Assembly (NCBI GenBank): GCA_030833925.1
Contig: JAURGE010000010.1
Span: forward strand, 1 to 62,595
Reading direction: 5' to 3'
Source: Alphaproteobacteria bacterium
Lineage (GTDB): Bacteria > Pseudomonadota > Alphaproteobacteria > Bin95
DNA length: 62,595 nt
The position numbers and the translations under genes were made by a program. Every line of letters starts with the position of its first letter. Position 1 is the first letter of the stretch. The notes under the pieces are model-generated. The model worked only from the letters and a program-made list of their open reading frames with translations, had not been told where the DNA came from and searched no databases. Below, piece by piece: positions 1 to 62,595 of the stretch.

Positions 1-263
1 GCTGCTAATTCACTCGTATTAGCAAGCCGGCGGAAGGCAACAAAGCAAGCAACAAATAGTGCAGCGGGTATGGCAAGACCAAGATAGTGGGGTATCAAAC
101 TTTTCATTATGTCGAAAACGTAGCCAACAGAGCCATTGTTTTCACCAACAAGGTCTATGACCCTTATCGTTCTTTCTAACATCAACAGCAGCATCGACCC
201 TGCCAGTGCAGCGCAGAACGTTGGTATCAACAAACCAAAAATATAACGATCAATACGATCCAT
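1..263 (-). CDS. LptF/LptG-family permease, N-terminal part (cut by window edge)
   Basis: An open frame runs on the minus strand from ATG at 263 off the left edge, giving 87 complete codons. It begins MDRIDRYIFG, followed by a membrane segment (about residues 9-28), a short RTIRVIDLV stretch, a second membrane segment (about 60-75) and the motif FRRLANTSELAA. This layout matches the start of the LptF/LptG (YjgP/YjgQ) family, the inner-membrane permeases that extract lipopolysaccharide for transport. The gene is divergent from the lipid-type genes starting at 380, with about 116 bp between them. Whether it moves LPS or another lipid cannot be told from this fragment; the neighbours make another lipid plausible. 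Confidence 0.85.
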   Translation of the reverse strand, partial: MDRIDRYIFGLLIPTFCAALAGSMLLLMLERTIRVIDLVGENNGSVGYVFDIMKSLIPHYLGLAIPAALFVACFVAFRRLANTSELA

Positions 264-379
264 TATTTAAGAATTCTTAACATGAGTTAGTACGGGTGCG
301 TCACGCTGTAACTTGCGCCGATGTTTGGAGCCCCCTAAACCCCCTGTACCCTTGAATACATTTGAATTGGGTAATCAAA

Positions 380-1135
380 ATGGCTTTATTCCGATCGCAG
401 CTTTGGGATGGACGTAAACATTTTCTGGATCGTATGTCGGTCAGGGATTTGATCCAAGCTTATTTCGCTCACCCAGCGATTCAAGTCTACTTAATAATGA
501 GTCTTGTTTCCATCGGCATAGCCATAGTGTTGTGGCCGGGCGCTTGTACAGCGATTTTATCAGCGGCCTTCACCATGTCAATTTATGGCTTAGTTTGGTA
601 TCTCTTACACCGCTTTGTACTGCATGGAAGTTATTTGTTCCGATCTGCTGTGACAGCTCCGGTCTGGAAACGAATTCATTTTGATCACCACTCTGACCCT
701 AATGATCTTGGTGTTCTTTTCGGGGCATTGCCTACCACTCTTCCAACCATCGCTGTTGCAACCATTCCAGTAGGATATTTTGTTGGTGGTTATGGTGGTG
801 CCTCAGCAGCTTTTGCCGTTGGTCTTCTGATGACTTGTGGATATGAATTTTGCCACTGTATCCAGCATCTCACGTTTAACCCAAAGTGGGGCTGGTTAAA
901 GAAAATTAAACGCTTGCACATGGCCCACCATTTTCACAGTGAAAAGGGCAACTTTGGAATTACCAACTTTTTCTGGGACCGACTGTTTACTTCCTATTAC
1001 GATCGGGTTTCAAAGGTGCCAGCCAGCCCAACGGTTCGGAATTTGGGTTATACTCCCTCACAATACGATCGCTATCCCTGGGTCGCCTCCCTTTCCGGTC
1101 TAAAAAAGGCTGATGCAAAAACTGGAGAGGACTGA
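380..1135 (+). CDS. Fatty acid hydroxylase / sterol desaturase superfamily membrane protein
   Basis: This 251-residue protein is a di-iron membrane hydroxylase by its histidine boxes: HRFVLH (77-82), HFDHH (100-104), HCIQH (159-163) and HMAHH (180-184), set between hydrophobic segments at about 35-75 and 115-155. The family inserts hydroxyl groups or double bonds into lipid chains, sterols or carotenoids at the inner membrane. I start at ATG 380 rather than the in-frame TTG 362 because family members begin close to this point. Only 2 bp separate it from the acyltransferase gene at 1138, so the two are almost certainly co-transcribed. Its substrate is unknown; a sphingoid or ceramide chain is the best guess from context. 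Confidence 0.88.
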   Translation: MALFRSQLWDGRKHFLDRMSVRDLIQAYFAHPAIQVYLIMSLVSIGIAIVLWPGACTAILSAAFTMSIYGLVWYLLHRFVLHGSYLFRSAVTAPVWKRIHFDHHSDPNDLGVLFGALPTTLPTIAVATIPVGYFVGGYGGASAAFAVGLLMTCGYEFCHCIQHLTFNPKWGWLKKIKRLHMAHHFHSEKGNFGITNFFWDRLFTSYYDRVSKVPASPTVRNLGYTPSQYDRYPWVASLSGLKKADAKTGED

Positions 1136-1137
1136 GC

Positions 1138-2280
1138 TTGAAGGATGTCCGCATCCTCCCCGTTGTTAGCCGAAGGGAGCAAAAAGCTTTTCTTGAAGTT
1201 CCTGCATTTGTGATGTCAGGGGACCCAAATTTCATCGCTCCACTGCATATGGAAGTTGCACAACGGCTCGACCCTAAACGCCATCCCTTCTTCGCCAATG
1301 GGCAGGCAGCGTTCTGGGTTGCAATCGGCGGAAACGGGAACCCTATTGGTCGGATTTCGGCTCAAATTAATAATTCCTACCAAACTAGGTATGGCAACGC
1401 AGAGGGGCACTTTGGATCCATAGTTGGAATTGATGATGCGGATCTTTACAAAAACTTGCTTGAGACAGCAGAGGTTTGGTTAAAAACGAATGGAGCAGTA
1501 TCGGCTGTCGGACCGTTCACTCTCTCGATCAATGAGGAATCGGGTCTTCTTGTAGAAGGTTTTGATACGCCACCTATGCTTATGATGGGCCATGATCCGT
1601 TATGGTCCGGCGACCACATCAAAGCGGCAGGTTATAAACCCGTTAAAGATCTTTTGGCTTACGTTTATGACTCATCTCAAGGCCCCCCGAGCAGGGTTCT
1701 GTCTTTTGGTAAGAAGTTTAAAAGCATCGAAGGAGCAAATATTCGACCATTTAATAAGCGGCAATTTAAACAAGACCTCGCCGCAATTTTGAATGTGTTC
1801 AACGATGCCTGGTCCGAAAATTGGGGTTATGTCCCAATGTCATCAGGCGAAATAAATTCTTTTGCTCACGCAATGCGGGCTATTGCCGATTATGATCTGA
1901 TTTTCATCGCCGAAATAGCAGGACGTCCCGTTGGAATGGCGGTGAGCTTGCCAAACATTAATGAGGCACTCGCTGGTCTCAATGGCGCCCGCGGGCTCGG
2001 AATTTTGCGTTTCTTGTGGCGTCTTAAAGTTGGTGGTGTGAAGTCCGCTCGTGTTTTGTTGATGGGAGTAACCAAAGCCTCGCAAGCTGATATCGCCCTC
2101 GGGCCAGTAATTAGCATGGCTCTGATAAGCGCGTTGGCAGAGGCGCATGGTCGCAAAGGTTATGAGCGAATGGAGCTGTCTTGGATTTTAGATTCTAATG
2201 CACCAATGCGCCGCATAGCAGAGATGGGTGGCGCAAAAATTTACAAAACTTACCGGATCTTTAGGAAGGATTTTGCGTGA
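1138..2280 (+). CDS. GNAT-superfamily acyltransferase-like protein, possible bacterial ceramide synthase relative
   Basis: The 380-residue product starts at TTG 1138, 2 bp after the previous stop. It has the conserved blocks of a large uncharacterised GNAT-like family often misnamed dATP pyrophosphohydrolase: a DPNFIAPLH block near residue 29, RISAQINN near 70, and GPFTLSINEESGLLVEGFD near 125 followed by PPMLMMGHDP. The C-terminal half contains the acetyltransferase-like fold. Bacterial ceramide synthase of Caulobacter is, as far as I recall, a member of the same broad GNAT-type group, which would fit the neighbouring hydroxylase and LptF-like permease. That link is an inference. The nucleotidyltransferase gene overlaps its stop codon (GTGA), indicating translational coupling. 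Confidence 0.8.
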   Translation: MKDVRILPVVSRREQKAFLEVPAFVMSGDPNFIAPLHMEVAQRLDPKRHPFFANGQAAFWVAIGGNGNPIGRISAQINNSYQTRYGNAEGHFGSIVGIDDADLYKNLLETAEVWLKTNGAVSAVGPFTLSINEESGLLVEGFDTPPMLMMGHDPLWSGDHIKAAGYKPVKDLLAYVYDSSQGPPSRVLSFGKKFKSIEGANIRPFNKRQFKQDLAAILNVFNDAWSENWGYVPMSSGEINSFAHAMRAIADYDLIFIAEIAGRPVGMAVSLPNINEALAGLNGARGLGILRFLWRLKVGGVKSARVLLMGVTKASQADIALGPVISMALISALAEAHGRKGYERMELSWILDSNAPMRRIAEMGGAKIYKTYRIFRKDFA

Positions 2281-3044
2281 GCGAGGACTGGACAGCGCTT
2301 GTGCTTGCTGCGAGCCGTGCAGGCGATCCTGTAGCAATAGAAGAAAATGTCAGTAACAAAACTTTAGTTGATGTTCATGGCCGTTCTGTCTTGCAGAGGG
2401 TGATAGATGCGCTGGATGAAGCTCCAAATGTAGGTCGTGTTGTTGTTGCAATTGAAGATGTAAGCCTTATCCGTGGATTGGATCCAAAGCCTGAAGTGAT
2501 AAAAGCTTCGAATAGGGTGGTCGAAACAGTAAGGGCGGCATTAGAACAACTTGGATCGCCCCTTTTGATAGTAACGGGGGATCACGCACTTTTAACGTCA
2601 GAAATGGTTGAAAGGTTTCTCTCTGAATCGCTTAAGGTTGGGGCAGGGGTTTCTGTTGCTATGGCCTCAGAGAGTGTCATCCGACCGGCATACCCGGATG
2701 TGAAACGGACTTATATAAAGTTCGCGGACGGGGGCTATTCAGGATGCAATCTTTTTGCCCTTGCTAGCTCAGGCGCAAACCAAGCTCTAGATTTTTGGCA
2801 TGAGATTGACAGGAACCGGAAAAGGCCATGGGCCTTTTTCAAAGCCATAGACCTCTGGGCCTTTATTTTATATGCCGTGAGGCGGCTCACTCTCGACAAA
2901 GCGATGGATCGACTATCAAAAAAGATTGGGGTCAAGGCTGCTGTTATTAGAATGCCGATGCCCGAGGCCGCTATTGATGTCGACAAAATGTCGGACTTAG
3001 AACTTGTTAGAAAAATTATTGGTGGTCGGCAAAATTCTATTTAA
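2277..3044 (+). CDS. Nucleotidyltransferase family protein (MobA/IspD-like NTP transferase)
   Basis: The product has 255 residues. The N-terminus reads ALVLAASRAGDPVA, a variant of the nucleotide-binding LAAGxGxR loop, followed by NKTLVDVHGRSVLQRVIDAL and the strand LLIVTGDHALLT, which carries the metal-binding aspartate position of the GT-A-like NTP transferase fold. Such enzymes join CTP, GTP or UTP to a sugar or alcohol phosphate. The start GTG at 2277 overlaps the previous stop by four bases, so it belongs to the lipid-type operon. A role in activating a head group (a CDP-alcohol, for example) is inferred from that context. It is not close enough to MobA, IspD or KdsB to be named, and the C-terminal 80 residues match nothing I recognise. 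Confidence 0.82.
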   Translation: MSEDWTALVLAASRAGDPVAIEENVSNKTLVDVHGRSVLQRVIDALDEAPNVGRVVVAIEDVSLIRGLDPKPEVIKASNRVVETVRAALEQLGSPLLIVTGDHALLTSEMVERFLSESLKVGAGVSVAMASESVIRPAYPDVKRTYIKFADGGYSGCNLFALASSGANQALDFWHEIDRNRKRPWAFFKAIDLWAFILYAVRRLTLDKAMDRLSKKIGVKAAVIRMPMPEAAIDVDKMSDLELVRKIIGGRQNSI

Positions 3045-3256
3045 GGCCGCATGAAAGAATAGTCCTCTTCGTCGCCGATATTGGCGGCAATAAAAGAGAG
3101 TTCGTTTTTGGCATCTTCGATGCTTGAAATTTCTGCCAACGCGCTTGCGGCTGTGTCTAGAAGGGCTCTGATTGCAGCCGGTTTGTCCATGTTGGCAGCA
3201 TCGACGTTCTCTATGAAGGCAGTAAACTTATTGCGCGCAAATTCTGAGGGAGTCAT
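3041..3256 (-). CDS. Small conserved-looking acidic helical protein of 71 residues, function unknown
   Basis: I do not recognise this protein. It is rich in alanine and acidic residues, predicted helical, with no signal peptide or membrane segment, and ends EEDYSFMRP. Its ATG lies 18 bp after the stop of the DUF2889 gene on the same strand, which supports a two-gene operon. The 3' end overlaps the nucleotidyltransferase gene by four bases, tail to tail. An AGGA stretch sits about 13 bases before the start. A 63-residue frame on the opposite strand covers the same bases but has worse context. Being real rests on operon spacing and protein-like composition only. Confidence 0.55.
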   Translation of the reverse strand: MTPSEFARNKFTAFIENVDAANMDKPAAIRALLDTAASALAEISSIEDAKNELSFIAANIGDEEDYSFMRP

Positions 3257-3274
3257 TGATTTGGATTCCTAAGC

Positions 3275-3835
3275 CTACTTTGCAGCAGAGGCTTTGATGC
3301 GGTTCATAATTGGACTTTCATCAGCAAATGCGTAGCAAGAATTTGGAGGGGGACCTTTCCGACGTAGAGCTTCAGATTCTGAAATTCCTGATTGGCGCAA
3401 TTTTTGCTCACGAAAGGCGAAGACCGTCTGGTAGGCGGTCGTTCCGACTGGATAGAGCATCTCCAGCAAATGTGTGCAGCCCTTAGCCCCGCCATAGCGT
3501 TCTTTTACTTGGTTCATCCAGCCTCCCTTTATTCGGAGACCTTTCAGTTGTTTAAATCCCCATGATGCACTGGGGCAAATTTCGTAAGGGCTGTTGCGAG
3601 TGAAAGCTTCAGCCTCGATGATGTTTAGTCTATCATCAATCGTGAGACGGATGGTCATTTCGTGGACTGGATCACCAACCTCTACAAGCCCTCTCCAAGC
3701 ATTTTCAAATGGATATGTTTTCGCATCCAGAAGCGTTCCCTCAATGTCCCAAAGGCCGTCTTCGCGAGCATAGCCGCGGCATTCAACCTTGCGTGTATGG
3801 ATCAGCTTTCGCGGTGTTTCAGGGCTTAGGGTCAT
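3275..3835 (-). CDS. DUF2889 domain protein
   Basis: The 186-residue product carries the DUF2889 signature along most of its length: an opening with paired basic residues (LIHTRKVECRGYAREDGLWDIEG), the LTIDDRLNIIEAEAF strand near residues 66-80, and GGAKGCTHLLEML followed by TTAYQ near 120-135. The function of DUF2889 is not established; it is found mostly in proteobacteria, sometimes next to aromatic or acyl-CoA catabolic genes. It is transcribed away from the flavin monooxygenase at 3965, with about 129 bp for a shared promoter region, and is followed by the 71-residue gene. Size is normal for the family. Confidence 0.85.
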   Translation of the reverse strand: MTLSPETPRKLIHTRKVECRGYAREDGLWDIEGTLLDAKTYPFENAWRGLVEVGDPVHEMTIRLTIDDRLNIIEAEAFTRNSPYEICPSASWGFKQLKGLRIKGGWMNQVKERYGGAKGCTHLLEMLYPVGTTAYQTVFAFREQKLRQSGISESEALRRKGPPPNSCYAFADESPIMNRIKASAAK

Positions 3836-3964
3836 GGTTGCTCAAACTTTTGGATTTTTAATTTGTTTTCAAAATATTCCGCTATTCCAGGTGGTCAATG
3901 TAGATAAGAGAAGACCTGCTATGCTTACGTCGCATGGTTTGGATTGTTTAAAGAGGAAACTATC

Positions 3965-5185
3965 ATGCGAGTGGTAATTGTCGGTGGGGGCGTTGCGGGG
4001 CTTTCATTGGCTTTGGCATTGCGATGCCAAGGCATAGACTATGTCCTTCTTGAACAGGCCCCCAGGTTTGAACCTGTGGGTGCAGGCATTCAGTTAAGTC
4101 CAAACGCAACTCGGACTTTAGGCTACTTGGGGGTGCTGGGGCGATTAGAACCGAAGACTGTTCAGCCTGGTTGTCACCGCTTTGTTGACTGGAAAACGGC
4201 TGAACCACTGCTGACAACCCCTCTGGGGGAGGCTGTGGTAGAAGCTTTCGGTCAACCCTATTTGCATGCTCACCGCGCAGATTTACTTGATTCAATACTC
4301 CAAGAAATTGGCGAGGACGAGCGGATACGCATGTCTGTTCGTGTAATTGCGACTGGACAGAGAGGAAATGGGGCTTGGGCAAAACTAGAAGGTGGTGAGA
4401 CCATAGAAGGAGACATTCTTGTAGCAGCGGACGGAGTCCGAAGTTCTATCAGGGAAGGTCTATTTGAGCCTGAACCACCTCAATTTTCTGGATGTATGGC
4501 CTGGCGTGGTCTAGCATCTGCTTCAATTGCTGAAAAACTTGGCTACAGGAAAGACAGTTATATTTGGTTGGGACCAGAACGAAGTATGGTTATCTACTAT
4601 GTTTCAGGTGGCCAATTATTAAATTGGATTGGCATCGGCCCCTCTGACGGTAACACCTCTGAGAGTTGGACTGCCCAAGGTACAACGGAAGAAGCTTTGC
4701 GAGAGTATGATGGGTGGCACCCGATGGTCCGAAGTTTGATCGAGGGTTCAGCTTCCCCTCACAAATGGGCACTATTCGACAGAAAGCCGCTAGAATCTTG
4801 GGTGCAGGGAAGAATAGTTTTAATCGGAGATGCTGCTCATGCCATGCTTCCTTACCATGCTCAAGGTGCAGCTCAATCCATCGAAGATTGCTGGGTTCTT
4901 GCCCGCCGGCTAGCTTTGGCATCAGATATTGATAACGCTCTAAAAAGTTATGAAATTATAAGGAAAGAGCGGACAGCTAAGGTTCAAGGAGCAAGTCGTG
5001 CAGCTCAAAACCTATTTCATATGTCAGGGAAAACTGCACTTGAACGCCGAAATCAGCGCTTTGCCTCGATGCAGGCAGGAATAGGTAAGGGCTTCCCACC
5101 GGGGCAGGAATGGCTATTTGCATACGATTCTGAAAAGGCGGCGACTAAAGAAGACAGTGATTGGCAGCGTCTAGCGTGGCGTTAG
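3965..5185 (+). CDS. FAD-dependent monooxygenase (salicylate / 3-hydroxybenzoate hydroxylase-like)
   Basis: This 406-residue protein is a group A flavoprotein monooxygenase, which uses NAD(P)H and oxygen to hydroxylate aromatic or heterocyclic acids. Visible features are the FAD-binding GGGVAGLSLALAL loop at residues 7-19, the mid-protein DILVAADGVRSSIR (DG motif, about 156-168) and GDAAHAMLPYHAQGAAQSIED (about 288-308), typical of salicylate and 3-hydroxybenzoate hydroxylases. I start at ATG 3965, which has AGAGGA eight bases upstream, not at the upstream in-frame ATG 3944. It overlaps the convergent phosphatase gene by 15 bp. The exact substrate cannot be read from sequence, and no ring-cleavage gene is nearby. 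Confidence 0.92.
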   Translation: MRVVIVGGGVAGLSLALALRCQGIDYVLLEQAPRFEPVGAGIQLSPNATRTLGYLGVLGRLEPKTVQPGCHRFVDWKTAEPLLTTPLGEAVVEAFGQPYLHAHRADLLDSILQEIGEDERIRMSVRVIATGQRGNGAWAKLEGGETIEGDILVAADGVRSSIREGLFEPEPPQFSGCMAWRGLASASIAEKLGYRKDSYIWLGPERSMVIYYVSGGQLLNWIGIGPSDGNTSESWTAQGTTEEALREYDGWHPMVRSLIEGSASPHKWALFDRKPLESWVQGRIVLIGDAAHAMLPYHAQGAAQSIEDCWVLARRLALASDIDNALKSYEIIRKERTAKVQGASRAAQNLFHMSGKTALERRNQRFASMQAGIGKGFPPGQEWLFAYDSEKAATKEDSDWQRLAWR

Positions 5186-5791
5186 GTTAGTTCCTGATAT
5201 ACGCCAAGCTTCCTGGGAACCAGAGCCTTTTATGTGATCAATTCTTGTTATTGAGCAATTCTCTATGGTGAAAGACAGAGCCGATGAAGGCTTAAGCTGA
5301 AGAGCTAGCGCGATTGCCGCTCGAATTGTGCCGCCATGGGCAGCGATAACAACACTTTTGCCCGCATAAGTTCGGGTCATTTCTTGAATTGCTGGGTTCA
5401 CACGCAAACAAAGATCATTGAAACTTTCGCCACCAGGAGCACGTTTTTCGGCTTCGAGCATCCAGAACTGCGGCCAGGGTCCACCATTAGGAAACACATC
5501 CTTGATTGGCTTTCCATGCCAATCTCCTAGGGATTGCTCGTTGAGTCTGCTGTCAGTTGGGATATTTCTTGGAATATCCTTCCTTCCTTGTTTTCGGACC
5601 GCTTCAAGCGTTTGGGCTGTTCTTGAAAGGCCCGAGCAGATGAAAATTGCAGGGGAAGGCAGCATTTTTGATAAGGCGTTATAAGTAGGGTCGTGACTAG
5701 TATCTGCATCGATTTCAGCGCCGCCATAGACCAGTCCGCCATTGTCGACTACTGGAGCATGTCGTAACCACCAGAACTGTGTCGTCGTCAT
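5171..5791 (-). CDS. Histidine phosphatase family protein, likely alpha-ribazole-5'-phosphate phosphatase
   Basis: The 206-residue product has the phosphoglycerate mutase-like fold. The phosphoacceptor His11 sits in LRHAP (usually RHG), Glu85 in RLNEQSLGDWHG is the likely acid, and the second histidine is His152 in AAHGGTIRAA. It is divergent from cobT with only 60 bp between the starts. That pairing is the usual one for CobC, which removes the phosphate from the alpha-ribazole phosphate product of CobT during B12 lower-ligand assembly. Assignment as CobC rests on that context; sequence alone says histidine phosphatase. The 3' end overlaps the monooxygenase gene by 15 bp. Confidence 0.85.
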   Translation of the reverse strand: MTTTQFWWLRHAPVVDNGGLVYGGAEIDADTSHDPTYNALSKMLPSPAIFICSGLSRTAQTLEAVRKQGRKDIPRNIPTDSRLNEQSLGDWHGKPIKDVFPNGGPWPQFWMLEAEKRAPGGESFNDLCLRVNPAIQEMTRTYAGKSVVIAAHGGTIRAAIALALQLKPSSALSFTIENCSITRIDHIKGSGSQEAWRISGTNLTPR

Positions 5792-5851
5792 CTTAAACCC
5801 TTGGTATATGTTGAATTCAAAATTTTCATTGCCGAATAAGGATCATAGCGT

Positions 5852-6874
5852 ATGGCAGGTAGCAATGTAGCCCAGCCCGAAGTTTCATTAGCTGAGATTG
5901 CAGCTTTAGTTCGAGAATTTCCAGGTCCGGATCTTGAAAGTGCAACTAAGTTACTGGAACGTGACCGATTGTTAGCTAAGCCAAAAGGTGGTCTTGGGCG
6001 TTTAGAAGCTCTGGCGGAGTGGCTTGCCACTTGGCAGGCCCGTCATCCACCAAAGCTAGAAAGACCAGCGGTATGCATTTTTGCTGGCAATCATGGCGTC
6101 GCTTTATCAAGACAAATTTCCTCGAGAACGAGTGTCGCAACGGCAAAAAAGGTTGCTGGCTATAGTGCTGGTTTGGGTGCTGTTAATGCAATTTCACAGG
6201 CTCTTGATGCAGATCTTCGCGTGTTTGAGCTTGCGCTCGATTCACCAACGGCTGATTTTACAATTTCACCTGCTATGGACGATGCTGACTGCGCGAAAGC
6301 AATGGCTTATGGCATGATGTCTGTTGAGCAGGGTGTTGATGCAATAGTTCTTGGACAGGTGGGCGTGGGGGGCGACGTCTCTGCAGCTGCTTTATTTGCA
6401 GCCCTGTATAATGACGAGCCAGCTCACTGGTTGGCAGAGGAAGGCGAGCTCAAAAATAGTAAGGTTCAAGCTGCATTGGCAGGTATTGAGTTGCATGGCA
6501 ACAAAGGAATTTCGCCATTTGAACTTTTGGCAAGTTTGGGTGGTCTCGAGATTGCTGCTATGGCCGGGGCCATAGTCGCTGCTCGGATGGGGCGCGTGCC
6601 CGTTATTTTAGATGGGATTGTTCCTGCAGCAGCCGCTGCCGTCATAGAAAAACAGGTGCCTGGCGGATCTAGGCACTGTATTCTTGGACACGTGGGAGCT
6701 TCTTCTGCTGAACAGCGTCTCTCAAGACTTTATGCTCTACCCCCCGTTCTAGAACTCGGCATGAGTATAGGAGAAGGAGCTGGAGCAGCACTAGCCGTTC
6801 AAATTCTTCGAGCTGCTGCTAACTGTTATGGAAATATGGGTACGCGAGCTGAACTGGGTAAAAATTTTCATTAG
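5852..6874 (+). CDS. cobT: Nicotinate-nucleotide--dimethylbenzimidazole phosphoribosyltransferase
   Basis: CobT transfers ribose phosphate from nicotinate mononucleotide to dimethylbenzimidazole, giving alpha-ribazole phosphate for the B12 nucleotide loop. The 340-residue protein has KPKGGLGRLEALA near residue 47, FAGNHGVALSRQ near 77, and the C-terminal GMSIGEGAGAALA with the catalytic glutamate at about position 308. FAGNHGV replaces the common FAGDHGV, and the following stretch is divergent, but length and motif order are normal. ATG at 5852 gives a natural start. It faces trpS with 24 bp between the two stops. Presence of cobT implies that this organism makes or remodels cobalamin; no cobalamin riboswitch was seen upstream. 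Confidence 0.93.
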   Translation: MAGSNVAQPEVSLAEIAALVREFPGPDLESATKLLERDRLLAKPKGGLGRLEALAEWLATWQARHPPKLERPAVCIFAGNHGVALSRQISSRTSVATAKKVAGYSAGLGAVNAISQALDADLRVFELALDSPTADFTISPAMDDADCAKAMAYGMMSVEQGVDAIVLGQVGVGGDVSAAALFAALYNDEPAHWLAEEGELKNSKVQAALAGIELHGNKGISPFELLASLGGLEIAAMAGAIVAARMGRVPVILDGIVPAAAAAVIEKQVPGGSRHCILGHVGASSAEQRLSRLYALPPVLELGMSIGEGAGAALAVQILRAAANCYGNMGTRAELGKNFH

Positions 6875-6898
6875 GTAAATTCCGTAAAATACTGAGCT

Positions 6899-7900
6899 CT
6901 ATACCCCAAGAAACCCGACTAACTCTTTCGTGCGTTTTAAAATCGGGCCGGCTACCTTCTCTGCACGATCAACGCCATCAACGATCATGCGGTCAATTTC
7001 GGCTGGGTCGGCAAGGAGGCGACGCATTTCACTTGTGATTGGAGCGAGAACAGAGACAGCAAGATCTGCTAGTGCAGGCTTGAAATGTCCGAACCCTTTG
7101 CCGCCAAACTCATTAAGCACCTCGGGTGCTGTTTTGTCACAAAGCGCAGCGTATATTCCAACCAGGTTAGCGGCTTCAGGTCGACCCTCAAGTCCCTTCA
7201 CCTCGTTTGGTAACATTTCTGGATCAGTTTTAGCTCGCTTGATTTTTTGGGCTATAGCATCCGCATCATCGGTAAGGTTGATGCGCGACTGGTCTGAAGT
7301 ATCGGATTTGCTCATCTTTGAAGTGCCGTCGCGCAGGCTCATGACCCTGGTTGCCTCTCCAAATATTTGAGGTTCCGGCAAGGGAAAAAAATCTTCTCCA
7401 AATTGATTGTTAAAAGCTCCAGCGATATCTCGAGCGAGTTCAAGATGTTGTTTTTGATCCTCGCCAACGGGAACATGCGTTGCATGGTAGAGAAGAATGT
7501 CAGCTGCCATCAGAACTGGGTAACCGAACAGGCCAAGGCTCGCTTGCTCCCTTCGTTTACCTGCCTTTTCTTTAAACTGTGTCATCCTGTTCAACCAACC
7601 TAATGGCGTGATGGTTCCAAGGATCCAAGAAAGTTCAGCGTGATAACCGCCAAGAGCTGATTGGTGGTAGATGGCGCAGCGTTTTGGATCTACACCGGAC
7701 GCTATGTAAGCGGCTGTTACTTCTCTAGTTGCCCGGCGTAATTCCTCTGGGTCTTGGGGTACAGTAATTGCATGCATGTCGACGATGCAGAAAAAGCACT
7801 CGTAATCGTGTTGCAAAGCAACCCAGTTGCGAACAGCGCCCAAGTAATTTCCAAGGTGCAGGTTCCCGGTGGGCTGCATGCCGGAGAAAATGCGTTTCAT
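6899..7900 (-). CDS. trpS: Tryptophanyl-tRNA synthetase
   Basis: This cytoplasmic class I synthetase charges tRNA-Trp. In 333 residues it shows the N-terminal [18 protein letters not shown] with the HxGH-type signature (HLGN, about residues 15-18), the tryptophan-pocket region [16 protein letters not shown] (about 143) and the KMSKS loop at about 196-200. Length is normal for the bacterial TrpRS. It lies 63 bp downstream of murJ on the same strand, an arrangement common in Alphaproteobacteria, and is probably read from the murJ promoter. Nothing unusual was seen. Confidence 0.97.
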
Positions 7901-7963
7901 TAGATTGGAACTCTCTTGAATGAGGGGACTGCTCGGACTTATCGGGCCGCAAGTATGGTCGCG

Positions 7964-9511
7964 TCAAGATTTGACTTCTCGACCACGGAACTCTGCAATA
8001 GCCACGTCGATCCGGGCCACACCTATAACGTGCGCTAGCATGAGATAGATAAGGGCCCCTGCCACACACAGGCCAACAGCAGCAAAAAGTCTTATTAAGC
8101 CCGAGTATTCAAGCACAAATGGAGTGGCAAACTGAATAGTTATTGCCATTGCTATGGATGCAAATAGCATTCCTCCTATGCGAATTATCATGTCTCTACT
8201 CGGGCTGAACCAGCCTTTTTGCATTAGAATTTTCCCCAGCCAGATGGTTTGAAACCAACTTGCAAAGGTCGTGGCTAATGCCAAACCGACATGACCCAAA
8301 GGCCACATAAGGATGAGCCCGAGAACAACATTCATGCCCACGGAGAAGGCTGCTATTTTAGCCGGCGTTTTAGTGTCTTTTCTGGCAAAGAAAGCTGGCA
8401 CCAGCGTTTTTGTAAGGACAAAAGCTGGTAAACCCACCGCATAAGCAGTCAGAGCTGCTGCTGTTGCCTGTGCATCAGATTCGCTGAAGGCGCCATGTTC
8501 GAAAAGGGCTCGGGTAAGTGTTTCTGGGATTGAAATTGCTGTGGCTGCTGCAGGCAGGGTCAACCATAGACCAAGTTCTTGCGCTCGATTAAGCGATGCC
8601 TTTGCCGCAAACTCATTTCCTGCCCGTGTCTCTCTGGATATTTGAGGCAGAAGCGCAACGCCTATGCCTATACCAATAACCCCTAGCGGTAATTGATAAA
8701 GCCGGTCTGCGTAGTAAAGGTGGCTGATTGCTCCAGCCGCAAGTAGTGAAGCGAGTTGCGAGCCAACAACAATGTTTATCTGCGTTGCACTTGCCGCAAG
8801 CACTCCTGGCGCCATGAGCTTAAAGAGACGCTTAACTTCAGATGTCAGACGGGGCATCCGCAGGCGCAACTCATATCCTGCTTTTTTCGCGACAGTAAAA
8901 ACGAGAATGAGCTGTGCTAACCCTGCGAGTGTAACCGCTGCCGCGAGGACGTGTCCGGGAGTTTTGCCAAGATCTGCGAAAGCTGCGAGCGCAGTAATAG
9001 CAATGAGATTTAGAAGTATAGGTGCTGCAGCCGCTGCCCAGAAACTTCCTATCCCATTCAAAACAGCACCTGCCAGCGCTGTTAAAGTCATTAAACCAAG
9101 ATAAGGGAATGCCAGACGAGCCATATCAGTGGCCTGCTGGAATTGAACAGAATTTTCTAAAAAGCCTGGTGCAAGGACAATTATAAGACCCGGCATCATC
9201 AATTCAGCTAGCCCTGTTGCGAAGACAGCACCAATAAACACAATGGCCATAGCTTCTTGGGCAAAGTTGGCGGCAGATTTTGATCCTTCCTTCTCTAATT
9301 TTTCCGCAAAAAGCGGTGCAAAGGCGGCGTTGAAGGCGCCTTCAGCAAACAAGCGCCGAAAAAGATTTGGTAGGCGGAAAGCAGTGAAAAATGCATCAGC
9401 TACAGGCCCGGCGCCAAGCGTTGTGGCAATCATGAGGTCTCGGGCAAAACCGAGGATGCGACTAAGAAGGGTGTAGAAGCCAACAACAGCGGCCGAGCGG
9501 ACAATGTTCAT
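7964..9511 (-). CDS. murJ: Lipid II flippase MurJ
   Basis: MurJ (formerly MviN) is the multi-pass inner-membrane protein that flips the peptidoglycan precursor lipid II. The 515-residue protein has about fourteen hydrophobic segments and the family's N-terminal blocks: SRILGFARDLMIA (about 17-29), GPVADAFFTAFRLPNLFRRL (about 35-54) and the FAEGAFNAAFAPLF block. I place the start at ATG 9511 (MNIVRSAAVV), where related proteins begin and a GGAAG lies upstream; ATG 9523 is an alternative that adds four residues. It is followed by trpS. There is no extra domain or break. Confidence 0.96.
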   Translation of the reverse strand: MNIVRSAAVVGFYTLLSRILGFARDLMIATTLGAGPVADAFFTAFRLPNLFRRLFAEGAFNAAFAPLFAEKLEKEGSKSAANFAQEAMAIVFIGAVFATGLAELMMPGLIIVLAPGFLENSVQFQQATDMARLAFPYLGLMTLTALAGAVLNGIGSFWAAAAAPILLNLIAITALAAFADLGKTPGHVLAAAVTLAGLAQLILVFTVAKKAGYELRLRMPRLTSEVKRLFKLMAPGVLAASATQINIVVGSQLASLLAAGAISHLYYADRLYQLPLGVIGIGIGVALLPQISRETRAGNEFAAKASLNRAQELGLWLTLPAAATAISIPETLTRALFEHGAFSESDAQATAAALTAYAVGLPAFVLTKTLVPAFFARKDTKTPAKIAAFSVGMNVVLGLILMWPLGHVGLALATTFASWFQTIWLGKILMQKGWFSPSRDMIIRIGGMLFASIAMAITIQFATPFVLEYSGLIRLFAAVGLCVAGALIYLMLAHVIGVARIDVAIAEFRGREVKS

Positions 9512-9523
9512 GAGAACTTCCAT

Positions 9524-9849
9524 ACCCTTTTTTTATGATAACTGAAATCTTTAGAATTGCGTGGTGATACGGGTGCCGCCGCAGTGTCTTGAGGACCGAT
9601 TAAATAAAGATGGTTATTTTTTGGGTCAAAAAGTCTTGGTTAAAATCCAGTTGAGTAATTTTGATGGAGATAGTGGTTTCATCTAAGTTAGGGTCATTTC
9701 AAAGCCACTTCTGTTGACAATCCGTTGGAGGTGTCTTACTGCGCCGTCTTATTCCTGACGATGTGGGTCTTTCAACGCAATGACCCCGGCCCGATTTTAG
9801 ATCGGGCCTATCGGGACAAGAAAAAACATTTCGAAGTGGAAATAGCCAC
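9524..9849 (+). promoter_or_regulatory. Upstream region of rpsD and murJ, no gene seen
   Basis: This 326-bp divergent stretch holds no convincing coding frame; a frame running into rpsD from 9725 is a shadow. It must contain the promoters for murJ (leftward) and rpsD (rightward). A TTGACA at 9714-9719 with a weak TTACTG-like box near 9736 is a candidate promoter for rpsD, and a perfect stem-loop lies at 9788-9808. The boxes are only suggestive. Confidence 0.4.
9788..9808 (+). promoter_or_regulatory. Perfect stem-loop in the rpsD leader
   Basis: GGCCCGAT and ATCGGGCC form an uninterrupted eight-base-pair stem with a five-base loop. It lies 41 bases before the rpsD start codon and is not followed by a T run, so it does not look like an intrinsic terminator. 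Ribosomal protein S4 controls its own synthesis in other bacteria by binding leader RNA, so a regulatory role is possible but unproven. Confidence 0.5.
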
Positions 9850-10464
9850 ATGGCAAAACGCGAAAACGCGAAATATAAGATTGACCGTCGTCTCGGTGTT
9901 AACCTTTGGGGACGGCCCAAAAGCCCGATTAACAAGAGAGAATATGGTCCTGGCCAACACGGTCAGCGGCGCAAAAAGCTATCAGATTTCGGTGTGCAGC
10001 TTAGGATGAAGCAGCAACTTAAGGGTTACTACGGTAGTATCTCTGAGAAGCAATTCAGCCGCTATTATCAAGAAGCTGTTCGTCGTAAGGGTGACACTGG
10101 CGAGAACCTCATTGAGATCTTGGAACGTCGCCTCGACGCAGTTGTTTATCGGATGAAATTCGTCCCAACGGTATTCTCAGCGCGTCAGATCGTTAACCAT
10201 GGCCACATCCGCGTTAATGGCAAACGCGTTAATATACCCTCCTATCAGGTTCGCGATGGAGACGTGATAGAGCTAGGTGATAAGGCTAAGACTATGGCGT
10301 TAGTGCTAGAGGCAATTCAGTCCTCTGAGCGCGATACTCCTGATTACGTTGAGGTCGACTACAATGCCCTCAAGGGCTCTTTTATTCGTGGTCCGAAGCT
10401 TGCAGATGTGCCATATGCCGCTCAAATGCAGCCCAACCTCGTCGTCGAGTACTACTCGCGCTAA
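9850..10464 (+). CDS. rpsD: 30S ribosomal protein S4
   Basis: S4 is a primary 16S rRNA-binding protein of the small subunit. The 204-residue sequence is typical for Alphaproteobacteria: it opens [16 protein letters not shown], has [18 protein letters not shown] (about 29-46), and carries an S4 RNA-binding domain with RLDAVVYRM and [15 protein letters not shown] (about 92-128). It stands alone, away from the alpha operon, as is usual in this class. A hairpin lies in its leader and another GC-rich hairpin follows the stop codon. ATG 9850 follows a GAAGTGGAAATA stretch. Confidence 0.98.
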
Positions 10465-10488
10465 CTGATCATCATTCTAACAATGTTA

Positions 10489-10519
10489 CGGCCCGCCCTC
10501 CAATTTTGAGGGCGGCCGT
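10489..10519 (+). terminator. GC-rich hairpin between rpsD and ndk
   Basis: CGCCCTC and GAGGGCG pair across the loop CAATTTT, and outer CGGC/GCCG bases extend the stem with a bulged C. The following TCTGTGTTT is only a weak T tract, so this may be a partial terminator or processing site limiting read-through from rpsD into ndk, which starts 21 bases later. Confidence 0.65.
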
Positions 10520-10540
10520 CTGTGTTTAAGGAGCAGTCAT

Positions 10541-10963
10541 ATGGCTACCCAGCGTACTCTTTCAATTATCAAACCCGACGCCACTCGCAGAAATTTAACC
10601 GGAAAAATTAATTCTCTCTTCGAGGAAAAAGGCCTCCGGATTGTCGCACAGAGGCGTCTTCAATTGACCCGGGCTCAGGCAGAAGGGTTTTATGCTGTGC
10701 ATAAAGATAGACCCTTCTTTAATGATCTCTGCGAGTTCATGATTTCGGGGCCTGTTGTAGTTCAGGTTTTGGAGGGTGAAAACGCTGTTCAGGCAAACCG
10801 AGATATTATGGGTGCTACTAACCCAGCAAATGCAAACGCTGGAACGATCCGAAAAGAATTCGGAGAGTCTATAGAAGCTAATTCTGTGCATGGCTCAGAC
10901 TCTGAAGAGAACGCTTCTATAGAAATCGGATTTTTCTTCAGTCAGCTAGAAATCGTTGGATAA
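10541..10963 (+). CDS. ndk: Nucleoside diphosphate kinase
   Basis: Ndk moves the gamma phosphate from ATP to nucleoside diphosphates through a phosphohistidine. The 140-residue protein has the normal length, the ATP-site IIKPDA motif at residues 9-14, and the catalytic His117 in NSVHGSDS. A good ribosome-binding site (AAGGAG) lies nine bases before ATG 10541. It is flanked by a hairpin on each side, so it may be transcribed partly with rpsD and partly alone. Confidence 0.98.
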
Positions 10964-10998
10964 CGACTGCAGTTGATTTAGTTTTTTATGGTCAAAGA

Positions 10999-11038
10999 GG
11001 GCGCGTCTGCATCAAGGTAGGCGCGCCCTTTTGCTTTT
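10999..11038 (+). terminator. Rho-independent terminator after ndk
   Basis: GGGCGCG (10999-11005) pairs with CGCGCCC (11022-11028) and is directly followed by TTTTGCTTTT. Position 36 bp after the ndk stop and the T-rich tail make this a convincing intrinsic terminator for the ndk transcript. Confidence 0.85.
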
Positions 11039-11186
11039 GGCTCAGTTTAATCTAGAAGACGCAAAGTTAAGTGTCTCGGTGGAAGAATCTTAACGTAAAG
11101 GTTAGGTCTCGAAAAATTCATTAGTATTTGGCGGATTTTCTCTTCAAAAAATAGCTTGTTTTCCTGACAACAGAGAGCTTCGCGCA

Positions 11187-12464
11187 ATGTCTCATCAAAA
11201 TGTTGTCCCATTCCGAGAAGCAGTTTCGGTTTGGTTACGCATTGGAATTCTGAGTTTCGGTGGCCCAGCTGCGCAGATTGCGCTTATGCACAATGTGGTG
11301 GTTGAGGAAAAACGCTGGCTTTCTGAGAAAAATTATCTGAGTGCTTTAGGTTTTTGCATGATGTTGCCTGGCCCTGAAGCAATGCAGCTTGCGACTTATA
11401 TAGGATGGCGGTTGCATGGTGTTCTTGGGGGGCTTGCAGCGGGCATTCTTTTCGTGATGCCAGGGGCACTTATCGTCCTCAGCTTCGCTATTGCATACGT
11501 TCTCGTAGGCGAGTCTTCTACTTTTGCAGCAATATTTTTTGGGATTAAGTCGGCAGTCCTGGCAATTGTCTTAGACGCCTTGATTAGGGTTGGACGAAGA
11601 TCACTTCAGAGCCAGGCGCATTGGTGCTTAGCCGCATTAGGTTTCACCAGTCTTTTTTTCTTCGATTTGCCGTTTCCAATTGTTATCTTAACGGCCGCTT
11701 TTTGGGGTTTTTGGCGTGGCGCTGACTCCGAACTCCAGACTGGTTTACCAAACTCTTTCCCACCAAATTTTAGCCAGATTAGCAGAACGATTCTGGTGTG
11801 GGGTGGACTGTGGCTTGCGCCTCTACTTTTGCTCTGGTTGATGATCCCAGAACATATTTTGGTTGATGTAGCCGCGTTCTTTTCAATGTTGGCAGTGACA
11901 ACCTTCGGTGGAGCATACGCGGTACTTGCTTATATGGCTCAGGAGGCAGTCAATTCACAAGGCTGGTTGACTGCTGGGCAGATGATGGACGGGCTTGGAC
12001 TGGCGGAAACCACCCCTGGACCTCTCATCCTAGTTACTGAGTTTGTAGGATTTATGGCGGGTTTCAGCATTGGTGGTGTTACCTTAGGCATCTTATCCGC
12101 CGTTGTTACTCTATGGGTGACCTTTGTACCTTGCTTTCTTTGGATATTTGCTGGTGCGCCGTACATCGATTTTGTTGCATCTCGTCCCTCTCTAGCAGGT
12201 GCATTATCGGGCATCACAGCGGCTGTTGTTGGAGTAATATTAAACCTGTCACTTTGGTTTGCGTTGCACGTGCTATTCACGGACATTGTCCGGATTGATC
12301 ATGGGGTTTTAGGTATTTGGACCCCAGCGCTGAACTCGTTCGACAGTCATGCAGCACTTTTGGTGATTCTAGCGGGAATATTGTTGTTTTTCTTTAAACA
12401 GAATGTGTTGAAGGTTTTAGTGGCTACGACCGCTGTTTCTGTAGCCTTGTCTTTCTTCGCTTGA
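11187..12464 (+). CDS. chrA: Chromate transporter (CHR family)
   Basis: The 425-residue membrane protein has two homologous halves, as in long-chain CHR proteins that export chromate. The first half shows RIGILSFGGPAAQIALMH (about 17-34), the EEKRWLSEKNYL stretch and the MLPGPEAMQLATYIGW motif (about 58-73); the second repeats FGGAYAVLAYM (about 240) and the ETTPGPLILV motif (about 273). About ten to twelve hydrophobic segments are visible. Whether chromate is the physiological substrate is uncertain, since many family members are untested. The gene stands alone after the ndk terminator and faces the small oxidase gene at 12565. Confidence 0.93.
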   Translation: MSHQNVVPFREAVSVWLRIGILSFGGPAAQIALMHNVVVEEKRWLSEKNYLSALGFCMMLPGPEAMQLATYIGWRLHGVLGGLAAGILFVMPGALIVLSFAIAYVLVGESSTFAAIFFGIKSAVLAIVLDALIRVGRRSLQSQAHWCLAALGFTSLFFFDLPFPIVILTAAFWGFWRGADSELQTGLPNSFPPNFSQISRTILVWGGLWLAPLLLLWLMIPEHILVDVAAFFSMLAVTTFGGAYAVLAYMAQEAVNSQGWLTAGQMMDGLGLAETTPGPLILVTEFVGFMAGFSIGGVTLGILSAVVTLWVTFVPCFLWIFAGAPYIDFVASRPSLAGALSGITAAVVGVILNLSLWFALHVLFTDIVRIDHGVLGIWTPALNSFDSHAALLVILAGILLFFFKQNVLKVLVATTAVSVALSFFA

Positions 12465-12564
12465 TCAGGCGATCAAAATTAACGGCTTAATACACCGTTA
12501 TAGTCCCCGATTGTTTCATCGGCGACTTCAACTCAGAAATAAGGTTTAAAGTTCTCAGGATGGC

Positions 12565-12690
12565 TTAGAGCAGGAAAACTGCCATAAGGATTAGCAGCCC
12601 TGCCACACCTATAGTTGCGACTGTTGTCATTTTGGTGAAATGGATCCAACCGGCTCGACGAACGTCTGCGTCTGCATCAAAATCAACCAT
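12565..12690 (-). CDS. aa3-type cytochrome c oxidase subunit IV-like small membrane protein
   Basis: This 41-residue gene has ATG at 12690 preceded by GGGAG nine bases upstream. The product has an acidic N-terminus (MVDFDADADVRRAG), a WIHFTKMTTVA junction and a single C-terminal hydrophobic helix ending MAVFLL. This layout matches the short bacterial aa3-type cytochrome c oxidase subunit IV family, a single-helix accessory subunit typical of Alphaproteobacteria. It lies 32 bp before purN in reverse orientation order (purM, purN, then this gene), so it could be read from the purMN transcript. The assignment is by pattern over a very short sequence and should be held as probable. Confidence 0.62.
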   Translation of the reverse strand: MVDFDADADVRRAGWIHFTKMTTVATIGVAGLLILMAVFLL

Positions 12691-12722
12691 CTTATACTCC
12701 CAAACTAACTGTTAGTTGCATG

Positions 12723-13373
12723 TTATACAGAGCGTTTAGTGGTCGGCAAATAGTATGATGCTTCGTCCTCGATTCCTTCAATACTTACCGACCCATTTTT
12801 TATAAGTATTTTGCCCTCTGCGATCCAGCGAACTGCACGAACATAAATCTCGTGTTCGGCTTGCAGGACACGATCAGCCAATGAGTTTGCATCATCATTG
12901 GCGAGAATGGGTGTTGTTGCCTGAATGATTATTGGTCCTTCGTCCATCTCGGCTGAAACAAAATGGACTGTTGCCCCGGCAAAGCGACAGCCAGCTTCTA
13001 TTGCCCTTTCATGTGTGTGTAAGCCGGGAAAGGATGGCAATAGTGAAGGGTGAATGTTGATTGCTTTCCCGGCCCATCGCTCCGTAAATTTTGGGGTTAA
13101 GACGCGCATAAAACCGGCAAGGCACACAAGTTCGACGCCGGCATTTTGAAGCGCGTTTGTGAGTTCGTCTTCAAAGCTTTCACGATCTTTAAAGGCCTTA
13201 TGATCAATAGTTTGACTGTTAAGACGAGCTTTTATTGCGCGCTCCAAGCCAGCTGCATCGGGCCGATTACTTATTACGAGGGCTATTTCCGCTGGAAAAT
13301 CAGGGTTGGCGCAAGCGTCGATAAGAGCTTGTAAATTTGAGCCCCGGCCAGAAATCAGGACCCCAAGTTTCAT
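12723..13373 (-). CDS. purN: Phosphoribosylglycinamide formyltransferase
   Basis: PurN adds the first formyl group in purine synthesis, using 10-formyltetrahydrofolate and glycinamide ribonucleotide. The 216-residue protein has the phosphate-binding SGRGSNLQAL loop (8-17), the catalytic NIHPSLLPSFPG region (about 105-116, with the conserved Asn and His) and the aspartate in AEMDEGPIIIQ (about 143). ATG 13373 overlaps the purM stop by four bases, indicating translational coupling with the following step-partner gene. Length and motifs are normal. Confidence 0.97.
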   Translation of the reverse strand: MKLGVLISGRGSNLQALIDACANPDFPAEIALVISNRPDAAGLERAIKARLNSQTIDHKAFKDRESFEDELTNALQNAGVELVCLAGFMRVLTPKFTERWAGKAINIHPSLLPSFPGLHTHERAIEAGCRFAGATVHFVSAEMDEGPIIIQATTPILANDDANSLADRVLQAEHEIYVRAVRWIAEGKILIKNGSVSIEGIEDEASYYLPTTKRSV

Positions 13374-14440
13374 CTTTGGAACCGATCCATGCCATCCAGG
13401 CGAACCGCGGGACCATCCCCCCGCGCAACAATCTGCCCTCCTATAACTACATCGTTGGCGCCTAGGCTAGCCAATAGTTTTAATGCCTCATCGACCTGAT
13501 CTGCTGGGGTATAGATAAGGAGGCCGGCTCCACAGTTGAAGGTTCGAGCCATGTCAAAAGCAGATATCTTACCGGCTTGAGCTAACCATGGAAAAAGCGG
13601 GTCAGCGGGCAGTGCTCCAAGATCGAATTCCATCGCGAGGTCTTTGGGAAATGCACGAGGCGGATTTTCAATTAGTCCGCCACCAGTGATGTGCGCCATC
13701 CCATGAGCCAGGCCATTTCGTGCCAGTGCGACCGCTTCGCGAGCATATATCCGCGTTGGTGTAAGAAGGGCCGCACCAAGTGTCTTTTCGGGCGCAAAGG
13801 GAGCTGGGTCATAATAGTTTAGACCCGAAATTTCTACTACACGGCGCACAAGGGAATAGCCGTTAGAGTGAACACCGCTTGATGGTATTGCTAATACTGC
13901 ATCACCTTCTCGAACAGCTGTTCCGTCTACAAATCCTCCACGCTCAACAGCGCCAACAGCAAAGCCAGCAAGATCATACCTGCCGACGGGATAAACACCT
14001 GGCATTTCAGCTGTCTCACCGCCTATCAGAGCGCAGCCAGCAAGTTTGCAGCCCGTTGCTATACCTTCAATCACTTCTGAAGCTTGATCCACATCAAGCT
14101 TTCCAGTTGCAAAGTAATCCAGGAAAAATAGCGGCTCGGCTCCTTGTGTTGCCAAGTCATTAACGCACATTGCGACTAGATCTGTGCCGATGCCCTTGTG
14201 GTCTCCTAGTATCTCTGCGATGAGAAGCTTAGTCCCCACTCCATCGGTTGCTGCCACCAAAATTGGATCTGAATAGCCAGCTGCCTTTAGATCAAAGGCT
14301 GCACCAAACCCTCCTAAAGCTGCGCCAGTGCCGGCGCGGGCTGTTGCTTTAGCAGCGGGAGAAATTCTGGAAACGAGAGCGTCGCCAGCCGCGATATCAA
14401 CACCGGCTTGTTTATATGCGTCGTCGCCATTCTCTGTCAT
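13370..14440 (-). CDS. purM: Phosphoribosylformylglycinamidine cyclo-ligase
   Basis: PurM closes the imidazole ring to make aminoimidazole ribonucleotide. I use ATG 14440 (MTENGDDAYKQAGVDI), which gives 356 residues, the usual family length; the frame stays open 36 codons further upstream but those codons do not look like protein. Signature blocks are the glycine-rich GTGAALGGFGAAFDL near residue 36, ATDGVGTKL near 64 and ALIGGETAEMPGVY near 134. It is co-transcribed with purN and divergent from the DUF2066 gene at 14563, leaving about 120 bp for both promoters. Confidence 0.97.
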   Translation of the reverse strand: MTENGDDAYKQAGVDIAAGDALVSRISPAAKATARAGTGAALGGFGAAFDLKAAGYSDPILVAATDGVGTKLLIAEILGDHKGIGTDLVAMCVNDLATQGAEPLFFLDYFATGKLDVDQASEVIEGIATGCKLAGCALIGGETAEMPGVYPVGRYDLAGFAVGAVERGGFVDGTAVREGDAVLAIPSSGVHSNGYSLVRRVVEISGLNYYDPAPFAPEKTLGAALLTPTRIYAREAVALARNGLAHGMAHITGGGLIENPPRAFPKDLAMEFDLGALPADPLFPWLAQAGKISAFDMARTFNCGAGLLIYTPADQVDEALKLLASLGANDVVIGGQIVARGDGPAVRLDGMDRFQR

Positions 14441-14562
14441 GTTAGACCCGTCTATATTTTGATTTAGGGAAAACAACTGTCTGACTGAGGCAATACCTGT
14501 CGTGCGAGCTTCGCGCAACGACACGTTGACATTATTGCGCTGGATCATTTAGGGGAACGTGG

Positions 14563-15672
14563 ATGCAATGGATAGTCCCTGCAGTTTTTTTTGCGATGGC
14601 GTGGGTTATTTTCCCGCGCTGTGCAACCGCTTCCGATCCTTACACTGTATCTGCGATATCTGTTGACTTGACGAGAGAAACCTCTGCAATCGCTCGCCAA
14701 GAAGCGATTGAAAGTGCTCATACCCAAGCATTCAATCGCCTGTTCAAACGTCTTTCATTTTCTAGAGAGACTGAACGTTTACCTGAGATAACGTATTCAC
14801 TGGCTGCAGATTTAACCGCTGGTCTTAAGATTGATGACGAAGTCACTTCCGAAACTCGTTATGCGGCTGAAATTACTATTTCTTTCATCCCTGAGCAGGT
14901 TCGTAAGTTATTTCAAGAACGTGACATTGAGTTCGTAGATAAGGCAGCACCACAGATTGTGGTGGTGCCGGTTTTTGCCCGTGCTGGGGCGCTATCGCTT
15001 TGGGAGCAGAATAATCCATGGCGAGCATCTTGGTCATTTATCAAGGGATATGATGGCCTTACCCCGGTGATACTGCCGAAAGGTGATTTAGTAGATTTGG
15101 GTTCCTTATCTGCCCTCCAGGCGGCTGAACGTAACCAGCAGCGGCTTTCGGCACTGGCTGCACGCTATGGAGCGGCAGGGGTGCTCCTAGCACAAGCAAC
15201 CTACTGGATTGACTTCGAGACCGGGAACCCGCGCCTTGATGTGGCGGTGGAAGTGCTAGGCGACGGTCCAGCTTTAGATCGGTTTAAGTATTCAAAAACA
15301 GGCACATTTGCTTCATCTCCTGAAGAACTTTTTAAGGATGCTGCTAATGCGGTCATGGAAGAGCTAGATGGCGTCTGGAAGCGTAAGTCTACTAGCTTGG
15401 GTGCTTCACAAAAAACCACCCTTGTTGTGGATTACCAGATCACCAACATCACTGATTTCGGGGATGTGAGGCGCAGGTTAGATGCTTTGCCTAATGTAAC
15501 GCGACAAGAACTTTTAGCACTTTCAAAAGACCGAGCTCGTCTCCGTATTTTCTTCGACGGGACGTCTGAGGCAATTCGTACTAGTATTGCTAAACAGAAT
15601 ATGGACCTTGTACCAGCGGGTCCTGGTGGCCAAGTGGATTGGGTACTTATAGCAGCGCCAAAGCGTGATTAG
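14563..15672 (+). CDS. DUF2066 domain-containing exported protein
   Basis: The 369-residue product starts with a likely signal peptide (MQWIVPAVFFAMAWVIFPRCATA), suggesting export to the periplasm. The rest matches the DUF2066 layout: an N-terminal ASDPYTVSAISVDLT strand, an EAIESAHTQAFNRLFKRL helix and the RYAAEITISFIPEQVRKLF block at about residues 106-124. The function of DUF2066 is unknown. It is usually found just before an AI-2E-family permease and hdaA in Alphaproteobacteria, as here, with only 15 bp to the permease gene. A link to that permease is plausible but not shown. Confidence 0.88.
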   Translation: MQWIVPAVFFAMAWVIFPRCATASDPYTVSAISVDLTRETSAIARQEAIESAHTQAFNRLFKRLSFSRETERLPEITYSLAADLTAGLKIDDEVTSETRYAAEITISFIPEQVRKLFQERDIEFVDKAAPQIVVVPVFARAGALSLWEQNNPWRASWSFIKGYDGLTPVILPKGDLVDLGSLSALQAAERNQQRLSALAARYGAAGVLLAQATYWIDFETGNPRLDVAVEVLGDGPALDRFKYSKTGTFASSPEELFKDAANAVMEELDGVWKRKSTSLGASQKTTLVVDYQITNITDFGDVRRRLDALPNVTRQELLALSKDRARLRIFFDGTSEAIRTSIAKQNMDLVPAGPGGQVDWVLIAAPKRD

Positions 15673-15687
15673 AGGTAAGGCCAGGCA

Positions 15688-16809
15688 ATGATTAAAGACC
15701 AGAACCCTAAAGCCAATTTAATTCCGGTTTGGCGAAAATTTTTTACTTGGTTTCTGATCATAAGCGCCATGATCATTTTTTTGATGCTTTTCAAAGAAGT
15801 CTTGTTGCCATTTGTGGTTGGTCTTGCGGTGGCTTATTTTCTCGACCCGTGTGCCGATTGGCTGGAAGACCGGAAGGTACCGCGCTGGGCAGCGGCTACT
15901 CTCGTATTGATAGCATTTGCTCTGACTTTTCTGATGGTGGTCGTTTTGGCATTGCCATTACTACAAACTCAGTTTTCTGCCGCTGCGGAAGCAATGCCGC
16001 GATATGCTGAAAAAATTGAGCGTGGATTGGATGGCCTTTTATTATTTGCGTCAGAAACACTTCATGAAGGAGATGCGCAACGCATACGAGAAGCTGTGGG
16101 TGCTCAGGTTGGTAAAGGGGTGGAGGTTTTCGGCTCATTAATCCAAAGCATATTCAAGAGCGGTCTAGCGTTGGTTAATTTTTCAACGTTTCTTTTTGTT
16201 ACCCCCGTCGTTGCTTTTTACTTACTCAGAGATTGGGATCGTCTATTAGGCTGGCTTGATAGTCTTGTGCCTCGACGAATTGTGCCCACTGTCCGCCAGC
16301 AGGCAAAACTAATTGATGAAACACTGGCTGGGTTTGTTCGCGGTCAGGCCAGCGTTTGTGCCTTGTTGGGTCTCTTTTACGGTATTGGCTTGACGGCTGT
16401 CGGATTACAGTTTGGCTTCGTTGTTGGGGTCCTCGCTGGAATTTTAGCTTTCATCCCCTACGTAGGCTCAATTTTTGGCCTTTTTGTTAGTGTGGGTCTC
16501 GCCTTCGTTCAGTTTGATAGTCATTGGGATATCATCGCTGTCGCCGCAGTTTTCATAGTTGGTCAATTGCTTGAAGGAAATGTGCTAACACCAAAGCTTG
16601 TTGGTGGACGGATTGGCCTGCACCCTGTTTGGGTTATTTTTGCCCTTTTTGCTGGTGGGGCTCTACTGGGTTTCTTGGGTATGCTACTCGCGTTGCCAGT
16701 TGCAGCAGCGGTTGGTGTGCTCTTGCGTTTTGCAGTTGCAGAATATCTTAGAAGTCAGATTTATCTGGGCGATGATGATCAGCAACATGATGACGGAGAT
16801 CCGGCTTGA
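15688..16809 (+). CDS. AI-2E transporter family (PerM-like) membrane protein
   Basis: The 373-residue protein has the AI-2E/PerM layout: two early membrane segments (about 15-35 and 38-60, with LPFVVGLAVAYFLDP), a third near 72-95, a long periplasmic or cytoplasmic helical stretch, then several C-terminal segments including LAGILAFIPYVGSIFG (about 250-265) and EGNVLTPKLVGGRIGLHPVW (about 295-314), the family's most conserved part. Substrates in this family vary and are mostly unknown. Its stop overlaps the TTG start of hdaA, so the DUF2066, permease and hdaA genes form one operon. Confidence 0.93.
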   Translation: MIKDQNPKANLIPVWRKFFTWFLIISAMIIFLMLFKEVLLPFVVGLAVAYFLDPCADWLEDRKVPRWAAATLVLIAFALTFLMVVVLALPLLQTQFSAAAEAMPRYAEKIERGLDGLLLFASETLHEGDAQRIREAVGAQVGKGVEVFGSLIQSIFKSGLALVNFSTFLFVTPVVAFYLLRDWDRLLGWLDSLVPRRIVPTVRQQAKLIDETLAGFVRGQASVCALLGLFYGIGLTAVGLQFGFVVGVLAGILAFIPYVGSIFGLFVSVGLAFVQFDSHWDIIAVAAVFIVGQLLEGNVLTPKLVGGRIGLHPVWVIFALFAGGALLGFLGMLLALPVAAAVGVLLRFAVAEYLRSQIYLGDDDQQHDDGDPA

Positions 16810-17489
16810 GCAAACAATATCCGCTCGAGTTACCATACCAGCCTGCTTACACTGATGCTGATTTTCTTCACGCAACTTGCAATCGCGCCGCTCGAGACCT
16901 TTTAGACGCTTGGGAAACATGGCCGAATTATGCATCGTGTATTTGGGGTGCTCAGGGAGCTGGTAAGACCCATTTGGCCCATATCTGGGCTGGCCGTGCT
17001 GGAGCCAAAGTGATTAGTTTGAGTGGCCTATCTGCTTTAGACCTCAGCCAGCCTAAGATTTTCAAATTCGTATTGGACTTAGGCCCTGAACAGCTTTCAG
17101 CAAACCAGGAAACAAAATTATTTCATCTTTTAAATTTTTCACGCGAAACCAAAGGAGCTTTGTTAGTTGTCTCGAGGGAGGCTCCGGCGCATTGGGTTGT
17201 CAGATTACCTGACCTTGCGTCTCGACTGCGTGCATTGCAGGTCGCGGAGCTTTGCCCTCCTGATGATGGTCTTTTTGCTGCTGTCCTAGCTAAACAATTA
17301 GCTGATCGACAATTAATTGTTGACAAGGCGACTATCAATTATTTGACCCTACGAGCAGAGCGAAGCTTTGTGATGGCCTCTGAGTTGGCAGCTCGCCTCG
17401 ATAGGGCTGCCCTAGCCCGCCGGTCTGGTATTACAATTCCGCTTGCGCGATACGTCCTTGAGGAAGTCGAAACTGAGCAGGCAAGGTAG
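16806..17489 (+). CDS. hdaA: DnaA-like regulatory protein HdaA
   Basis: HdaA acts with the beta clamp to trigger ATP hydrolysis by DnaA and so prevents over-initiation of replication. The 227-residue protein is a DnaA AAA+ domain without the DNA-binding domain. The N-terminal QYPLELPYQPAYTDADF carries a QxPLxLP-like motif expected to bind the beta clamp, and Walker A is GAQGAGKTHL at 48-57. The C-terminal part ends near a helical lid (RYVLEEVETEQAR). The TTG start overlaps the previous stop by four bases. Placement before ppk matches the usual alphaproteobacterial order, here interrupted by one SDR gene. Confidence 0.93.
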   Translation: MSKQYPLELPYQPAYTDADFLHATCNRAARDLLDAWETWPNYASCIWGAQGAGKTHLAHIWAGRAGAKVISLSGLSALDLSQPKIFKFVLDLGPEQLSANQETKLFHLLNFSRETKGALLVVSREAPAHWVVRLPDLASRLRALQVAELCPPDDGLFAAVLAKQLADRQLIVDKATINYLTLRAERSFVMASELAARLDRAALARRSGITIPLARYVLEEVETEQAR

Positions 17490-17499
17490 GGAAAATATT

Positions 17500-18282
17500 A
17501 TGGATCTTGGAATTAGGGGTAAATGGGGAATTGTTGAGGCAGCTTCAAAGGGTCTTGGAAAAGGATCAGCTGCAGCGTTAGCGGCTGAGGGTGTAAATCT
17601 AATCTTGAATGCCCGCGGGAAAGAAACACTTGAGGATACTGCCGCGGAAATTAAAGAGGCCAACCCTGACATTCAATTACTCACCTTTGCCGGTGACATT
17701 ACCGAGCCACAGGTCCGTGACGCCCTTATCAAAATGGCACCCCAGATTGATATTCTCGTAACGAATGCCGGCGGTCCAGCGCCAGGTAATTTTCGAACAG
17801 ATACGCGAGAACGCTGGCTAGCAGCTCTAGAGGCCCAGCTCATTGGCCATGCAGATATGATTACTAAAGTCGTTGATGGAATGGTGGCCCGCAAGTTTGG
17901 ACGAATAGTAAATATCACTAGTGCTAGTGTTAAAATGCCAGTCGAGAATCTCGGTCTCTCTACAGCGGCCCGAATGGCCTTAACTGGTTTTGCTTCAACA
18001 ATTAGCCGGGAGCTGGTGCAGCACAATGTAGTAATCAATAATTTGCTCCCTGGTCCATTTGAGACTGATCGTCTAACCGGAAATATGCGCTTTGCAGCCG
18101 AGCAAGCAGGTGAAGCATATGAAGATGTCTACGCTGCAAGAGTTAGTAAAAATCCAGCGAAGCGTTTTGGAACAGCGGAGGAGTTTGGAGCAGTTTGTGC
18201 TTTTCTTTGCAGCACTCATGTCGGCTTTATGACTGCTCAAAACGTATTGATGGATGGAGGCGCATTTCCCGGAAATATTTGA
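17500..18282 (+). CDS. SDR-family protein with altered cofactor loop and no Tyr-Lys catalytic pair
   Basis: The 260-residue protein is a short-chain dehydrogenase/reductase by fold: an N-terminal Rossmann loop, NAGGP near residue 90, the NITSASV strand near 141 and INNLLPGPFETDRL near 183. The usual TGxxxGxG loop reads VEAASKGLGKG, and the usual YxxxK pair is replaced (LGLSTAARMALTGF gives Ser and Arg at those positions). A recognisable SDR subfamily shares this pattern, so it is not simply decayed, but its reaction is uncertain. ATG 17500 follows TAGGGAAAAT. It sits between hdaA and ppk, where the canonical order has no gene. Confidence 0.88.
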   Translation: MDLGIRGKWGIVEAASKGLGKGSAAALAAEGVNLILNARGKETLEDTAAEIKEANPDIQLLTFAGDITEPQVRDALIKMAPQIDILVTNAGGPAPGNFRTDTRERWLAALEAQLIGHADMITKVVDGMVARKFGRIVNITSASVKMPVENLGLSTAARMALTGFASTISRELVQHNVVINNLLPGPFETDRLTGNMRFAAEQAGEAYEDVYAARVSKNPAKRFGTAEEFGAVCAFLCSTHVGFMTAQNVLMDGGAFPGNI

Positions 18283-18290
18283 CAGCTTAT

Positions 18291-18318
18291 TACATCAGAA
18301 TGTCATGTATATGATGTA
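18291..18318 (+). promoter_or_regulatory. Inverted repeat upstream of ppk
   Basis: TACATCA and TGATGTA form perfect seven-base arms separated by 14 bases in the 66-bp gap before ppk. A TGTCAT at 18301-18306 resembles one half of a Pho box, but no second half at the right spacing was found. It could be an operator for phosphate-responsive control of ppk; that is only a suggestion. Confidence 0.3.
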
Positions 18319-18348
18319 TCAGTTCCGCTTTTTCTGCGGGGGAATTAG

Positions 18349-20511
18349 ATGAAAACCAAATCGGATATTCCAAGAACTGCGCGGACGGTATCAATAGATG
18401 AGGCCGTAACTTCCCCAGGCGTTAGATTAATAAATAGAGAGCTTTCATGGCTTGCCTTCAATCAAAGGGTCTTTGAAGAGGCATCTAATGCTGCGCATCC
18501 GTTATTTGAACAACTCCGTTTTCTTTCAATATCCGCTAAAAACTTAGATGAATTTTACATGGTTCGTGTTGCCGGTCTTAAGGGCCAAGTGGATGCTGGC
18601 ATAACGACGTTATCTGCTGACGGCATGAGTCCCAAAGAACAGCTTGCCGCGATTGATGTGCGAGCGAGGGACCTTCTCAAAAGCCAGCAATCTCGATGGC
18701 AAGAATTATGCGGTGAGCTAAAGTCTGCTAATGTTCACGTTTTGATGCCAAAAGATCTTAACGAGAAAGACAAGGTCTTTCTAAGTGAGTATTTTGATCA
18801 GAGCATTTTTCCCGTTTTAACTCCTCTTGCAGTTGATCCAGCTCACCCTTTCCCATTCGTTCCTAACAATGGCTACGGTCTTGCTCTTGCACTTAAGCGA
18901 CTGACTGATGGCGAACAGGTAACAGCCATTTTACCATTCCCAAATAGGCTCCCGCGCTTTCTTCGTCTCCCTGGGCGCACAATCCGTGCAATAGCTTTAG
19001 AACATTTAGCTGGGATGTTTACCGATCGACTTTTTCCTGGATTTGAAGTGGAGGGTAAGGGTTGCTTTCGTGTGATCAGGGATAGTGAGCTTGAGATTGA
19101 TGAGGAAGCTGAAGATCTCGTTCACCTGTTTGAGAGTGCTCTTAAGCGTCGTCGTCGAGGTCACGTAGTTCGATTGTCCTGTGATGCAGGCATTCCACAA
19201 GCCCTGGCAGCCGAACTTGCAAGAGAAGCAGATGTTGGGTTGGATGAAGTCGTTTTTATGGAAGGAATGGTTGGGCTTGGCGACATTTCAGAATTAATTG
19301 ACGATGTTCGGAAAGATCTAGTTTTTGAGCCCTTTCAGGCGCGTTTTCCTGAACGTATCCGTGATTTTGGAGGAGATTGCTTCGCGGCAATCAAAGCCAA
19401 GGATATTGTGGTTCATCATCCCTATGAAAGTTTCGATGTTGTTGTGCAATTTCTCAGGCAGGCTGCTCATGATCAAAGCGTGGTCGCCATCAAGCAAACG
19501 CTTTACCGGACAACTCCAAACAGCCCAATTGTACAAGCTTTAATAGAGGCCGCAGAGGCAGGCAAAAGTGTAACGGCTCTAGTTGAGTTAAAGGCCCGCT
19601 TCGACGAGGCTAATAATATTTTATTAGCCCGAGACCTGGAGCGAGCTGGTGTTCAAGTGGTCTATGGATTTTTAAAACTAAAGACCCATGCCAAGATTTC
19701 TTTGGTGGTTCGCCAAGAAGGGAAGCAGCTACGATCCTATGCCCACTTCGGCACAGGAAATTATCACCCAATAACGGCTAGAGAATATACAGACCTCTCA
19801 TTTTTTACGTCTGATCCAATTTTGACTCGGGATGCAAGTTTTCTTTTCAATTACATCACCGGTTATGCCAAGCCAGACGCTATGGCTAAGCTTGTTTATT
19901 CGCCTGATACAATGCTTCAGACGTTAGTAGATTTAATTAATCAGGAGATCAAAAATGCTGAAGCTGGCAGGCCAGCAGCAATTTGGGCAAAGCTTAATTC
20001 GCTTGTAGATCCAACAATAATTGATGCGCTTTACGCCGCATCTTCAGCTGGCGTCGAAATTGAATTGATTGTGCGCGGAATTTGTTGTCTTCGACCTGGT
20101 GTGAAGGGGCTTTCAGATAATATTTCTGTCAAGTCATTAGTAGGTCGGTTCCTGGAGCATTCTAGGATCGTTTGTTTTGGCAATGGAGCAGGTTTGCCAT
20201 CTAAGAATGCAAAGGTATTCATTTCCTCTGCTGACTGGATGCCGCGTAATCTTCATCGACGGGTCGAAACACTTGTACCTATCGAAAATGAAACTGTTCG
20301 CAGGCAAATTCTAGACCAAATTATGATTGCTAATCTTCTCGATAATACGCAGAGTTGGCAGCTCAAAGCGGATGGTGCATATGTGCGGGTAGATCCAGGT
20401 TCAGAACCTTTTAACGCGCACAGGTATTTTATGATGAATCCAAGCTTGTCTGGACGCGGCAGTGCTCTGAAACCGGCCGAAACTCCCGATCTTCGGTTGT
20501 TAGAAGATTAA
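18349..20511 (+). CDS. ppk: Polyphosphate kinase 1
   Basis: Ppk1 builds polyphosphate from ATP through a phosphohistidine intermediate at the membrane. The 720-residue sequence shows the N-terminal [17 protein letters not shown] block (about 28-44), [14 protein letters not shown], and the two catalytic histidine regions [10 protein letters not shown] (about 446) and [11 protein letters not shown] (about 465). The conserved ARFDEANN site is near 418. Length is normal. ppx follows 22 bp downstream, so synthesis and degradation of polyphosphate share a transcript, as in many proteobacteria. Confidence 0.97.
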
Positions 20512-20533
20512 CCTAGGCTTTAGACAGGTTGTC

Positions 20534-22024
20534 ATGCAGGTAAATCCTTTTCGACCGGCAGTCATAGACATAGGCTCTAATTCGGTCCGCATGGTAGTTT
20601 TTGATGGTGCCGATCGTTGTTTGGCGCCGCTGTATAATGAAAAAGCTATGAGTGGTTTAGGGTTGAATCTCCTCGCCACGGGGCGCTTAAATCCAGAGGG
20701 CCGTAGATCTGCAATTTTAACCTTACACCGTTTTCGGCGGGTAGCTGATGACTTAGAGGTCTCAAGCCTTCGAGCGGTTGCAACAGCGGCTGTGAGGGAT
20801 GCGGCAGATGGTATTGAGTTCATCCGAGTAGCAGAAGACGTGCTTGGTTATCCGATAGAAGTTCTATCCGGTGAACAGGAGGGACGTCTTTCGGCCTTAG
20901 GTGTCATTTCTGGTATTCCAGAGGCCGATGGTGTTGTTGGCGATCTAGGAGGCGGTAGCCTAGAAATAGCTGAGGTAGGAGCGGGAAAAGTCTTCTCTGC
21001 CGTCTCATTGCCAATAGGGCCACTAACATTGGGTAACTTGGTTGGTAGCCCGGAGGAAGAAATTCAAATAGCTAACGCCATCGATGGCATTGCTGAAGGG
21101 TTGGCGTCTGATCGTGCACTTTATTTAGTAGGTGGAGCTTGGCGATCTCTCGCAAAGCTCCACTTCGAACAGGAAAAGCATCCAATCAAGATCATCCACC
21201 AATATGAAATCACCTCATCTCAAGCAGAGGTTTTTGCTAGAAAAGTGGGTAACCTTCTGCCAAAGCAAACAAATCGCTTGAAGGGTATATCCAGTAGACG
21301 GAGGTTTGCAGCACCTTACTCTGCCCGACTCCTCGCCGCTCTTTTGGATAGAACAAAACCTAACAAAGTTATTTTTTCAGGGTACGGCCTCAGAGAGGGT
21401 GTGCTGCTGGAGAATTTGACTTTGGAGGCCCGTGCTGGCGATCCTCTCATTGATCATTGTCAGCGCCTTGGTTTAGCGGGCGCGCGCATTCCATTTGACG
21501 GAGACCATTTAGCCGACTGGGTAATGGGTGCATTCTCCGAATTTCCTACTGATTTTCGTTTGGTGCGTGCCGCAGCTTGGTTGAGTGATATGTCTGGTCA
21601 CGACCATCCAGATTACCGGGGGCATAATGCTGCTGTGCGAACATTAACGCTTACGGCAGGGGCAGTTGGCCACAAAGACCGAGCATTTTTAGCTTGCGTA
21701 GTGTACGCCAGATATCACGGATACGGCATAAAATCGGTGTTGGGTTCAGCGGTCGATTTGCTTGAGCCGGAAGTTCAAGCTGCTGCTTTAGCATTGGGCT
21801 TCGCCTTTCGTTTAGCTCATGTCATTGGGCCGAGCTCAGGAAAGAAAAAAAGCCCAAGCCTCCTTGATGAAACCAAGCTAAGGCGTGCGGGTGAGAGTTT
21901 ATTTTTGATTGTTGGCGATAGAAGAGAAATGTTAGGCGAAACAGCGATTAGGCGATTTGAAAGTCTCGCGGAATCTCTGGGCCTCGATCACAAAATTGTT
22001 GAAAATTATTCCGCTGCAGCCTGA
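20534..22024 (+). CDS. ppx: Exopolyphosphatase (Ppx/GppA family)
   Basis: Ppx removes terminal phosphates from polyphosphate. The 496-residue protein has the ASKHA-fold start AVIDIGSNSVRMVVFDGA (about 9-26), the catalytic glutamate in SGEQEGRLSALG (about 117) and the nucleotide-binding VVGDLGGGSLEIAEV block (about 137). The C-terminal third carries an HD-like helical region (DMSGHDHPDYRGH, about 355). The gene follows ppk and overlaps the end of the convergent rnd gene by 19 bp. A GppA-type role in guanosine pentaphosphate hydrolysis cannot be excluded. Confidence 0.95.
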   Translation: MQVNPFRPAVIDIGSNSVRMVVFDGADRCLAPLYNEKAMSGLGLNLLATGRLNPEGRRSAILTLHRFRRVADDLEVSSLRAVATAAVRDAADGIEFIRVAEDVLGYPIEVLSGEQEGRLSALGVISGIPEADGVVGDLGGGSLEIAEVGAGKVFSAVSLPIGPLTLGNLVGSPEEEIQIANAIDGIAEGLASDRALYLVGGAWRSLAKLHFEQEKHPIKIIHQYEITSSQAEVFARKVGNLLPKQTNRLKGISSRRRFAAPYSARLLAALLDRTKPNKVIFSGYGLREGVLLENLTLEARAGDPLIDHCQRLGLAGARIPFDGDHLADWVMGAFSEFPTDFRLVRAAAWLSDMSGHDHPDYRGHNAAVRTLTLTAGAVGHKDRAFLACVVYARYHGYGIKSVLGSAVDLLEPEVQAAALALGFAFRLAHVIGPSSGKKKSPSLLDETKLRRAGESLFLIVGDRREMLGETAIRRFESLAESLGLDHKIVENYSAAA

Positions 22025-23184
22025 TCAGCCGTAATTTTGAATACACGAACCTTGTTGTTCAAAATAGATAATCCAAGTTCGCCATTAATAAGTTTCTGAG
22101 CATCAATACCAAAAATATCGTAACGCCAGCCGTGCAAAGCTGGCGTGTCGATCCCCTCGGCAATTGCCTCAAGATCATCGGTTGTAGCTATGAGACGTTG
22201 AGCAACTCGGTTTTGCTCAGCGGATCTTTTTAAAATTACTTTGAGTAATTCTACAGTTGGCACTAATTCTGGGTCTAGTTGACGCCGCGGTTCAAGTTTT
22301 GGCGCCTGGCTAGCTGGTAAATCAGCAGCTGCGGTCACTAGCGCCAGAAGGTCTTGGCCTGGTCGGCTGTTAACAAAGCCCTTTGGTAAGCCTCGGCAGC
22401 GAGCAAGAGCTAATTCGTCTTTAGGCGCTTGCGCCGCTATGTTCAAAAGTGTTTCATCGCGCATCACCCAATTTCTCGGTTGATCTCTTCGCATTGACTC
22501 TCGCTCTCGCCAGGCTGCAGCCGCTTTTAGTACGGATAGAAAACGGGGCTTATCAGTTCGCGCTTTGAGGCGTTTCCATGCATTTTCCGGATCCGTTTCA
22601 TAGGTTTTGGTATCTACCAAGGACTCCTGTTCTTCCAGCGCCCAATTAGTTCTGCTCTGGGTTTCCAGCATTTTCAGTAAGCGTTCATACACCACGCAAA
22701 GGTGCGTTACGTCAGATAAAGCGTAGAAAAGTTGTTCGTCAGAAAGGGGGCGTTCCGCCCAATTAGTAAACCGAGGGCCTTTATCGATCTTTTGATGTGC
22801 AACTGCAGCGACTAGTTTATCGTAACCAATTTGATCGCCAAAGCCGCAAACCATTGCGGCAATCTGGGTGTCAAAAACCGAGGTGGGCGTTTTGCCCATT
22901 AACCGATGGAAAATCTCTATATCTTGTCGTGCTGCATGGAACACTTTTGTTACTGAGGGGTTCGCCATGATTTCTAGCAAAGGAGCTAGATCGAGATTCG
23001 AGGCTAGCGGATCGATAACTGCCGAGTATTTTTGAGTGGCTACTTGAACAAGACATAGTTTAGGCCAAAACGTCGATTCACGCAGAAACTCTGTATCGAC
23101 CGATATATATGCGGCATCTGCAATATCGCAGCAAAATGCATCAAGTGCCGACTGTTCGACGATTAAATTTATCTTATTTGTCAT
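22006..23184 (-). CDS. rnd: Ribonuclease D
   Basis: RNase D trims the 3' ends of tRNA precursors. The 392-residue protein has the DEDDy exonuclease motifs: DTEFLRES (about 30), KVFHAARQDIEIF (about 82) and YALSDVTHLCVVYERL (about 155), followed by an HRDC domain (about residues 205-290). The size is normal. It is transcribed toward ppx and overlaps it by 19 bases at the 3' ends, and is divergent from aspS, leaving about 143 bp for the two promoters. Confidence 0.95.
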   Translation of the reverse strand: MTNKINLIVEQSALDAFCCDIADAAYISVDTEFLRESTFWPKLCLVQVATQKYSAVIDPLASNLDLAPLLEIMANPSVTKVFHAARQDIEIFHRLMGKTPTSVFDTQIAAMVCGFGDQIGYDKLVAAVAHQKIDKGPRFTNWAERPLSDEQLFYALSDVTHLCVVYERLLKMLETQSRTNWALEEQESLVDTKTYETDPENAWKRLKARTDKPRFLSVLKAAAAWRERESMRRDQPRNWVMRDETLLNIAAQAPKDELALARCRGLPKGFVNSRPGQDLLALVTAAADLPASQAPKLEPRRQLDPELVPTVELLKVILKRSAEQNRVAQRLIATTDDLEAIAEGIDTPALHGWRYDIFGIDAQKLINGELGLSILNNKVRVFKITADQAAAE

Positions 23185-23327
23185 CTAATTCGGCTTATAG
23201 CATAAGGATATGTAAATGCGAGGCGACATTGTGGTTTTCATTCGTAGTAATGGGAATTAGATGTGTCTCTCTGGCTAAAATTTTCTGAAGTCGTATAACA
23301 CGCGTGATCCCTTTAGAGAGCTATCTT

Positions 23328-25103
23328 ATGCATCCCTACCGTACCCATACCTGCGGCGCGTTGCGCCCGACTAATGTTGATGAGACTGTTCGGCTTTCGG
23401 GGTGGGTTCACCGCAAGCGTGATCATGGCGGCCTGCTTTTTATTGACTTAAGGGATCATTATGGCCTGACTCAGTGTGTATTTGATCGAGAAGTGAGTGA
23501 GGAAGCATTTTCTTTGGCTGAGGATGTACGGTTGGAGAGTGTCCTCACCTTGACAGGCACCTGCGTAGCCCGCTCTACCGAAACGGTTAACGACACAATG
23601 CCAACTGGAGGCATTGAACTACGAGTTCGAGAGGGCCTCATTGAGTCAGCAGTCGACGGTCTTCCACTTCAGGTTAATAGCGATGAGGACTATGGTGAGG
23701 AAACACGCCTACGTTATCGTTTTTTAGACCTTCGTCGGCTGAAAATGCAGCGCAATATTGCGTTGCGCTCTGATGTTATTTCATCAATCCGACGTAGGAT
23801 GATCGATCAGGGATTCCGTGAGTTTCAAACGCCAATTCTAACGGCGGCTAGCCCTGAAGGGGCGCGGGATTTCCTAGTCCCATCACGAATGCATCCGGGG
23901 TCGTTTTACGCGCTTCCTCAGGCGCCTCAGCAGTTTAAGCAATTGTTAATGGTTGCTGGTTTTGATCGATATTTTCAGATTGCTCCTTGCTTCCGAGATG
24001 AAGATGCCCGTGCGGATAGATCGCCAGGTGAATTTTACCAGCTTGATTTTGAAATGAGCTTTGTCACTCAGGAAGACGTATTTGCTACTATTGAACCGGT
24101 TTTAGGCGGTGTGTTTGAAGAATTTGCTAAAGACCGCGTTGTCACACCGGCGCCATTCCCACGTATTCCATTCGAAGAAGCAATGCTGAAGTACGGATCA
24201 GATAAGCCGGATCTTAGGAATCCGATCGAGATTAAGGACGTCACGGAAGCTTTTAGGGATTCGGGTTTTAAGATCTTTGCCCGCCTAATCGAAGCTGGAG
24301 CAGTTGTTCGCGCAGTCCCGGGGCCGGGTGGGGGCAGTCGCGCATTTTGTGATAGGATGAATTCCTGGGCGCAAACCCAAGACAAACCTGGTCTCGGTTA
24401 TATCTTCTTTCGGGATGGAGAAGGTGCTGGCCCTATAGCTAATAATATTGGTCCTGAACGAGTTGAGATCATTCGCTCTGCATGTAATTTGCAAGACGGC
24501 GATGCTGTATTTTTCATATGTGATAAACCGGAGGCTGCCGCTGGGTTTGCAGGTAATGCAAGAACCAAGATTGGCGAAGAGCTAGATTTAATCGAAAAAG
24601 GTGCCTTCAGGTTTTGTTGGGTCGTCGATTTCCCGATGTTCGAGTTCGATGAAAAATCACAAAAAATAGAATTTTCTCATAATCCCTTCTCCATGCCTCA
24701 AGGCGGTATGGAGGCTCTGAAAAGCCAAGACCCCCTAACAATCAAAGCTTTTCAGTATGACATCGTTTGTAACGGAGTAGAGTTGTCATCAGGAGCAATT
24801 CGAAACCATAGACCCGAAATAATGTATAAGGCCTTTGAGATAGCTGGTTACGGTCCTGAAGTTGTAGATGAACGCTTTGGTGGCATGATCAACGCATTGA
24901 AATTGGGGGCGCCTCCTCACGGGGGCTCGGCTCCTGGCATAGATCGTATAGTTATGCTGCTAGCTGATGAGCCAAATATTCGAGAAGTGATTGCATTTCC
25001 AATGAACCAGCAGGCTCAAGATCTCATGATGGGCGCTCCTGCTGAGGCGGACCCAAGACATCTTCGGGAACTTGGCATTCGGATTGATAGTATTCCAGGC
25101 TAG
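23328..25103 (+). CDS. aspS: Aspartyl-tRNA synthetase, apparently the non-discriminating type
   Basis: AspRS charges tRNA-Asp and, in organisms lacking AsnRS, also tRNA-Asn for GatCAB. The 591-residue protein has an OB-fold N-terminal domain, class II motifs ([24 protein letters not shown] region near 216) and the bacterial GAD insertion (about 280-420). Residue His33 in VHRKRDHGG occupies the position where a histidine marks non-discriminating bacterial enzymes. I start at ATG 23328 ([10 protein letters not shown]) with GAGAG upstream, eight codons after an upstream in-frame alternative at 23304. Whether this genome lacks asnS must be checked outside the window. Confidence 0.97.
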
Positions 25104-25342
25104 AGTTTGATTTTGACTGGGAGCGCTTTAGTTCAGCTTTCAGGACTGTGTTTAAATTGCTCATAAAGCAAACCCATGTCGTTAAGAGTAACTCTGGCAT
25201 CACCCCGCAGGAATTTTATCAAAGAAAAAAATTGTTCATAATTAATGCCTTAAAGATAAAGGGCGCCGAAGTTTTTTCAGGTCTATCGTCTGCTCTGGTG
25301 GTTTATTAAGCTCATTGTCAGTCTGGGCGTTAGGAGGTGGCA
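25104..25342 (+). other. Intergenic region between aspS and hyuA, no gene seen
   Basis: This 239-bp stretch contains no convincing gene or RNA. A short minus-strand frame near 25130-25245 reads like protein for about 38 codons but has no standard start codon with a ribosome-binding site. The strong TAGGAGG at 25331-25337 is the ribosome-binding site of hyuA. Confidence 0.4.
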
Positions 25343-27367
25343 GTGAGCAGTGTTTCATCACGTGCCGGAGTTGAGGTAGGCGGTACTTTTACAGATCTTG
25401 TTTATGTAAATGAGGGACGCATTGTTGTTGCGAAGGCTCCTTCAACCCCCACTTCTCCGGATCAGGGCGCTTTAAACGCATTAATAAAGGGCAATGTTAA
25501 TTTAGCGACACTTGATGAGCTTGCTCACGGCTCCACTGTTGCTACGAATGCAATTCTGGAACGTAAAGGTGCACGAGTAGCTTTGATTGTAACGGAGGGC
25601 TTCCGTGACTTGCTGCTTCTTCAGCGGCATCAGCGACGCAGCATCTATGATCTGAACTATGAGAAACCAGCTCCTGTCGTCCGTCGACGGGACACGATTG
25701 AAGTTTCAGAACGAGTTGGGCCTACCGGCGAAATAGTAAAGGACTTGGATGAGGCCAAAGCTCGAGAAGCTATAAAGGATCTGTTAGCTGAGCGCAGTTT
25801 TGATGTTGTTGCTATTTGCCTACTCAACAGTTTTGTAAATCCATCACACGAGGAGGCACTTGTCCGTATAGTCGAAGACACTTTGCCAGGGATGCCAACT
25901 GCTCCATCGCATAAGGTGGCAAAAGAGTTTCGTGAATATGAGCGTGCCTCCACAACAACTCTTTCGGCTTACGTACAGCCGGTAGTAAGCCGGTATCTAA
26001 ACCGTTTTGAGTCAAGCTTAACCACGAAGGGATTCAGTGGCGCTTTTTCGGTGATGCAGTCCAATGGTGGTCGAATGCCAGCGGCGGCAATGGCTGAAAA
26101 CGCAATCTCTGCTCTTTTTTCAGGACCAGCAGCTGGAGTGGTCGGGGCCGTCAGGCAGGCAGCGCGTTCGGGTTTCCAAAATCTGATAACTCTAGATGTC
26201 GGTGGAACTTCAACCGACGTATGTCTTGCGCCTGGGGGTCAACCTTCATTGGCATCCGCCACGGAGATTGATGGTCTACCAGTTAAAACGCCAGTGATAG
26301 ATATGGCTACAGTTGGCGCCGGTGGAGGCTCGCTCGTTTGGATGGACGATGGTGGCATGTTGCGAGTTGGGCCAGAAAGCGCCGGTGCAAATCCTGGACC
26401 TGCCTGCTACGGGCGTGGAGGTACAGCCCCAACTATTACTGACGCTCACGTCGTTCGGGGAACAATGCAAGCCAGTGCCTTTCTCGCTGGAGACATGCAC
26501 CTTGATGCAGAGGCGGCACGAAAATCCTTCGAGTCTCTCGCTGAGCGATTTGGCCAATCTCTTTTGGAAACAGCAGATGCAGCAATTCAGCTAGCAGAGT
26601 CTAATATCGCGCGAGCAATCCAGCGCATATCAACCGAGCGTGGACGTGATCCTCGCGATTACGCCCTGGTTGCGTTTGGTGGTGCTGGCCCCATGCATGC
26701 GGTCCGTGTGGCTGAGGAGATAGGGCTTTCAACAGTAATCGTGCCGCCATTTGCTGGGGTACTATCCGCTCTTGGTCTTCTGGTTGCGGATTACGCTCGA
26801 TACGATGCGCTCACGGACAGGCAACCCCTTGATGCTGAGGCGCCAAATACGGTGCGGAAGCATTTGGCTAGTCTAACTTGTTCAATTAAAGATCACTTCG
26901 CCGAACACAAATTAGCCTCACCGAAGCGTTTCTCTTACAGTTTGGACATGCGCTATAGAGGACAGGCATTTGAGGCTCCTGTGCAAATTGCCGAACAGGA
27001 TTTGGCCCACCTTAATGATCAAGGGTTGGAAGACCTCTTTCGAAAGGCTCATCAGCAGCTTTATTCATTTGCTAAACCTAAGGGGGAAGCCGTCGAAATT
27101 GTAGCGTATAGAGCTGGAGGCACGCTGGCTCCTCCTGGATTTCCAGAAACTCCTTTGGAGTATGAAGAGGTAGAGGGGACTAGAATTAATATATTTGAGC
27201 GTGGAAAAACCTCTCAAGCTCTTTTACTGCCTCGCTCGGGACTAACAAAAAATGCGATTGTCGGTCCAATCCTGATTGATGATGGACTGGCAACAGTCTT
27301 TACGCCTTTGGGTTGGTTAGCTCGACTAGACCCGTCAGGTAACATAATTATCGAAAAGGAGGTGTAA
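25343..27367 (+). CDS. hyuA: Hydantoinase/oxoprolinase subunit A
   Basis: HyuA works with HyuB in ATP-dependent opening of hydantoin, oxoproline or related cyclic amides. The 674-residue protein begins with an ASKHA-type GVEVGGTFTDLV loop (about 9), has TVATNAILERKGAR near 67, a second nucleotide-binding LDVGGTSTDVCLA near 285 and AFGGAGPMHAVRVAEEIG near 446. Two GTGs are possible; GTG 25343 sits five bases after AGGAGG and is preferred over 25337. hyuB follows after 3 bp. The true substrate is not readable from sequence: N-methylhydantoin, 5-oxoproline and acetone-type carboxylases share these folds. Confidence 0.93.
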   Translation: MSSVSSRAGVEVGGTFTDLVYVNEGRIVVAKAPSTPTSPDQGALNALIKGNVNLATLDELAHGSTVATNAILERKGARVALIVTEGFRDLLLLQRHQRRSIYDLNYEKPAPVVRRRDTIEVSERVGPTGEIVKDLDEAKAREAIKDLLAERSFDVVAICLLNSFVNPSHEEALVRIVEDTLPGMPTAPSHKVAKEFREYERASTTTLSAYVQPVVSRYLNRFESSLTTKGFSGAFSVMQSNGGRMPAAAMAENAISALFSGPAAGVVGAVRQAARSGFQNLITLDVGGTSTDVCLAPGGQPSLASATEIDGLPVKTPVIDMATVGAGGGSLVWMDDGGMLRVGPESAGANPGPACYGRGGTAPTITDAHVVRGTMQASAFLAGDMHLDAEAARKSFESLAERFGQSLLETADAAIQLAESNIARAIQRISTERGRDPRDYALVAFGGAGPMHAVRVAEEIGLSTVIVPPFAGVLSALGLLVADYARYDALTDRQPLDAEAPNTVRKHLASLTCSIKDHFAEHKLASPKRFSYSLDMRYRGQAFEAPVQIAEQDLAHLNDQGLEDLFRKAHQQLYSFAKPKGEAVEIVAYRAGGTLAPPGFPETPLEYEEVEGTRINIFERGKTSQALLLPRSGLTKNAIVGPILIDDGLATVFTPLGWLARLDPSGNIIIEKEV

Positions 27368-27370
27368 AAC

Positions 27371-29002
27371 ATGGCCCTTGATCCACTTGAGCAAGCGGTT
27401 GTTGCGCAATCCCTTATCGCGGCAGCTCAAGAAATGGGTGTCAAATTAATCAGATCTGCTCACTCTCCTATAGTTCGGGAAGCAGAAGATTGTTCAGCAG
27501 CATTGATGACTGCAGATGGTAACGTAGTGGCTCAAGCCGAACTTATTCCAATGCAATTGGGGTCAATAACGCACACATTTCGGCACTGTGCTGAAAGACA
27601 TGATTTAGAGGCCTTAGAAGAAGGGGATTTTTTTATCACGAATGATGCCTACCTCGGCGGTCAGCACATTCAGGACATTTTCCTCTTCAGCCCAATTTTT
27701 TTTCAAGGGCAGCGAATAGGTTTTTCAGCCACTGTTGTCCATCATATTGATCTCGGCGGTGGTGCCCCAGGCCTTAACCCAAATGCTACGGATATCCATT
27801 CAGAAGGAATTTTGTTCCCTGCGCTTAAGTTAAATAGGGACAGGGACTGGACACGAGGGCCTTGGGAAACTTTCGTGCGAGCTAATGTGCGTATGCCTGA
27901 TGCAACACTTGGTGATATTGATGCCCAATTTGCTGCCAATGCGGTCGGTGCAGAACGATTGATATCTCTTGCTAAGAAATATGGGGTGTCGAAGCTTGCT
28001 GAAGCAATGAAGGAGATGTTGGACTATTCCGAGCGCCGAGTGAGAAACGCTCTTCGGTCTGCGCCTGACGGGGTGTACGAAGGCGAGGACGCTATTGATG
28101 ATGACGGTCAGGGTTCAGGGCCAATTCTTGTAAAGGTAAGTGTCACCATTTCTGGTGATTCCATGAATATCGATTTTTCTGGGACTAGCCCTCAAGTTAA
28201 GTCAAATATGAACAATCCATTTGCCTCCACGGTGTCTTCTGCAATTGCCGCGGCAAAGTCGGTTTTGACTAACCCAGATATTCCTTTTAACGATGGCTGC
28301 TCTCGTGCAATCACAGTAACTGCCCCAGAGGGTTCGATCTTGAATCCTCGTTACCCGGCCCCAGTTCGCGCGCGTCTTTTGCCAAGTTATCGAGCCTTCG
28401 ACGCCGTAATGAAGGCGCTTTCGAAGGCTACTCCTGAGCGAGTTATCGCAACCGGGACCGACACAACCACTGCCTGCTGTCTATCCTGGCTAGGGCCCAA
28501 AGGTTATGACATTTACTTGGAAATATTTGGTGGTGGATATGGGGCAGGGCCACGAAATGATGGCGTTGATGGCGTCGACAGCCCTCTTTCGAATTGCGCT
28601 AACATTCCAGTCGAAGCCACTGATATGGATCATAGTTTCTTCAGATGTGTTGATTACAGCTTCGTGACTGGATCTGGGGGGAGGGGTCGAAGGCGTGGTG
28701 GTTTAGCCTTTCGTAAAGTTTATGAAATTCTAGAGAACGGGGTCACTTTTGCCACCTATGGTGACAGATTTAAGATCGCCGCCGACGGTATATTTGGAGG
28801 AGAACCAGGCTCCAAGGCCTGCAACCAGGTAATTCGCGGTGAAGAGATCATTGACCTGCCTTCAAAGTGCCAATTCACCCTCAAAAAGGGTGATCGGCTA
28901 ATCGTCCAGACGGCAGCTGGGGGGGGATATGGCCCACGTCAAGAGAGGCCTAATGCCCTAATAGCCCGAGATTCTGAAGATGGTTTGATGGCTGCAGAAT
29001 AG
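27371..29002 (+). CDS. hyuB: Hydantoinase B/oxoprolinase subunit
   Basis: This 543-residue partner of HyuA has the typical DPLEQAVVAQSLIAAAQEMGVKLIRSAHSPIVREAEDCSAA opening (about 3-43), FFITNDAYLGGQHIQDI (about 87) and HHIDLGGGAPG (about 121). It ends with a glycine-rich region (AAGGGYGPRQ) seen across the family. Its start lies 3 bp after hyuA, so the two subunits are made together. The last codons lie in a perfect palindrome shared with typA; the two reading frames end with the same residues, AAE. No amidohydrolase or racemase gene is nearby. Confidence 0.94.
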   Translation: MALDPLEQAVVAQSLIAAAQEMGVKLIRSAHSPIVREAEDCSAALMTADGNVVAQAELIPMQLGSITHTFRHCAERHDLEALEEGDFFITNDAYLGGQHIQDIFLFSPIFFQGQRIGFSATVVHHIDLGGGAPGLNPNATDIHSEGILFPALKLNRDRDWTRGPWETFVRANVRMPDATLGDIDAQFAANAVGAERLISLAKKYGVSKLAEAMKEMLDYSERRVRNALRSAPDGVYEGEDAIDDDGQGSGPILVKVSVTISGDSMNIDFSGTSPQVKSNMNNPFASTVSSAIAAAKSVLTNPDIPFNDGCSRAITVTAPEGSILNPRYPAPVRARLLPSYRAFDAVMKALSKATPERVIATGTDTTTACCLSWLGPKGYDIYLEIFGGGYGAGPRNDGVDGVDSPLSNCANIPVEATDMDHSFFRCVDYSFVTGSGGRGRRRGGLAFRKVYEILENGVTFATYGDRFKIAADGIFGGEPGSKACNQVIRGEEIIDLPSKCQFTLKKGDRLIVQTAAGGGYGPRQERPNALIARDSEDGLMAAE

Positions 29003-29015
29003 TTATTCTGCAGCC
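28990..29015. terminator. Perfect 26-bp palindrome spanning both stop codons of hyuB and typA
   Basis: GGCTGCAGAATA and TATTCTGCAGCC are exact 12-base arms around a GT centre. The palindrome encodes the last codons and stop of hyuB on the plus strand and of typA on the minus strand. It would form a hairpin in either transcript. No T tract follows, so it may be a bidirectional end-stabilising or Rho-assisted site, not a classic intrinsic terminator. Confidence 0.6.
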
Positions 29016-30838
29016 TCAGCTGATGCTGCTTTCCGTGCTTGTCGTTTGCGTTCGTGCGGGTCAAGGAACCGTTTGCGCAGTCGAATAACTTTGGGTGTTA
29101 CTTCTACAAGTTCATCATCGGAAATATAAGCAAGGGATTTCTCGAGGGTCATATCGACAGGGGTAGTCAACGTAACAGCATCGTCCTTACCTGCTGCTCG
29201 AAAGTTAGTAAGTTGCTTTGCTTTCAATGGATTGACTTCTAAATCTGACGGCTTGGCGTTCTCGCCGATAATCATGCCTTGATAAACTGGTACACCTGCA
29301 GGAATGAACATAAAACCCCGTTCTTCGAGATTAAAGAGAGCATATGGAGAAGCCTTACCATTCTCCATGGAAATAAGGACCCCGGTTCTCCTAGCAGCTA
29401 TGGGGCCTTTATATGGTCCGTAGGAGTGAAAGACGCGGTTCATTATACCGGTTCCCCGTGTCTCTGTAAGAAACTGACCATGGTAGCCGATAAGTCCTCG
29501 GGCTGGCGCCAAAAACACAAGGCGTTGTTTTCCACCTCCGGAGGGCCGCAATTCTTGCAGTTCACCCTTTCGCTCAGAAATCGAAGAAACAACGGCGCCG
29601 CCATATTCTTCATCGACGTCTACGAAGACCTCCTCGATGGGCTCCTCGCGCTTTCCTGTTTCTGGATTATTGCGAAAGAGAACGCGAGGGCGGCTGACTG
29701 ATAATTCATATCCTTCGCGTCGCATCTGTTCAATTAATACGGCAAGTTGGAGTTCGCCGCGTCCAGAAACCTCAAAGGCATCTTTGTCTGCAGTATCGGT
29801 TACGCGGATAGCCACATTGCCCTCCGCTTCGCGCATCAAGCGGTCGCGAATTTGCCTCGATGTTACCTTGTCACCATCTTGGCCTGCTAAAGGACTGTCG
29901 TTGATTGAGAAGGTCATAGCCAGCGTGGAAGGATCAATGGGCTGCGCGGGCAGAGGGTCCGTTACATCTGGGCTTGCCAGCGTGTCGGCCACCGTTGCTT
30001 CAGCAAGTCCGGCTAATGCAACAATATCACCCGCGAATGCCTCTTCTATTGGTTGCCTCTCCAAGCCTCTGAACGCTAAGATTTTTGTGATCCGCCCAAG
30101 TTCTATGCGTTCTCCATTTCGGCTTAGTGCATGAACCGGTGCATTGGCTTTTATTGAGCCACTTTCGATCCGACCTGTAAGGATGCGACCAAGATAAGGG
30201 TTACTCTCCAATGTTGTTGCTAACATTCGGAATGGTGCATTTTGAGCCACGGTAGGCTCTGGTGTGTGCCTTACAATTAGGTCAAATAAAGGGGCCATAT
30301 CTGAGCCAGGTTGATCTGGATCTAAACTCGCCCAACCGGCTTTAGCAGAGGCAAAAACACATGGAAAATCGAGCTGCTCTTCATTAGCGCCCAACACGCC
30401 AAAAAGATCAAAAGTTTCATCCTGTACTTCGTAGGCTCTCTGCTCGGGTTTATCCACTTTGTTCACAACTACAATTGGTTTTAAGCCAAGTGCAAGCGCC
30501 TTTGACAGTACAAACTTTGTCTGAGGCATTGGTCCTTCTGATGCATCAACTAGCAGGCAGACCCCATCTACCATACCGAGGATACGTTCAACCTCACCTC
30601 CAAAGTCGGCGTGTCCTGGGGTGTCGACAATGTTAATCCGCACATTTTTCCATTCGACGGATGTGCACTTAGCCAAGATTGTTATGCCTCGTTCTTGCTC
30701 CAGGTCATTGGAGTCCATCGCCCTTTCCATGACGCGCTGGTTTTCACGAAAGGCGCCAGACTGTTTTAACAGGCAGTCAACTAAAGTTGTTTTGCCATGA
30801 TCAACATGGGCAATAATTGCGATATTGCGGATATCCAT
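29003..30838 (-). CDS. typA: GTPase BipA/TypA
   Basis: BipA is a ribosome-binding translational GTPase important in stress and cold. The 611-residue protein has G1 [10 protein letters not shown] (10-19), the switch [10 protein letters not shown]3 [14 protein letters not shown] (about 72-85) and G4 NKVDKP (about 126), followed by EF-Tu domain II and the EF-G-type domain III/V regions plus the BipA-specific C-terminal domain. Length is normal. It faces hyuB with adjacent stop codons inside a shared palindrome and is divergent from the ThDP enzyme gene at 31005. Confidence 0.98.
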
Positions 30839-31004
30839 GGATAGGAGCGTCCTTGGGCAGGTGAAGCGCGAAAATCGTTCGGATGGGTTTAGGGAAATTT
30901 TTGCGGGAATATAGGCGGAACTGAATTAACTACAAGCGCAATTGACAGCAAGAGCTCTGACAGGTCTTCTGCGGCTATAAAAATTAGTGATTAGGAGCGT
31001 TCCT

Positions 31005-32699
31005 ATGCCCGATTCAGCTCAAGCTGCCTCAAACATGCGAAACGGGGGCCAGATTTTGGCAGACCAGCTTCGTATCCATGGCTGTGATACAGCATTTTGC
31101 GTCGCGGGTGAGAGTTACCTAGAGCTTCTCGATGCACTTTACGACCATAAAGACTTCAAGCTTTACACGTGCCGTAACGAGACAGGTGCTGCGAATGCTG
31201 CTGAAGCTTATGGTAAACTGACCGGAAAACCTGGAGTAGTAATGGTTACTCGTGGGCCCGGGGCCTGCCATGGAGTCATCGGCCTTCATACTGCCTATCA
31301 GGACTCTACCCCACTGATAATGCTGATTGGCCAAGTGGCCCGAGACCAGTTTGATCGCGAGGCTTTCCAAGAAATTGACTACCGCAGAATGCTGGGACAG
31401 GTGACAAAGTGGACCGCCCAGATTGAGAATGTTGAACGGGTGCCAGAATATCTTGCTCGCGCCTTCTCCGTTGCCATGTCGGGCCGACCAGGACCAGTGG
31501 CTCTAGCTTTGCCTGAAGACATGCTGCGTGACTTCTCAAGTGTTTCTGACGCAGCTCCTTATCGATACACTCGTGCAGCCCCAAGTCCGGAAGACCTAAA
31601 GGCCATGTCTGATATGCTCAGTATGGCAGAGCGTCCGCTGATGATTGTTGGTGGTGGTGGATGGACCCAGCAAGCTGCCAACGATATACAAAGCTTTGCA
31701 GTGGCCTGGGATCTTCCGGTAGCTTGCTCGTTCCGGCGGCTCGACATCATTAATCACTTGGGGGATCGCTTCGTTGGGGATCTATCAACAGCTCCCGCGC
31801 CTAAGCTTCTTCAAATGGTGAAGGATGCGGACCTTTTGTTGGTTGTAGGTGCGCGTTTAGGAGAGATTACTACTCAGGGCTATGCCATGATGGAAAGCCC
31901 AAAGCCGTCTAAAAAGTTTATTCATATTCATTCATCTGCAGAGGAGATCGGCAGCGTTTATCAGCCTGATCTTGGCATACAGTCTGGGATGTCAGCTTTC
32001 GCGGCTGCTGCCAAGGAGCTTAGTGTTACTTCTGGAAACTGGGGCCACTGGCGGGAAGCTGCTCGAGCAGACTTTGAGGTCTGGGCAAATCCCCAGGCTG
32101 GTAGCGGCGATCTCGATCTCGCTACCTGTATGGCAGAAATCCGAAAGCGAGCGGATGCCGATACTATCGTAACAGTGGATGCGGGCAATTTTTCTGGTTG
32201 GGCTATGCGATACATGCAATTCCAACAACTGCACACCTTTGCCGCGCCCACGAGTGGTGCAATGGGATATGCTGTTCCAGCTGCAGTCGGTGCTTCGTTA
32301 GCTTTTCCTGCGCGGAAGGTTTTTGGCTTCGTTGGGGATGGTGGGTTTATGATGACCAGCCAGGAACTCGCCACTGCGGCTCAGTATGGTGGTACCCCCA
32401 TAATTTTCCTTTTTAACAATGGAATGTATGGCACTATTCGTGCTCATCAGGCAAAGCGTCATCCGGGCCGAGCAATCGCAATCGAGTTGAAAAATCCAGA
32501 TTTCCAAAAGTTGGTGGAGGCTTATGGCTGTCATGGCGAAACCGTGTCCAAGACAGCTGAATTTGGTCCTGCGCTAGATCGGGCCATTGCCTCAGGAAAG
32601 CCAGCCGTAATCAATATCAAAATGGATCCTAATATAATTTCAACCACAACAACTTTAGAGAAGATGGAAGCCACGGCTCGTGCAGCAGGAGTTGTCTAA
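31005..32699 (+). CDS. Thiamine diphosphate-dependent enzyme, acetolactate synthase-like
   Basis: The 564-residue protein has the three-domain layout of acetolactate synthase, oxalyl-CoA decarboxylase and related ThDP enzymes. Glu59 in CRNETGAANAAEAYGK is the cofactor-activating glutamate, and the ThDP/magnesium motif runs from GDGGFMMTSQELATAA (about 444) to FLFNNGMYG (about 469). Its close relatives are mostly uncharacterised and are called acetolactate synthase-like. ATG 31005 follows TTAGGAG. It lies 3 bp before a CaiB-type CoA-transferase gene, so an acyl-CoA substrate is possible (as for oxalyl-CoA decarboxylase or 2-hydroxyacyl-CoA lyase), but the catalytic residues do not settle this. 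Confidence 0.88.
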   Translation: MPDSAQAASNMRNGGQILADQLRIHGCDTAFCVAGESYLELLDALYDHKDFKLYTCRNETGAANAAEAYGKLTGKPGVVMVTRGPGACHGVIGLHTAYQDSTPLIMLIGQVARDQFDREAFQEIDYRRMLGQVTKWTAQIENVERVPEYLARAFSVAMSGRPGPVALALPEDMLRDFSSVSDAAPYRYTRAAPSPEDLKAMSDMLSMAERPLMIVGGGGWTQQAANDIQSFAVAWDLPVACSFRRLDIINHLGDRFVGDLSTAPAPKLLQMVKDADLLLVVGARLGEITTQGYAMMESPKPSKKFIHIHSSAEEIGSVYQPDLGIQSGMSAFAAAAKELSVTSGNWGHWREAARADFEVWANPQAGSGDLDLATCMAEIRKRADADTIVTVDAGNFSGWAMRYMQFQQLHTFAAPTSGAMGYAVPAAVGASLAFPARKVFGFVGDGGFMMTSQELATAAQYGGTPIIFLFNNGMYGTIRAHQAKRHPGRAIAIELKNPDFQKLVEAYGCHGETVSKTAEFGPALDRAIASGKPAVINIKMDPNIISTTTTLEKMEATARAAGVV

Positions 32700-32702
32700 C
32701 AA

Positions 32703-34100
32703 ATGGTAGATGAGACGGAAGAAGTTTTTGCCAAAGTATGGTCACCACTTGGAAACTCTTCTGCCTTGCAGAGTATAAGCTTCACAGGAGATGGGCCAGG
32801 TTTACCTTCCGCTTTTAAGGTTGGTCTTTGCGCACAAGTTACGGAAGGGGCTGCTGGGCTCGCAGCAGCTGAAATCTGGCGGGACAGAACAGGGCGAGCT
32901 CAAACTATTTCCGTTAATCGTGAGGCTGCCGCCATAGGCTTTAATTCAGAGCGTCACGTCCACGTGGTTGGTGTAGAGCCAGAATATATCTGGGACGATA
33001 TTTCAGGGCATTATCAATGTGGCGATGGCCGTTGGGTCCAACTCCACTGCAACTACACTCATCACATGGCTGCAACGACAGCTGCCTTTCACGCTCCTGT
33101 TTCCAGAGCTGGAATGCAAGCAGTACTGAATAGAATGACTGGCCTTCAGGTTGAGCAAGTGATGATTGATCATGGCCTGCCAGGCGGAATGATGCGGACC
33201 CAAGCTGAGTGGCGTGCTACTCCACAAGGACAAGCACTAGATGGCTCATCGCTAACTGAGATTGTCCAATTTGGGGAGGCTGAGGCCAAGTCTTGGTCTG
33301 TTTCTCCAGCCCGACCGCTTTCTGGCATTCGAGTGCTCGATATGACACGGGTAATTGCTGGACCAGTTTGCGGCAGAACTCTTGCAGCTTTTGGGGCTGA
33401 CGTGCTCCGCATCACACCACCTCGATATCCTGACCGTGGTCCACTTGTCCTAGATGGCGGTGCAGGTAAGCGCAACGCTATGTTGGATATAAAATCCTCA
33501 GAGGGTCGCAAGATTTTCGAGGATCTTGTTCGTGGTGCTGATATCATCGTTCAAGGATACAGGCCAGGTGCGCTTGATAGTGCTGGTGTTGGGCCTGATG
33601 CTTTAAGGGAGATTAACCCCTCGATAGTTTCCGTGACTCTTTGTGCTTTTGGTTACACAGGACCTTGGGCTTTGAGGCGCGGGTTCGACTCGATAGTTCA
33701 AACGGTTTCGGGTATTGCCGATGCTGGCGGTCGGGCAGCAGGTCTTGCTCAAGGTGCTCCTAAATCCTTGCCAGCACAGGCATTAGACCATGGATGTGGC
33801 TATTTAATGGCTGCTGCTGCGATGAGTGCTCTCCTTCGTCAACGGAGGGAAGGTGGTGCATGGCGGGTGCGTGCAGCGCTCGCTTGGACGGGACGTTGGC
33901 TTGAAGATTTGGGAACTATTGATGCAATCCACGCAGAGGCTCCCTCAGAAGCGACTATTCAAGCTCATTTAGTGGAAGAGGAAGGTCCTTTTGGACGCGT
34001 TCGGCGAATTCCAATGGCAACTGAGCTCTCTGATACCCCGCCGATCTGGGACTTGCCGGCAGCTCCCTTAGACGCACACACCGCTACTTGGCTCGCATAA
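32703..34100 (+). CDS. CaiB/BaiF CoA-transferase family protein with rearranged domain order
   Basis: The 465-residue protein belongs to class III CoA-transferases, which move CoA between carboxylic acids. The order of parts is odd. Residues 1-200 resemble the second half of a normal family member (AEIWRDRTGRAQTISVNREA, then GDGRWVQLHCNYTHH). From residue about 200 the sequence resumes with the normal N-terminus (LSGIRVLDMTRVIAGPVCGRTLAAFGADV), followed by MLDIKSSEGRKIFEDLVRGADI and the likely catalytic aspartate in RRGFDSIVQTVSG. The normal second half is then short. It looks like a tandem or permuted arrangement. Coupled 3 bp after the ThDP enzyme. Confidence 0.85.
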   Translation: MVDETEEVFAKVWSPLGNSSALQSISFTGDGPGLPSAFKVGLCAQVTEGAAGLAAAEIWRDRTGRAQTISVNREAAAIGFNSERHVHVVGVEPEYIWDDISGHYQCGDGRWVQLHCNYTHHMAATTAAFHAPVSRAGMQAVLNRMTGLQVEQVMIDHGLPGGMMRTQAEWRATPQGQALDGSSLTEIVQFGEAEAKSWSVSPARPLSGIRVLDMTRVIAGPVCGRTLAAFGADVLRITPPRYPDRGPLVLDGGAGKRNAMLDIKSSEGRKIFEDLVRGADIIVQGYRPGALDSAGVGPDALREINPSIVSVTLCAFGYTGPWALRRGFDSIVQTVSGIADAGGRAAGLAQGAPKSLPAQALDHGCGYLMAAAAMSALLRQRREGGAWRVRAALAWTGRWLEDLGTIDAIHAEAPSEATIQAHLVEEEGPFGRVRRIPMATELSDTPPIWDLPAAPLDAHTATWLA

Positions 34101-34193
34101 AATAGAGCTGCGACCCCCGCACTAATTGACCCAGTTATAATGTCTGCTGTACCCAAAAAAAGACATGGTGATTTTTAGAAGGGCGATTGCTCC

Positions 34194-35969
34194 GTGACAG
34201 ATGCCGCGCACACGAAGCGCAGACATGACCTGAGGCCACTCCTAATGTTGGGGCCCTTTCTTAGGCCTTACAAAGTTAGAATTTTGGCAGCTGTTTTAGC
34301 GTTATGTGTCGCTGCTGGGGCAGTGCTTACCATTGGTATGGGCCTGAGAAAACTCATCGATTTTGGTTTTGCAGCCAATGATCCTAGGGTGCTTAACACA
34401 GCCCTTCTGTGGCTTGCAGTGATGATAGGCTTGCTTGCTTTAGGTACATTCGGCCGTTACTTCCTCGTGACCTGGATAGGTGAGCGCGTTGTTGCTGACT
34501 TAAGGCGCGCCGTATACCGACGTGTCCTCCAATTTAGCCCTGCCTTTTTTGAAACTCGACCCACAGGTGAGGTGTTATCGCGTCTTTCAGTAGATGCCGA
34601 AGTTATTCAGACTGTTATTGGCTCAGCTGCATCTGTGGCAGCCCGTAATTTTCTGCTTGTGCTAGGCGGTTTAATCCTAATGGCCATCGCTAGCCCGTCA
34701 TTAACTGGTGCAACTGCTCTAGCTATCCCAGTTGTGGTGGCGCCTATAATCATCTTTGGTCGTAAAGTGAGACGTCTCAGTCGAGAAAACCAAGATCGTA
34801 TAGCCGCGGTTTCAGAGCATGTCGAAGAGAGTGTGAATGCAATTCGTATAGTTCAGGCATTTGCTCAGGAGGATGCAGACTTAAGCCGTTTCTCCCGCCG
34901 CCTTGAGTATGCTTTTGCTGGGGCCGTTCGCAGAATCCAAGCTCGCGCGTGGCTTACTGCTACTGTAATTTTACTAGTTTTTGGCGCTGTTGGCTTTGTC
35001 CTATGGCTAGGTGGGCGAATGGTTCTAGCTGGTGAGATGACCGGTGGTGAGTTATCCGCCTTTGTATTCTATGCCGTTGTCACGGCGGGTGGTGTCGGTG
35101 CCTTAAGCGAGGTTTGGGGCGATTTGCAGCGAGCGGCCGGTGCTACGGAGCGGCTGGTCGGGTTATTGGTTGAAGAACCAGTGATTAAATCACCATCAAA
35201 CCCTATTAGTGCGCCAAAACCAATCAAGGGCCATCTTAGCTTTAAAAATGTATCTTTTGGCTATCCTGCTCGTCCTGAACCTTTGGCTATGCATAGCACT
35301 TCATTCACCATTAATGCTGGCGAAACAGTAGCGTTGGTTGGACCGTCTGGAGCAGGTAAAACGACAATATTTCAACTTTTAATGCGGTTTTATGACCCGC
35401 AGGTTGGCCAGATAACGTTAGACGGCATTGACGTCGCTCAGATGGATCCACGAGCCCTCCGCAGTAATTTTGGGTTTGTCCCACAAGAACCGGGTATTTT
35501 CTCGGCTAGTGTGTTGGAAAACATACGCTTTGGCAGGCCAGATGCTACTGATTTTGAAGTTAGAGCAGCGGCAGAAGCTGCGGCCGCACTGGATTTCATT
35601 GAGGCGATGCCAGAAGGGTTCCAGTCAGATCTTGGTCAAAAAGGCGTTAGATTGTCTGGAGGGCAGCGTCAACGAATTGCAATCGCACGCGCAATTTTAA
35701 GAGATCCACCAATTCTTCTTTTAGATGAGGCGACCAGCTCCCTAGATTCTGAAAGTGAGGTCCGGGTTCAGGCAGCTTTAGAGAATTTGCAGAAGAATAG
35801 GACCACATTGGTTATTGCACACCGTTTAGCCACAGTTCAGAACGCTGACCGTATCATAGTTCTTGATCAGGGCAGGGTAGTTGCGGAAGGCGATCATAAC
35901 AGCCTCATGGCTTCTGAGGGACTTTATGCCCGTCTTGCGCAGCTTCAGTTAAAAGCTTCGCATATCTAA
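34194..35969 (+). CDS. ABC exporter, transmembrane and ATPase domains fused
   Basis: The 591-residue protein has a six-helix membrane domain (about residues 20-310) followed by an ATPase domain. Walker A is GPSGAGKTT (about 383-391), the signature is LSGGQRQR (about 488) and Walker B is ILLLDEATSSLDSE (about 508), with the switch histidine in VIAHRLATV. It resembles MsbA- and BmrA-type homodimeric exporters common in Alphaproteobacteria. The substrate is unknown; a lipid or drug is usual. GTG 34194 is the start. There is a 93-bp gap after the CoA-transferase gene, so co-transcription is possible but uncertain. Confidence 0.93.
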   Translation: MTDAAHTKRRHDLRPLLMLGPFLRPYKVRILAAVLALCVAAGAVLTIGMGLRKLIDFGFAANDPRVLNTALLWLAVMIGLLALGTFGRYFLVTWIGERVVADLRRAVYRRVLQFSPAFFETRPTGEVLSRLSVDAEVIQTVIGSAASVAARNFLLVLGGLILMAIASPSLTGATALAIPVVVAPIIIFGRKVRRLSRENQDRIAAVSEHVEESVNAIRIVQAFAQEDADLSRFSRRLEYAFAGAVRRIQARAWLTATVILLVFGAVGFVLWLGGRMVLAGEMTGGELSAFVFYAVVTAGGVGALSEVWGDLQRAAGATERLVGLLVEEPVIKSPSNPISAPKPIKGHLSFKNVSFGYPARPEPLAMHSTSFTINAGETVALVGPSGAGKTTIFQLLMRFYDPQVGQITLDGIDVAQMDPRALRSNFGFVPQEPGIFSASVLENIRFGRPDATDFEVRAAAEAAAALDFIEAMPEGFQSDLGQKGVRLSGGQRQRIAIARAILRDPPILLLDEATSSLDSESEVRVQAALENLQKNRTTLVIAHRLATVQNADRIIVLDQGRVVAEGDHNSLMASEGLYARLAQLQLKASHI

Positions 35970-36244
35970 AGTTTGGACTATTGAAATTTAGATGGTCTGA
36001 CTCAAAATTGGCTGATGTTTTTGAAGCCTTGTACCAAAGATGTCTGTATTAAGCGTTGAGTGCGATCGATTGTTTCGCGTGGTGCTCGCAAAGAACGAGC
36101 ATTTCGCTTAGTTATCCAAGTAAGTAAGAATGATTTGCTAAAAAATGCTATCCATCCAAAAGCGCACTATGGAAAAGTTAAAGCGCTTGCGATTTGGTAG
36201 TACGGCAAAATCAACAGTTTTTGATACTGAATAGGGTTATTTAG
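35970..36244 (+). other. Intergenic region before ggt, no gene seen
   Basis: The 275-bp stretch holds no coding frame or RNA I can support. It contains one small stem (TGCTCG at 36083-36088 with CGAGCA at 36096-36101) that has only a short T tract after it and may terminate the exporter transcript weakly. The ggt promoter should lie here. Confidence 0.4.
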
Positions 36245-37834
36245 ATGCGCGACCTTCACATGCCAGGCCGATCGGCCGCTCGCTCGGTAAATGCTATGGC
36301 GGCAACCAGTCAGCCATCCTCTACTTTAGCTGCCATAGAAATTCTTATGGCAGGCGGTAATGCCTTGGATGCAGCGATTGCTGCGTGCGCTGTCCAGTGT
36401 GTGACTGAGCCAGGGTCAACTGGCATCGGTGGAGACTGTTTTTGTCTCTATCAGCCCGCTGACGCTTCATCACCAATAGGGTTTAATGGTTCTGGCCGAG
36501 CACCGGCAAAGGCTGACATCCAGTTTTTTAAGGATAACGGCTTTACGGCATTAGATCCGTCAAGTGCCCACGTAGTTACGGTCCCGGGCGCAATTGATGC
36601 TTGGGAGACTCTATCTCGCGACCATGGGCGGTTAGGTTTAGATCGACTGCTTCAACCTGCAATTCGTTACGCTGAAGAAGGTTTTGCCGTTCACGAGCGC
36701 ACGGCAGTGGATTTTGCCAACGGATACCAGAAGCTCTCTAAAGATGCCGGTGCTAGGGAAGTATATTTTAATGCAGCTGGGCAGCTTCCAGTTGCAGGTG
36801 AAAAATTTAGGCAGCCTGCGCTTGCTGCAACGCTTCGGGCGATTGCTTCTCAAGGTAGAAGTGCTTTCTATGAAGGCCCTGTAGCAGAGGACATTGTAGC
36901 TACTTTAAAAACAAAAGGTGGTTTGCATGAGATGTCAGATTTTACCGATCATGCAGGTGAATATGTGAAACCAATAAGTTCCACTTTCAGAGGTTATGAC
37001 GTCTTCGAATTGCCACCAAATGGAGTAGGCGCGATCGCTCTTCTTTTGATGAACATTTTGGAAGTATTACCAGTTGCCAATGGTCCTCTTGATATTAGCA
37101 GGCTCCATCATCTTATAGAGGCAACCAAACTAGCCTATCGTGACCGCAATGCGTTTATAGCGGATCCAGTCTTTTCTGAAGTCCCATTGGATGTACTTTT
37201 GTCAAAGAAATACGCGGCTGAACTAACCCGTGGTATCGATGATATTCGTGCAGCAAAGAATTTACCGCCAGCCGGCATGCCCCCTCAGGGAAATACTGTT
37301 TATATTTCTGTTGTTGATGCAGATGGCAATGCTTGCTCGTTTATTAACAGCCTGTTTAAGGGTTTTGGTAGTGGTATCGTTGCGGCACGATCGGGGGTAG
37401 TGCTCCAAAACCGAGGCTTTGGTTTTACTTTGGAGGAGGGGCATCCTAACCAAATTGAGCCGAAGAAGCGTCCCATGCATACCATTATTCCTGGAATGGT
37501 AGCCAAAGACGGCAGACCTGTTATGCCATTTGGCGTAATGGGTGGTCACTTCCAGCCTGTAGGCCATGCCTGGACTCTATCCTCAATGTTTGACTTTGGT
37601 TTAGATCCGCAGGAGGCAATGGACCTTCCGCGAATTTTTTCCTATGACGGTAACGTCGAGATTGAGCGCGGGATCAGCAAAGCGTCAGCAGAGGTTTTAG
37701 CTAGCAGAGGCCACCAAATAACCAATATTGGGATGCCACACGGCGGTGGACAGGCAATATTCATAGATCATCAACATGGCACACTAGTAGGTGGATCGGA
37801 TCCACGGAAAGACGGTTTAGCACTAGGCTACTAA
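36245..37834 (+). CDS. ggt: Gamma-glutamyltransferase family protein
   Basis: These enzymes cut gamma-glutamyl amides such as glutathione and mature by self-cleavage before a catalytic threonine. The 529-residue sequence has GNALDAAIAACAVQCVTEPGSTGIGGDCF (about 38-66), and the likely nucleophile Thr351 in QGNTVYISVVDADGNACS, followed by GSGIVAARSGVVLQNRG. No clear signal peptide is visible, so the protein may stay in the cytoplasm, as acylase-like members do (for example cephalosporin or capsule-type family members). The function in a catabolic region could be amide hydrolysis. It ends 16 bp from the convergent SDR gene. Confidence 0.92.
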   Translation: MRDLHMPGRSAARSVNAMAATSQPSSTLAAIEILMAGGNALDAAIAACAVQCVTEPGSTGIGGDCFCLYQPADASSPIGFNGSGRAPAKADIQFFKDNGFTALDPSSAHVVTVPGAIDAWETLSRDHGRLGLDRLLQPAIRYAEEGFAVHERTAVDFANGYQKLSKDAGAREVYFNAAGQLPVAGEKFRQPALAATLRAIASQGRSAFYEGPVAEDIVATLKTKGGLHEMSDFTDHAGEYVKPISSTFRGYDVFELPPNGVGAIALLLMNILEVLPVANGPLDISRLHHLIEATKLAYRDRNAFIADPVFSEVPLDVLLSKKYAAELTRGIDDIRAAKNLPPAGMPPQGNTVYISVVDADGNACSFINSLFKGFGSGIVAARSGVVLQNRGFGFTLEEGHPNQIEPKKRPMHTIIPGMVAKDGRPVMPFGVMGGHFQPVGHAWTLSSMFDFGLDPQEAMDLPRIFSYDGNVEIERGISKASAEVLASRGHQITNIGMPHGGGQAIFIDHQHGTLVGGSDPRKDGLALGY

Positions 37835-37850
37835 AGGCATAACGCTGGAC

Positions 37851-38606
37851 TTAAACCATACAGAAACCACCATTCACACTTATGGTTTGTCCAGTGACCC
37901 AGCTGGCAGCATCAGAGGCAAGAAACGCAATCATTGGAGCAACATCGTCAACAGCACCAATACGTCTAAGTGGGTAATTTCGCACGATCTTATCCATGTT
38001 CTTTTCAAGAAATGATGCGTCTGAATGAGATGTTTGAACTAGGCCGAGTGAGACGGTATTCACTGTTATGTTATTTCGACCGAGTTCCTTGGCGAGTGAC
38101 TTGCCCAGCGCCATAGTTCCCGCGCGTGTTGCAGCAGCCATTGAAATGTTAGCCTCTCCAATTCGGGAACTGTCTCCAATAAGACTAATGATACGGCCAG
38201 AGTTCTGCTCTACCATATATGGTGCAGCCGCTCGGCAGCAGTGGATAGCGCCGTAGAGGCAGGCATCAATTTGTGGCTTCCAATCCTCCGGGCCTGAGTC
38301 CAAAAATTTTTGAACCTTCACATAGCCGGCATTGTTAACCAGGATGTCTATTCTACCGAAGTCAGCAACAACAGATGCTGTCATGATCTTTACGGCTTCA
38401 TAGTCTCCAATATCGGCCTTGTAGCTTTTCGCTCTTCCACCCTCTGCTTCAATATCTCGAACGACGCGTTCAGCTTCTATAGCTGATCGATTGTAGTTAA
38501 CGGCGACTGTCGCTCCCTCCTTTGCAAGAGTTAACGCGATTTCTCGACCAACATCACGTCCACCGCCTGTGACTAGGGCAACTTTACCTTCGAGTTTTAA
38601 ATCCAT
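37851..38606 (-). CDS. SDR-family protein lacking the usual Tyr-Lys pair
   Basis: The 251-residue protein has a canonical Rossmann start (VALVTGGGRDVGREIA, with TGxxxGxG-type GGGRDVG), NNAG at about 89-92, and the C-terminal ASWVTGQTISVNGGF. At the active site the expected YxxxK is missing: ISMAAATRAGTMALGKSLAKEL aligns Ala with Tyr and Arg with Lys. It is the last gene of the molybdenum hydroxylase operon, 4 bp after the large subunit. The fold is certain and the reaction is not; it may work on a CoA thioester or act without the classic dyad, as some SDR subgroups appear to. Confidence 0.9.
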   Translation of the reverse strand: MDLKLEGKVALVTGGGRDVGREIALTLAKEGATVAVNYNRSAIEAERVVRDIEAEGGRAKSYKADIGDYEAVKIMTASVVADFGRIDILVNNAGYVKVQKFLDSGPEDWKPQIDACLYGAIHCCRAAAPYMVEQNSGRIISLIGDSSRIGEANISMAAATRAGTMALGKSLAKELGRNNITVNTVSLGLVQTSHSDASFLEKNMDKIVRNYPLRRIGAVDDVAPMIAFLASDAASWVTGQTISVNGGFCMV

Positions 38607-38610
38607 CGCC

Positions 38611-40986
38611 TTAAGCCTTTTCTTGGTTTGCTGTTGTCACGAGACGGAACAGTCGTTCTGGAGTTGCTGGGAGCTCTGTTATATCGATGTTTAGGTGTGA
38701 AAGTGCATCCGCAATAGCATTGGCGACAGCTGCGGGAGCTCCAATTGTGCCTCCCTCTCCCATGCCACGATAGCCTCCGATAGTTCCAGCTGCAAAAGCC
38801 TCAAGGTGCACCGCCTCAATTGAAGGAACTTCCGCTGCAGATGGTACGAGATAGTCAACCAGACTTGCCGTAAAAATTTGACCCTGTGGATCGTGGATTA
38901 CCTCTTCCATAAGAGCTACGCCAATACCTTGTGCAACGCCCCCTTGTACCTGACCCTCGACAATTTGGGGATTTATGACACGACCGCAGTCCTCGGCAGC
39001 AACATATCGAAGTACACGAACCTCAAAGGTTTCTGGGTCAATATCGACTGTGGCAATATGAGTGGCTGAGGTGGTTGTACCAAATTCTGGATCATAGAAG
39101 CTAGTTGCTCGAAGATCTAACTCCTGTCTTAGTGCTAGTGGAAAGCGCCCCATTTCTGAGTAAACGGCTCTGCCAATATCTTTAAAAGAAAGTACTTTAT
39201 TGGTGGCGGGTTGGCGCACGACACCATCTTCAATTTCGAGCTCTAAAAGCTCACAGTCCATTAAGAAGCCTGCAGCCTTTAATAGTTTTTCTCTAACTTC
39301 CTTCCCTGCTTTATGCGCAGCGCCCCCCGCCAGAACGGTAGAACGACTTGCATATGAGCCGGTTGAATGAGTTATGGCAGCACTATCACCGTGAACGATA
39401 GTTACATCCTCAGGCCTGACGCCAATTTCGTCTGCCACTATCTGGGCAAGAGTGGTCTCTAGACCTTGTCCAATCGAGGCTGTGCCAAAGGTAGCGATTA
39501 CGGACCCTGTTGCATCTATCTCAACTGAGGCACTTTCTGTGCCTGTGTTGATTGGCATCCCGGGCGCTGCAGACATGCGAGATCCCAAGCCAGTAAGTTC
39601 TGCGTAGGAAGCTATTCCAATGCCGAACCATCTACCTGCTGCCTTAGCGGCATCTCTATTATCCTTCAACGTGGTGTAGTCGATGACTTCAGCAGCAAGG
39701 TCCAGACACTCAATGAACCCTGACTTATCCCATACGATGCCAGATCCGGTTTTGTATGGAAATTGGTCGGGTTGAACGAGATTTTTCCGCCGGAATTCTA
39801 GGGGGTCGATCCCGAATTCTTTGGCCGCCTTATCGATTAGTCGTTCCAAAATGAAACAAGCCCCTGGACGGCCCACGCCTCGGTAGGGGCCAGAGGGCGT
39901 TTTGTTTGTAGCAACGACTTGAACGTCAGCCTCATAGCTTGGGACTTGGTAGGGACCAGGCAGAAAACCTGCTATCTGCATTGGCTCCAGAGCCGCGGTC
40001 CAGGGATAGATTGAGTAAGCTCCCGCATCACCAAGAATAGATGCTCGAATTCCAAGAATGCGACCTGAAGAATCGAGCGCCATTTCTGCTTTAACAGTTT
40101 GATCAAATGCCTGGGTGGTTGAGATTAAATCTTCTTGACGGTCTGACACATATTTTACTGATCGTGTCAGTTTCTGAGCTAGGAAACAAACTATTACCTC
40201 TTCAGGATAAAGAGAGACCTTTCCTCCAAAACCTCCGCCAACATCAGCAGCCAGAACGCGAATGCTAGGGCCGTTTAGCTCTAGAACTTCAGCGAGTGCA
40301 TCCCGAATAATACCCGGTGCCTGGGTGGCACTGTGCAGAGTAAGGCGGGCTAACCGTCGGTCCCATTCGGCCGTGTAGGCTCTTGGCTCTATAGCGACTG
40401 GCGTTGTTCGCGTGAAACGGTACTGACCCGATACAACACGAAAGGCTTCTGATATGGCTTGTTCGATGTTTCCACGAGAAAAATTGCGTGATACCAGAAG
40501 ATTAGATCCATGTTCTGGGTGTAGAAAGTCGGATTGCGCTGTTAGAGAAAGATTAGCATCGGTCACGGCCGGCAGAGCAGCATATTCTATTTGAATTGCG
40601 GCCCTTGCATCTTCGGCGAGGTATCTATCCGTAGCTACAACCGCTACAACTGGCTCTCCCACGTAACGAACGCGGTCACGAGCAAGCGGCCATAATGCTG
40701 TTGGCTTATAACCTGGCATGCGTGAAGTTGCATAAAGTGGCTTAAGCTCAGACGCTAATGCTTCCCCGTCGATAACATCAATGACGCCAGGCATTGCTCT
40801 TGCGAGGTCTAAGTTAATCGATCGTATTAATGCGTGGGCATAATCGCTGCGAAGTATTGCAACATGAAGGGCTCGGGTCGGCTGAACATCTGCTGCGTAT
40901 CGCCCTGAGCCAGACAGAAGCCGAGGGTCTTCCTTTCTTTGTACGCGCGCACCAACATACTTCGGTCTCATTACTTCAAAAGTCAT
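38611..40986 (-). CDS. Xanthine dehydrogenase-family molybdopterin-binding subunit (CoxL-like, form II type)
   Basis: The 791-residue large subunit carries the molybdenum site of an aerobic molybdenum hydroxylase. It opens VGARVQRKEDPRLLSGSGRY, has VAADVGGGFGGKVSLYPEE (about 246), GPYRGVGRPGACFILERL (about 363) and the catalytic glutamate region GMGEGGTIGAPAAVANAIADAL (about 742). The loop reads YRGVGR, like form II enzymes, and lacks the AYRCSFR of true CO dehydrogenase, so carbon monoxide is not the expected substrate. Substrates of related enzymes include N-heterocycles, aldehydes and hydroxylated aromatics. Overlaps the FeS subunit gene by four bases. Confidence 0.93.
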   Translation of the reverse strand: MTFEVMRPKYVGARVQRKEDPRLLSGSGRYAADVQPTRALHVAILRSDYAHALIRSINLDLARAMPGVIDVIDGEALASELKPLYATSRMPGYKPTALWPLARDRVRYVGEPVVAVVATDRYLAEDARAAIQIEYAALPAVTDANLSLTAQSDFLHPEHGSNLLVSRNFSRGNIEQAISEAFRVVSGQYRFTRTTPVAIEPRAYTAEWDRRLARLTLHSATQAPGIIRDALAEVLELNGPSIRVLAADVGGGFGGKVSLYPEEVIVCFLAQKLTRSVKYVSDRQEDLISTTQAFDQTVKAEMALDSSGRILGIRASILGDAGAYSIYPWTAALEPMQIAGFLPGPYQVPSYEADVQVVATNKTPSGPYRGVGRPGACFILERLIDKAAKEFGIDPLEFRRKNLVQPDQFPYKTGSGIVWDKSGFIECLDLAAEVIDYTTLKDNRDAAKAAGRWFGIGIASYAELTGLGSRMSAAPGMPINTGTESASVEIDATGSVIATFGTASIGQGLETTLAQIVADEIGVRPEDVTIVHGDSAAITHSTGSYASRSTVLAGGAAHKAGKEVREKLLKAAGFLMDCELLELEIEDGVVRQPATNKVLSFKDIGRAVYSEMGRFPLALRQELDLRATSFYDPEFGTTTSATHIATVDIDPETFEVRVLRYVAAEDCGRVINPQIVEGQVQGGVAQGIGVALMEEVIHDPQGQIFTASLVDYLVPSAAEVPSIEAVHLEAFAAGTIGGYRGMGEGGTIGAPAAVANAIADALSHLNIDITELPATPERLFRLVTTANQEKA

Positions 40987-41468
40987 GGCCCGGCACCAGA
41001 AGTCTCGGCAATGGCCTCACTGATGGCTGCTATAATGTGATCATAGCCCGTACAACGGCAGAGATTTCCCGAGAGTGCATCGCGTATATCTCTTTCAGTC
41101 AAAGAAGTTCGTTGGTTTAGGAGTTCGGTTGCTGTCATAAGCATCCCAGGCGTGCAGAAACCGCATTGCAGGGCGTGGTGTTCCCTAAATTTCTGCTGGA
41201 GGAAATTTAGATGATTAGAATCACCTAAACCCTCGACAGTAGTAATCTCGTGACCTTCTGCCTGAACTGCTAGGAGGAGGCAGGACCGAATACTTTCGCC
41301 ATCAAGGAGAATTGTGCAGGCCCCGCAGACACCATGCTCACAGCCGATATGTGTTCCGGTTAGGCCAAGGCCTTCCCGCAGTGCGTCTGCTAGAAGGTGG
41401 CGCGGTTCAACCTCTAGCTCATGCGCCTCGCCGTTAACATTCAACGTGATTGTGCGTCTGTTTAACAT
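40983..41468 (-). CDS. Molybdenum hydroxylase [2Fe-2S] subunit (CoxS-like)
   Basis: This 161-residue subunit passes electrons from the molybdenum centre to FAD through two [2Fe-2S] clusters. The plant-type cluster ligands lie in CEHGVCGACTILLDG (about 43-57) and the C-terminal cluster in CGFCTPGMLM (about 102-111) and GNLCRCTGYDHI (about 134-145). All eight cysteines are present. The length is usual. Gene order is FAD subunit, FeS subunit, molybdenum subunit, with overlaps of 7 and 4 bases, typical of a coxMSL-type operon. Confidence 0.95.
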   Translation of the reverse strand: MLNRRTITLNVNGEAHELEVEPRHLLADALREGLGLTGTHIGCEHGVCGACTILLDGESIRSCLLLAVQAEGHEITTVEGLGDSNHLNFLQQKFREHHALQCGFCTPGMLMTATELLNQRTSLTERDIRDALSGNLCRCTGYDHIIAAISEAIAETSGAGP

Positions 41469-42325
41469 ATGGCCTGTCCCCAGGCCGCATCGAGGGAACG
41501 ACCAGTCATTATACCTGCCAGGTGGACGCGAAATTCAGCGGATGCATGGAGGTCAGTCATGGGCTGACATGCAGCTTTTGCTGCTTCCATAGCAGCAGCG
41601 CGGTTGGTGGAATTGAGGTTTTCTCCTTCTAGCTTGGCCTCGGCATCGTAGACTCTGATTGGGGTTTCTCCGAGTCCAAGCAGGGCTATTCGCGCTTCTG
41701 AAATTTTTCCGTTTTGGGTTTCTAGCAGAACGCCAGCCCCTGCAAGTGCGAAGTCACCTGCGCGCCTGGCAGTCTCAAAAAACCCCCAGGCTACTGGAGC
41801 TGGTGGCAGGTGAATTGCGAGGATGATCTCGTCTTCAGATAGGCTTGTATGCAAAGCGCCTAAAAAGAAATCTTTCGCTTCGATCATCCGTTGGCCTGAA
41901 CGGCCTAGGACTTCGATTTCAGCATCTAGCAGCAAAGCTAACATTGGCCATTCTGCTGCTGGGTCTCCGTGGGCAAGGCTGCCACCAATCGTGCCGCGAT
42001 TGCGAATAGCTACGTGTGCGACATGCGTCATTGCCGCACGAAGGATTGGATAGCTGTTACCGAGAACTTCCGAAACTAAAATATCTCTGTGTCGAACGCC
42101 TGCTCCTATTACCCATCTGCCCGAGCTACCTTTCTCAATGCGCTTTAAAGAGGCAATTTTGCTAATATCAATGAGGAGTTCCGGTTCTAAAAGCCTGAAA
42201 TTTAACATCGGCATGAGGCTCTGGCCCCCGGCAATCAACTTTGCATTGCCACCGTGTGCACCCAAAGCAGCAACAGCTTCCTCTGGGTTCGAGGCTCGAA
42301 AATATTCAAAAGGAGGTGGTTTCAC
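41462..42325 (-). CDS. Molybdenum hydroxylase FAD-binding subunit (CoxM-like)
   Basis: The 287-residue medium subunit binds FAD. Its markers are the AGGQSLMPMLNFRL motif (about 33-46), the TIGGSLAHGDPAAEWP motif (about 111-126) and the C-terminal CO-dehydrogenase flavoprotein domain. The start codon is GTG at 42325, and no strong ribosome-binding site is visible, so initiation may be weak. It is the first gene of the three-subunit operon plus SDR and is transcribed away from the ABC importer operon, sharing the 247-bp control region with it. Confidence 0.93.
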   Translation of the reverse strand: MKPPPFEYFRASNPEEAVAALGAHGGNAKLIAGGQSLMPMLNFRLLEPELLIDISKIASLKRIEKGSSGRWVIGAGVRHRDILVSEVLGNSYPILRAAMTHVAHVAIRNRGTIGGSLAHGDPAAEWPMLALLLDAEIEVLGRSGQRMIEAKDFFLGALHTSLSEDEIILAIHLPPAPVAWGFFETARRAGDFALAGAGVLLETQNGKISEARIALLGLGETPIRVYDAEAKLEGENLNSTNRAAAMEAAKAACQPMTDLHASAEFRVHLAGIMTGRSLDAAWGQAIC

Positions 42326-42491
42326 AGACGTACACGCAAGAAAATTAGACTGAGGATATTAGCACCTAAGCAGTCAAATTGATTTCATGCAATGCGGAAA
42401 CAAGCAAAGGCCAAACTCTTCAGCCTTGAACTGATGCAAGAGGTCCAATACTTTATCGACTCGCGCACGATACGGGTGCGTAATCAAAAAT

Positions 42492-42571
42492 CAGGTTTGT
42501 TCGATTGAAGTCACCCAGGTCGTGCACCTGGATTACAGGTCGACATACTTAATGACAGGGGGGATCCAGGT
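42492..42571 (+). promoter_or_regulatory. Cluster of CAGGT/ACCTG half-sites between the oxidase and importer operons
   Basis: CAGGT occurs at 42492-42496, 42516-42520, 42536-42540 and 42567-42571, and ACCTG at 42526-42530. The three central copies are spaced exactly ten bases apart in alternating orientation, one helical turn each, forming two overlapping inverted repeats (CCAGGT-N5-ACCTGG inside). This is a good candidate operator for a regulator controlling the importer and perhaps the divergent molybdenum hydroxylase operon. The regulator gene is not in the window. Confidence 0.5.
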
Positions 42572-42572
42572 A

Positions 42573-43895
42573 ATGAAAAAACTTTTTACGCGAGGTGTCA
42601 TTCGCGTCAGCGCGCTTGCAGCCTGCTGCGCTGTAGGCGCAATGATGGCTGGAACAGCTTCGGCAAAAGATTCAATTAAAGTAGGTGTTGTAACCTTCTT
42701 AACAGGACCAGCTGCTGGTCCTTTTGGTGTGCCAGGTAAGAACGGCGCTGAATTAGTAATAGATGCGATTAACGCTGGCACCCTGCCTGCGCCCCATAAC
42801 TCCAAGGGATTTGGTGGCGCAACGATGGAGCCTGTATTCATCGACGAAGCTGGCGGTGGTGCAAAGCAAGTTGCCGAATATAGAAATCTAGTTGAGAAGC
42901 AGAATGTTGACGCAGTAATAGGCTACATCTCCTCTGGCTCCTGTATGGCTATCGCCCCAGTGGCAGATGAGCTGCAGAAGCTGACCATCATGTCAGTTTG
43001 TGGAACTCCTCGGTTATTTGAAGAGAAACCGCGCAGCCATGTATTCCGCACCCAGGGTAATGCCGTCGGTGATTCGATTGCTGCCGCTCGGTACATGGTC
43101 GAAATGTTTCCTAAGATGAAGTCCTACACTGGTATCAACCAGAACTATGCATGGGGACAGGATAGCTGGAAATTCTATGATCTCGCGATGAAGAAGCTTG
43201 ATCCAGCAAGCCAGGCTTCGGATAAGCCGCAGTTCCCTAAAATTTTCTCCGGCCAGTACTCGGCTGAAATCTCCACAATGCTTCTTGATAAGGCACCAGT
43301 AGTTCATACGTCCTTCTGGGACGGTGATATTGAAGCCTTCATGCTGCAAGGTCTTGTTCGGGGATTTTTCCAACAGAAGAAACTTGTATCGGTCGTTGGG
43401 GGTTCAGCTGTCGACAGCCTTGGCAAAAAATTCCCCGATGGCGTCGTTTTAGGGACGCGTGGCAAGTATGGCTTGCTAGTTCGGGAAGACATGAGCGATC
43501 CATTGAACGCCTGGTTCGTTACCGAATATAAAAAGCGTTACGACGTGTACCCACTTGGTCCATCTTACCAGTATGCAAAGGCAATTCTGTACTACAAGCT
43601 AGGTATGGATAAAGCTGCAAAGGCGGCCGGTGGCTCGCCAAACCAAGACCAAGTTATGAGCGCTCTGAAGAATATGAAGTTCAACAGCTTTGACGGCGAG
43701 GTCTCTATGTCTCTCGGTGAAGGCCGCCAGGCAGTTCACCCGGTCGGCTACGGCATTACCAAGTGGAATGCAAAGAAGGGTGAGCCAGGAATCGAGAAAG
43801 TGAAGTACTATGGGGCAGAGTGTATTAACCCGCCTGCTGGTACACTTTCTGAGGATTGGCTAAACCAAGGAATGCCAGGAGCTAAGTGCAACTAA
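42573..43895 (+). CDS. ABC transporter substrate-binding protein, branched-chain amino acid (Leu/Ile/Val) type
   Basis: The 440-residue protein has a signal peptide (MKKLFTRGVIRVSALAACCAVGAMMAGTASA, cleaved near residue 31) and then KVGVVTFLTGPAAGPFGVPGKNGAELVIDAIN, the start of a type I periplasmic binding protein of the LivK/AmiC kind. GYISSGSCMAIAPVADEL and the YAKAILYYKLG block support it. I use ATG 42573, the Lys-Lys start, over upstream in-frame starts. It is longer than classic LivK (about 370), like members that bind amides or aromatic acids. It is the first gene of the import operon and is followed by a hairpin. Confidence 0.94.
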   Translation: MKKLFTRGVIRVSALAACCAVGAMMAGTASAKDSIKVGVVTFLTGPAAGPFGVPGKNGAELVIDAINAGTLPAPHNSKGFGGATMEPVFIDEAGGGAKQVAEYRNLVEKQNVDAVIGYISSGSCMAIAPVADELQKLTIMSVCGTPRLFEEKPRSHVFRTQGNAVGDSIAAARYMVEMFPKMKSYTGINQNYAWGQDSWKFYDLAMKKLDPASQASDKPQFPKIFSGQYSAEISTMLLDKAPVVHTSFWDGDIEAFMLQGLVRGFFQQKKLVSVVGGSAVDSLGKKFPDGVVLGTRGKYGLLVREDMSDPLNAWFVTEYKKRYDVYPLGPSYQYAKAILYYKLGMDKAAKAAGGSPNQDQVMSALKNMKFNSFDGEVSMSLGEGRQAVHPVGYGITKWNAKKGEPGIEKVKYYGAECINPPAGTLSEDWLNQGMPGAKCN

Positions 43896-43922
43896 GTTAG
43901 CTCTTGCATGGCTACGAATTGG

Positions 43923-43957
43923 CCGGGGCGGCGGGTGCGTCGCCCCGGTCCTTTGTT
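43923..43957 (+). terminator. GC-rich hairpin after the substrate-binding protein gene
   Basis: CCGGGGCG (43923-43930) and CGCCCCGG (43941-43948) pair perfectly around a ten-base loop and are followed by TCCTTTGTTT. Placed between the binding-protein gene and the permease gene, it probably allows partial termination or protects the upstream mRNA, so that the binding protein is made in excess. Confidence 0.75.
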
Positions 43958-43997
43958 TACAATTTACGTGATTTTTTAAGGTGCGAGGTGCTCGACC

Positions 43998-44897
43998 ATG
44001 TTGGCTCAGGTCCTGACCATTATTTTAGACGGGCTTAACTATGCCTCGTTCCTATTTATCGTTTCCGTAGGGTTGACGATTGTTTTTGGGGTTTTAAAGA
44101 TCTTAAACGTCGCTCATGGAGCGTTTTACGCTTGGGGTGCCTACGCTGCTGCTTATGCAATTACCCAGGCCAGTGAATTAGGTTACCCGGACTGGATTGG
44201 GTTTCTGCTGATTTTTGCGGCCTCTATCATTGTGGGTCTTGTGCTTGGCAGCATTATAGAACGGCTAATTCTTAGAAAAATGTACGCACAGGATGAGGTG
44301 CTGATCGCCCTAGCTACCTTTGGCCTTTTTCTAGTGCTCGAAGATATCATATTGGTAGTTTTTGGTGTCGACCCCTACTTTGCCTATCAGCCAATGGCAG
44401 TACTTGGGAACGTGGTCATTGGAGGCGTTTTCCGCGACGTATACTCCCTTACACTGTTTGCACTTGCAGTGGTCGTGGCTGTTGGTTGTTGGTGGGCGCT
44501 AACCAAAACCAAATGGGGAAAACTAATCGCCGTTGTGATTTACGATCGCGAAATCAGCCAGGCTATGGGGATTAACGTTTCCGCTGTTTATTTGATCGTA
44601 TTTATTGTTGGGGCAATGCTTGGTGCTCTTGGTGGTGCTTACGTGGCGCCGACAACATCAGTAGCACCGGGTTTTGGAATTGATGTTATCGTTCTTAGCT
44701 TCGCGGTTGTTGTGATTGGCGGCATGGGCTCTATCCCAGGCGCTTTAATTGGCTCTGTGATGGTTGGAGTTCTGCGCGCGATTGCGGTTCACCAATTCCC
44801 TGAACTAGAACTATTCGTTGTCTTCGCAGTGATGGCAGGCGTTCTGATTATCCGTCCTGAAGGGTTATTTGCACCTCCCAAGGCTCGGACGATTTAG
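43998..44897 (+). CDS. livH: Branched-chain amino acid-type ABC permease LivH
   Basis: This 299-residue inner-membrane permease has seven to eight hydrophobic segments. Family markers are LNYASFLFIVSVGLTIVFGVLKILNVAHGAFYAWGAY (about 12-48) and the C-terminal VVVIGGMGSIPGALIGSVMVG (about 236-256). It pairs with LivM to form the channel. ATG 43998 follows the attenuator-like hairpin. The next permease gene starts 12 bp later. Confidence 0.95.
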   Translation: MLAQVLTIILDGLNYASFLFIVSVGLTIVFGVLKILNVAHGAFYAWGAYAAAYAITQASELGYPDWIGFLLIFAASIIVGLVLGSIIERLILRKMYAQDEVLIALATFGLFLVLEDIILVVFGVDPYFAYQPMAVLGNVVIGGVFRDVYSLTLFALAVVVAVGCWWALTKTKWGKLIAVVIYDREISQAMGINVSAVYLIVFIVGAMLGALGGAYVAPTTSVAPGFGIDVIVLSFAVVVIGGMGSIPGALIGSVMVGVLRAIAVHQFPELELFVVFAVMAGVLIIRPEGLFAPPKARTI

Positions 44898-44909
44898 GGG
44901 ATCGGACCA

Positions 44910-45866
44910 ATGATAGAAACTTTAAAAAAAGACAAAACGGTCCGTTGGATTATCTTGGGTTTCCTGGCCCTAGCCATTACAGGAAATTTCATGGAGGCCT
45001 GGGTCCAAAACAACATTATGTTCGGTCTAGCGCGTGGTCTCGCTGTATTAGGTCTCATGGTGCTTTGGAGAACAGGGCTAATTTCATTTGGCCACGCTCT
45101 TTATTTCGGTATTGGAGCCTATGCGGTAGGTTTAGTTGATCGCAATCTTGGAATTTCGGACATCTTTCTTCGGTTAATTTTTGCAGTCGGCGCATCAGCA
45201 TTTGTGGGTTTCTTGTTAGGTTTCATACTGAGGAAGTACCGTGGAATCTTTTTTGCGATGCTAAATTTGGCATTTTCCATGGTGCTTTACGGTATCCTGG
45301 TTAAGGTGGAAAGTCTCGGGTCGACCGATGGATTTTCAGTTTCCCAAACTACCATCCTAGGATGGGCTCCAGAGAACAAATATGCCCTTTTTGCTGCAAT
45401 CGTTATTGCGTGTGCGATAGGTGCGGTTCTTGTTCAATGTTACTTGAAAACCGCCCTTGGATCTCTGACAACTGCCATTAGAGATAATGAGCTTCGCGTT
45501 GAATACCTTGGTTTCTCCGTTGCTCGAGCAATCCACGTAAAATACGTGATGTCGGCTGGGTTGGCAGGAGCGTCTGGTGCGCTACTTGCTATGGCTCTTG
45601 GTCAAGTAGATCCAGATTCAATGGTCAATTGGCCTGTTTCTGGTGAGTTAGTCTTCATTACAGTGATGGCTGGACCAGGTAGCGTTATCGCACCTTTCCT
45701 TGGCGGTGTCGTATTTGAATTTTTGCGAACCTACGCCTTTGAACTTGCACCCGAGGCTTGGCAGCTCATAGTCGGTGGTACTTTGCTTGGGATCATTTTC
45801 TTCCTTCCCATGGGGCTTTGGTCTTTGTTGGAGCGAATTTGGAAGCGAAGAGGAGTTTCGTCATGA
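44910..45866 (+). CDS. livM: Branched-chain amino acid-type ABC permease LivM
   Basis: The 318-residue protein is the second permease subunit. It has about nine hydrophobic segments and the LivM-typical LISFGHALYFGIGAYAVGL (about 56-74), FFAMLNLAFSMVLYGIL and GSLTTAIRDNELRVEYLGFSV (about 187-207), the cytoplasmic loop that contacts the ATPases. Its stop overlaps the livG start (ATGA), so the two are translationally coupled. Confidence 0.95.
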   Translation: MIETLKKDKTVRWIILGFLALAITGNFMEAWVQNNIMFGLARGLAVLGLMVLWRTGLISFGHALYFGIGAYAVGLVDRNLGISDIFLRLIFAVGASAFVGFLLGFILRKYRGIFFAMLNLAFSMVLYGILVKVESLGSTDGFSVSQTTILGWAPENKYALFAAIVIACAIGAVLVQCYLKTALGSLTTAIRDNELRVEYLGFSVARAIHVKYVMSAGLAGASGALLAMALGQVDPDSMVNWPVSGELVFITVMAGPGSVIAPFLGGVVFEFLRTYAFELAPEAWQLIVGGTLLGIIFFLPMGLWSLLERIWKRRGVSS

Positions 45867-46657
45867 CTGAAGTGCCTGCCCTAAAAGTCACTGATCTCTG
45901 CAAATCCTTTTCCGGCATAATGGCTGCCAACAATCTCAACGTGGAGGCAGCAGACGGAGAAATTATTGGGATCATCGGAGCTAACGGCGCGGGTAAGACT
46001 GTTTTTGTTAATATGATTACCGGCTACCTAAAGCCTACAAGCGGTACAATTGAATTTCAGGGAAAAGATATCACAGGCATTGAGCCTCGGAATGCAACAC
46101 ACGTAGGTGTATGTCGGTCATTCCAGGTTTCTCAAGTTTTTATGACTATGACTGTCGAAGAGAATTTGCTGACGGCGCTTTCGATTGCCAAGCAGGATGG
46201 TCGCGCAATGCTTCAGTCCCCGCGGGCGCCTGACTTACTGATCGAATGCGAGAGGTTGATGACGCTCTACAAAATTGTTGATCATCGAAATCAAGTTGCC
46301 AGTACCCTCTCTCAGGGCGTTCGAAAGCTCCTTGATATCGCAATGGCAGTAGTTTCCAACCCTAAAATCCTTCTCCTCGATGAGCCCACCTCCGGAGTTT
46401 CTGTTGAGGAAAAGTTTGGAATAATGGATATCGTCATCCAGGCTCTAAAAGAGCAAGGAGCTACAGTTCTGTTTGTTGAACATGACATGGAGATTGTGGA
46501 GCGCTACGTAGATCGAGTGCTGGCATTTTACCAGGGTGAAATTATCTGCGACGCTCCTCCAATTGAAGCCTTAAGGGATCCAAAGGTCATCGAGTATGTA
46601 ATTGGTGGAGACCACGCTCTCAATACCGCTTTAAGCGGGGGTGCTGGTCATGCTTGA
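45863..46657 (+). CDS. livG: Branched-chain amino acid-type ABC ATPase LivG
   Basis: This 264-residue ATPase begins MTEVPALKVTDLCKSF at ATG 45863, four bases before the livM stop ends. Walker A is GANGAGKTVFVN (about 41-52), Walker B is ILLLDEPTSGV (about 171) and the H-loop is VEHDMEIVERY (about 209). The signature reads LSQGVRKLLDIA, a variant of the LSGGQ motif within the usual spread of the family. The longer frame upstream of 45863 is inside livM and is not used. It drives import with LivF. Confidence 0.95.
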   Translation: MTEVPALKVTDLCKSFSGIMAANNLNVEAADGEIIGIIGANGAGKTVFVNMITGYLKPTSGTIEFQGKDITGIEPRNATHVGVCRSFQVSQVFMTMTVEENLLTALSIAKQDGRAMLQSPRAPDLLIECERLMTLYKIVDHRNQVASTLSQGVRKLLDIAMAVVSNPKILLLDEPTSGVSVEEKFGIMDIVIQALKEQGATVLFVEHDMEIVERYVDRVLAFYQGEIICDAPPIEALRDPKVIEYVIGGDHALNTALSGGAGHA

Positions 46658-47294
46658 GGTTAAAGATCTAACTGTAGACATCGGTCCCATTCGTATTTTG
46701 CAAGATGTATCTCTTCGTATTGAAGTAGGACAGATGGTGGGTCTTATTGGGCGGAACGGAGCAGGTAAAACAACGTTTCTTCGCTCTGTGATGGGACTGC
46801 TCAAGGCCAACTCAGGTACAATGCAATTTGAGGATGTAGATTTAATCGCGCTGCCATCACAAAAACGCGCCAGTCTCGGCTTTGGTTATATGCCAGAGGA
46901 TAGAAAGCTGGTGCCATCACTAACCGTCGAAGAAAATATACTGACTCCAGTCTGGGCGGTTGGAATCGAAGACTGGGGGTCGCGGCTTGAATGGGTCTAT
47001 TCGCTTATCCCTGAGGCAAGGGAATTTCGTAATCGTCCAGCTACAAGCCTTTCCGGCGGACAGCAGAAGTTAGCAGCTTTGGCACGTGCACTCCTGATTG
47101 GTAAGCGCATGCTACTTTTGGATGAACCTTCAGAGGGGATTGCTCCGGCTTTAGCAAAGCGCATGTCAGAAATTCTGTCTAACCTAAAGTCTGAAGGGGT
47201 GACGATCCTCGTTGCTGAGTCCAACACAGCGCACTGCGCCGAATTGTTAGATCGAATGTATGTTGTGGAGCGTGGTAACGTAACGCTGAGCTGA
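46650..47294 (+). CDS. livF: Branched-chain amino acid-type ABC ATPase LivF
   Basis: The second ATPase has 214 residues from ATG 46650 (MLEVKDLTVDIG), overlapping livG by eight bases. Walker A is GRNGAGKTTFLR (about 35-46), the signature is LSGGQQKLAALA (about 137), Walker B is MLLLDEPSEGIAP (about 155). It is a little shorter than typical LivF (230-240), mostly at the C-terminus, without loss of core motifs. It closes the five-gene importer operon; the acyl-CoA dehydrogenase gene follows after 65 bp. Confidence 0.94.
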   Translation: MLEVKDLTVDIGPIRILQDVSLRIEVGQMVGLIGRNGAGKTTFLRSVMGLLKANSGTMQFEDVDLIALPSQKRASLGFGYMPEDRKLVPSLTVEENILTPVWAVGIEDWGSRLEWVYSLIPEAREFRNRPATSLSGGQQKLAALARALLIGKRMLLLDEPSEGIAPALAKRMSEILSNLKSEGVTILVAESNTAHCAELLDRMYVVERGNVTLS

Positions 47295-47359
47295 TTTGCT
47301 ATAGATTGTCTGTCTATTAAGGTTGGCTTTAAGTACTCTGATCTTGAAAGGGACAAATT

Positions 47360-49159
47360 ATGAGCGCGACAAGTGTCTCTAACGGCTCCCGTTACCGCTC
47401 AGCAATCCGCCCAGGTCAGGAGGATAGCGATAGAATTCCTCCTGATTGCGCAGGATTGAACTTTTTTGATATTGACCATCAGTTTCAGAGTTTATTGCCG
47501 CTGTATTTAACTCAAGCGGAACTTGATCATTTCGGTCCACATTTTGAAAGAATGGGTGAGGTCGCTGGGGGTCGTTTGAACGACCTAGCCATGGTGGCTG
47601 ATAAGAATGGCCCTGTGCTCCATCCAAGAGATCGATTTGGTCGCGATGCCGACTGGATCGAATACCATCCAGCTTACAGAGAAATGGAAAAGATTTGCTG
47701 GGGCGACTTTCAGATGGCCGCAATGGGGCATCGTCCAGGAGCGTTAGGTTGGCCTGAAGTAACGTCACCGCCCGTCAAATATGCGTTCCAGTACATGTTT
47801 TCCCAATCAGAATTTGGTCTTCTTTGCCCTCTTTCTGTTTCAGAAACATCTGCATATCACTTCGAGTGGAACGATGATCCAAAGTTAAAAGAGATGTTTT
47901 GGGAAGGTTTGACTTCACTTGATTTTGAGAAGCGTCTAACCGGCACTCAATTTATGACTGAAAAGGCAGCTGGCTCGGATGTTGGCGAGGCAACATTAAC
48001 TGCTGTGCCAGATGGAGACTGCTGGCGCCTTTACGGTGAAAAATGGTTTTGTTCCCACGCTGATGCTGACGTCGCTTTGCTTCTGGCCAGACCTGAGGGC
48101 GGTGCTTCGGGTACCCGAGGACTAGGTTTGTTTGCGATGCCACGAAGACTCGAGGATGGAAGCCGTAACAGTTATCGAATTGTGCGGCTGAAAGATAAAT
48201 TAGGCACTAAATCGATGGCATCTGGTGAGATCATTTTTGATGGAGCATTAGCTTACGCAGTTGGTGATGTTCAGAACGGCATCAAACAAATGCTTAATCA
48301 GGTTAACTTATCTAGACTTTCCCACGGTGTGCGTGCTGCTGGGATGATGCGCCGATGTCTCAATGAGGCCCTTGTGGCAGCCCGCTTTCGCCGACAATTC
48401 GGCGAGCCAGTGGTCCGTAAGCCTCTTATGCGCAGCCAACTTCTGGATATCTTGATACCAACTGAACAAGCCCTTACCGCATTTTTCTATGCAGCAAGTG
48501 CTATGCGTCGAGCTAATAACGGCGAGGAAGCAGGTGCTAAGGCATTACGAATAGCAACGCCTCTGCTCAAAATGATGGCTTGTCGGGATAATGTGCCGGT
48601 TGCGACGGCATCGATGGAGACCCGAGGCGGTCTAGGATACATAGAGGAATGGGTTAACGCTCGCCTGATACGTGATGCCCAGATAGGGCTTCTTTGGGAA
48701 GGTACAACCAATATAAATGCGCTTGATGTTATTTCGCGCGCTGTTGGTAAAGAGCATGCTGAGGAGGCGCTTCGTGAGGACATCGCCCAATGGTTGGACG
48801 CGGCAAAGGAATGTCCTGGTCAGCTTAAGGGTAGGCTATTGCAAACATTAGATCGCGCTATTGAGTTTGCGCGGATAGTTGCAGGCGATCCTCGGAATGA
48901 GCAATACTGCCGCCAAGCCGCGACAGGTCTTTATAATGCGCAGACATCTGCACTGATGGCAGCTGAAGGCGCAGTGCTTGGTGCGTCTGGAGGTGACGCA
49001 CGAAGGCTTCTAATTGCGCGATTAGCGCTCGATCGGCGGTTAAACATGGCTGATCCTCTATCACTGAATGGAAATTCCTTTGAGGCTGATGCTTCGATAC
49101 TCCTATTAGAAGACGCTCCAATTTCTTTAGAAAGCGCACAGGCCCTTCTTGCCCGGTAA
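47360..49159 (+). CDS. Acyl-CoA dehydrogenase family protein, long (AidB-like) type
   Basis: The 599-residue flavoenzyme is longer than classic acyl-CoA dehydrogenases (about 380) and resembles the DszC/AidB-like larger group. It has an N-terminal extension, the FAD-side GTQFMTEKAAGSDVGE motif (about 196-211), LYGEKWFCSHADADVALLLAR, and the C-terminal GGLGYIEEWVNARLIRDAQ followed by LLWEGTTNINALDV, where the catalytic glutamate position is kept (Trp-Glu-Gly-Thr). It probably oxidises a branched or unusual acyl-CoA. Following the importer operon suggests a link to breakdown of the imported compound; that is inference. Confidence 0.92.
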   Translation: MSATSVSNGSRYRSAIRPGQEDSDRIPPDCAGLNFFDIDHQFQSLLPLYLTQAELDHFGPHFERMGEVAGGRLNDLAMVADKNGPVLHPRDRFGRDADWIEYHPAYREMEKICWGDFQMAAMGHRPGALGWPEVTSPPVKYAFQYMFSQSEFGLLCPLSVSETSAYHFEWNDDPKLKEMFWEGLTSLDFEKRLTGTQFMTEKAAGSDVGEATLTAVPDGDCWRLYGEKWFCSHADADVALLLARPEGGASGTRGLGLFAMPRRLEDGSRNSYRIVRLKDKLGTKSMASGEIIFDGALAYAVGDVQNGIKQMLNQVNLSRLSHGVRAAGMMRRCLNEALVAARFRRQFGEPVVRKPLMRSQLLDILIPTEQALTAFFYAASAMRRANNGEEAGAKALRIATPLLKMMACRDNVPVATASMETRGGLGYIEEWVNARLIRDAQIGLLWEGTTNINALDVISRAVGKEHAEEALREDIAQWLDAAKECPGQLKGRLLQTLDRAIEFARIVAGDPRNEQYCRQAATGLYNAQTSALMAAEGAVLGASGGDARRLLIARLALDRRLNMADPLSLNGNSFEADASILLLEDAPISLESAQALLAR

Positions 49160-49345
49160 AGAGAAATGAAGATTTCTGAAAAAAAGGCTTTCTAGGAAAC
49201 TTTAGATAGCGTGCTAGACAACAATAAGTGTTGTGGCGTCGGCGCCACAGATATCTGCTTTCACTAGAATACTGTCTCGAAGGTCCGCGTCGAATGAAGC
49301 TGCTGAGTAGTGAAATGTTATGGAGATTTATCCCAAAAACGCTCG
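49160..49345 (+). other. Intergenic region with a small hairpin, no gene seen
   Basis: The gap between the dehydrogenase and the convergent GST gene contains a perfect seven-base stem (TGTGGCG at 49232-49238, CGCCACA at 49243-49249) with a four-base loop. No T run follows in either direction. It may help end either transcript; I see no other feature. Confidence 0.4.
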
Positions 49346-49972
49346 TTAAGGTTCGAGTCTTTCAGCCTTTAGCGCAGCAAGAGTGGCTGGCCGTTGGGTC
49401 ATCATCTCCATGTGGGTTTTGACCTTTAGCAACCGGCTAATATCAACGCCATCAGCTGACGCCCAGCGACAAATCGTATAAAGGTACGGATCTGCGACGG
49501 AGAAGGTCTCACCCATTACCCAAGGGCCAGCGATAGCTTCATTTTCGAGATAGTCGAAGCACAACGACATAGATATTGGAACGTGTGCTTGCATCGACTT
49601 AATAGCCGCTGGATCACTTGCCCAGCGATGTCCCCGGCCTTTATGGGCGTGAGCAACGTGGACAGTGGCACAAAGATAGCTGTTGAAAGCTTGCAATCGG
49701 GCAAATTTGAAGTGATCCTCTTTTAGAATGAGATCGCTGCGTTCGTGCGTTTCAGCCAAGTAAACTAAAATAGCGGGGGTTTCTGTAAGGATGCCGTGTT
49801 CTGTAGATAAAGCTGGCACTCGACCTTTGGGGTTGAGTTTAAGATAGTCTGCACTCTGTTGTTGGTTCTGGGAAAAATCGATCCTATGGGAACGATAGTC
49901 CGCACCTACTTCCTCTAAGAGAATATGACTCGCTAAAGCGCAAGATCCAGGCGAGTAATAGAAGTCCAACAC
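49346..49972 (-). CDS. Glutathione S-transferase family protein
   Basis: The 208-residue protein has the thioredoxin-like N-terminal domain (MLDFYYSPGSCALASHILLEEVGADY) with the catalytic-site Ser9 or Cys11 region, the cis-proline region VPALSTEHGILTETPAILVYLAE (about 54-76) and a helical C-terminal domain with GETFSVADPYLY (about 161). It fits the beta-class bacterial GSTs. The di-haem protein gene lies 96 bp upstream on the same strand. The true electrophile or isomerisation substrate is unknown. Confidence 0.92.
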   Translation of the reverse strand: MLDFYYSPGSCALASHILLEEVGADYRSHRIDFSQNQQQSADYLKLNPKGRVPALSTEHGILTETPAILVYLAETHERSDLILKEDHFKFARLQAFNSYLCATVHVAHAHKGRGHRWASDPAAIKSMQAHVPISMSLCFDYLENEAIAGPWVMGETFSVADPYLYTICRWASADGVDISRLLKVKTHMEMMTQRPATLAALKAERLEP

Positions 49973-50068
49973 CTTTAAATTCCTTTAAAATATTTGAGAC
50001 AAAAGCGAGAATAAACCAAGGTCCGTGATTGAACGAGATCGCGGAAAGATAAGACGAGCATCTCTTAT

Positions 50069-51385
50069 TTATAAACTTTTCAGAAAGGCTATTAGGGCTT
50101 CCCTATCCGACGCATTTAGCCGAGTAAAGCTGCGCCTTGATTGTTCGGCCTCTCCGCCGTGCCACAGCACCGCTTGTTCAATTGTCATCGCACGGCCGTC
50201 ATGCAGGTAGTTGGCATTGCCGTTGACTTCTTTATGACGACCCAGTCCCCAAAGTGGAGGTGTCCGCCATTCGCGCCCACCGCCGTCAGCGAGGCCTTCG
50301 CCCATATCATGAAGAAGGAGATCGGTATAAGGCCAAATCGTTTGTCCGGACAACCATGAAAAGCGGTGACTTCCTGTCTTGTGGCTTGGCGTATGGCAGG
50401 CATCACATTTGCTAGTATAAAATATTGAGCGCCCACGATTGACAATCTTTGGCTCTGCGTATCTTGGAGGTGGCCCAAGGTTAGCAACATAATCTGTGAC
50501 ACTTTGCAGAAATTTTTCGTTTGCCTCTATTCCATCGCCAGCAAGAGCCCGGCAGTCCGTTTGATGAGGAGTGCAGTCGCCGAACGTCTGCGGATAAAGC
50601 TTTGATGAAACTCCCATATCAATGAGCAAAGCATGCGCCGTTTGTTGAAGAAGAGTACCTTGAGTGGCTCTCCAACCAAAACGACCGATGCCACGCACGC
50701 CTGATATGCCATCTCCATTATAATCATCCGGATCGGCTAGGCTTTCCAGGTGACTGTCTGGGATCGCTTCAAGAAGACCTAGGCCAAAAATAGCAGGGGC
50801 GGTTCTGACTGAAATAGTATTTGGTATTGATAATGAGGTAGCTTGTTTAATTGACCAGAATGGAGTGGTTAGGGAAAATTTTAGCCCGTCCGTGTAACGC
50901 CACTCTCTTGAAATGAGCTGCAGCATTAGCTGCCCTTCTGGCTTTAGGCCCGCCACAGCGCGGTCCTGTAATTGTTCTCCGTATTCAGATTTAAGTTGGG
51001 AAAATTGAGCTACAGTTCCTGTAACCTCTGTCTCAAATAATCCATTTGTTGGTGGACGCCCCCGACCGTCATTTCGGTGACACTGCTCGCAGGAAAGAGC
51101 GTTGTATAAGGGTCCTAACCCCTGCAAAGCTGGAGGGTTTGCTGGCCTGGCTACCCAGCGGGTGTAGAAGAGTGTCGAGCCTTTTTTAAATTCAGAAAGA
51201 TCGGGTGCAGGTAAGGTTGAGACCGGACCCGAGAAAGCGGCGCTGGGTTCGATCAATATGGAGGTTGCATTGCCACCGGGGTGAGCTTCAGAGGGGTCAA
51301 ATATTGGCTGCCCGTGGGCTGTTGCGGGTGCGCAAATAAGTATCGTGACTAGTAATTTGGTTATGTCAGGTAGTGCACGGATCAT
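50069..51385 (-). CDS. Di-haem oxidoreductase family protein (DUF1111), exported
   Basis: This 438-residue protein has a signal peptide (MIRALPDITKLLVTILICAPATAHG) and two CxxCH haem c sites: CEQCHRNDGRG (99-109) and CDACHTPSHKTG (about 324). It matches COG3488/DUF1111, sometimes called thiol oxidoreductase, of unproven biochemical role in the periplasm. The conserved RTPPLWGLG and HDGRAMTIEQAVLWHGGEAE stretches near the C-terminus are characteristic. Members often sit in iron or metal uptake loci with an imelysin-type lipoprotein; here none is adjacent, and a GST follows instead. Confidence 0.92.
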   Translation of the reverse strand: MIRALPDITKLLVTILICAPATAHGQPIFDPSEAHPGGNATSILIEPSAAFSGPVSTLPAPDLSEFKKGSTLFYTRWVARPANPPALQGLGPLYNALSCEQCHRNDGRGRPPTNGLFETEVTGTVAQFSQLKSEYGEQLQDRAVAGLKPEGQLMLQLISREWRYTDGLKFSLTTPFWSIKQATSLSIPNTISVRTAPAIFGLGLLEAIPDSHLESLADPDDYNGDGISGVRGIGRFGWRATQGTLLQQTAHALLIDMGVSSKLYPQTFGDCTPHQTDCRALAGDGIEANEKFLQSVTDYVANLGPPPRYAEPKIVNRGRSIFYTSKCDACHTPSHKTGSHRFSWLSGQTIWPYTDLLLHDMGEGLADGGGREWRTPPLWGLGRHKEVNGNANYLHDGRAMTIEQAVLWHGGEAEQSRRSFTRLNASDREALIAFLKSL

Positions 51386-51447
51386 GTTACATCTCCTGAG
51401 AAAGATTTTATGCTTTGTTTAGATCATTCGCTATTCAGGAGATGTTT

Positions 51448-52161
51448 ATGACGTCCGAACCTATTGCTCCCGACGTTTGGAAAACGCTGGTCGGTATAAC
51501 CACCGCAACATTGACCACAGTTCTTTTAAAAAAGGGTCTTCGGAATACTTGGATCCGTCGGGCTGCGCCCCTGCGATCTGGAGGAGGACGGCTTGCTGGA
51601 CCTGCTTTTACTTTGCGGTTTGTTCCATATCGAGAGGATTTGGCAAGTCCTGCGTCCTGGTCTTCCCCAATTTCAACTCGCGCGGCCATTGAAGCGATGC
51701 CTGCTGGGGCAATGGTTATAGCTGATGCTATGGGGTCTACTGATGCGGGAATTTTTGGCGATATTCTCTGTGCACGGATGGTGAAAAGAGGAGTCAATGG
51801 CCTCATAACCGATGGAGTGATGCGCGATCTGTCTGGGGTGTTGGGAACGGGCTTACCGGTATGGGCAGCTGGAGCAGCAGCCCCCCCGTCAGTAGCGGCT
51901 CTTCATTTTGTTGGCTGGGAGGAGACCATTGCATGCGGTGGCGTCTGTATTGTTCCTGGCGATGCGGTAGTGGCTGATGATGATGGTGCAGTGGTAATTC
52001 CAAGATCTATTGTAGAAGAAGTTGCAAGCCAGGGTGCAGAGCAAGAGGCTCAGGAAGAGTGGATCATGTCTGAGGTTGAGGCTGGGGCATCTCTGCCAGG
52101 CTTATATCCTCCCAATGCTGAAAACCTCTCACGTTATGAAGCCACCAAGAAAAAGAAATAG
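51448..52161 (+). CDS. RraA-family protein (4-hydroxy-4-methyl-2-oxoglutarate aldolase-like)
   Basis: The 237-residue protein has the RraA/HMG-aldolase fold: GAMVIADAMGSTDAGIFGDILC (about 87-108) and GLITDGVMRDL (about 118-128), where Asp122-Gly123 and Arg126-Asp127 form the metal and substrate site, and the GDAVVADDDGAVVIP end block (about 179). Aldolase members split or decarboxylate 4-hydroxy-4-carboxy acids in aromatic catabolism; RNase E-regulating members are shorter (about 160). ATG 51448 lies six bases after AGGAG; ATG 51442 is too close. A TauD-type dioxygenase gene follows. Confidence 0.9.
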   Translation: MTSEPIAPDVWKTLVGITTATLTTVLLKKGLRNTWIRRAAPLRSGGGRLAGPAFTLRFVPYREDLASPASWSSPISTRAAIEAMPAGAMVIADAMGSTDAGIFGDILCARMVKRGVNGLITDGVMRDLSGVLGTGLPVWAAGAAAPPSVAALHFVGWEETIACGGVCIVPGDAVVADDDGAVVIPRSIVEEVASQGAEQEAQEEWIMSEVEAGASLPGLYPPNAENLSRYEATKKKK

Positions 52162-52230
52162 CCAAAGTCTTGTTGCTAAACTGAACTTGGGTCCAAACTT
52201 TTTCGGAAGTAATAAAAATGGGAAAAGAAA

Positions 52231-53103
52231 ATGAGCAATTTTACTAAGAATCCTGATGGTGGATTGCCCGTTGTTATCCCCTTCGATGCAGCTTTGGGTG
52301 CTGAGATATCAAATATTAGTCTCTCTAATCCCCTTAGTGAGGATCAATTTCAAGTTGTTGAAAAGGCGTTCGTAGAACACAAGGTCTTGGTCTTTAGAAA
52401 TCAACCCTTGACTGATGATCAACACTTGGCGTTTGCAGCTCGTTTTGGACCCCTTGAGGGTCACATAAATACTCCGACCCGTCATAAGCGCTTACCTGAT
52501 GTTCAGGTTTTTTCTAACGTCAAAGAAGACGGTTCAACTACAGGATATCACCCGGAACTTGGAACTTACGTATGGCATACAGATAAATCTTATGTAGCAG
52601 AGCCTTCACTGACAACCGTACTTCGCTCGCCTGCTATCGCCAGCCTAGGTGGTGACACGCTGTTTGCTAATACGCAGGCTGCTTATGAGGATTTAGACCC
52701 AGAGACACGAAATAAGATTGCAGGACTGAAGGCTGAGCATTCCTGGAAGAGAAGCCGTGAAAAAGTTGGTGAGAAACCTGCGACTTTGGAACAGATAGCG
52801 GCTGCTCCACCCGTTCAACACCCGATAGTTAGAACTCATCCAATTACGGGAAAAAAAGGTATCTATGTTGGCTCTCACGCAAGCCATATTCCTTCGTTGG
52901 AATACGATGCAGGTGTTAAATTACTGCAACAGCTAGAGGTTCATGCTACCAAGGAGAAGTATATTTACCGCCATAAATGGCAGGTAAATGACGTTTTGAT
53001 GTGGGACAATAGATCCACCATGCACTGCGTCACTCCATACGACGCTGCTAAAGAAAAAAGAACTGTTCATAGAGTTGTGGTTAAGGGTGATCGGCCATTT
53101 TAG
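52231..53103 (+). CDS. TauD/TfdA-family 2-oxoglutarate-dependent dioxygenase
   Basis: The 290-residue enzyme uses iron, oxygen and 2-oxoglutarate to hydroxylate a carboxylate or sulfonate. Iron ligands are His116 and Asp118 in VWHTDKSY and His265 in MWDNRSTMHCVTPYD; Arg281 in VHRVVVKGDRPF likely binds 2-oxoglutarate. Length and motif order are like TauD, but the substrate-binding residues of taurine dioxygenase cannot be judged. It lies 69 bp after the RraA-like gene and could make the hydroxylated acid that the aldolase splits. ATG 52231 follows a GGGAAAAGAAA stretch. Confidence 0.93.
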   Translation: MSNFTKNPDGGLPVVIPFDAALGAEISNISLSNPLSEDQFQVVEKAFVEHKVLVFRNQPLTDDQHLAFAARFGPLEGHINTPTRHKRLPDVQVFSNVKEDGSTTGYHPELGTYVWHTDKSYVAEPSLTTVLRSPAIASLGGDTLFANTQAAYEDLDPETRNKIAGLKAEHSWKRSREKVGEKPATLEQIAAAPPVQHPIVRTHPITGKKGIYVGSHASHIPSLEYDAGVKLLQQLEVHATKEKYIYRHKWQVNDVLMWDNRSTMHCVTPYDAAKEKRTVHRVVVKGDRPF

Positions 53104-53285
53104 GTACGTCACCGTAATTAAATACTTTGCACTTCCGAGCGTGAATTGTCTTACGGCTGAAATAGATTTCATAAAATTGGATATCTACTTCTTTGATCCT
53201 TGGTATGCCCGTGGCACTTGATTGGTGGTGAGTGTATGTTTTTCAACGGTCGTTTGCGCGTTGTTTTTATAAAGGAGAGTACTTC

Positions 53286-53750
53286 ATGGCCGGTCGCATA
53301 GCTGCTCGTCTTCAGGAGCTTGGAATAACGTTACCTGATGCGCCAAAGCCAGTCGCAAATTACGTGCCATTTGTCATTACTGGTAACCTGGTTTTTATTT
53401 CTGGTCAGGTCTCGGCCATTGGTGGAGATAAGTACCTTGGAAAGGTTGGTTCTGAAGTAGATATCAACCACGCGATAAGCGCGGCGCGAGCCTGTGCTCT
53501 GGCTATCTTGGGACAGCTGAATGCTGCTCTTGAAGGTGATCTGGACCGAGTGACGCGCTGCGTTAAGCTTGGTGGATTTGTGAATTGTTCCGCTGATTTC
53601 GATCAGCAGCCTGCCGTGATTAACGGCGCATCTGACTTGATGGTGGATGTATTTGGTGAGGTGGGAGCCCATGCGCGGTTCGCGGTGGGTGCGCCAAATT
53701 TGCCTTTCAATTTCTCTGTGGAGATAGATGCTGTCTTCGAGTTTTCTTGA
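53286..53750 (+). CDS. RidA (YjgF) family protein
   Basis: The 154-residue protein has the chorismate mutase-like RidA fold. ATG 53286 follows AAAGGAGAGTA; the frame open upstream to 53232 is not needed. The N-terminal RIAARLQELGITLPDAPKPVANYVPFVITGNLVFISGQV block and C-terminal GAHARFAVGAPNLPFNFSVEIDAVFEF (with the conserved arginine) match the longer RidA-like subgroup. RidA proteins break down reactive enamines and imines from pyridoxal-phosphate enzymes; some subgroups are pathway enzymes. The next gene starts 24 bp later. Confidence 0.93.
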   Translation: MAGRIAARLQELGITLPDAPKPVANYVPFVITGNLVFISGQVSAIGGDKYLGKVGSEVDINHAISAARACALAILGQLNAALEGDLDRVTRCVKLGGFVNCSADFDQQPAVINGASDLMVDVFGEVGAHARFAVGAPNLPFNFSVEIDAVFEFS

Positions 53751-53774
53751 TCATAATGTCATGGCTTAAATGCA

Positions 53775-54935
53775 ATGACCGTTCAGAAAAGTGAAATAGA
53801 AGTCCGCATACTAGAGCGAGTTTCTGACGTCGCCCGCTCTGAGTGGGATGCTTGTGCCGGGCTTGATAACCCATTTTTGTGTCACGATTTTTTAAGTGCT
53901 CTTGAGGAAAGTCTCTCAGTATCAGCAGACGAAGGGTGGTTGCCTAGGCATATCGCTGTCTACGATGACGATGGAAGGCTCGCTGCGGCAATCCCCCTGT
54001 ATTTAAAGGGCCACTCTCAAGGTGAGTACATCTTTGACCACAGCTGGGCGCAAGCTTGGGAAAGGGCAGGTGGCCAGTATTACCCGAAGCTCTTGTCGGC
54101 AGTACCTTTCACGCCGGTGACTGGAAGGCGTTTTTTGGTTCGTCACGATCTAGATGAAACTTTGTACGAAAATAAACTCGTGCAGGCGCTGATCAAAGTC
54201 GTTGAGAAAACTGAAGTTGCTACTCTCCATGTTAATTTTTTAACGCACGGTGAATGGGAGCGAATGGGGAAATTAGGGTTTTTGCAGAGATCAGGACAAC
54301 AATTTCATTGGACCAATGCCAATTACAGAACATTCCAGGACTTCCTAGATGCGCTCTCAAGCCGGAAGCGTAAAAACATTCGAAAAGAGCGTGAAGCAGT
54401 AGCTGCTCAAGGCGTTAATATGAGAGTTTTTACCGGGGATAGCCTCAAGACAGAGCACTGGGATGCATTTTATCGCTTTTATAGAAATACGACTGACCGA
54501 AAATGGGGATGGGATTATTTAAAGCGACCTTTTTTCTCCTATCTCCATGAACGGATGTCCGACCGTGTTGCATTGATAATGGCGGAGCATGAGGGCCAAT
54601 GGGTTGCAGGCGCTTTGAATTTGATTGGCTCAGATACGCTTTATGGCCGTAATTGGGGTTGTACCGAGAACTTTAAAAATTTGCATTTCGAGACCTGCTA
54701 TTACCAGGCGATAGATTTTGCGATCCAACGTGGCTTGAAAAGAGTAGAGGCAGGTGCTCAAGGTCAACATAAATTGCAGCGGGGTTACCTACCTGTCGAA
54801 ACCTACAGTATTCACTACATTGCTGACCAAAATTTTCGTCGTGCAGTCGGAGATTTCCTAAAGAGAGAACGGCAGGCTGTCGGTGAAGAGATAGAATTTC
54901 TTGAGGAGTTTTCTCCCTTCAAAAAAAGTGGTTAG
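53775..54935 (+). CDS. GNAT-superfamily protein of the COG3146 (DUF482) type
   Basis: The 386-residue protein belongs to the COG3146/DUF482 group, called peptidogalycan biosynthesis-like proteins on weak grounds. Typical blocks are NPFLCHDFLSALEES (about 32), DHSWAQAWERAGGQYYPKLLSAVPFTPVTGRRFLV (about 86-120), SSRKRKNIRKEREA (about 195-208) and GAQGQHKLQRGYLP (about 333-346). It is expected to transfer an acyl or aminoacyl group; substrate is unknown. It lies 24 bp after the RidA gene, so the two are likely co-transcribed. Confidence 0.9.
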   Translation: MTVQKSEIEVRILERVSDVARSEWDACAGLDNPFLCHDFLSALEESLSVSADEGWLPRHIAVYDDDGRLAAAIPLYLKGHSQGEYIFDHSWAQAWERAGGQYYPKLLSAVPFTPVTGRRFLVRHDLDETLYENKLVQALIKVVEKTEVATLHVNFLTHGEWERMGKLGFLQRSGQQFHWTNANYRTFQDFLDALSSRKRKNIRKEREAVAAQGVNMRVFTGDSLKTEHWDAFYRFYRNTTDRKWGWDYLKRPFFSYLHERMSDRVALIMAEHEGQWVAGALNLIGSDTLYGRNWGCTENFKNLHFETCYYQAIDFAIQRGLKRVEAGAQGQHKLQRGYLPVETYSIHYIADQNFRRAVGDFLKRERQAVGEEIEFLEEFSPFKKSG

Positions 54936-54994
54936 GTGGCTGCTATTGCGAAAATGTTTTCAATAATTAGATAGTTGTAGGAAGCCGAAAGCCC

Positions 54995-55090
54995 ATGTCA
55001 TCATCTTATCAAGTGGATGACTTTACCTGGATCCCAAACATGTCGAGTTTTGGTGTCCAGTGGCTCATATGTCCCGGTCTGTGGCTGTAA
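54995..55090 (+). other. Possible short leader reading frame before the MFS gene
   Basis: A 31-codon frame begins with ATG 54995 after a GTAGGAAG stretch and ends with TAA at 55088-55090, five bases before ATG 55096 of the exporter gene. The peptide resembles nothing known. The spacing would allow translational coupling to an exporter start that itself lacks a good ribosome-binding site. The evidence is the Shine-Dalgarno and spacing only. Confidence 0.3.
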
Positions 55091-55095
55091 ATTAT

Positions 55096-56475
55096 ATGTC
55101 AGGTCGCGGAAGTCGAGCTATTGCAGGCCTTGCTGTGATAGGGTGTGGCGTCGCCGTAGGTCCATTAGATACAGCAGTAAACATCGCTTTTCCGGCAATT
55201 GTTGGAGATTTTCAATTACCCCTCGAAATGATCCAATGGATCATAATTTGTTATGTTCTGACCTACTCCAGTCTGACTTTGGTCGCGGGAAAACTAGGGG
55301 ATCGGTACGGGCGACGGAGAATATTTAAAATTGGCCTAGTAGCCAGCTGTGTTGGCCTTGCCGCGTGCTCACTAGCACCAACCTATGGAGCATTGCTGCC
55401 AGCAAGAGTTGCTCAAGGTTTGGGAACGGCGCTCGCTATTGCTTGCGGGCCAGCGCTTGCTACGTCTCTTTATCCTGAAAGTCAGCGGAGTCGGGTAGTC
55501 GGATACTACGCCGCAATGTTTGCTGCTGCGGGAGCATTGGGCCCAATAATCGGTGGTGCTTTGGCGGATGCTTTTGGTTGGCAGGCGGTTTTTTGGTTTC
55601 GAATTCCATTGGCTTGCTCAGTTCTTGCGCTTGTTTGGTTGTTACCGGCAGACCGACATAATTCAGATAGAGAAAAGCCATTCGACTTTTTGGGCGCTTT
55701 TCTTCTTGTTGTCATGCTTGCAGGTCTTGCTGTAGCTCTCAGCCTTGCTAGGTGGAGCCGGACCACGGAAGCCATATTTGTGGCACTAATGGTATTCGTT
55801 ACATTGGTCGTGTTTGTTAGAGTTGAGCGAACGGCAGCAGATCCTGTTCTGCGGATTGATGCTTTTAGAAATTTACGATTTTGTATTTTAAATTTCCTAA
55901 ATGTAATCGTCTGCGGGGCAACCTTCACCCCGTTGCTTTTTACCCCTTTCTTTTTGACCCAGCATGCTGGATTTGATGCGGCGGCGGGAGGTTTAGCTCT
56001 CGCGATGGGTGCTTGTGGGACAACGATTGCCGCAGCATTAGCCGGTCAGCTAATCGAGCGAGTATCTGGAGGGGTGGTGGCTATAGTCGGTGCAGGCCTA
56101 GCGGCCTGCGGCCTTGGACTGGTTGGCCAGGTGCAGGTAGATGGAAGCTTGATGGAGGTCATTCTTACTCTTGCAATAGCAGGCATTGGCCTAGGTTTTG
56201 TTCAGACTGCTTACTTAGATGGTGTTACGGGCCTATTGCCAGAAAAAGACCGAGGCGTTGCAGGCGGACTAACTATGGTAACCAGAACTATTGGCGTCAT
56301 TGCAGCCGCGTCTATGCTAACTTTGCTTTTCAGTCAGGTGGAGACTACTGCATTAGGGGGTGGTTTGGCATCGGCAGACGCCTTTTTAAAGGGCTACAGC
56401 ATGGTGTTTTCAGTTGCTGCCTCTGCTGCAGTCTTTGGTGCTGTGTTAGCTTTGGCCCTCTACCGTCCCAGATAA
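55096..56475 (+). CDS. MFS exporter, DHA2-type (fourteen-helix)
   Basis: The protein, 459 residues from ATG 55096, is a major facilitator superfamily drug-type exporter. It has LDTAVNIAFPAIVGDFQ in the first helix, KLGDRYGRRRIFKIGL (motif A) at about residues 71-86 and QGLGTALAIACGPAL (about 115), with some fourteen hydrophobic segments. The start is uncertain: GTG 55060 and ATG 55069 add up to twelve residues, but 55096 gives the normal short N-terminal tail and follows a small upstream frame. Substrate is unknown. The YrdC-like gene follows 27 bp later. Confidence 0.92.
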   Translation: MSGRGSRAIAGLAVIGCGVAVGPLDTAVNIAFPAIVGDFQLPLEMIQWIIICYVLTYSSLTLVAGKLGDRYGRRRIFKIGLVASCVGLAACSLAPTYGALLPARVAQGLGTALAIACGPALATSLYPESQRSRVVGYYAAMFAAAGALGPIIGGALADAFGWQAVFWFRIPLACSVLALVWLLPADRHNSDREKPFDFLGAFLLVVMLAGLAVALSLARWSRTTEAIFVALMVFVTLVVFVRVERTAADPVLRIDAFRNLRFCILNFLNVIVCGATFTPLLFTPFFLTQHAGFDAAAGGLALAMGACGTTIAAALAGQLIERVSGGVVAIVGAGLAACGLGLVGQVQVDGSLMEVILTLAIAGIGLGFVQTAYLDGVTGLLPEKDRGVAGGLTMVTRTIGVIAAASMLTLLFSQVETTALGGGLASADAFLKGYSMVFSVAASAAVFGAVLALALYRPR

Positions 56476-56502
56476 GGGACAAAATTTCGCAGGAGTTCAC
56501 CT

Positions 56503-57213
56503 ATGCTTTCGGAAACACCGTTCATGGCTGCAGAGGCTGACAGGGCCTTTGAAGTTCTGAAGGCCGGCGGTATTGCGATTATGCCGATGGATGTTGGCTA
56601 CTCTGCGATAGGAGGTTCTTACTCTGCGCTGCGGCGTATATTTGACGCAAAACGCCGCGAGCCTACTAAGTTCAACGCTATGATCGGGGACTGTGAACTC
56701 GCCCGCGAACTTTATTTGTTACCGGGTCTAAGTTGGGATGTTTTTGATGCAATAACTCGAGACGATGATTTGCCGTTGGGTGTTATTGGACCGTGCCGCA
56801 TGGATCATCCAATGCTCGCTTCTATGGAGCCGGAAGCGCTTAGGATGTCGACGAAGGATAATACCCTTTGCATGTTGACTAATGCTGGACCATTTCATGC
56901 AGCTATATCCCGCCGTAGTCGAGAAGCTAGCCACCCTCTTTTTGGATCCTCAGCTAATCTCTCTATGCAGGGAACAAAGTTTCGTGCCGTTGAAATCGAA
57001 CCAGACATTCTTGCTATCGCAGACGTTGTAATCGACCATGGACTGCGAAAATTTTGGCCTTACCAGGCCTCTTCAACCTTATTGAACTTGATAACTTTTG
57101 AGGTGGTACGTTTTGGCTCTGGCTATGAATTGATTCAGGACACGCTAGAACGGCGCTTTAATATCAATTTGCCTGCAGCCCCTTCGCCCCTTCGAATTCA
57201 GGGAAGAGATTAG
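56503..57213 (+). CDS. YrdC/Sua5-like protein with altered active-site loop
   Basis: The 236-residue protein has the YrdC-like fold used by threonylcarbamoyl-AMP synthases and HypF. The family loop PTDTVYGL reads PMDVGYSAIGG (28-38), the basic AKRREPTKF segment lies near 49-57, and the SSANLS motif is at about 150. Key loop residues differ, so a housekeeping tRNA role is unlikely; it may carbamoylate or bind something else. AGGAG precedes ATG 56503. Its stop codon overlaps the start of the D-aminoacylase gene by one base (TAGTG), tightly linking the two. Confidence 0.88.
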   Translation: MLSETPFMAAEADRAFEVLKAGGIAIMPMDVGYSAIGGSYSALRRIFDAKRREPTKFNAMIGDCELARELYLLPGLSWDVFDAITRDDDLPLGVIGPCRMDHPMLASMEPEALRMSTKDNTLCMLTNAGPFHAAISRRSREASHPLFGSSANLSMQGTKFRAVEIEPDILAIADVVIDHGLRKFWPYQASSTLLNLITFEVVRFGSGYELIQDTLERRFNINLPAAPSPLRIQGRD

Positions 57214-58679
57214 TGCTAACGAGAGAGCATTTCGATGTAATACTAGCTGGTGGTGACCTAATCGATGGTTCAGGATCCTCACGGTTTGTCGCTGATGTGG
57301 GCATCCTCGGAGATCACGTTGCTGCCATTGGTGACCTTTCTGATGCGTCTGCTGATGAGCGCCTTGATGTGTCCGGTAAAGTCGTGGCGCCAGGTTTCAT
57401 TGATGCTCACACCCATGACGATCGTTTGCTCTTTGCAGATCCGGCAATGAAGCCAAAATCATCTCAGGGTGTTACAACGGTGATAGTTGGCAATTGCGGC
57501 GTCAGCCTCGCGCCATTCTCAGCTCCAGGCCGACCAAAACCTCCTTTGGATTTGATTTTTGGTCTAGACCCAGTTCGCTTTCCAACTTTTTCTGGTTTTC
57601 TTGATGCAGTTGATCGGCAGCCTGCTGCAACCAACGCAGCATTCCTTATTGGACACCAGACGGTGCGTGTCCGTGAGGTGGTCGATCTCAACCGGCCAGC
57701 CGAATATGACGAAATTTTAGCTATGCGATCCCATGTGGCGGAGGCCATGGAAGCGGGAGCTATAGGACTTTCAACTGGGTTGTTTTACCCTCCAGCTCGC
57801 GCTGCAACTACTGATGAAGTTGTAGCATTGACCGAAGTAGCTGCTGCTGCTGGCGGACTTTACGCTACACACCTTCGCGACGAAGGCGCAAAGCTATTAG
57901 ATTCAGTGAAAGAGGCGCTTGAAATAGGTCGCAGAACGAATGCTCCCGTTGTATTGTCTCATCATAAGGCCTCAGGTGTTGCAAATCATGGAAAAGTCAA
58001 AGAGTCGTTACCTTTAATTCGGGAGGCTCGTAAGTCCCAGAAGGTAGCGTTAGACGTTTATCCGTACATAGCTAGTTCAACAGTTCTATTATCAGAGCGT
58101 GTGGCTGACTCATCAAAAGTTCTCATTACATGGTCTGAGCCGATGCCCGAGGCAGCAGGTCGTGATTTAGCTGAACTTGCGATGGAGTATCAGCAAAGTC
58201 CCATTGCTATGGTCTCCCGCTTGCAGCCTGCAGGCGCAATCTACTTTTCTATGGCTGAGGATGATGTTCGAGAGGTTATATCCTTCGAAGATGTTATGAT
58301 TGGATCTGATGGGATTCCTCATGACGAGAAGCCTCACCCTCGACTTTGGGGAACCTTTCCTCGCATCCTTGGTTACTACGTACGAGAGGTAGGTTTGTTT
58401 TCACTGGAGGAGGCCGTTCGACGAATGACTTCTCTACCCGCTTCCGTTTTTGGCCTCAAAGACCGCGGCTGCATCCGTGAGGGTGCTTATGCAGATATAA
58501 CAATTTTCAACCCTGAGACTATTATCGACAGTGCTAACTTTGATAGCCCTACGCAGCCTGCTGAAGGAATTCTAGCAGTGATGACGAACGGAACTTTTAT
58601 TTGGAGAAATGGCAAGCCCACAGGAGCTCGTCCCGGCCGTGCTCTCCGTCTTCGTGATCAGGTGATGCCGAAAAACTAA
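57213..58679 (+). CDS. N-acyl-D-amino-acid deacylase family amidohydrolase
   Basis: The 488-residue protein is a metal-dependent amidohydrolase. Metal ligands include His66 and His68 in GFIDAHTHDDRLLF, later histidines in ATHLRDEGAKL and VLSHHKASG, and the aspartate in MIGSDGIPHDEKPHPRLWGTFPR (about 366). It fits D-aminoacylases, which remove N-acyl groups from D-amino acids; some relatives act on N-acyl-D-glutamate or aspartate or on dihydropyrimidine-type rings. GTG 57213 overlaps the previous stop. The partner YrdC-like gene and the exporter upstream suggest one operon. Confidence 0.93.
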   Translation: MLTREHFDVILAGGDLIDGSGSSRFVADVGILGDHVAAIGDLSDASADERLDVSGKVVAPGFIDAHTHDDRLLFADPAMKPKSSQGVTTVIVGNCGVSLAPFSAPGRPKPPLDLIFGLDPVRFPTFSGFLDAVDRQPAATNAAFLIGHQTVRVREVVDLNRPAEYDEILAMRSHVAEAMEAGAIGLSTGLFYPPARAATTDEVVALTEVAAAAGGLYATHLRDEGAKLLDSVKEALEIGRRTNAPVVLSHHKASGVANHGKVKESLPLIREARKSQKVALDVYPYIASSTVLLSERVADSSKVLITWSEPMPEAAGRDLAELAMEYQQSPIAMVSRLQPAGAIYFSMAEDDVREVISFEDVMIGSDGIPHDEKPHPRLWGTFPRILGYYVREVGLFSLEEAVRRMTSLPASVFGLKDRGCIREGAYADITIFNPETIIDSANFDSPTQPAEGILAVMTNGTFIWRNGKPTGARPGRALRLRDQVMPKN

Positions 58680-58978
58680 TTTATTTAGCGGCTTAGAATT
58701 TAGCATGTATTTGCAAGTATGCTGAGAGCCGAAAGGGTTACGCTTTCAATGACCTTGATGGTGGCGATATCACGTTTTCAAACAACTTCCATTGAAGAAA
58801 TTTAGCGCATTTTTTTGGCAGCTCTTAGGCAAGCTAAAAGGGCGTTTATCCACTCGTTTATAGCCTAGGACTTTCGACAGAATGGTGCGTGAGCTATATG
58901 TCGAGGTTAGACAAAACGGCCACGCGGTTGATCTAGCGTCTTAGTTCTTCCGGTCGACACAAAGGATGCCGCCACGAC
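58680..58978 (+). other. Intergenic region before ctpA, no gene seen
   Basis: The 299-bp stretch lacks a supportable coding frame, tRNA or known riboswitch. In many Alphaproteobacteria an envC-like gene precedes ctpA; no remnant of it could be read here. The ctpA promoter should be in this segment. Confidence 0.45.
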
Positions 58979-60265
58979 ATGCGATGGATTGCAATTGCCG
59001 CTGCAACTGCTTTGGGATTTTTCACTTTTGGGCAGGTGCAAGCTGAGTCCTCTAAAAGTGCCAGAGATACCTATAAGCAGTTAGAACTTTTCGGAACAGT
59101 CCTTGATCGCATTCGTGCTGATTACGTTGAAGAAGTTAGCGATGCCGAGCTAATTAAAGCAGCCATAGACGGTATGTTGTCCTCTCTTGATCCTCACTCT
59201 TCATATCTTGACGAAGAGGATCGTGAGCGCCTTGACGTTGATACACGTGGTGAATTTGGAGGTCTTGGTATCGAAGTCACAATGGAGGGCGGTTATGTTA
59301 AGGTCGTATCTCCAATAGACGACACACCGGCTGCGAAAGCAGGCCTTAAGCCAAATGACCTTATAATCGCTTTGGACGGTAAAAGTGTTCGGGGTATGGC
59401 GTTGAGTGACGCTGTAAAGCTTATGCGTGGTAAGGTGGGAGAAAAAATCAAACTCACTGTTCGTCGTGGGGAGGCCCCCCCTTTTGACGTCGAAATTATA
59501 AGGGATGTTATCAAAGTAAGTCCTGTGCGTGCGAGAGCAGAGGGTAAAGTTGGTTACATTAGGGTCTCAAGCTTTAGCCGTCAGACAGAGCCAAACCTGG
59601 TGAAGGCTGTCAAACAACTGCGAGATGAAATAGGGACAGATATTGAGGGTTTCATTCTTGACCTGCGGAACAACCCCGGTGGCCTTCTCGATCAAGCGAT
59701 TTCGGTATCTGATGCCTTCTTAGAAAAAGGGGAAATTGTTTCAACTAGAGGTCGAGAAAAGGAAAAAGCCCAGCGTTACAACGCAGAATCTGGAGATATC
59801 ACCGATGGTTTGCCTCTGGTTGTATTAATCAACGGCGGATCGGCTTCTGCTTCAGAGATCGTCGCTGGAGCCCTTCATGACCATAATCGCGCAATTCTAA
59901 TTGGAGAGCGGACTTTCGGAAAAGGTTCTGTCCAAACAATTCAGCGCATACCTGGTCATGGAGCAATCCGTTTAACTATTGCTAGGTATTACACGCCCTC
60001 AGGAATCTCAATTCAAGCGAAGGGAATTGAGCCTGACATTATCGTTCCGCCGGCGAAAATAGAGGCAATAGACACGTCGGGTCGACGTCGCGAAGCTGAT
60101 TTAGATGGAGCCTTAGATCGCTCGGAAGAAAAATCAGAGAAGGCACCGCCTTTAACCCTAGAAGAAAAAGAAGCAAAAGCGGCAGCTCAGGATTATCAAT
60201 TAATCCGAGCTCTTGACGTACTGCGTGGTATTTCATTGTACCGACAATCGGCTTTAAGCAAGTAG
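58979..60265 (+). CDS. ctpA: Carboxy-terminal processing protease (S41 family)
   Basis: CtpA is a periplasmic serine protease that trims envelope proteins and hydrolases. The 428-residue protein has a signal peptide (MRWIAIAAATALGFFTFGQVQA), a PDZ domain (about 85-170, with GGLGIEVTMEGGYVKVVSPID), and the S41 catalytic part with Ser in NGGSASASEIVAGAL (about 290) and Lys in GERTFGKGSVQ (about 317). Length is typical. The gene normally lies between envC and a divergent polysaccharide deacetylase gene and rppH; the deacetylase gene is missing here. Confidence 0.96.
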   Translation: MRWIAIAAATALGFFTFGQVQAESSKSARDTYKQLELFGTVLDRIRADYVEEVSDAELIKAAIDGMLSSLDPHSSYLDEEDRERLDVDTRGEFGGLGIEVTMEGGYVKVVSPIDDTPAAKAGLKPNDLIIALDGKSVRGMALSDAVKLMRGKVGEKIKLTVRRGEAPPFDVEIIRDVIKVSPVRARAEGKVGYIRVSSFSRQTEPNLVKAVKQLRDEIGTDIEGFILDLRNNPGGLLDQAISVSDAFLEKGEIVSTRGREKEKAQRYNAESGDITDGLPLVVLINGGSASASEIVAGALHDHNRAILIGERTFGKGSVQTIQRIPGHGAIRLTIARYYTPSGISIQAKGIEPDIIVPPAKIEAIDTSGRRREADLDGALDRSEEKSEKAPPLTLEEKEAKAAAQDYQLIRALDVLRGISLYRQSALSK

Positions 60266-60430
60266 ACGGTTTGGTTTCTTGGAAAAACTGCTTTGTGCAA
60301 GAAGTCACTGCCCACGTTAGGGAAATAATTTGCTTAATGGATCGAAGATATACTGGATGCAACTATAGCAATTGCGCGCGCGATCTAATGCCGTTTGCTA
60401 AAAGAGCTGTGAGCCATAAGGAGAGTGATT

Positions 60431-60928
60431 ATGTCAGCGTTGCCACCCGCTGTAGGTGATGGTTATCGGCCATGTGTTGGGTTGATGGTGGCAGCTCCAG
60501 GGCGAGGCATATTTATTGGTCGCCGCACTGGCATTGTAGGAGGCTGGCAAATGCCCCAGGGGGGTATAGACGAGGGAGAAACACCTGAAGCCGCTGCCCT
60601 CCGGGAGTTGGAAGAAGAAACAGGCCTCACCGACGCTTCCATTATAACGGCCCACCCTGATTGGCTCGAATATGACTTGCCGAGCTGGGCACTTCGCAAG
60701 GGGCCACGAGCCCGCTGGATTGGGCAAACCCAGAAATGGTTTTTGCTTCGTTACGATGGCCCAGACTCCGCTGTAGATTTGGCTCGCCATGAAATTGAGT
60801 TTGATGAGTGGCGCTGGGCAAAACCGCAGGAGGCTCTCAACGCAATAGTCGACTTCAAGCGCGGTGTTTATGAAAAAGTGATGGATGAGCTAGCAGCACC
60901 AGCCGAAGCTATAATCGCGGGGAAATAG
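60431..60928 (+). CDS. rppH: RNA pyrophosphohydrolase (Nudix)
   Basis: RppH removes pyrophosphate from the 5' end of mRNA, starting decay. The 165-residue protein has the Nudix box GGIDEGETPEAAALRELEEETGL (about 44-66), a PQGGID motif preceding, and W40-Q-M-P typical of RppH. ATG 60431 follows AAGGAGAGTG at seven bases; GTG 60425 is an upstream alternative. It is followed after 2 bp by a CoA-transferase gene, an unusual partner, and lies 165 bp after ctpA. Confidence 0.95.
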   Translation: MSALPPAVGDGYRPCVGLMVAAPGRGIFIGRRTGIVGGWQMPQGGIDEGETPEAAALRELEEETGLTDASIITAHPDWLEYDLPSWALRKGPRARWIGQTQKWFLLRYDGPDSAVDLARHEIEFDEWRWAKPQEALNAIVDFKRGVYEKVMDELAAPAEAIIAGK

Positions 60929-60930
60929 AT

Positions 60931-62133
60931 ATGAGCGATCGGCCATTGCCGCTTAAGGGTGTTAAAGTTCTTGAATTTTGCCAGACCATAATGGGCCCTA
61001 CAGCTGGCCTGTTATTGGCAGACCTGGGCGCGGACGTAATAAAGATCGAGCCAGCGCCGGGTGGGGACAAAACCCGCAAACTCTCAGGTTTTGCCGCTGG
61101 CTTTTTTGCTGGTTTCAACAGAAATAAACGTTCAATTGCTCTCGATCTCAAGTCGGTGGAAGGACGTGCAATAGCTCATAGGCTAGTTGAGTCTGCTGAT
61201 GTTGTCATTGAGAACTATGCTCCCGGAACTATGGCTAAACTTGGCTGCGATTATGAGACTCTAAAATCGATTAATGCCCGGCTTATATTTTGCGCACTTA
61301 AAGGATTTTTGTCTGGCCCTTATGAAAATAGACTGGCGTTAGATGAGGTCGTCCAGTTCATGGCCGGTATGTCATATATGACAGGTCCCCCTGGGCGCCC
61401 ACTTCGTGCTGGAGCCAGTGTTATTGATATCATGGGTGGCTCATATGCAGTCATAGGTATCCTATGTGCTCTTAGGGAACGGGAAGAGACAGGTAAGGGA
61501 CAATTTATAAAGTCAGCACTCTTCGAATCTACCGCTTTTTTGATGACGCAACATCTTGCTGGTGAGGTTGTAACTGGAAGAGAAACCCCACCCATGCCTG
61601 CCCGGTTGGGCGCTTGGTCGGTTTATGAGCCATTTGAGACTAAGGATGGTCGAATGGTATTTATTGGACTTACAAGTGACAATCACTGGCGGAGGTTTCG
61701 GGACCATTTTGGTCTAGAACACCTCAAAAATGATCCTGATTTTGCGACAAATGAAAGCCGGGTTGCCATCAGAGACAAGCTTTTGCCAATTGTTGCGAAA
61801 ATTGCCAAGAACTTTGAACACGATGAACTTCTGGAAGTTCTTGAGAGAATTGAGGTTCCATTTTCGCCAGTGGCTCGCCCAAGCGATCTTTTCGAAGATG
61901 CCCAACTTAACTTCAACGGCAGAATGTTATCGGTAGAGATGCCAAATGGTGAGGTTGCAAAGCTCCCAAGACTACCAATCGAAGTTGGTGAGCATGATTT
62001 TGGCCTCCGTCGACAGCCACCGTCTATCGGCGCTCATACTCACGAAATTCTTATCGATGCCGGCTTAAGCGAAACTGAAATCCATATGCTGGCTGCTTCT
62101 GGGACGGTCAAGCTGGGTGGGGACGAAGGTTAA
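60931..62133 (+). CDS. CaiB/BaiF CoA-transferase family protein (normal layout)
   Basis: This 400-residue class III CoA-transferase has the usual order: LKGVKVLEFCQTIMGPTAGLLLADLGADVIKIEPAPGGD (about 8-46), NKRSIALDLKSVEGRAIAHRLVESADVVIENYAPGTMAKLG (about 66-106), the catalytic aspartate in LDEVVQFMAG, and the late DGRMVFIGLTSDNHWRRFRDHFG small-domain stretch (about 236). It transfers CoA among acids such as succinate and an unknown acid. It starts 2 bp after rppH and overlaps the zapE start (TAATG), so it is read with both. It is a useful comparison for the rearranged protein at 32703. Confidence 0.94.
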   Translation: MSDRPLPLKGVKVLEFCQTIMGPTAGLLLADLGADVIKIEPAPGGDKTRKLSGFAAGFFAGFNRNKRSIALDLKSVEGRAIAHRLVESADVVIENYAPGTMAKLGCDYETLKSINARLIFCALKGFLSGPYENRLALDEVVQFMAGMSYMTGPPGRPLRAGASVIDIMGGSYAVIGILCALREREETGKGQFIKSALFESTAFLMTQHLAGEVVTGRETPPMPARLGAWSVYEPFETKDGRMVFIGLTSDNHWRRFRDHFGLEHLKNDPDFATNESRVAIRDKLLPIVAKIAKNFEHDELLEVLERIEVPFSPVARPSDLFEDAQLNFNGRMLSVEMPNGEVAKLPRLPIEVGEHDFGLRRQPPSIGAHTHEILIDAGLSETEIHMLAASGTVKLGGDEG

Positions 62134-62595
62134 TGGTATCAACTGACATCAAGCCTTCTGGCCCATTATCTGCATTAAATGATCTCGTTGCCTCGGGAAA
62201 AATGAGAGCAGACCCAGAACAACAGAAGGCGCTAGAGCGTCTGACTGTTCTCTGTGAATCGTTGGCAGGGTACAGACCTGAATTGAAACCATCTGGTCGC
62301 GGGGGGTTTTTGAAGAGCCTTGGCCTAAGCAGCTCGGCGCGTTGCTCATCTTCCAGCGTTCCAAAGGGGTTATATATCTTTGGACCAGTTGGTCGCGGTA
62401 AGTCGATGCTGATGGATCTGTTTTTTGATCATGTGAAAGTCGCTCAAAAGCGTCGAGTTCACTTTCATTCTTTTATGCAGGATGTTCAGAAGTTAGCGCA
62501 TGCTCGTCGTCGCTCTGGTTTGGATGGAGATCCCATCCCTGCGATAGCAAAAGAAATTGCTGCAACTGCTTGGCTGCTCTGCTTCGATGAATTCC
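62133..62595 (+). CDS. zapE: ZapE/AFG1-family ATPase, N-terminal part (cut by window edge)
   Basis: The frame starts at ATG 62133, overlapping the previous stop, and stays open to the right edge (154 codons). It shows the AFG1 ATPase pattern: PLSALNDLVASGKMRADPEQQKALERL at about 10-36 and Walker A in LYIFGPVGRGKSMLMDLFF (about 80), followed by RRVHFHSFMQDVQ. ZapE (YhcM) binds the division septum and helps division under stress; mitochondrial AFG1 is its relative. The Walker A loop reads GPVGRGKS. Downstream part is outside the window. In most Alphaproteobacteria it sits near mdh. Confidence 0.92.
   Translation, partial: MVSTDIKPSGPLSALNDLVASGKMRADPEQQKALERLTVLCESLAGYRPELKPSGRGGFLKSLGLSSSARCSSSSVPKGLYIFGPVGRGKSMLMDLFFDHVKVAQKRRVHFHSFMQDVQKLAHARRRSGLDGDPIPAIAKEIAATAWLLCFDEF

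Follow-up and report, generated by a model that had tools for sequence, protein, structure and literature searches.

Gene content of the locus

The window (the whole 62,595-nucleotide stretch of DNA analysed here) carries a MFS-YrdC-deacylase run of genes on the plus strand, with the following features:

55060..56475, plus strand: MFS transporter, EmrB/DHA2-like, upstream of the other two genes (MFS_1, 172.8 bits)
56503..57213, plus strand: YrdC-like (TsaC-fold) paralog, 236 aa, ATG start (PF01300, 37.9 bits; AlphaFold and Foldseek)
56584..56604, plus strand: PMDVGYS, residues 28-34, counterpart of the PT(D/E)TVYG threonine-site loop (alignment)
56650..56670, plus strand: K50-x-R52...K56 (KRREPTK), retained ATP/PPi-site residues (invariant in the alignment; K and R in 47/47 sequences)
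56947..56958, plus strand: SSAN, residues 149-152, retained SxN ATP motif (invariant in the alignment; S and N in 47/47 sequences)
57213..58679, plus strand: D-aminoacylase / N-acyl-D-amino acid deacylase, 488 aa, GTG start (phmmer match to 1m7j)

The ATG of the YrdC-like gene follows the MFS stop codon after a gap of 27 bp and is preceded by an AGGAG ribosome site. At the junction with the deacylase gene (...AGATTAGTGCTA...), the last base of the TAG stop (57211-57213) is the first base of the GTG start. The overlap described in the initial annotation was confirmed, at one shared base; the words 'fused pair', also used there, are not correct. The deacylase had an Amidohydro_3 domain in Pfam and could be aligned throughout with the D-aminoacylase of A. 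faecalis (1m7j; residues 6-479, E 1e-159 in phmmer). The HTHDD, NCG, THLRDEG, SHHK and GSDG motifs of 1m7j were all present in the alignment.

The gene upstream, previously read as an exporter, does encode a DHA2-type MFS protein. Its score with the EmrB/DHA2 model (TIGR00711, 178.5 bits) was under the model cut-off, so export is likely rather than proven. Further upstream in the same plus-strand run, a full-length FemAB_like protein (PF04339) is encoded at 53775-54935.

Motifs and fold of the YrdC-like protein

Proteins with a PF01300 domain are usually annotated as L-threonylcarbamoyladenylate synthase or as 'Sua5/YciO/YrdC/YwlC family'. Named groups within PF01300 are YrdC/TsaC, Sua5 and YciO (PMC3223725, PMC12506659). 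The window protein scored 37.9 bits against Sua5_yciO_yrdC (PF01300, cut-off 25.1), and this gathering score together with the predicted fold places it in the TsaC-fold superfamily. With TIGR00057, the curated TsaC family, it reached 32.5 bits, where the cut-off is 123.2. The AlphaFold model had a pLDDT of 86.8 and a pTM of 0.86. Its best Foldseek match was SMU.1377c (E 9.6e-12), followed by TsaC2 with TC-AMP or N-carboxy-L-threonine and then by Sua5, the E values ranging overall from about 1e-12 to 1e-8.

In P. abyssi numbering, K56xR58 and S143xN145 serve ATP, while T33, S181 and R195 serve threonine (PMC10321239). The KxR/SxN tetrad was invariant in the alignment of 47 subfamily sequences. 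T33 is one of the two threonines of the PTxT loop, and both are missing from the window protein, which has M and V in their places. Within the subfamily, the first threonine was found in 2/47 sequences and the second in 1/47, whereas both were present in 25/25 TsaC proteins from the same genomes. The PMDVGYS loop reported in the initial annotation for this YrdC-fold protein is thus a real loss of the threonine site that extends to the whole subfamily. The arginine of the TsaC AVRxP loop is leucine in 42/47 subfamily sequences, a replacement by which catalysis could be altered or lost.

Housekeeping tsaC in the genome

A PF01300 profile search of the window's genome found two genes, the YrdC-like gene and a tsaC right at the beginning of contig C160. 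Only the 3′ portion of this tsaC is present, because the gene is cut by the contig end, and it runs into tsaD. Two congeners, G001 and G004, have a full-length tsaC ortholog with PTDTVYG, followed by tsaD. The YrdC-like gene was therefore rejected as the housekeeping tsaC, and the normal copy that the initial annotation had proposed looking for does exist elsewhere in the genome. An additional and better PF01300 match was found in 27/28 genomes carrying a YrdC-like gene. The sole carrier lacking a second match was G221, an assembly that is 98% complete.

Conservation of the MFS-YrdC-deacylase gene order

The order MFS-YrdC-deacylase was common to the window's genome (G000), G001 and G004, and the triple was restricted to this genus. 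The YrdC-like protein was 88% identical to the window copy in G004 and 80% identical in G001, with tight spacing in both. In a further congener, G002, the MFS and deacylase genes are intact and a 47-aa C-terminal YrdC remnant lies between them. A search of the G002 genome detected no other YrdC-like copy. This erosion shows that the YrdC-like gene is dispensable in G002.

In the sister genus, deacylase orthologs (about 60% identity) occur with neither a YrdC-like gene nor an MFS gene. No D-aminoacylase was found within 7 kb of any of the roughly 37 YrdC-like loci outside the window's genus. Since the pair does not extend beyond a single genus, is eroded in G002 and has a lone deacylase as its counterpart in the sister genus, the deacylase can do without the YrdC-like protein, which makes a dedicated two-gene system unlikely. 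The pairing is an ordinary local arrangement of genes within this genus. The expectation that it would recur in other species thus failed, and the dedicated system built on it falls as well, each partner being found alone elsewhere.

Distribution and phylogeny of the subfamily

The window protein falls into a TsaC-fold subfamily, so far uncharacterised, that is split from the t6A enzyme. The subfamily has a patchy distribution within Alphaproteobacteria and is rare among Betaproteobacteria. An even sample of the class (385 genomes) contained 31 genomes with a match, 26 of them a clear one, and in a sample of the phylum matches were found in 2/398 genomes. Relatives at 48-58% identity came from Alphaproteobacteria, a Baikal betaproteobacterium and Roseomonas, and one at 47% identity is located on a Variovorax replicon. 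No phage match to the YrdC-like gene was found and plasmid matches were limited to three records, the best being the same 2.5-Mb Variovorax replicon; phage or plasmid cargo was rejected on these grounds.

In the tree, the subfamily formed a branch separate from TsaC (SH-aLRT 96). The window's genus was a group with a support of 100 within one of two large clades, although several long branches make the deep placements unsure. Paralogs of clades A and B often adjoin and are divergently oriented in L049, L050, L051, L052 and L055 (genomes G206, G367, G197, G290 and G078, respectively), and Variovorax (L046) has two subfamily paralogs in tandem. The side-by-side position of clade A and clade B paralogs suggests a working pair or a heteromer. 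Two further branches were noted. YrdC-like genes in family f104 (L065, L066 and L110, from G221, G310 and G387) encode PTTVGYV or PSYVGYV and have neighbours other than HyuB. A divergent branch (L042-L045, from G311, G377, G046 and G271) has the loop KLDIGYG or KANIGYG and scored about 100 bits with the subfamily profile.

Gene neighbourhoods outside the genus

Neighbours outside the genus were identified by tblastn with annotated representatives and by ORF calling with a codon-position filter in these G+C-rich loci. Genes recurring across families were HyuA/HyuB, isochorismatase-type hydrolases, PEP-mutase/ICL lyases, MmgE/PrpD, GntR regulators and dihydropyrimidinase. MmgE/PrpD was directly adjacent to the YrdC-like gene in 8 genomes of three families. 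The nearest models of the neighbouring HyuA/HyuB were caprolactamase and acetophenone carboxylase, and the isochorismatase-type hydrolases weakly resembled biuret hydrolase and RutB. The guess of carbamoyl or amide chemistry in the initial annotation survives only indirectly, in that the subfamily elsewhere lies beside ATP-dependent amide/ureide hydrolases.

In G172 the order was ABC permeases, HyuA, HyuB, PEP-mutase-like lyase, isochorismatase and YrdC-like gene, the last being flanked on its other side by genes for a CoA transferase and an HMG-CoA-lyase-like protein (these two and the permeases were identified by eye). At this locus (L101:2717-15991, contig C5), the permeases are polyamine-transporter-like and the CoA transferase is CaiB-type, and a second isochorismatase and an alcohol-dehydrogenase-like gene are also present. 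The HyuA/HyuB-lyase-isochorismatase-YrdC set was recovered from three other genomes of the same family, with HyuA cut off in one. The tandem Variovorax genes lie among TctC, PEP-mutase/ICL lyase, CoA ligase and LeuC/LeuD-like genes. Other lineages had other neighbours, either an acyl-CoA dehydrogenase with a phosphoglycerate-mutase-like gene or TctC with a CoA ligase. Literature searches returned nothing connecting YrdC paralogs with hydantoinase/caprolactamase genes or with D-aminoacylase.

The complete HyuB copies encoded close to YrdC-like genes formed one clade and were 63-69% identical to the copy in L064. A class-wide search detected this linked clade in 19/26 clear carriers of the YrdC-like gene and in 9/359 other genomes (Fisher p 5.5e-20). 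When the eight genomes supplying the HyuB query were left out, it was present in 11/18 carriers against 9/359 others (p 1e-11). Relatedness was controlled roughly, by counting families, and the linked clade occurred in 8/10 carrier families. HyuB lay within 7 kb of the YrdC-like gene in 7/8 families having both, compared with 0.15 expected, a statistic that is partly circular because the HyuB clade and query were picked for lying beside a YrdC-like gene. Among HyuA proteins of the linked clade, those at L052:2922-5348, L056:9250-11766 and L061:3298-5751 had an N-terminal extension of about 100 or more residues, coiled-coil-like (e.g. SDLTNWFDSKLADLQEQIDKL), preceding the hydantoinase domain; it is absent from L064 and L101.

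The same class-wide search found the linked HyuB clade absent from the window's genus, and the catabolic link is therefore borrowed from other families. The window does have a HyuA/HyuB pair of its own, at 25337-29002. It belongs to another clade, 31-35% identical to the YrdC-linked copies, and lies 27 kb away, for which reasons it was rejected as a partner of the YrdC-like gene.

Proposed function and alternative explanations

Since the usual neighbours elsewhere are genes for ATP-dependent cleavage of amides and ureides, the YrdC-like protein is probably an enzyme turned to the breakdown of small molecules and not half of a two-gene system. Our preferred reading, at a probability of about one half, is a TsaC-fold enzyme of amide/ureide catabolism that was repurposed to adenylate another small carbamate or amine and that this genus recruited into a D-aminoacylase operon. 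The catalytic activity of the subfamily, its chemistry by way of an adenylate, the kind of substrate and any role in the window operon are inferred. The protein most likely still binds Mg-ATP. It would convert a carboxylated small amine (carbamate), or else a related acid, to its adenylate, with release of PPi, and the substrate would be other than N-carboxy-L-threonine and would belong to small-molecule amide/ureide catabolism. Carbamates arise when ureides and N-carbamoyl compounds are hydrolysed, and the intermediate of TsaC, N-carboxy-L-threonine, is itself a carbamate; we therefore propose carbamates as a reasonable substrate class. In the window's genus, the YrdC-like gene was placed in one operon with the MFS transporter and the D-aminoacylase. 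There, a D-amino acid or some other amine is a possible substrate; alternatively, the protein may be carried along as a passenger.

The last option, a dispensable accessory that owes its position to chance in the gene order of a single genus and whose role is unrelated to the deacylase or the exporter, is somewhat unlikely. The remnant in G002 beside intact MFS and deacylase genes, the confinement of the pair to one genus and the diverse contexts elsewhere are consistent with it. Against it, the triple is retained in two other congeners at 80-88% YrdC identity and with tight spacing, and the active-site residues are intact. A passenger in this genus is compatible with the preferred catabolic reading of the subfamily as a whole. 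The one-base overlap and the identical order in G000, G001 and G004 would also fit the proposal of the initial annotation, in which the YrdC-like protein and the D-aminoacylase modify and release carbamoyl or acyl amino acids that the MFS protein exports. The absence of the pair from the roughly 37 outside loci, the erosion in G002 and the sister-genus deacylases lacking YrdC and MFS make such a system highly improbable. What stands of that proposal is an extra, non-housekeeping YrdC-fold protein with a genuinely altered motif; its coupling to the deacylase does not.

A second threonylcarbamoyl-AMP synthase, acting as a backup or condition-specific t6A enzyme, would account for the shared fold, the retained KxR/SxN and the weak TIGR00057 match. 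It is nevertheless very improbable, as that match is far under its cut-off, both threonine-site threonines are gone, a separate tsaC-tsaD exists and the neighbours are catabolic rather than translational. An inactive or regulatory TsaC-fold protein, such as one sensing ATP or a metabolite of the pathway, is suggested by the replaced loop threonines and AVRxP arginine and by the GntR regulators often nearby. We regard this as improbable because the ATP/PPi residues are strictly conserved (47/47), which argues for retained chemistry.

The catabolic reading can be taken a step further, although in this form it is rather unlikely. The subfamily might constitute a new class of enzymes, free-standing TsaC-fold ligases that adenylate a carbamate (an N-carboxylated amine, e.g. 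a product of ureide or N-carbamoyl hydrolysis) in an uncharacterised catabolic pathway with HyuA/HyuB, isochorismatase-type hydrolases, PEP-mutase/ICL lyases and MmgE/PrpD, sometimes as a pair of clade A and clade B paralogs. A group with the ATP site but lacking the threonine site, located near genes of amide/ureide catabolism, would offer a testable example of a universal tRNA-modification fold put to use in small-molecule metabolism. It would also caution against assigning t6A synthesis automatically. The HyuA/HyuB-isochorismatase-lyase-YrdC cluster represents an unassigned pathway in its own right, and a cultured relative would be the place to look for its substrate.

Comparison with known systems

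The window deacylase is an ordinary full-length member of the group of the A. faecalis D-aminoacylase, unusual only in having a YrdC neighbour. With TsaC/Sua5 the subfamily shares the fold (Foldseek probability 1.00 to TsaC2/Sua5), the KxR and SxN ATP residues, and a serine and an arginine that align with the remaining threonine-site residues. It differs in the lost PTxT, in the mostly leucine position of the AVRxP arginine and in its low TIGR00057 score. Unlike TsaC, it is an extra copy alongside the housekeeping gene and has catabolic neighbours.

YciO is likewise an accessory PF01300 paralog and also has a G in the loop (PTDSGYA, compared with PMDVGYS). In E. coli YciO, KxR/SxN is lost (R-x-L, S-x-M) and the first loop threonine is kept, which is the reverse of the subfamily. 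The retained KxR/SxN ruled out an identification as YciO. YciO adjoins rnm (PMC12506659), and no rnm was noticed among the inspected neighbours of YrdC-like genes.

The best match of known structure, in both sequence and structure, was SMU.1377c of Streptococcus mutans (PDB 3l7v), which has relatives on Rhizobium plasmids. These proteins have KxR/SxN and a VGY loop, as in the subfamily, but they share about 21% identity with it, form a separate branch and keep the first threonine (PTKVGY). The YrdC domains of HypF and TobZ, which form carbamoyl-adenylate, occur in fusion with a Kae1-like domain and start from carbamoyl phosphate, whereas the subfamily protein has no such fusion. They nonetheless place the TsaC fold on a substrate other than threonine (PMC10321239; HypF was also a Foldseek match), and the fold can therefore change its substrate.
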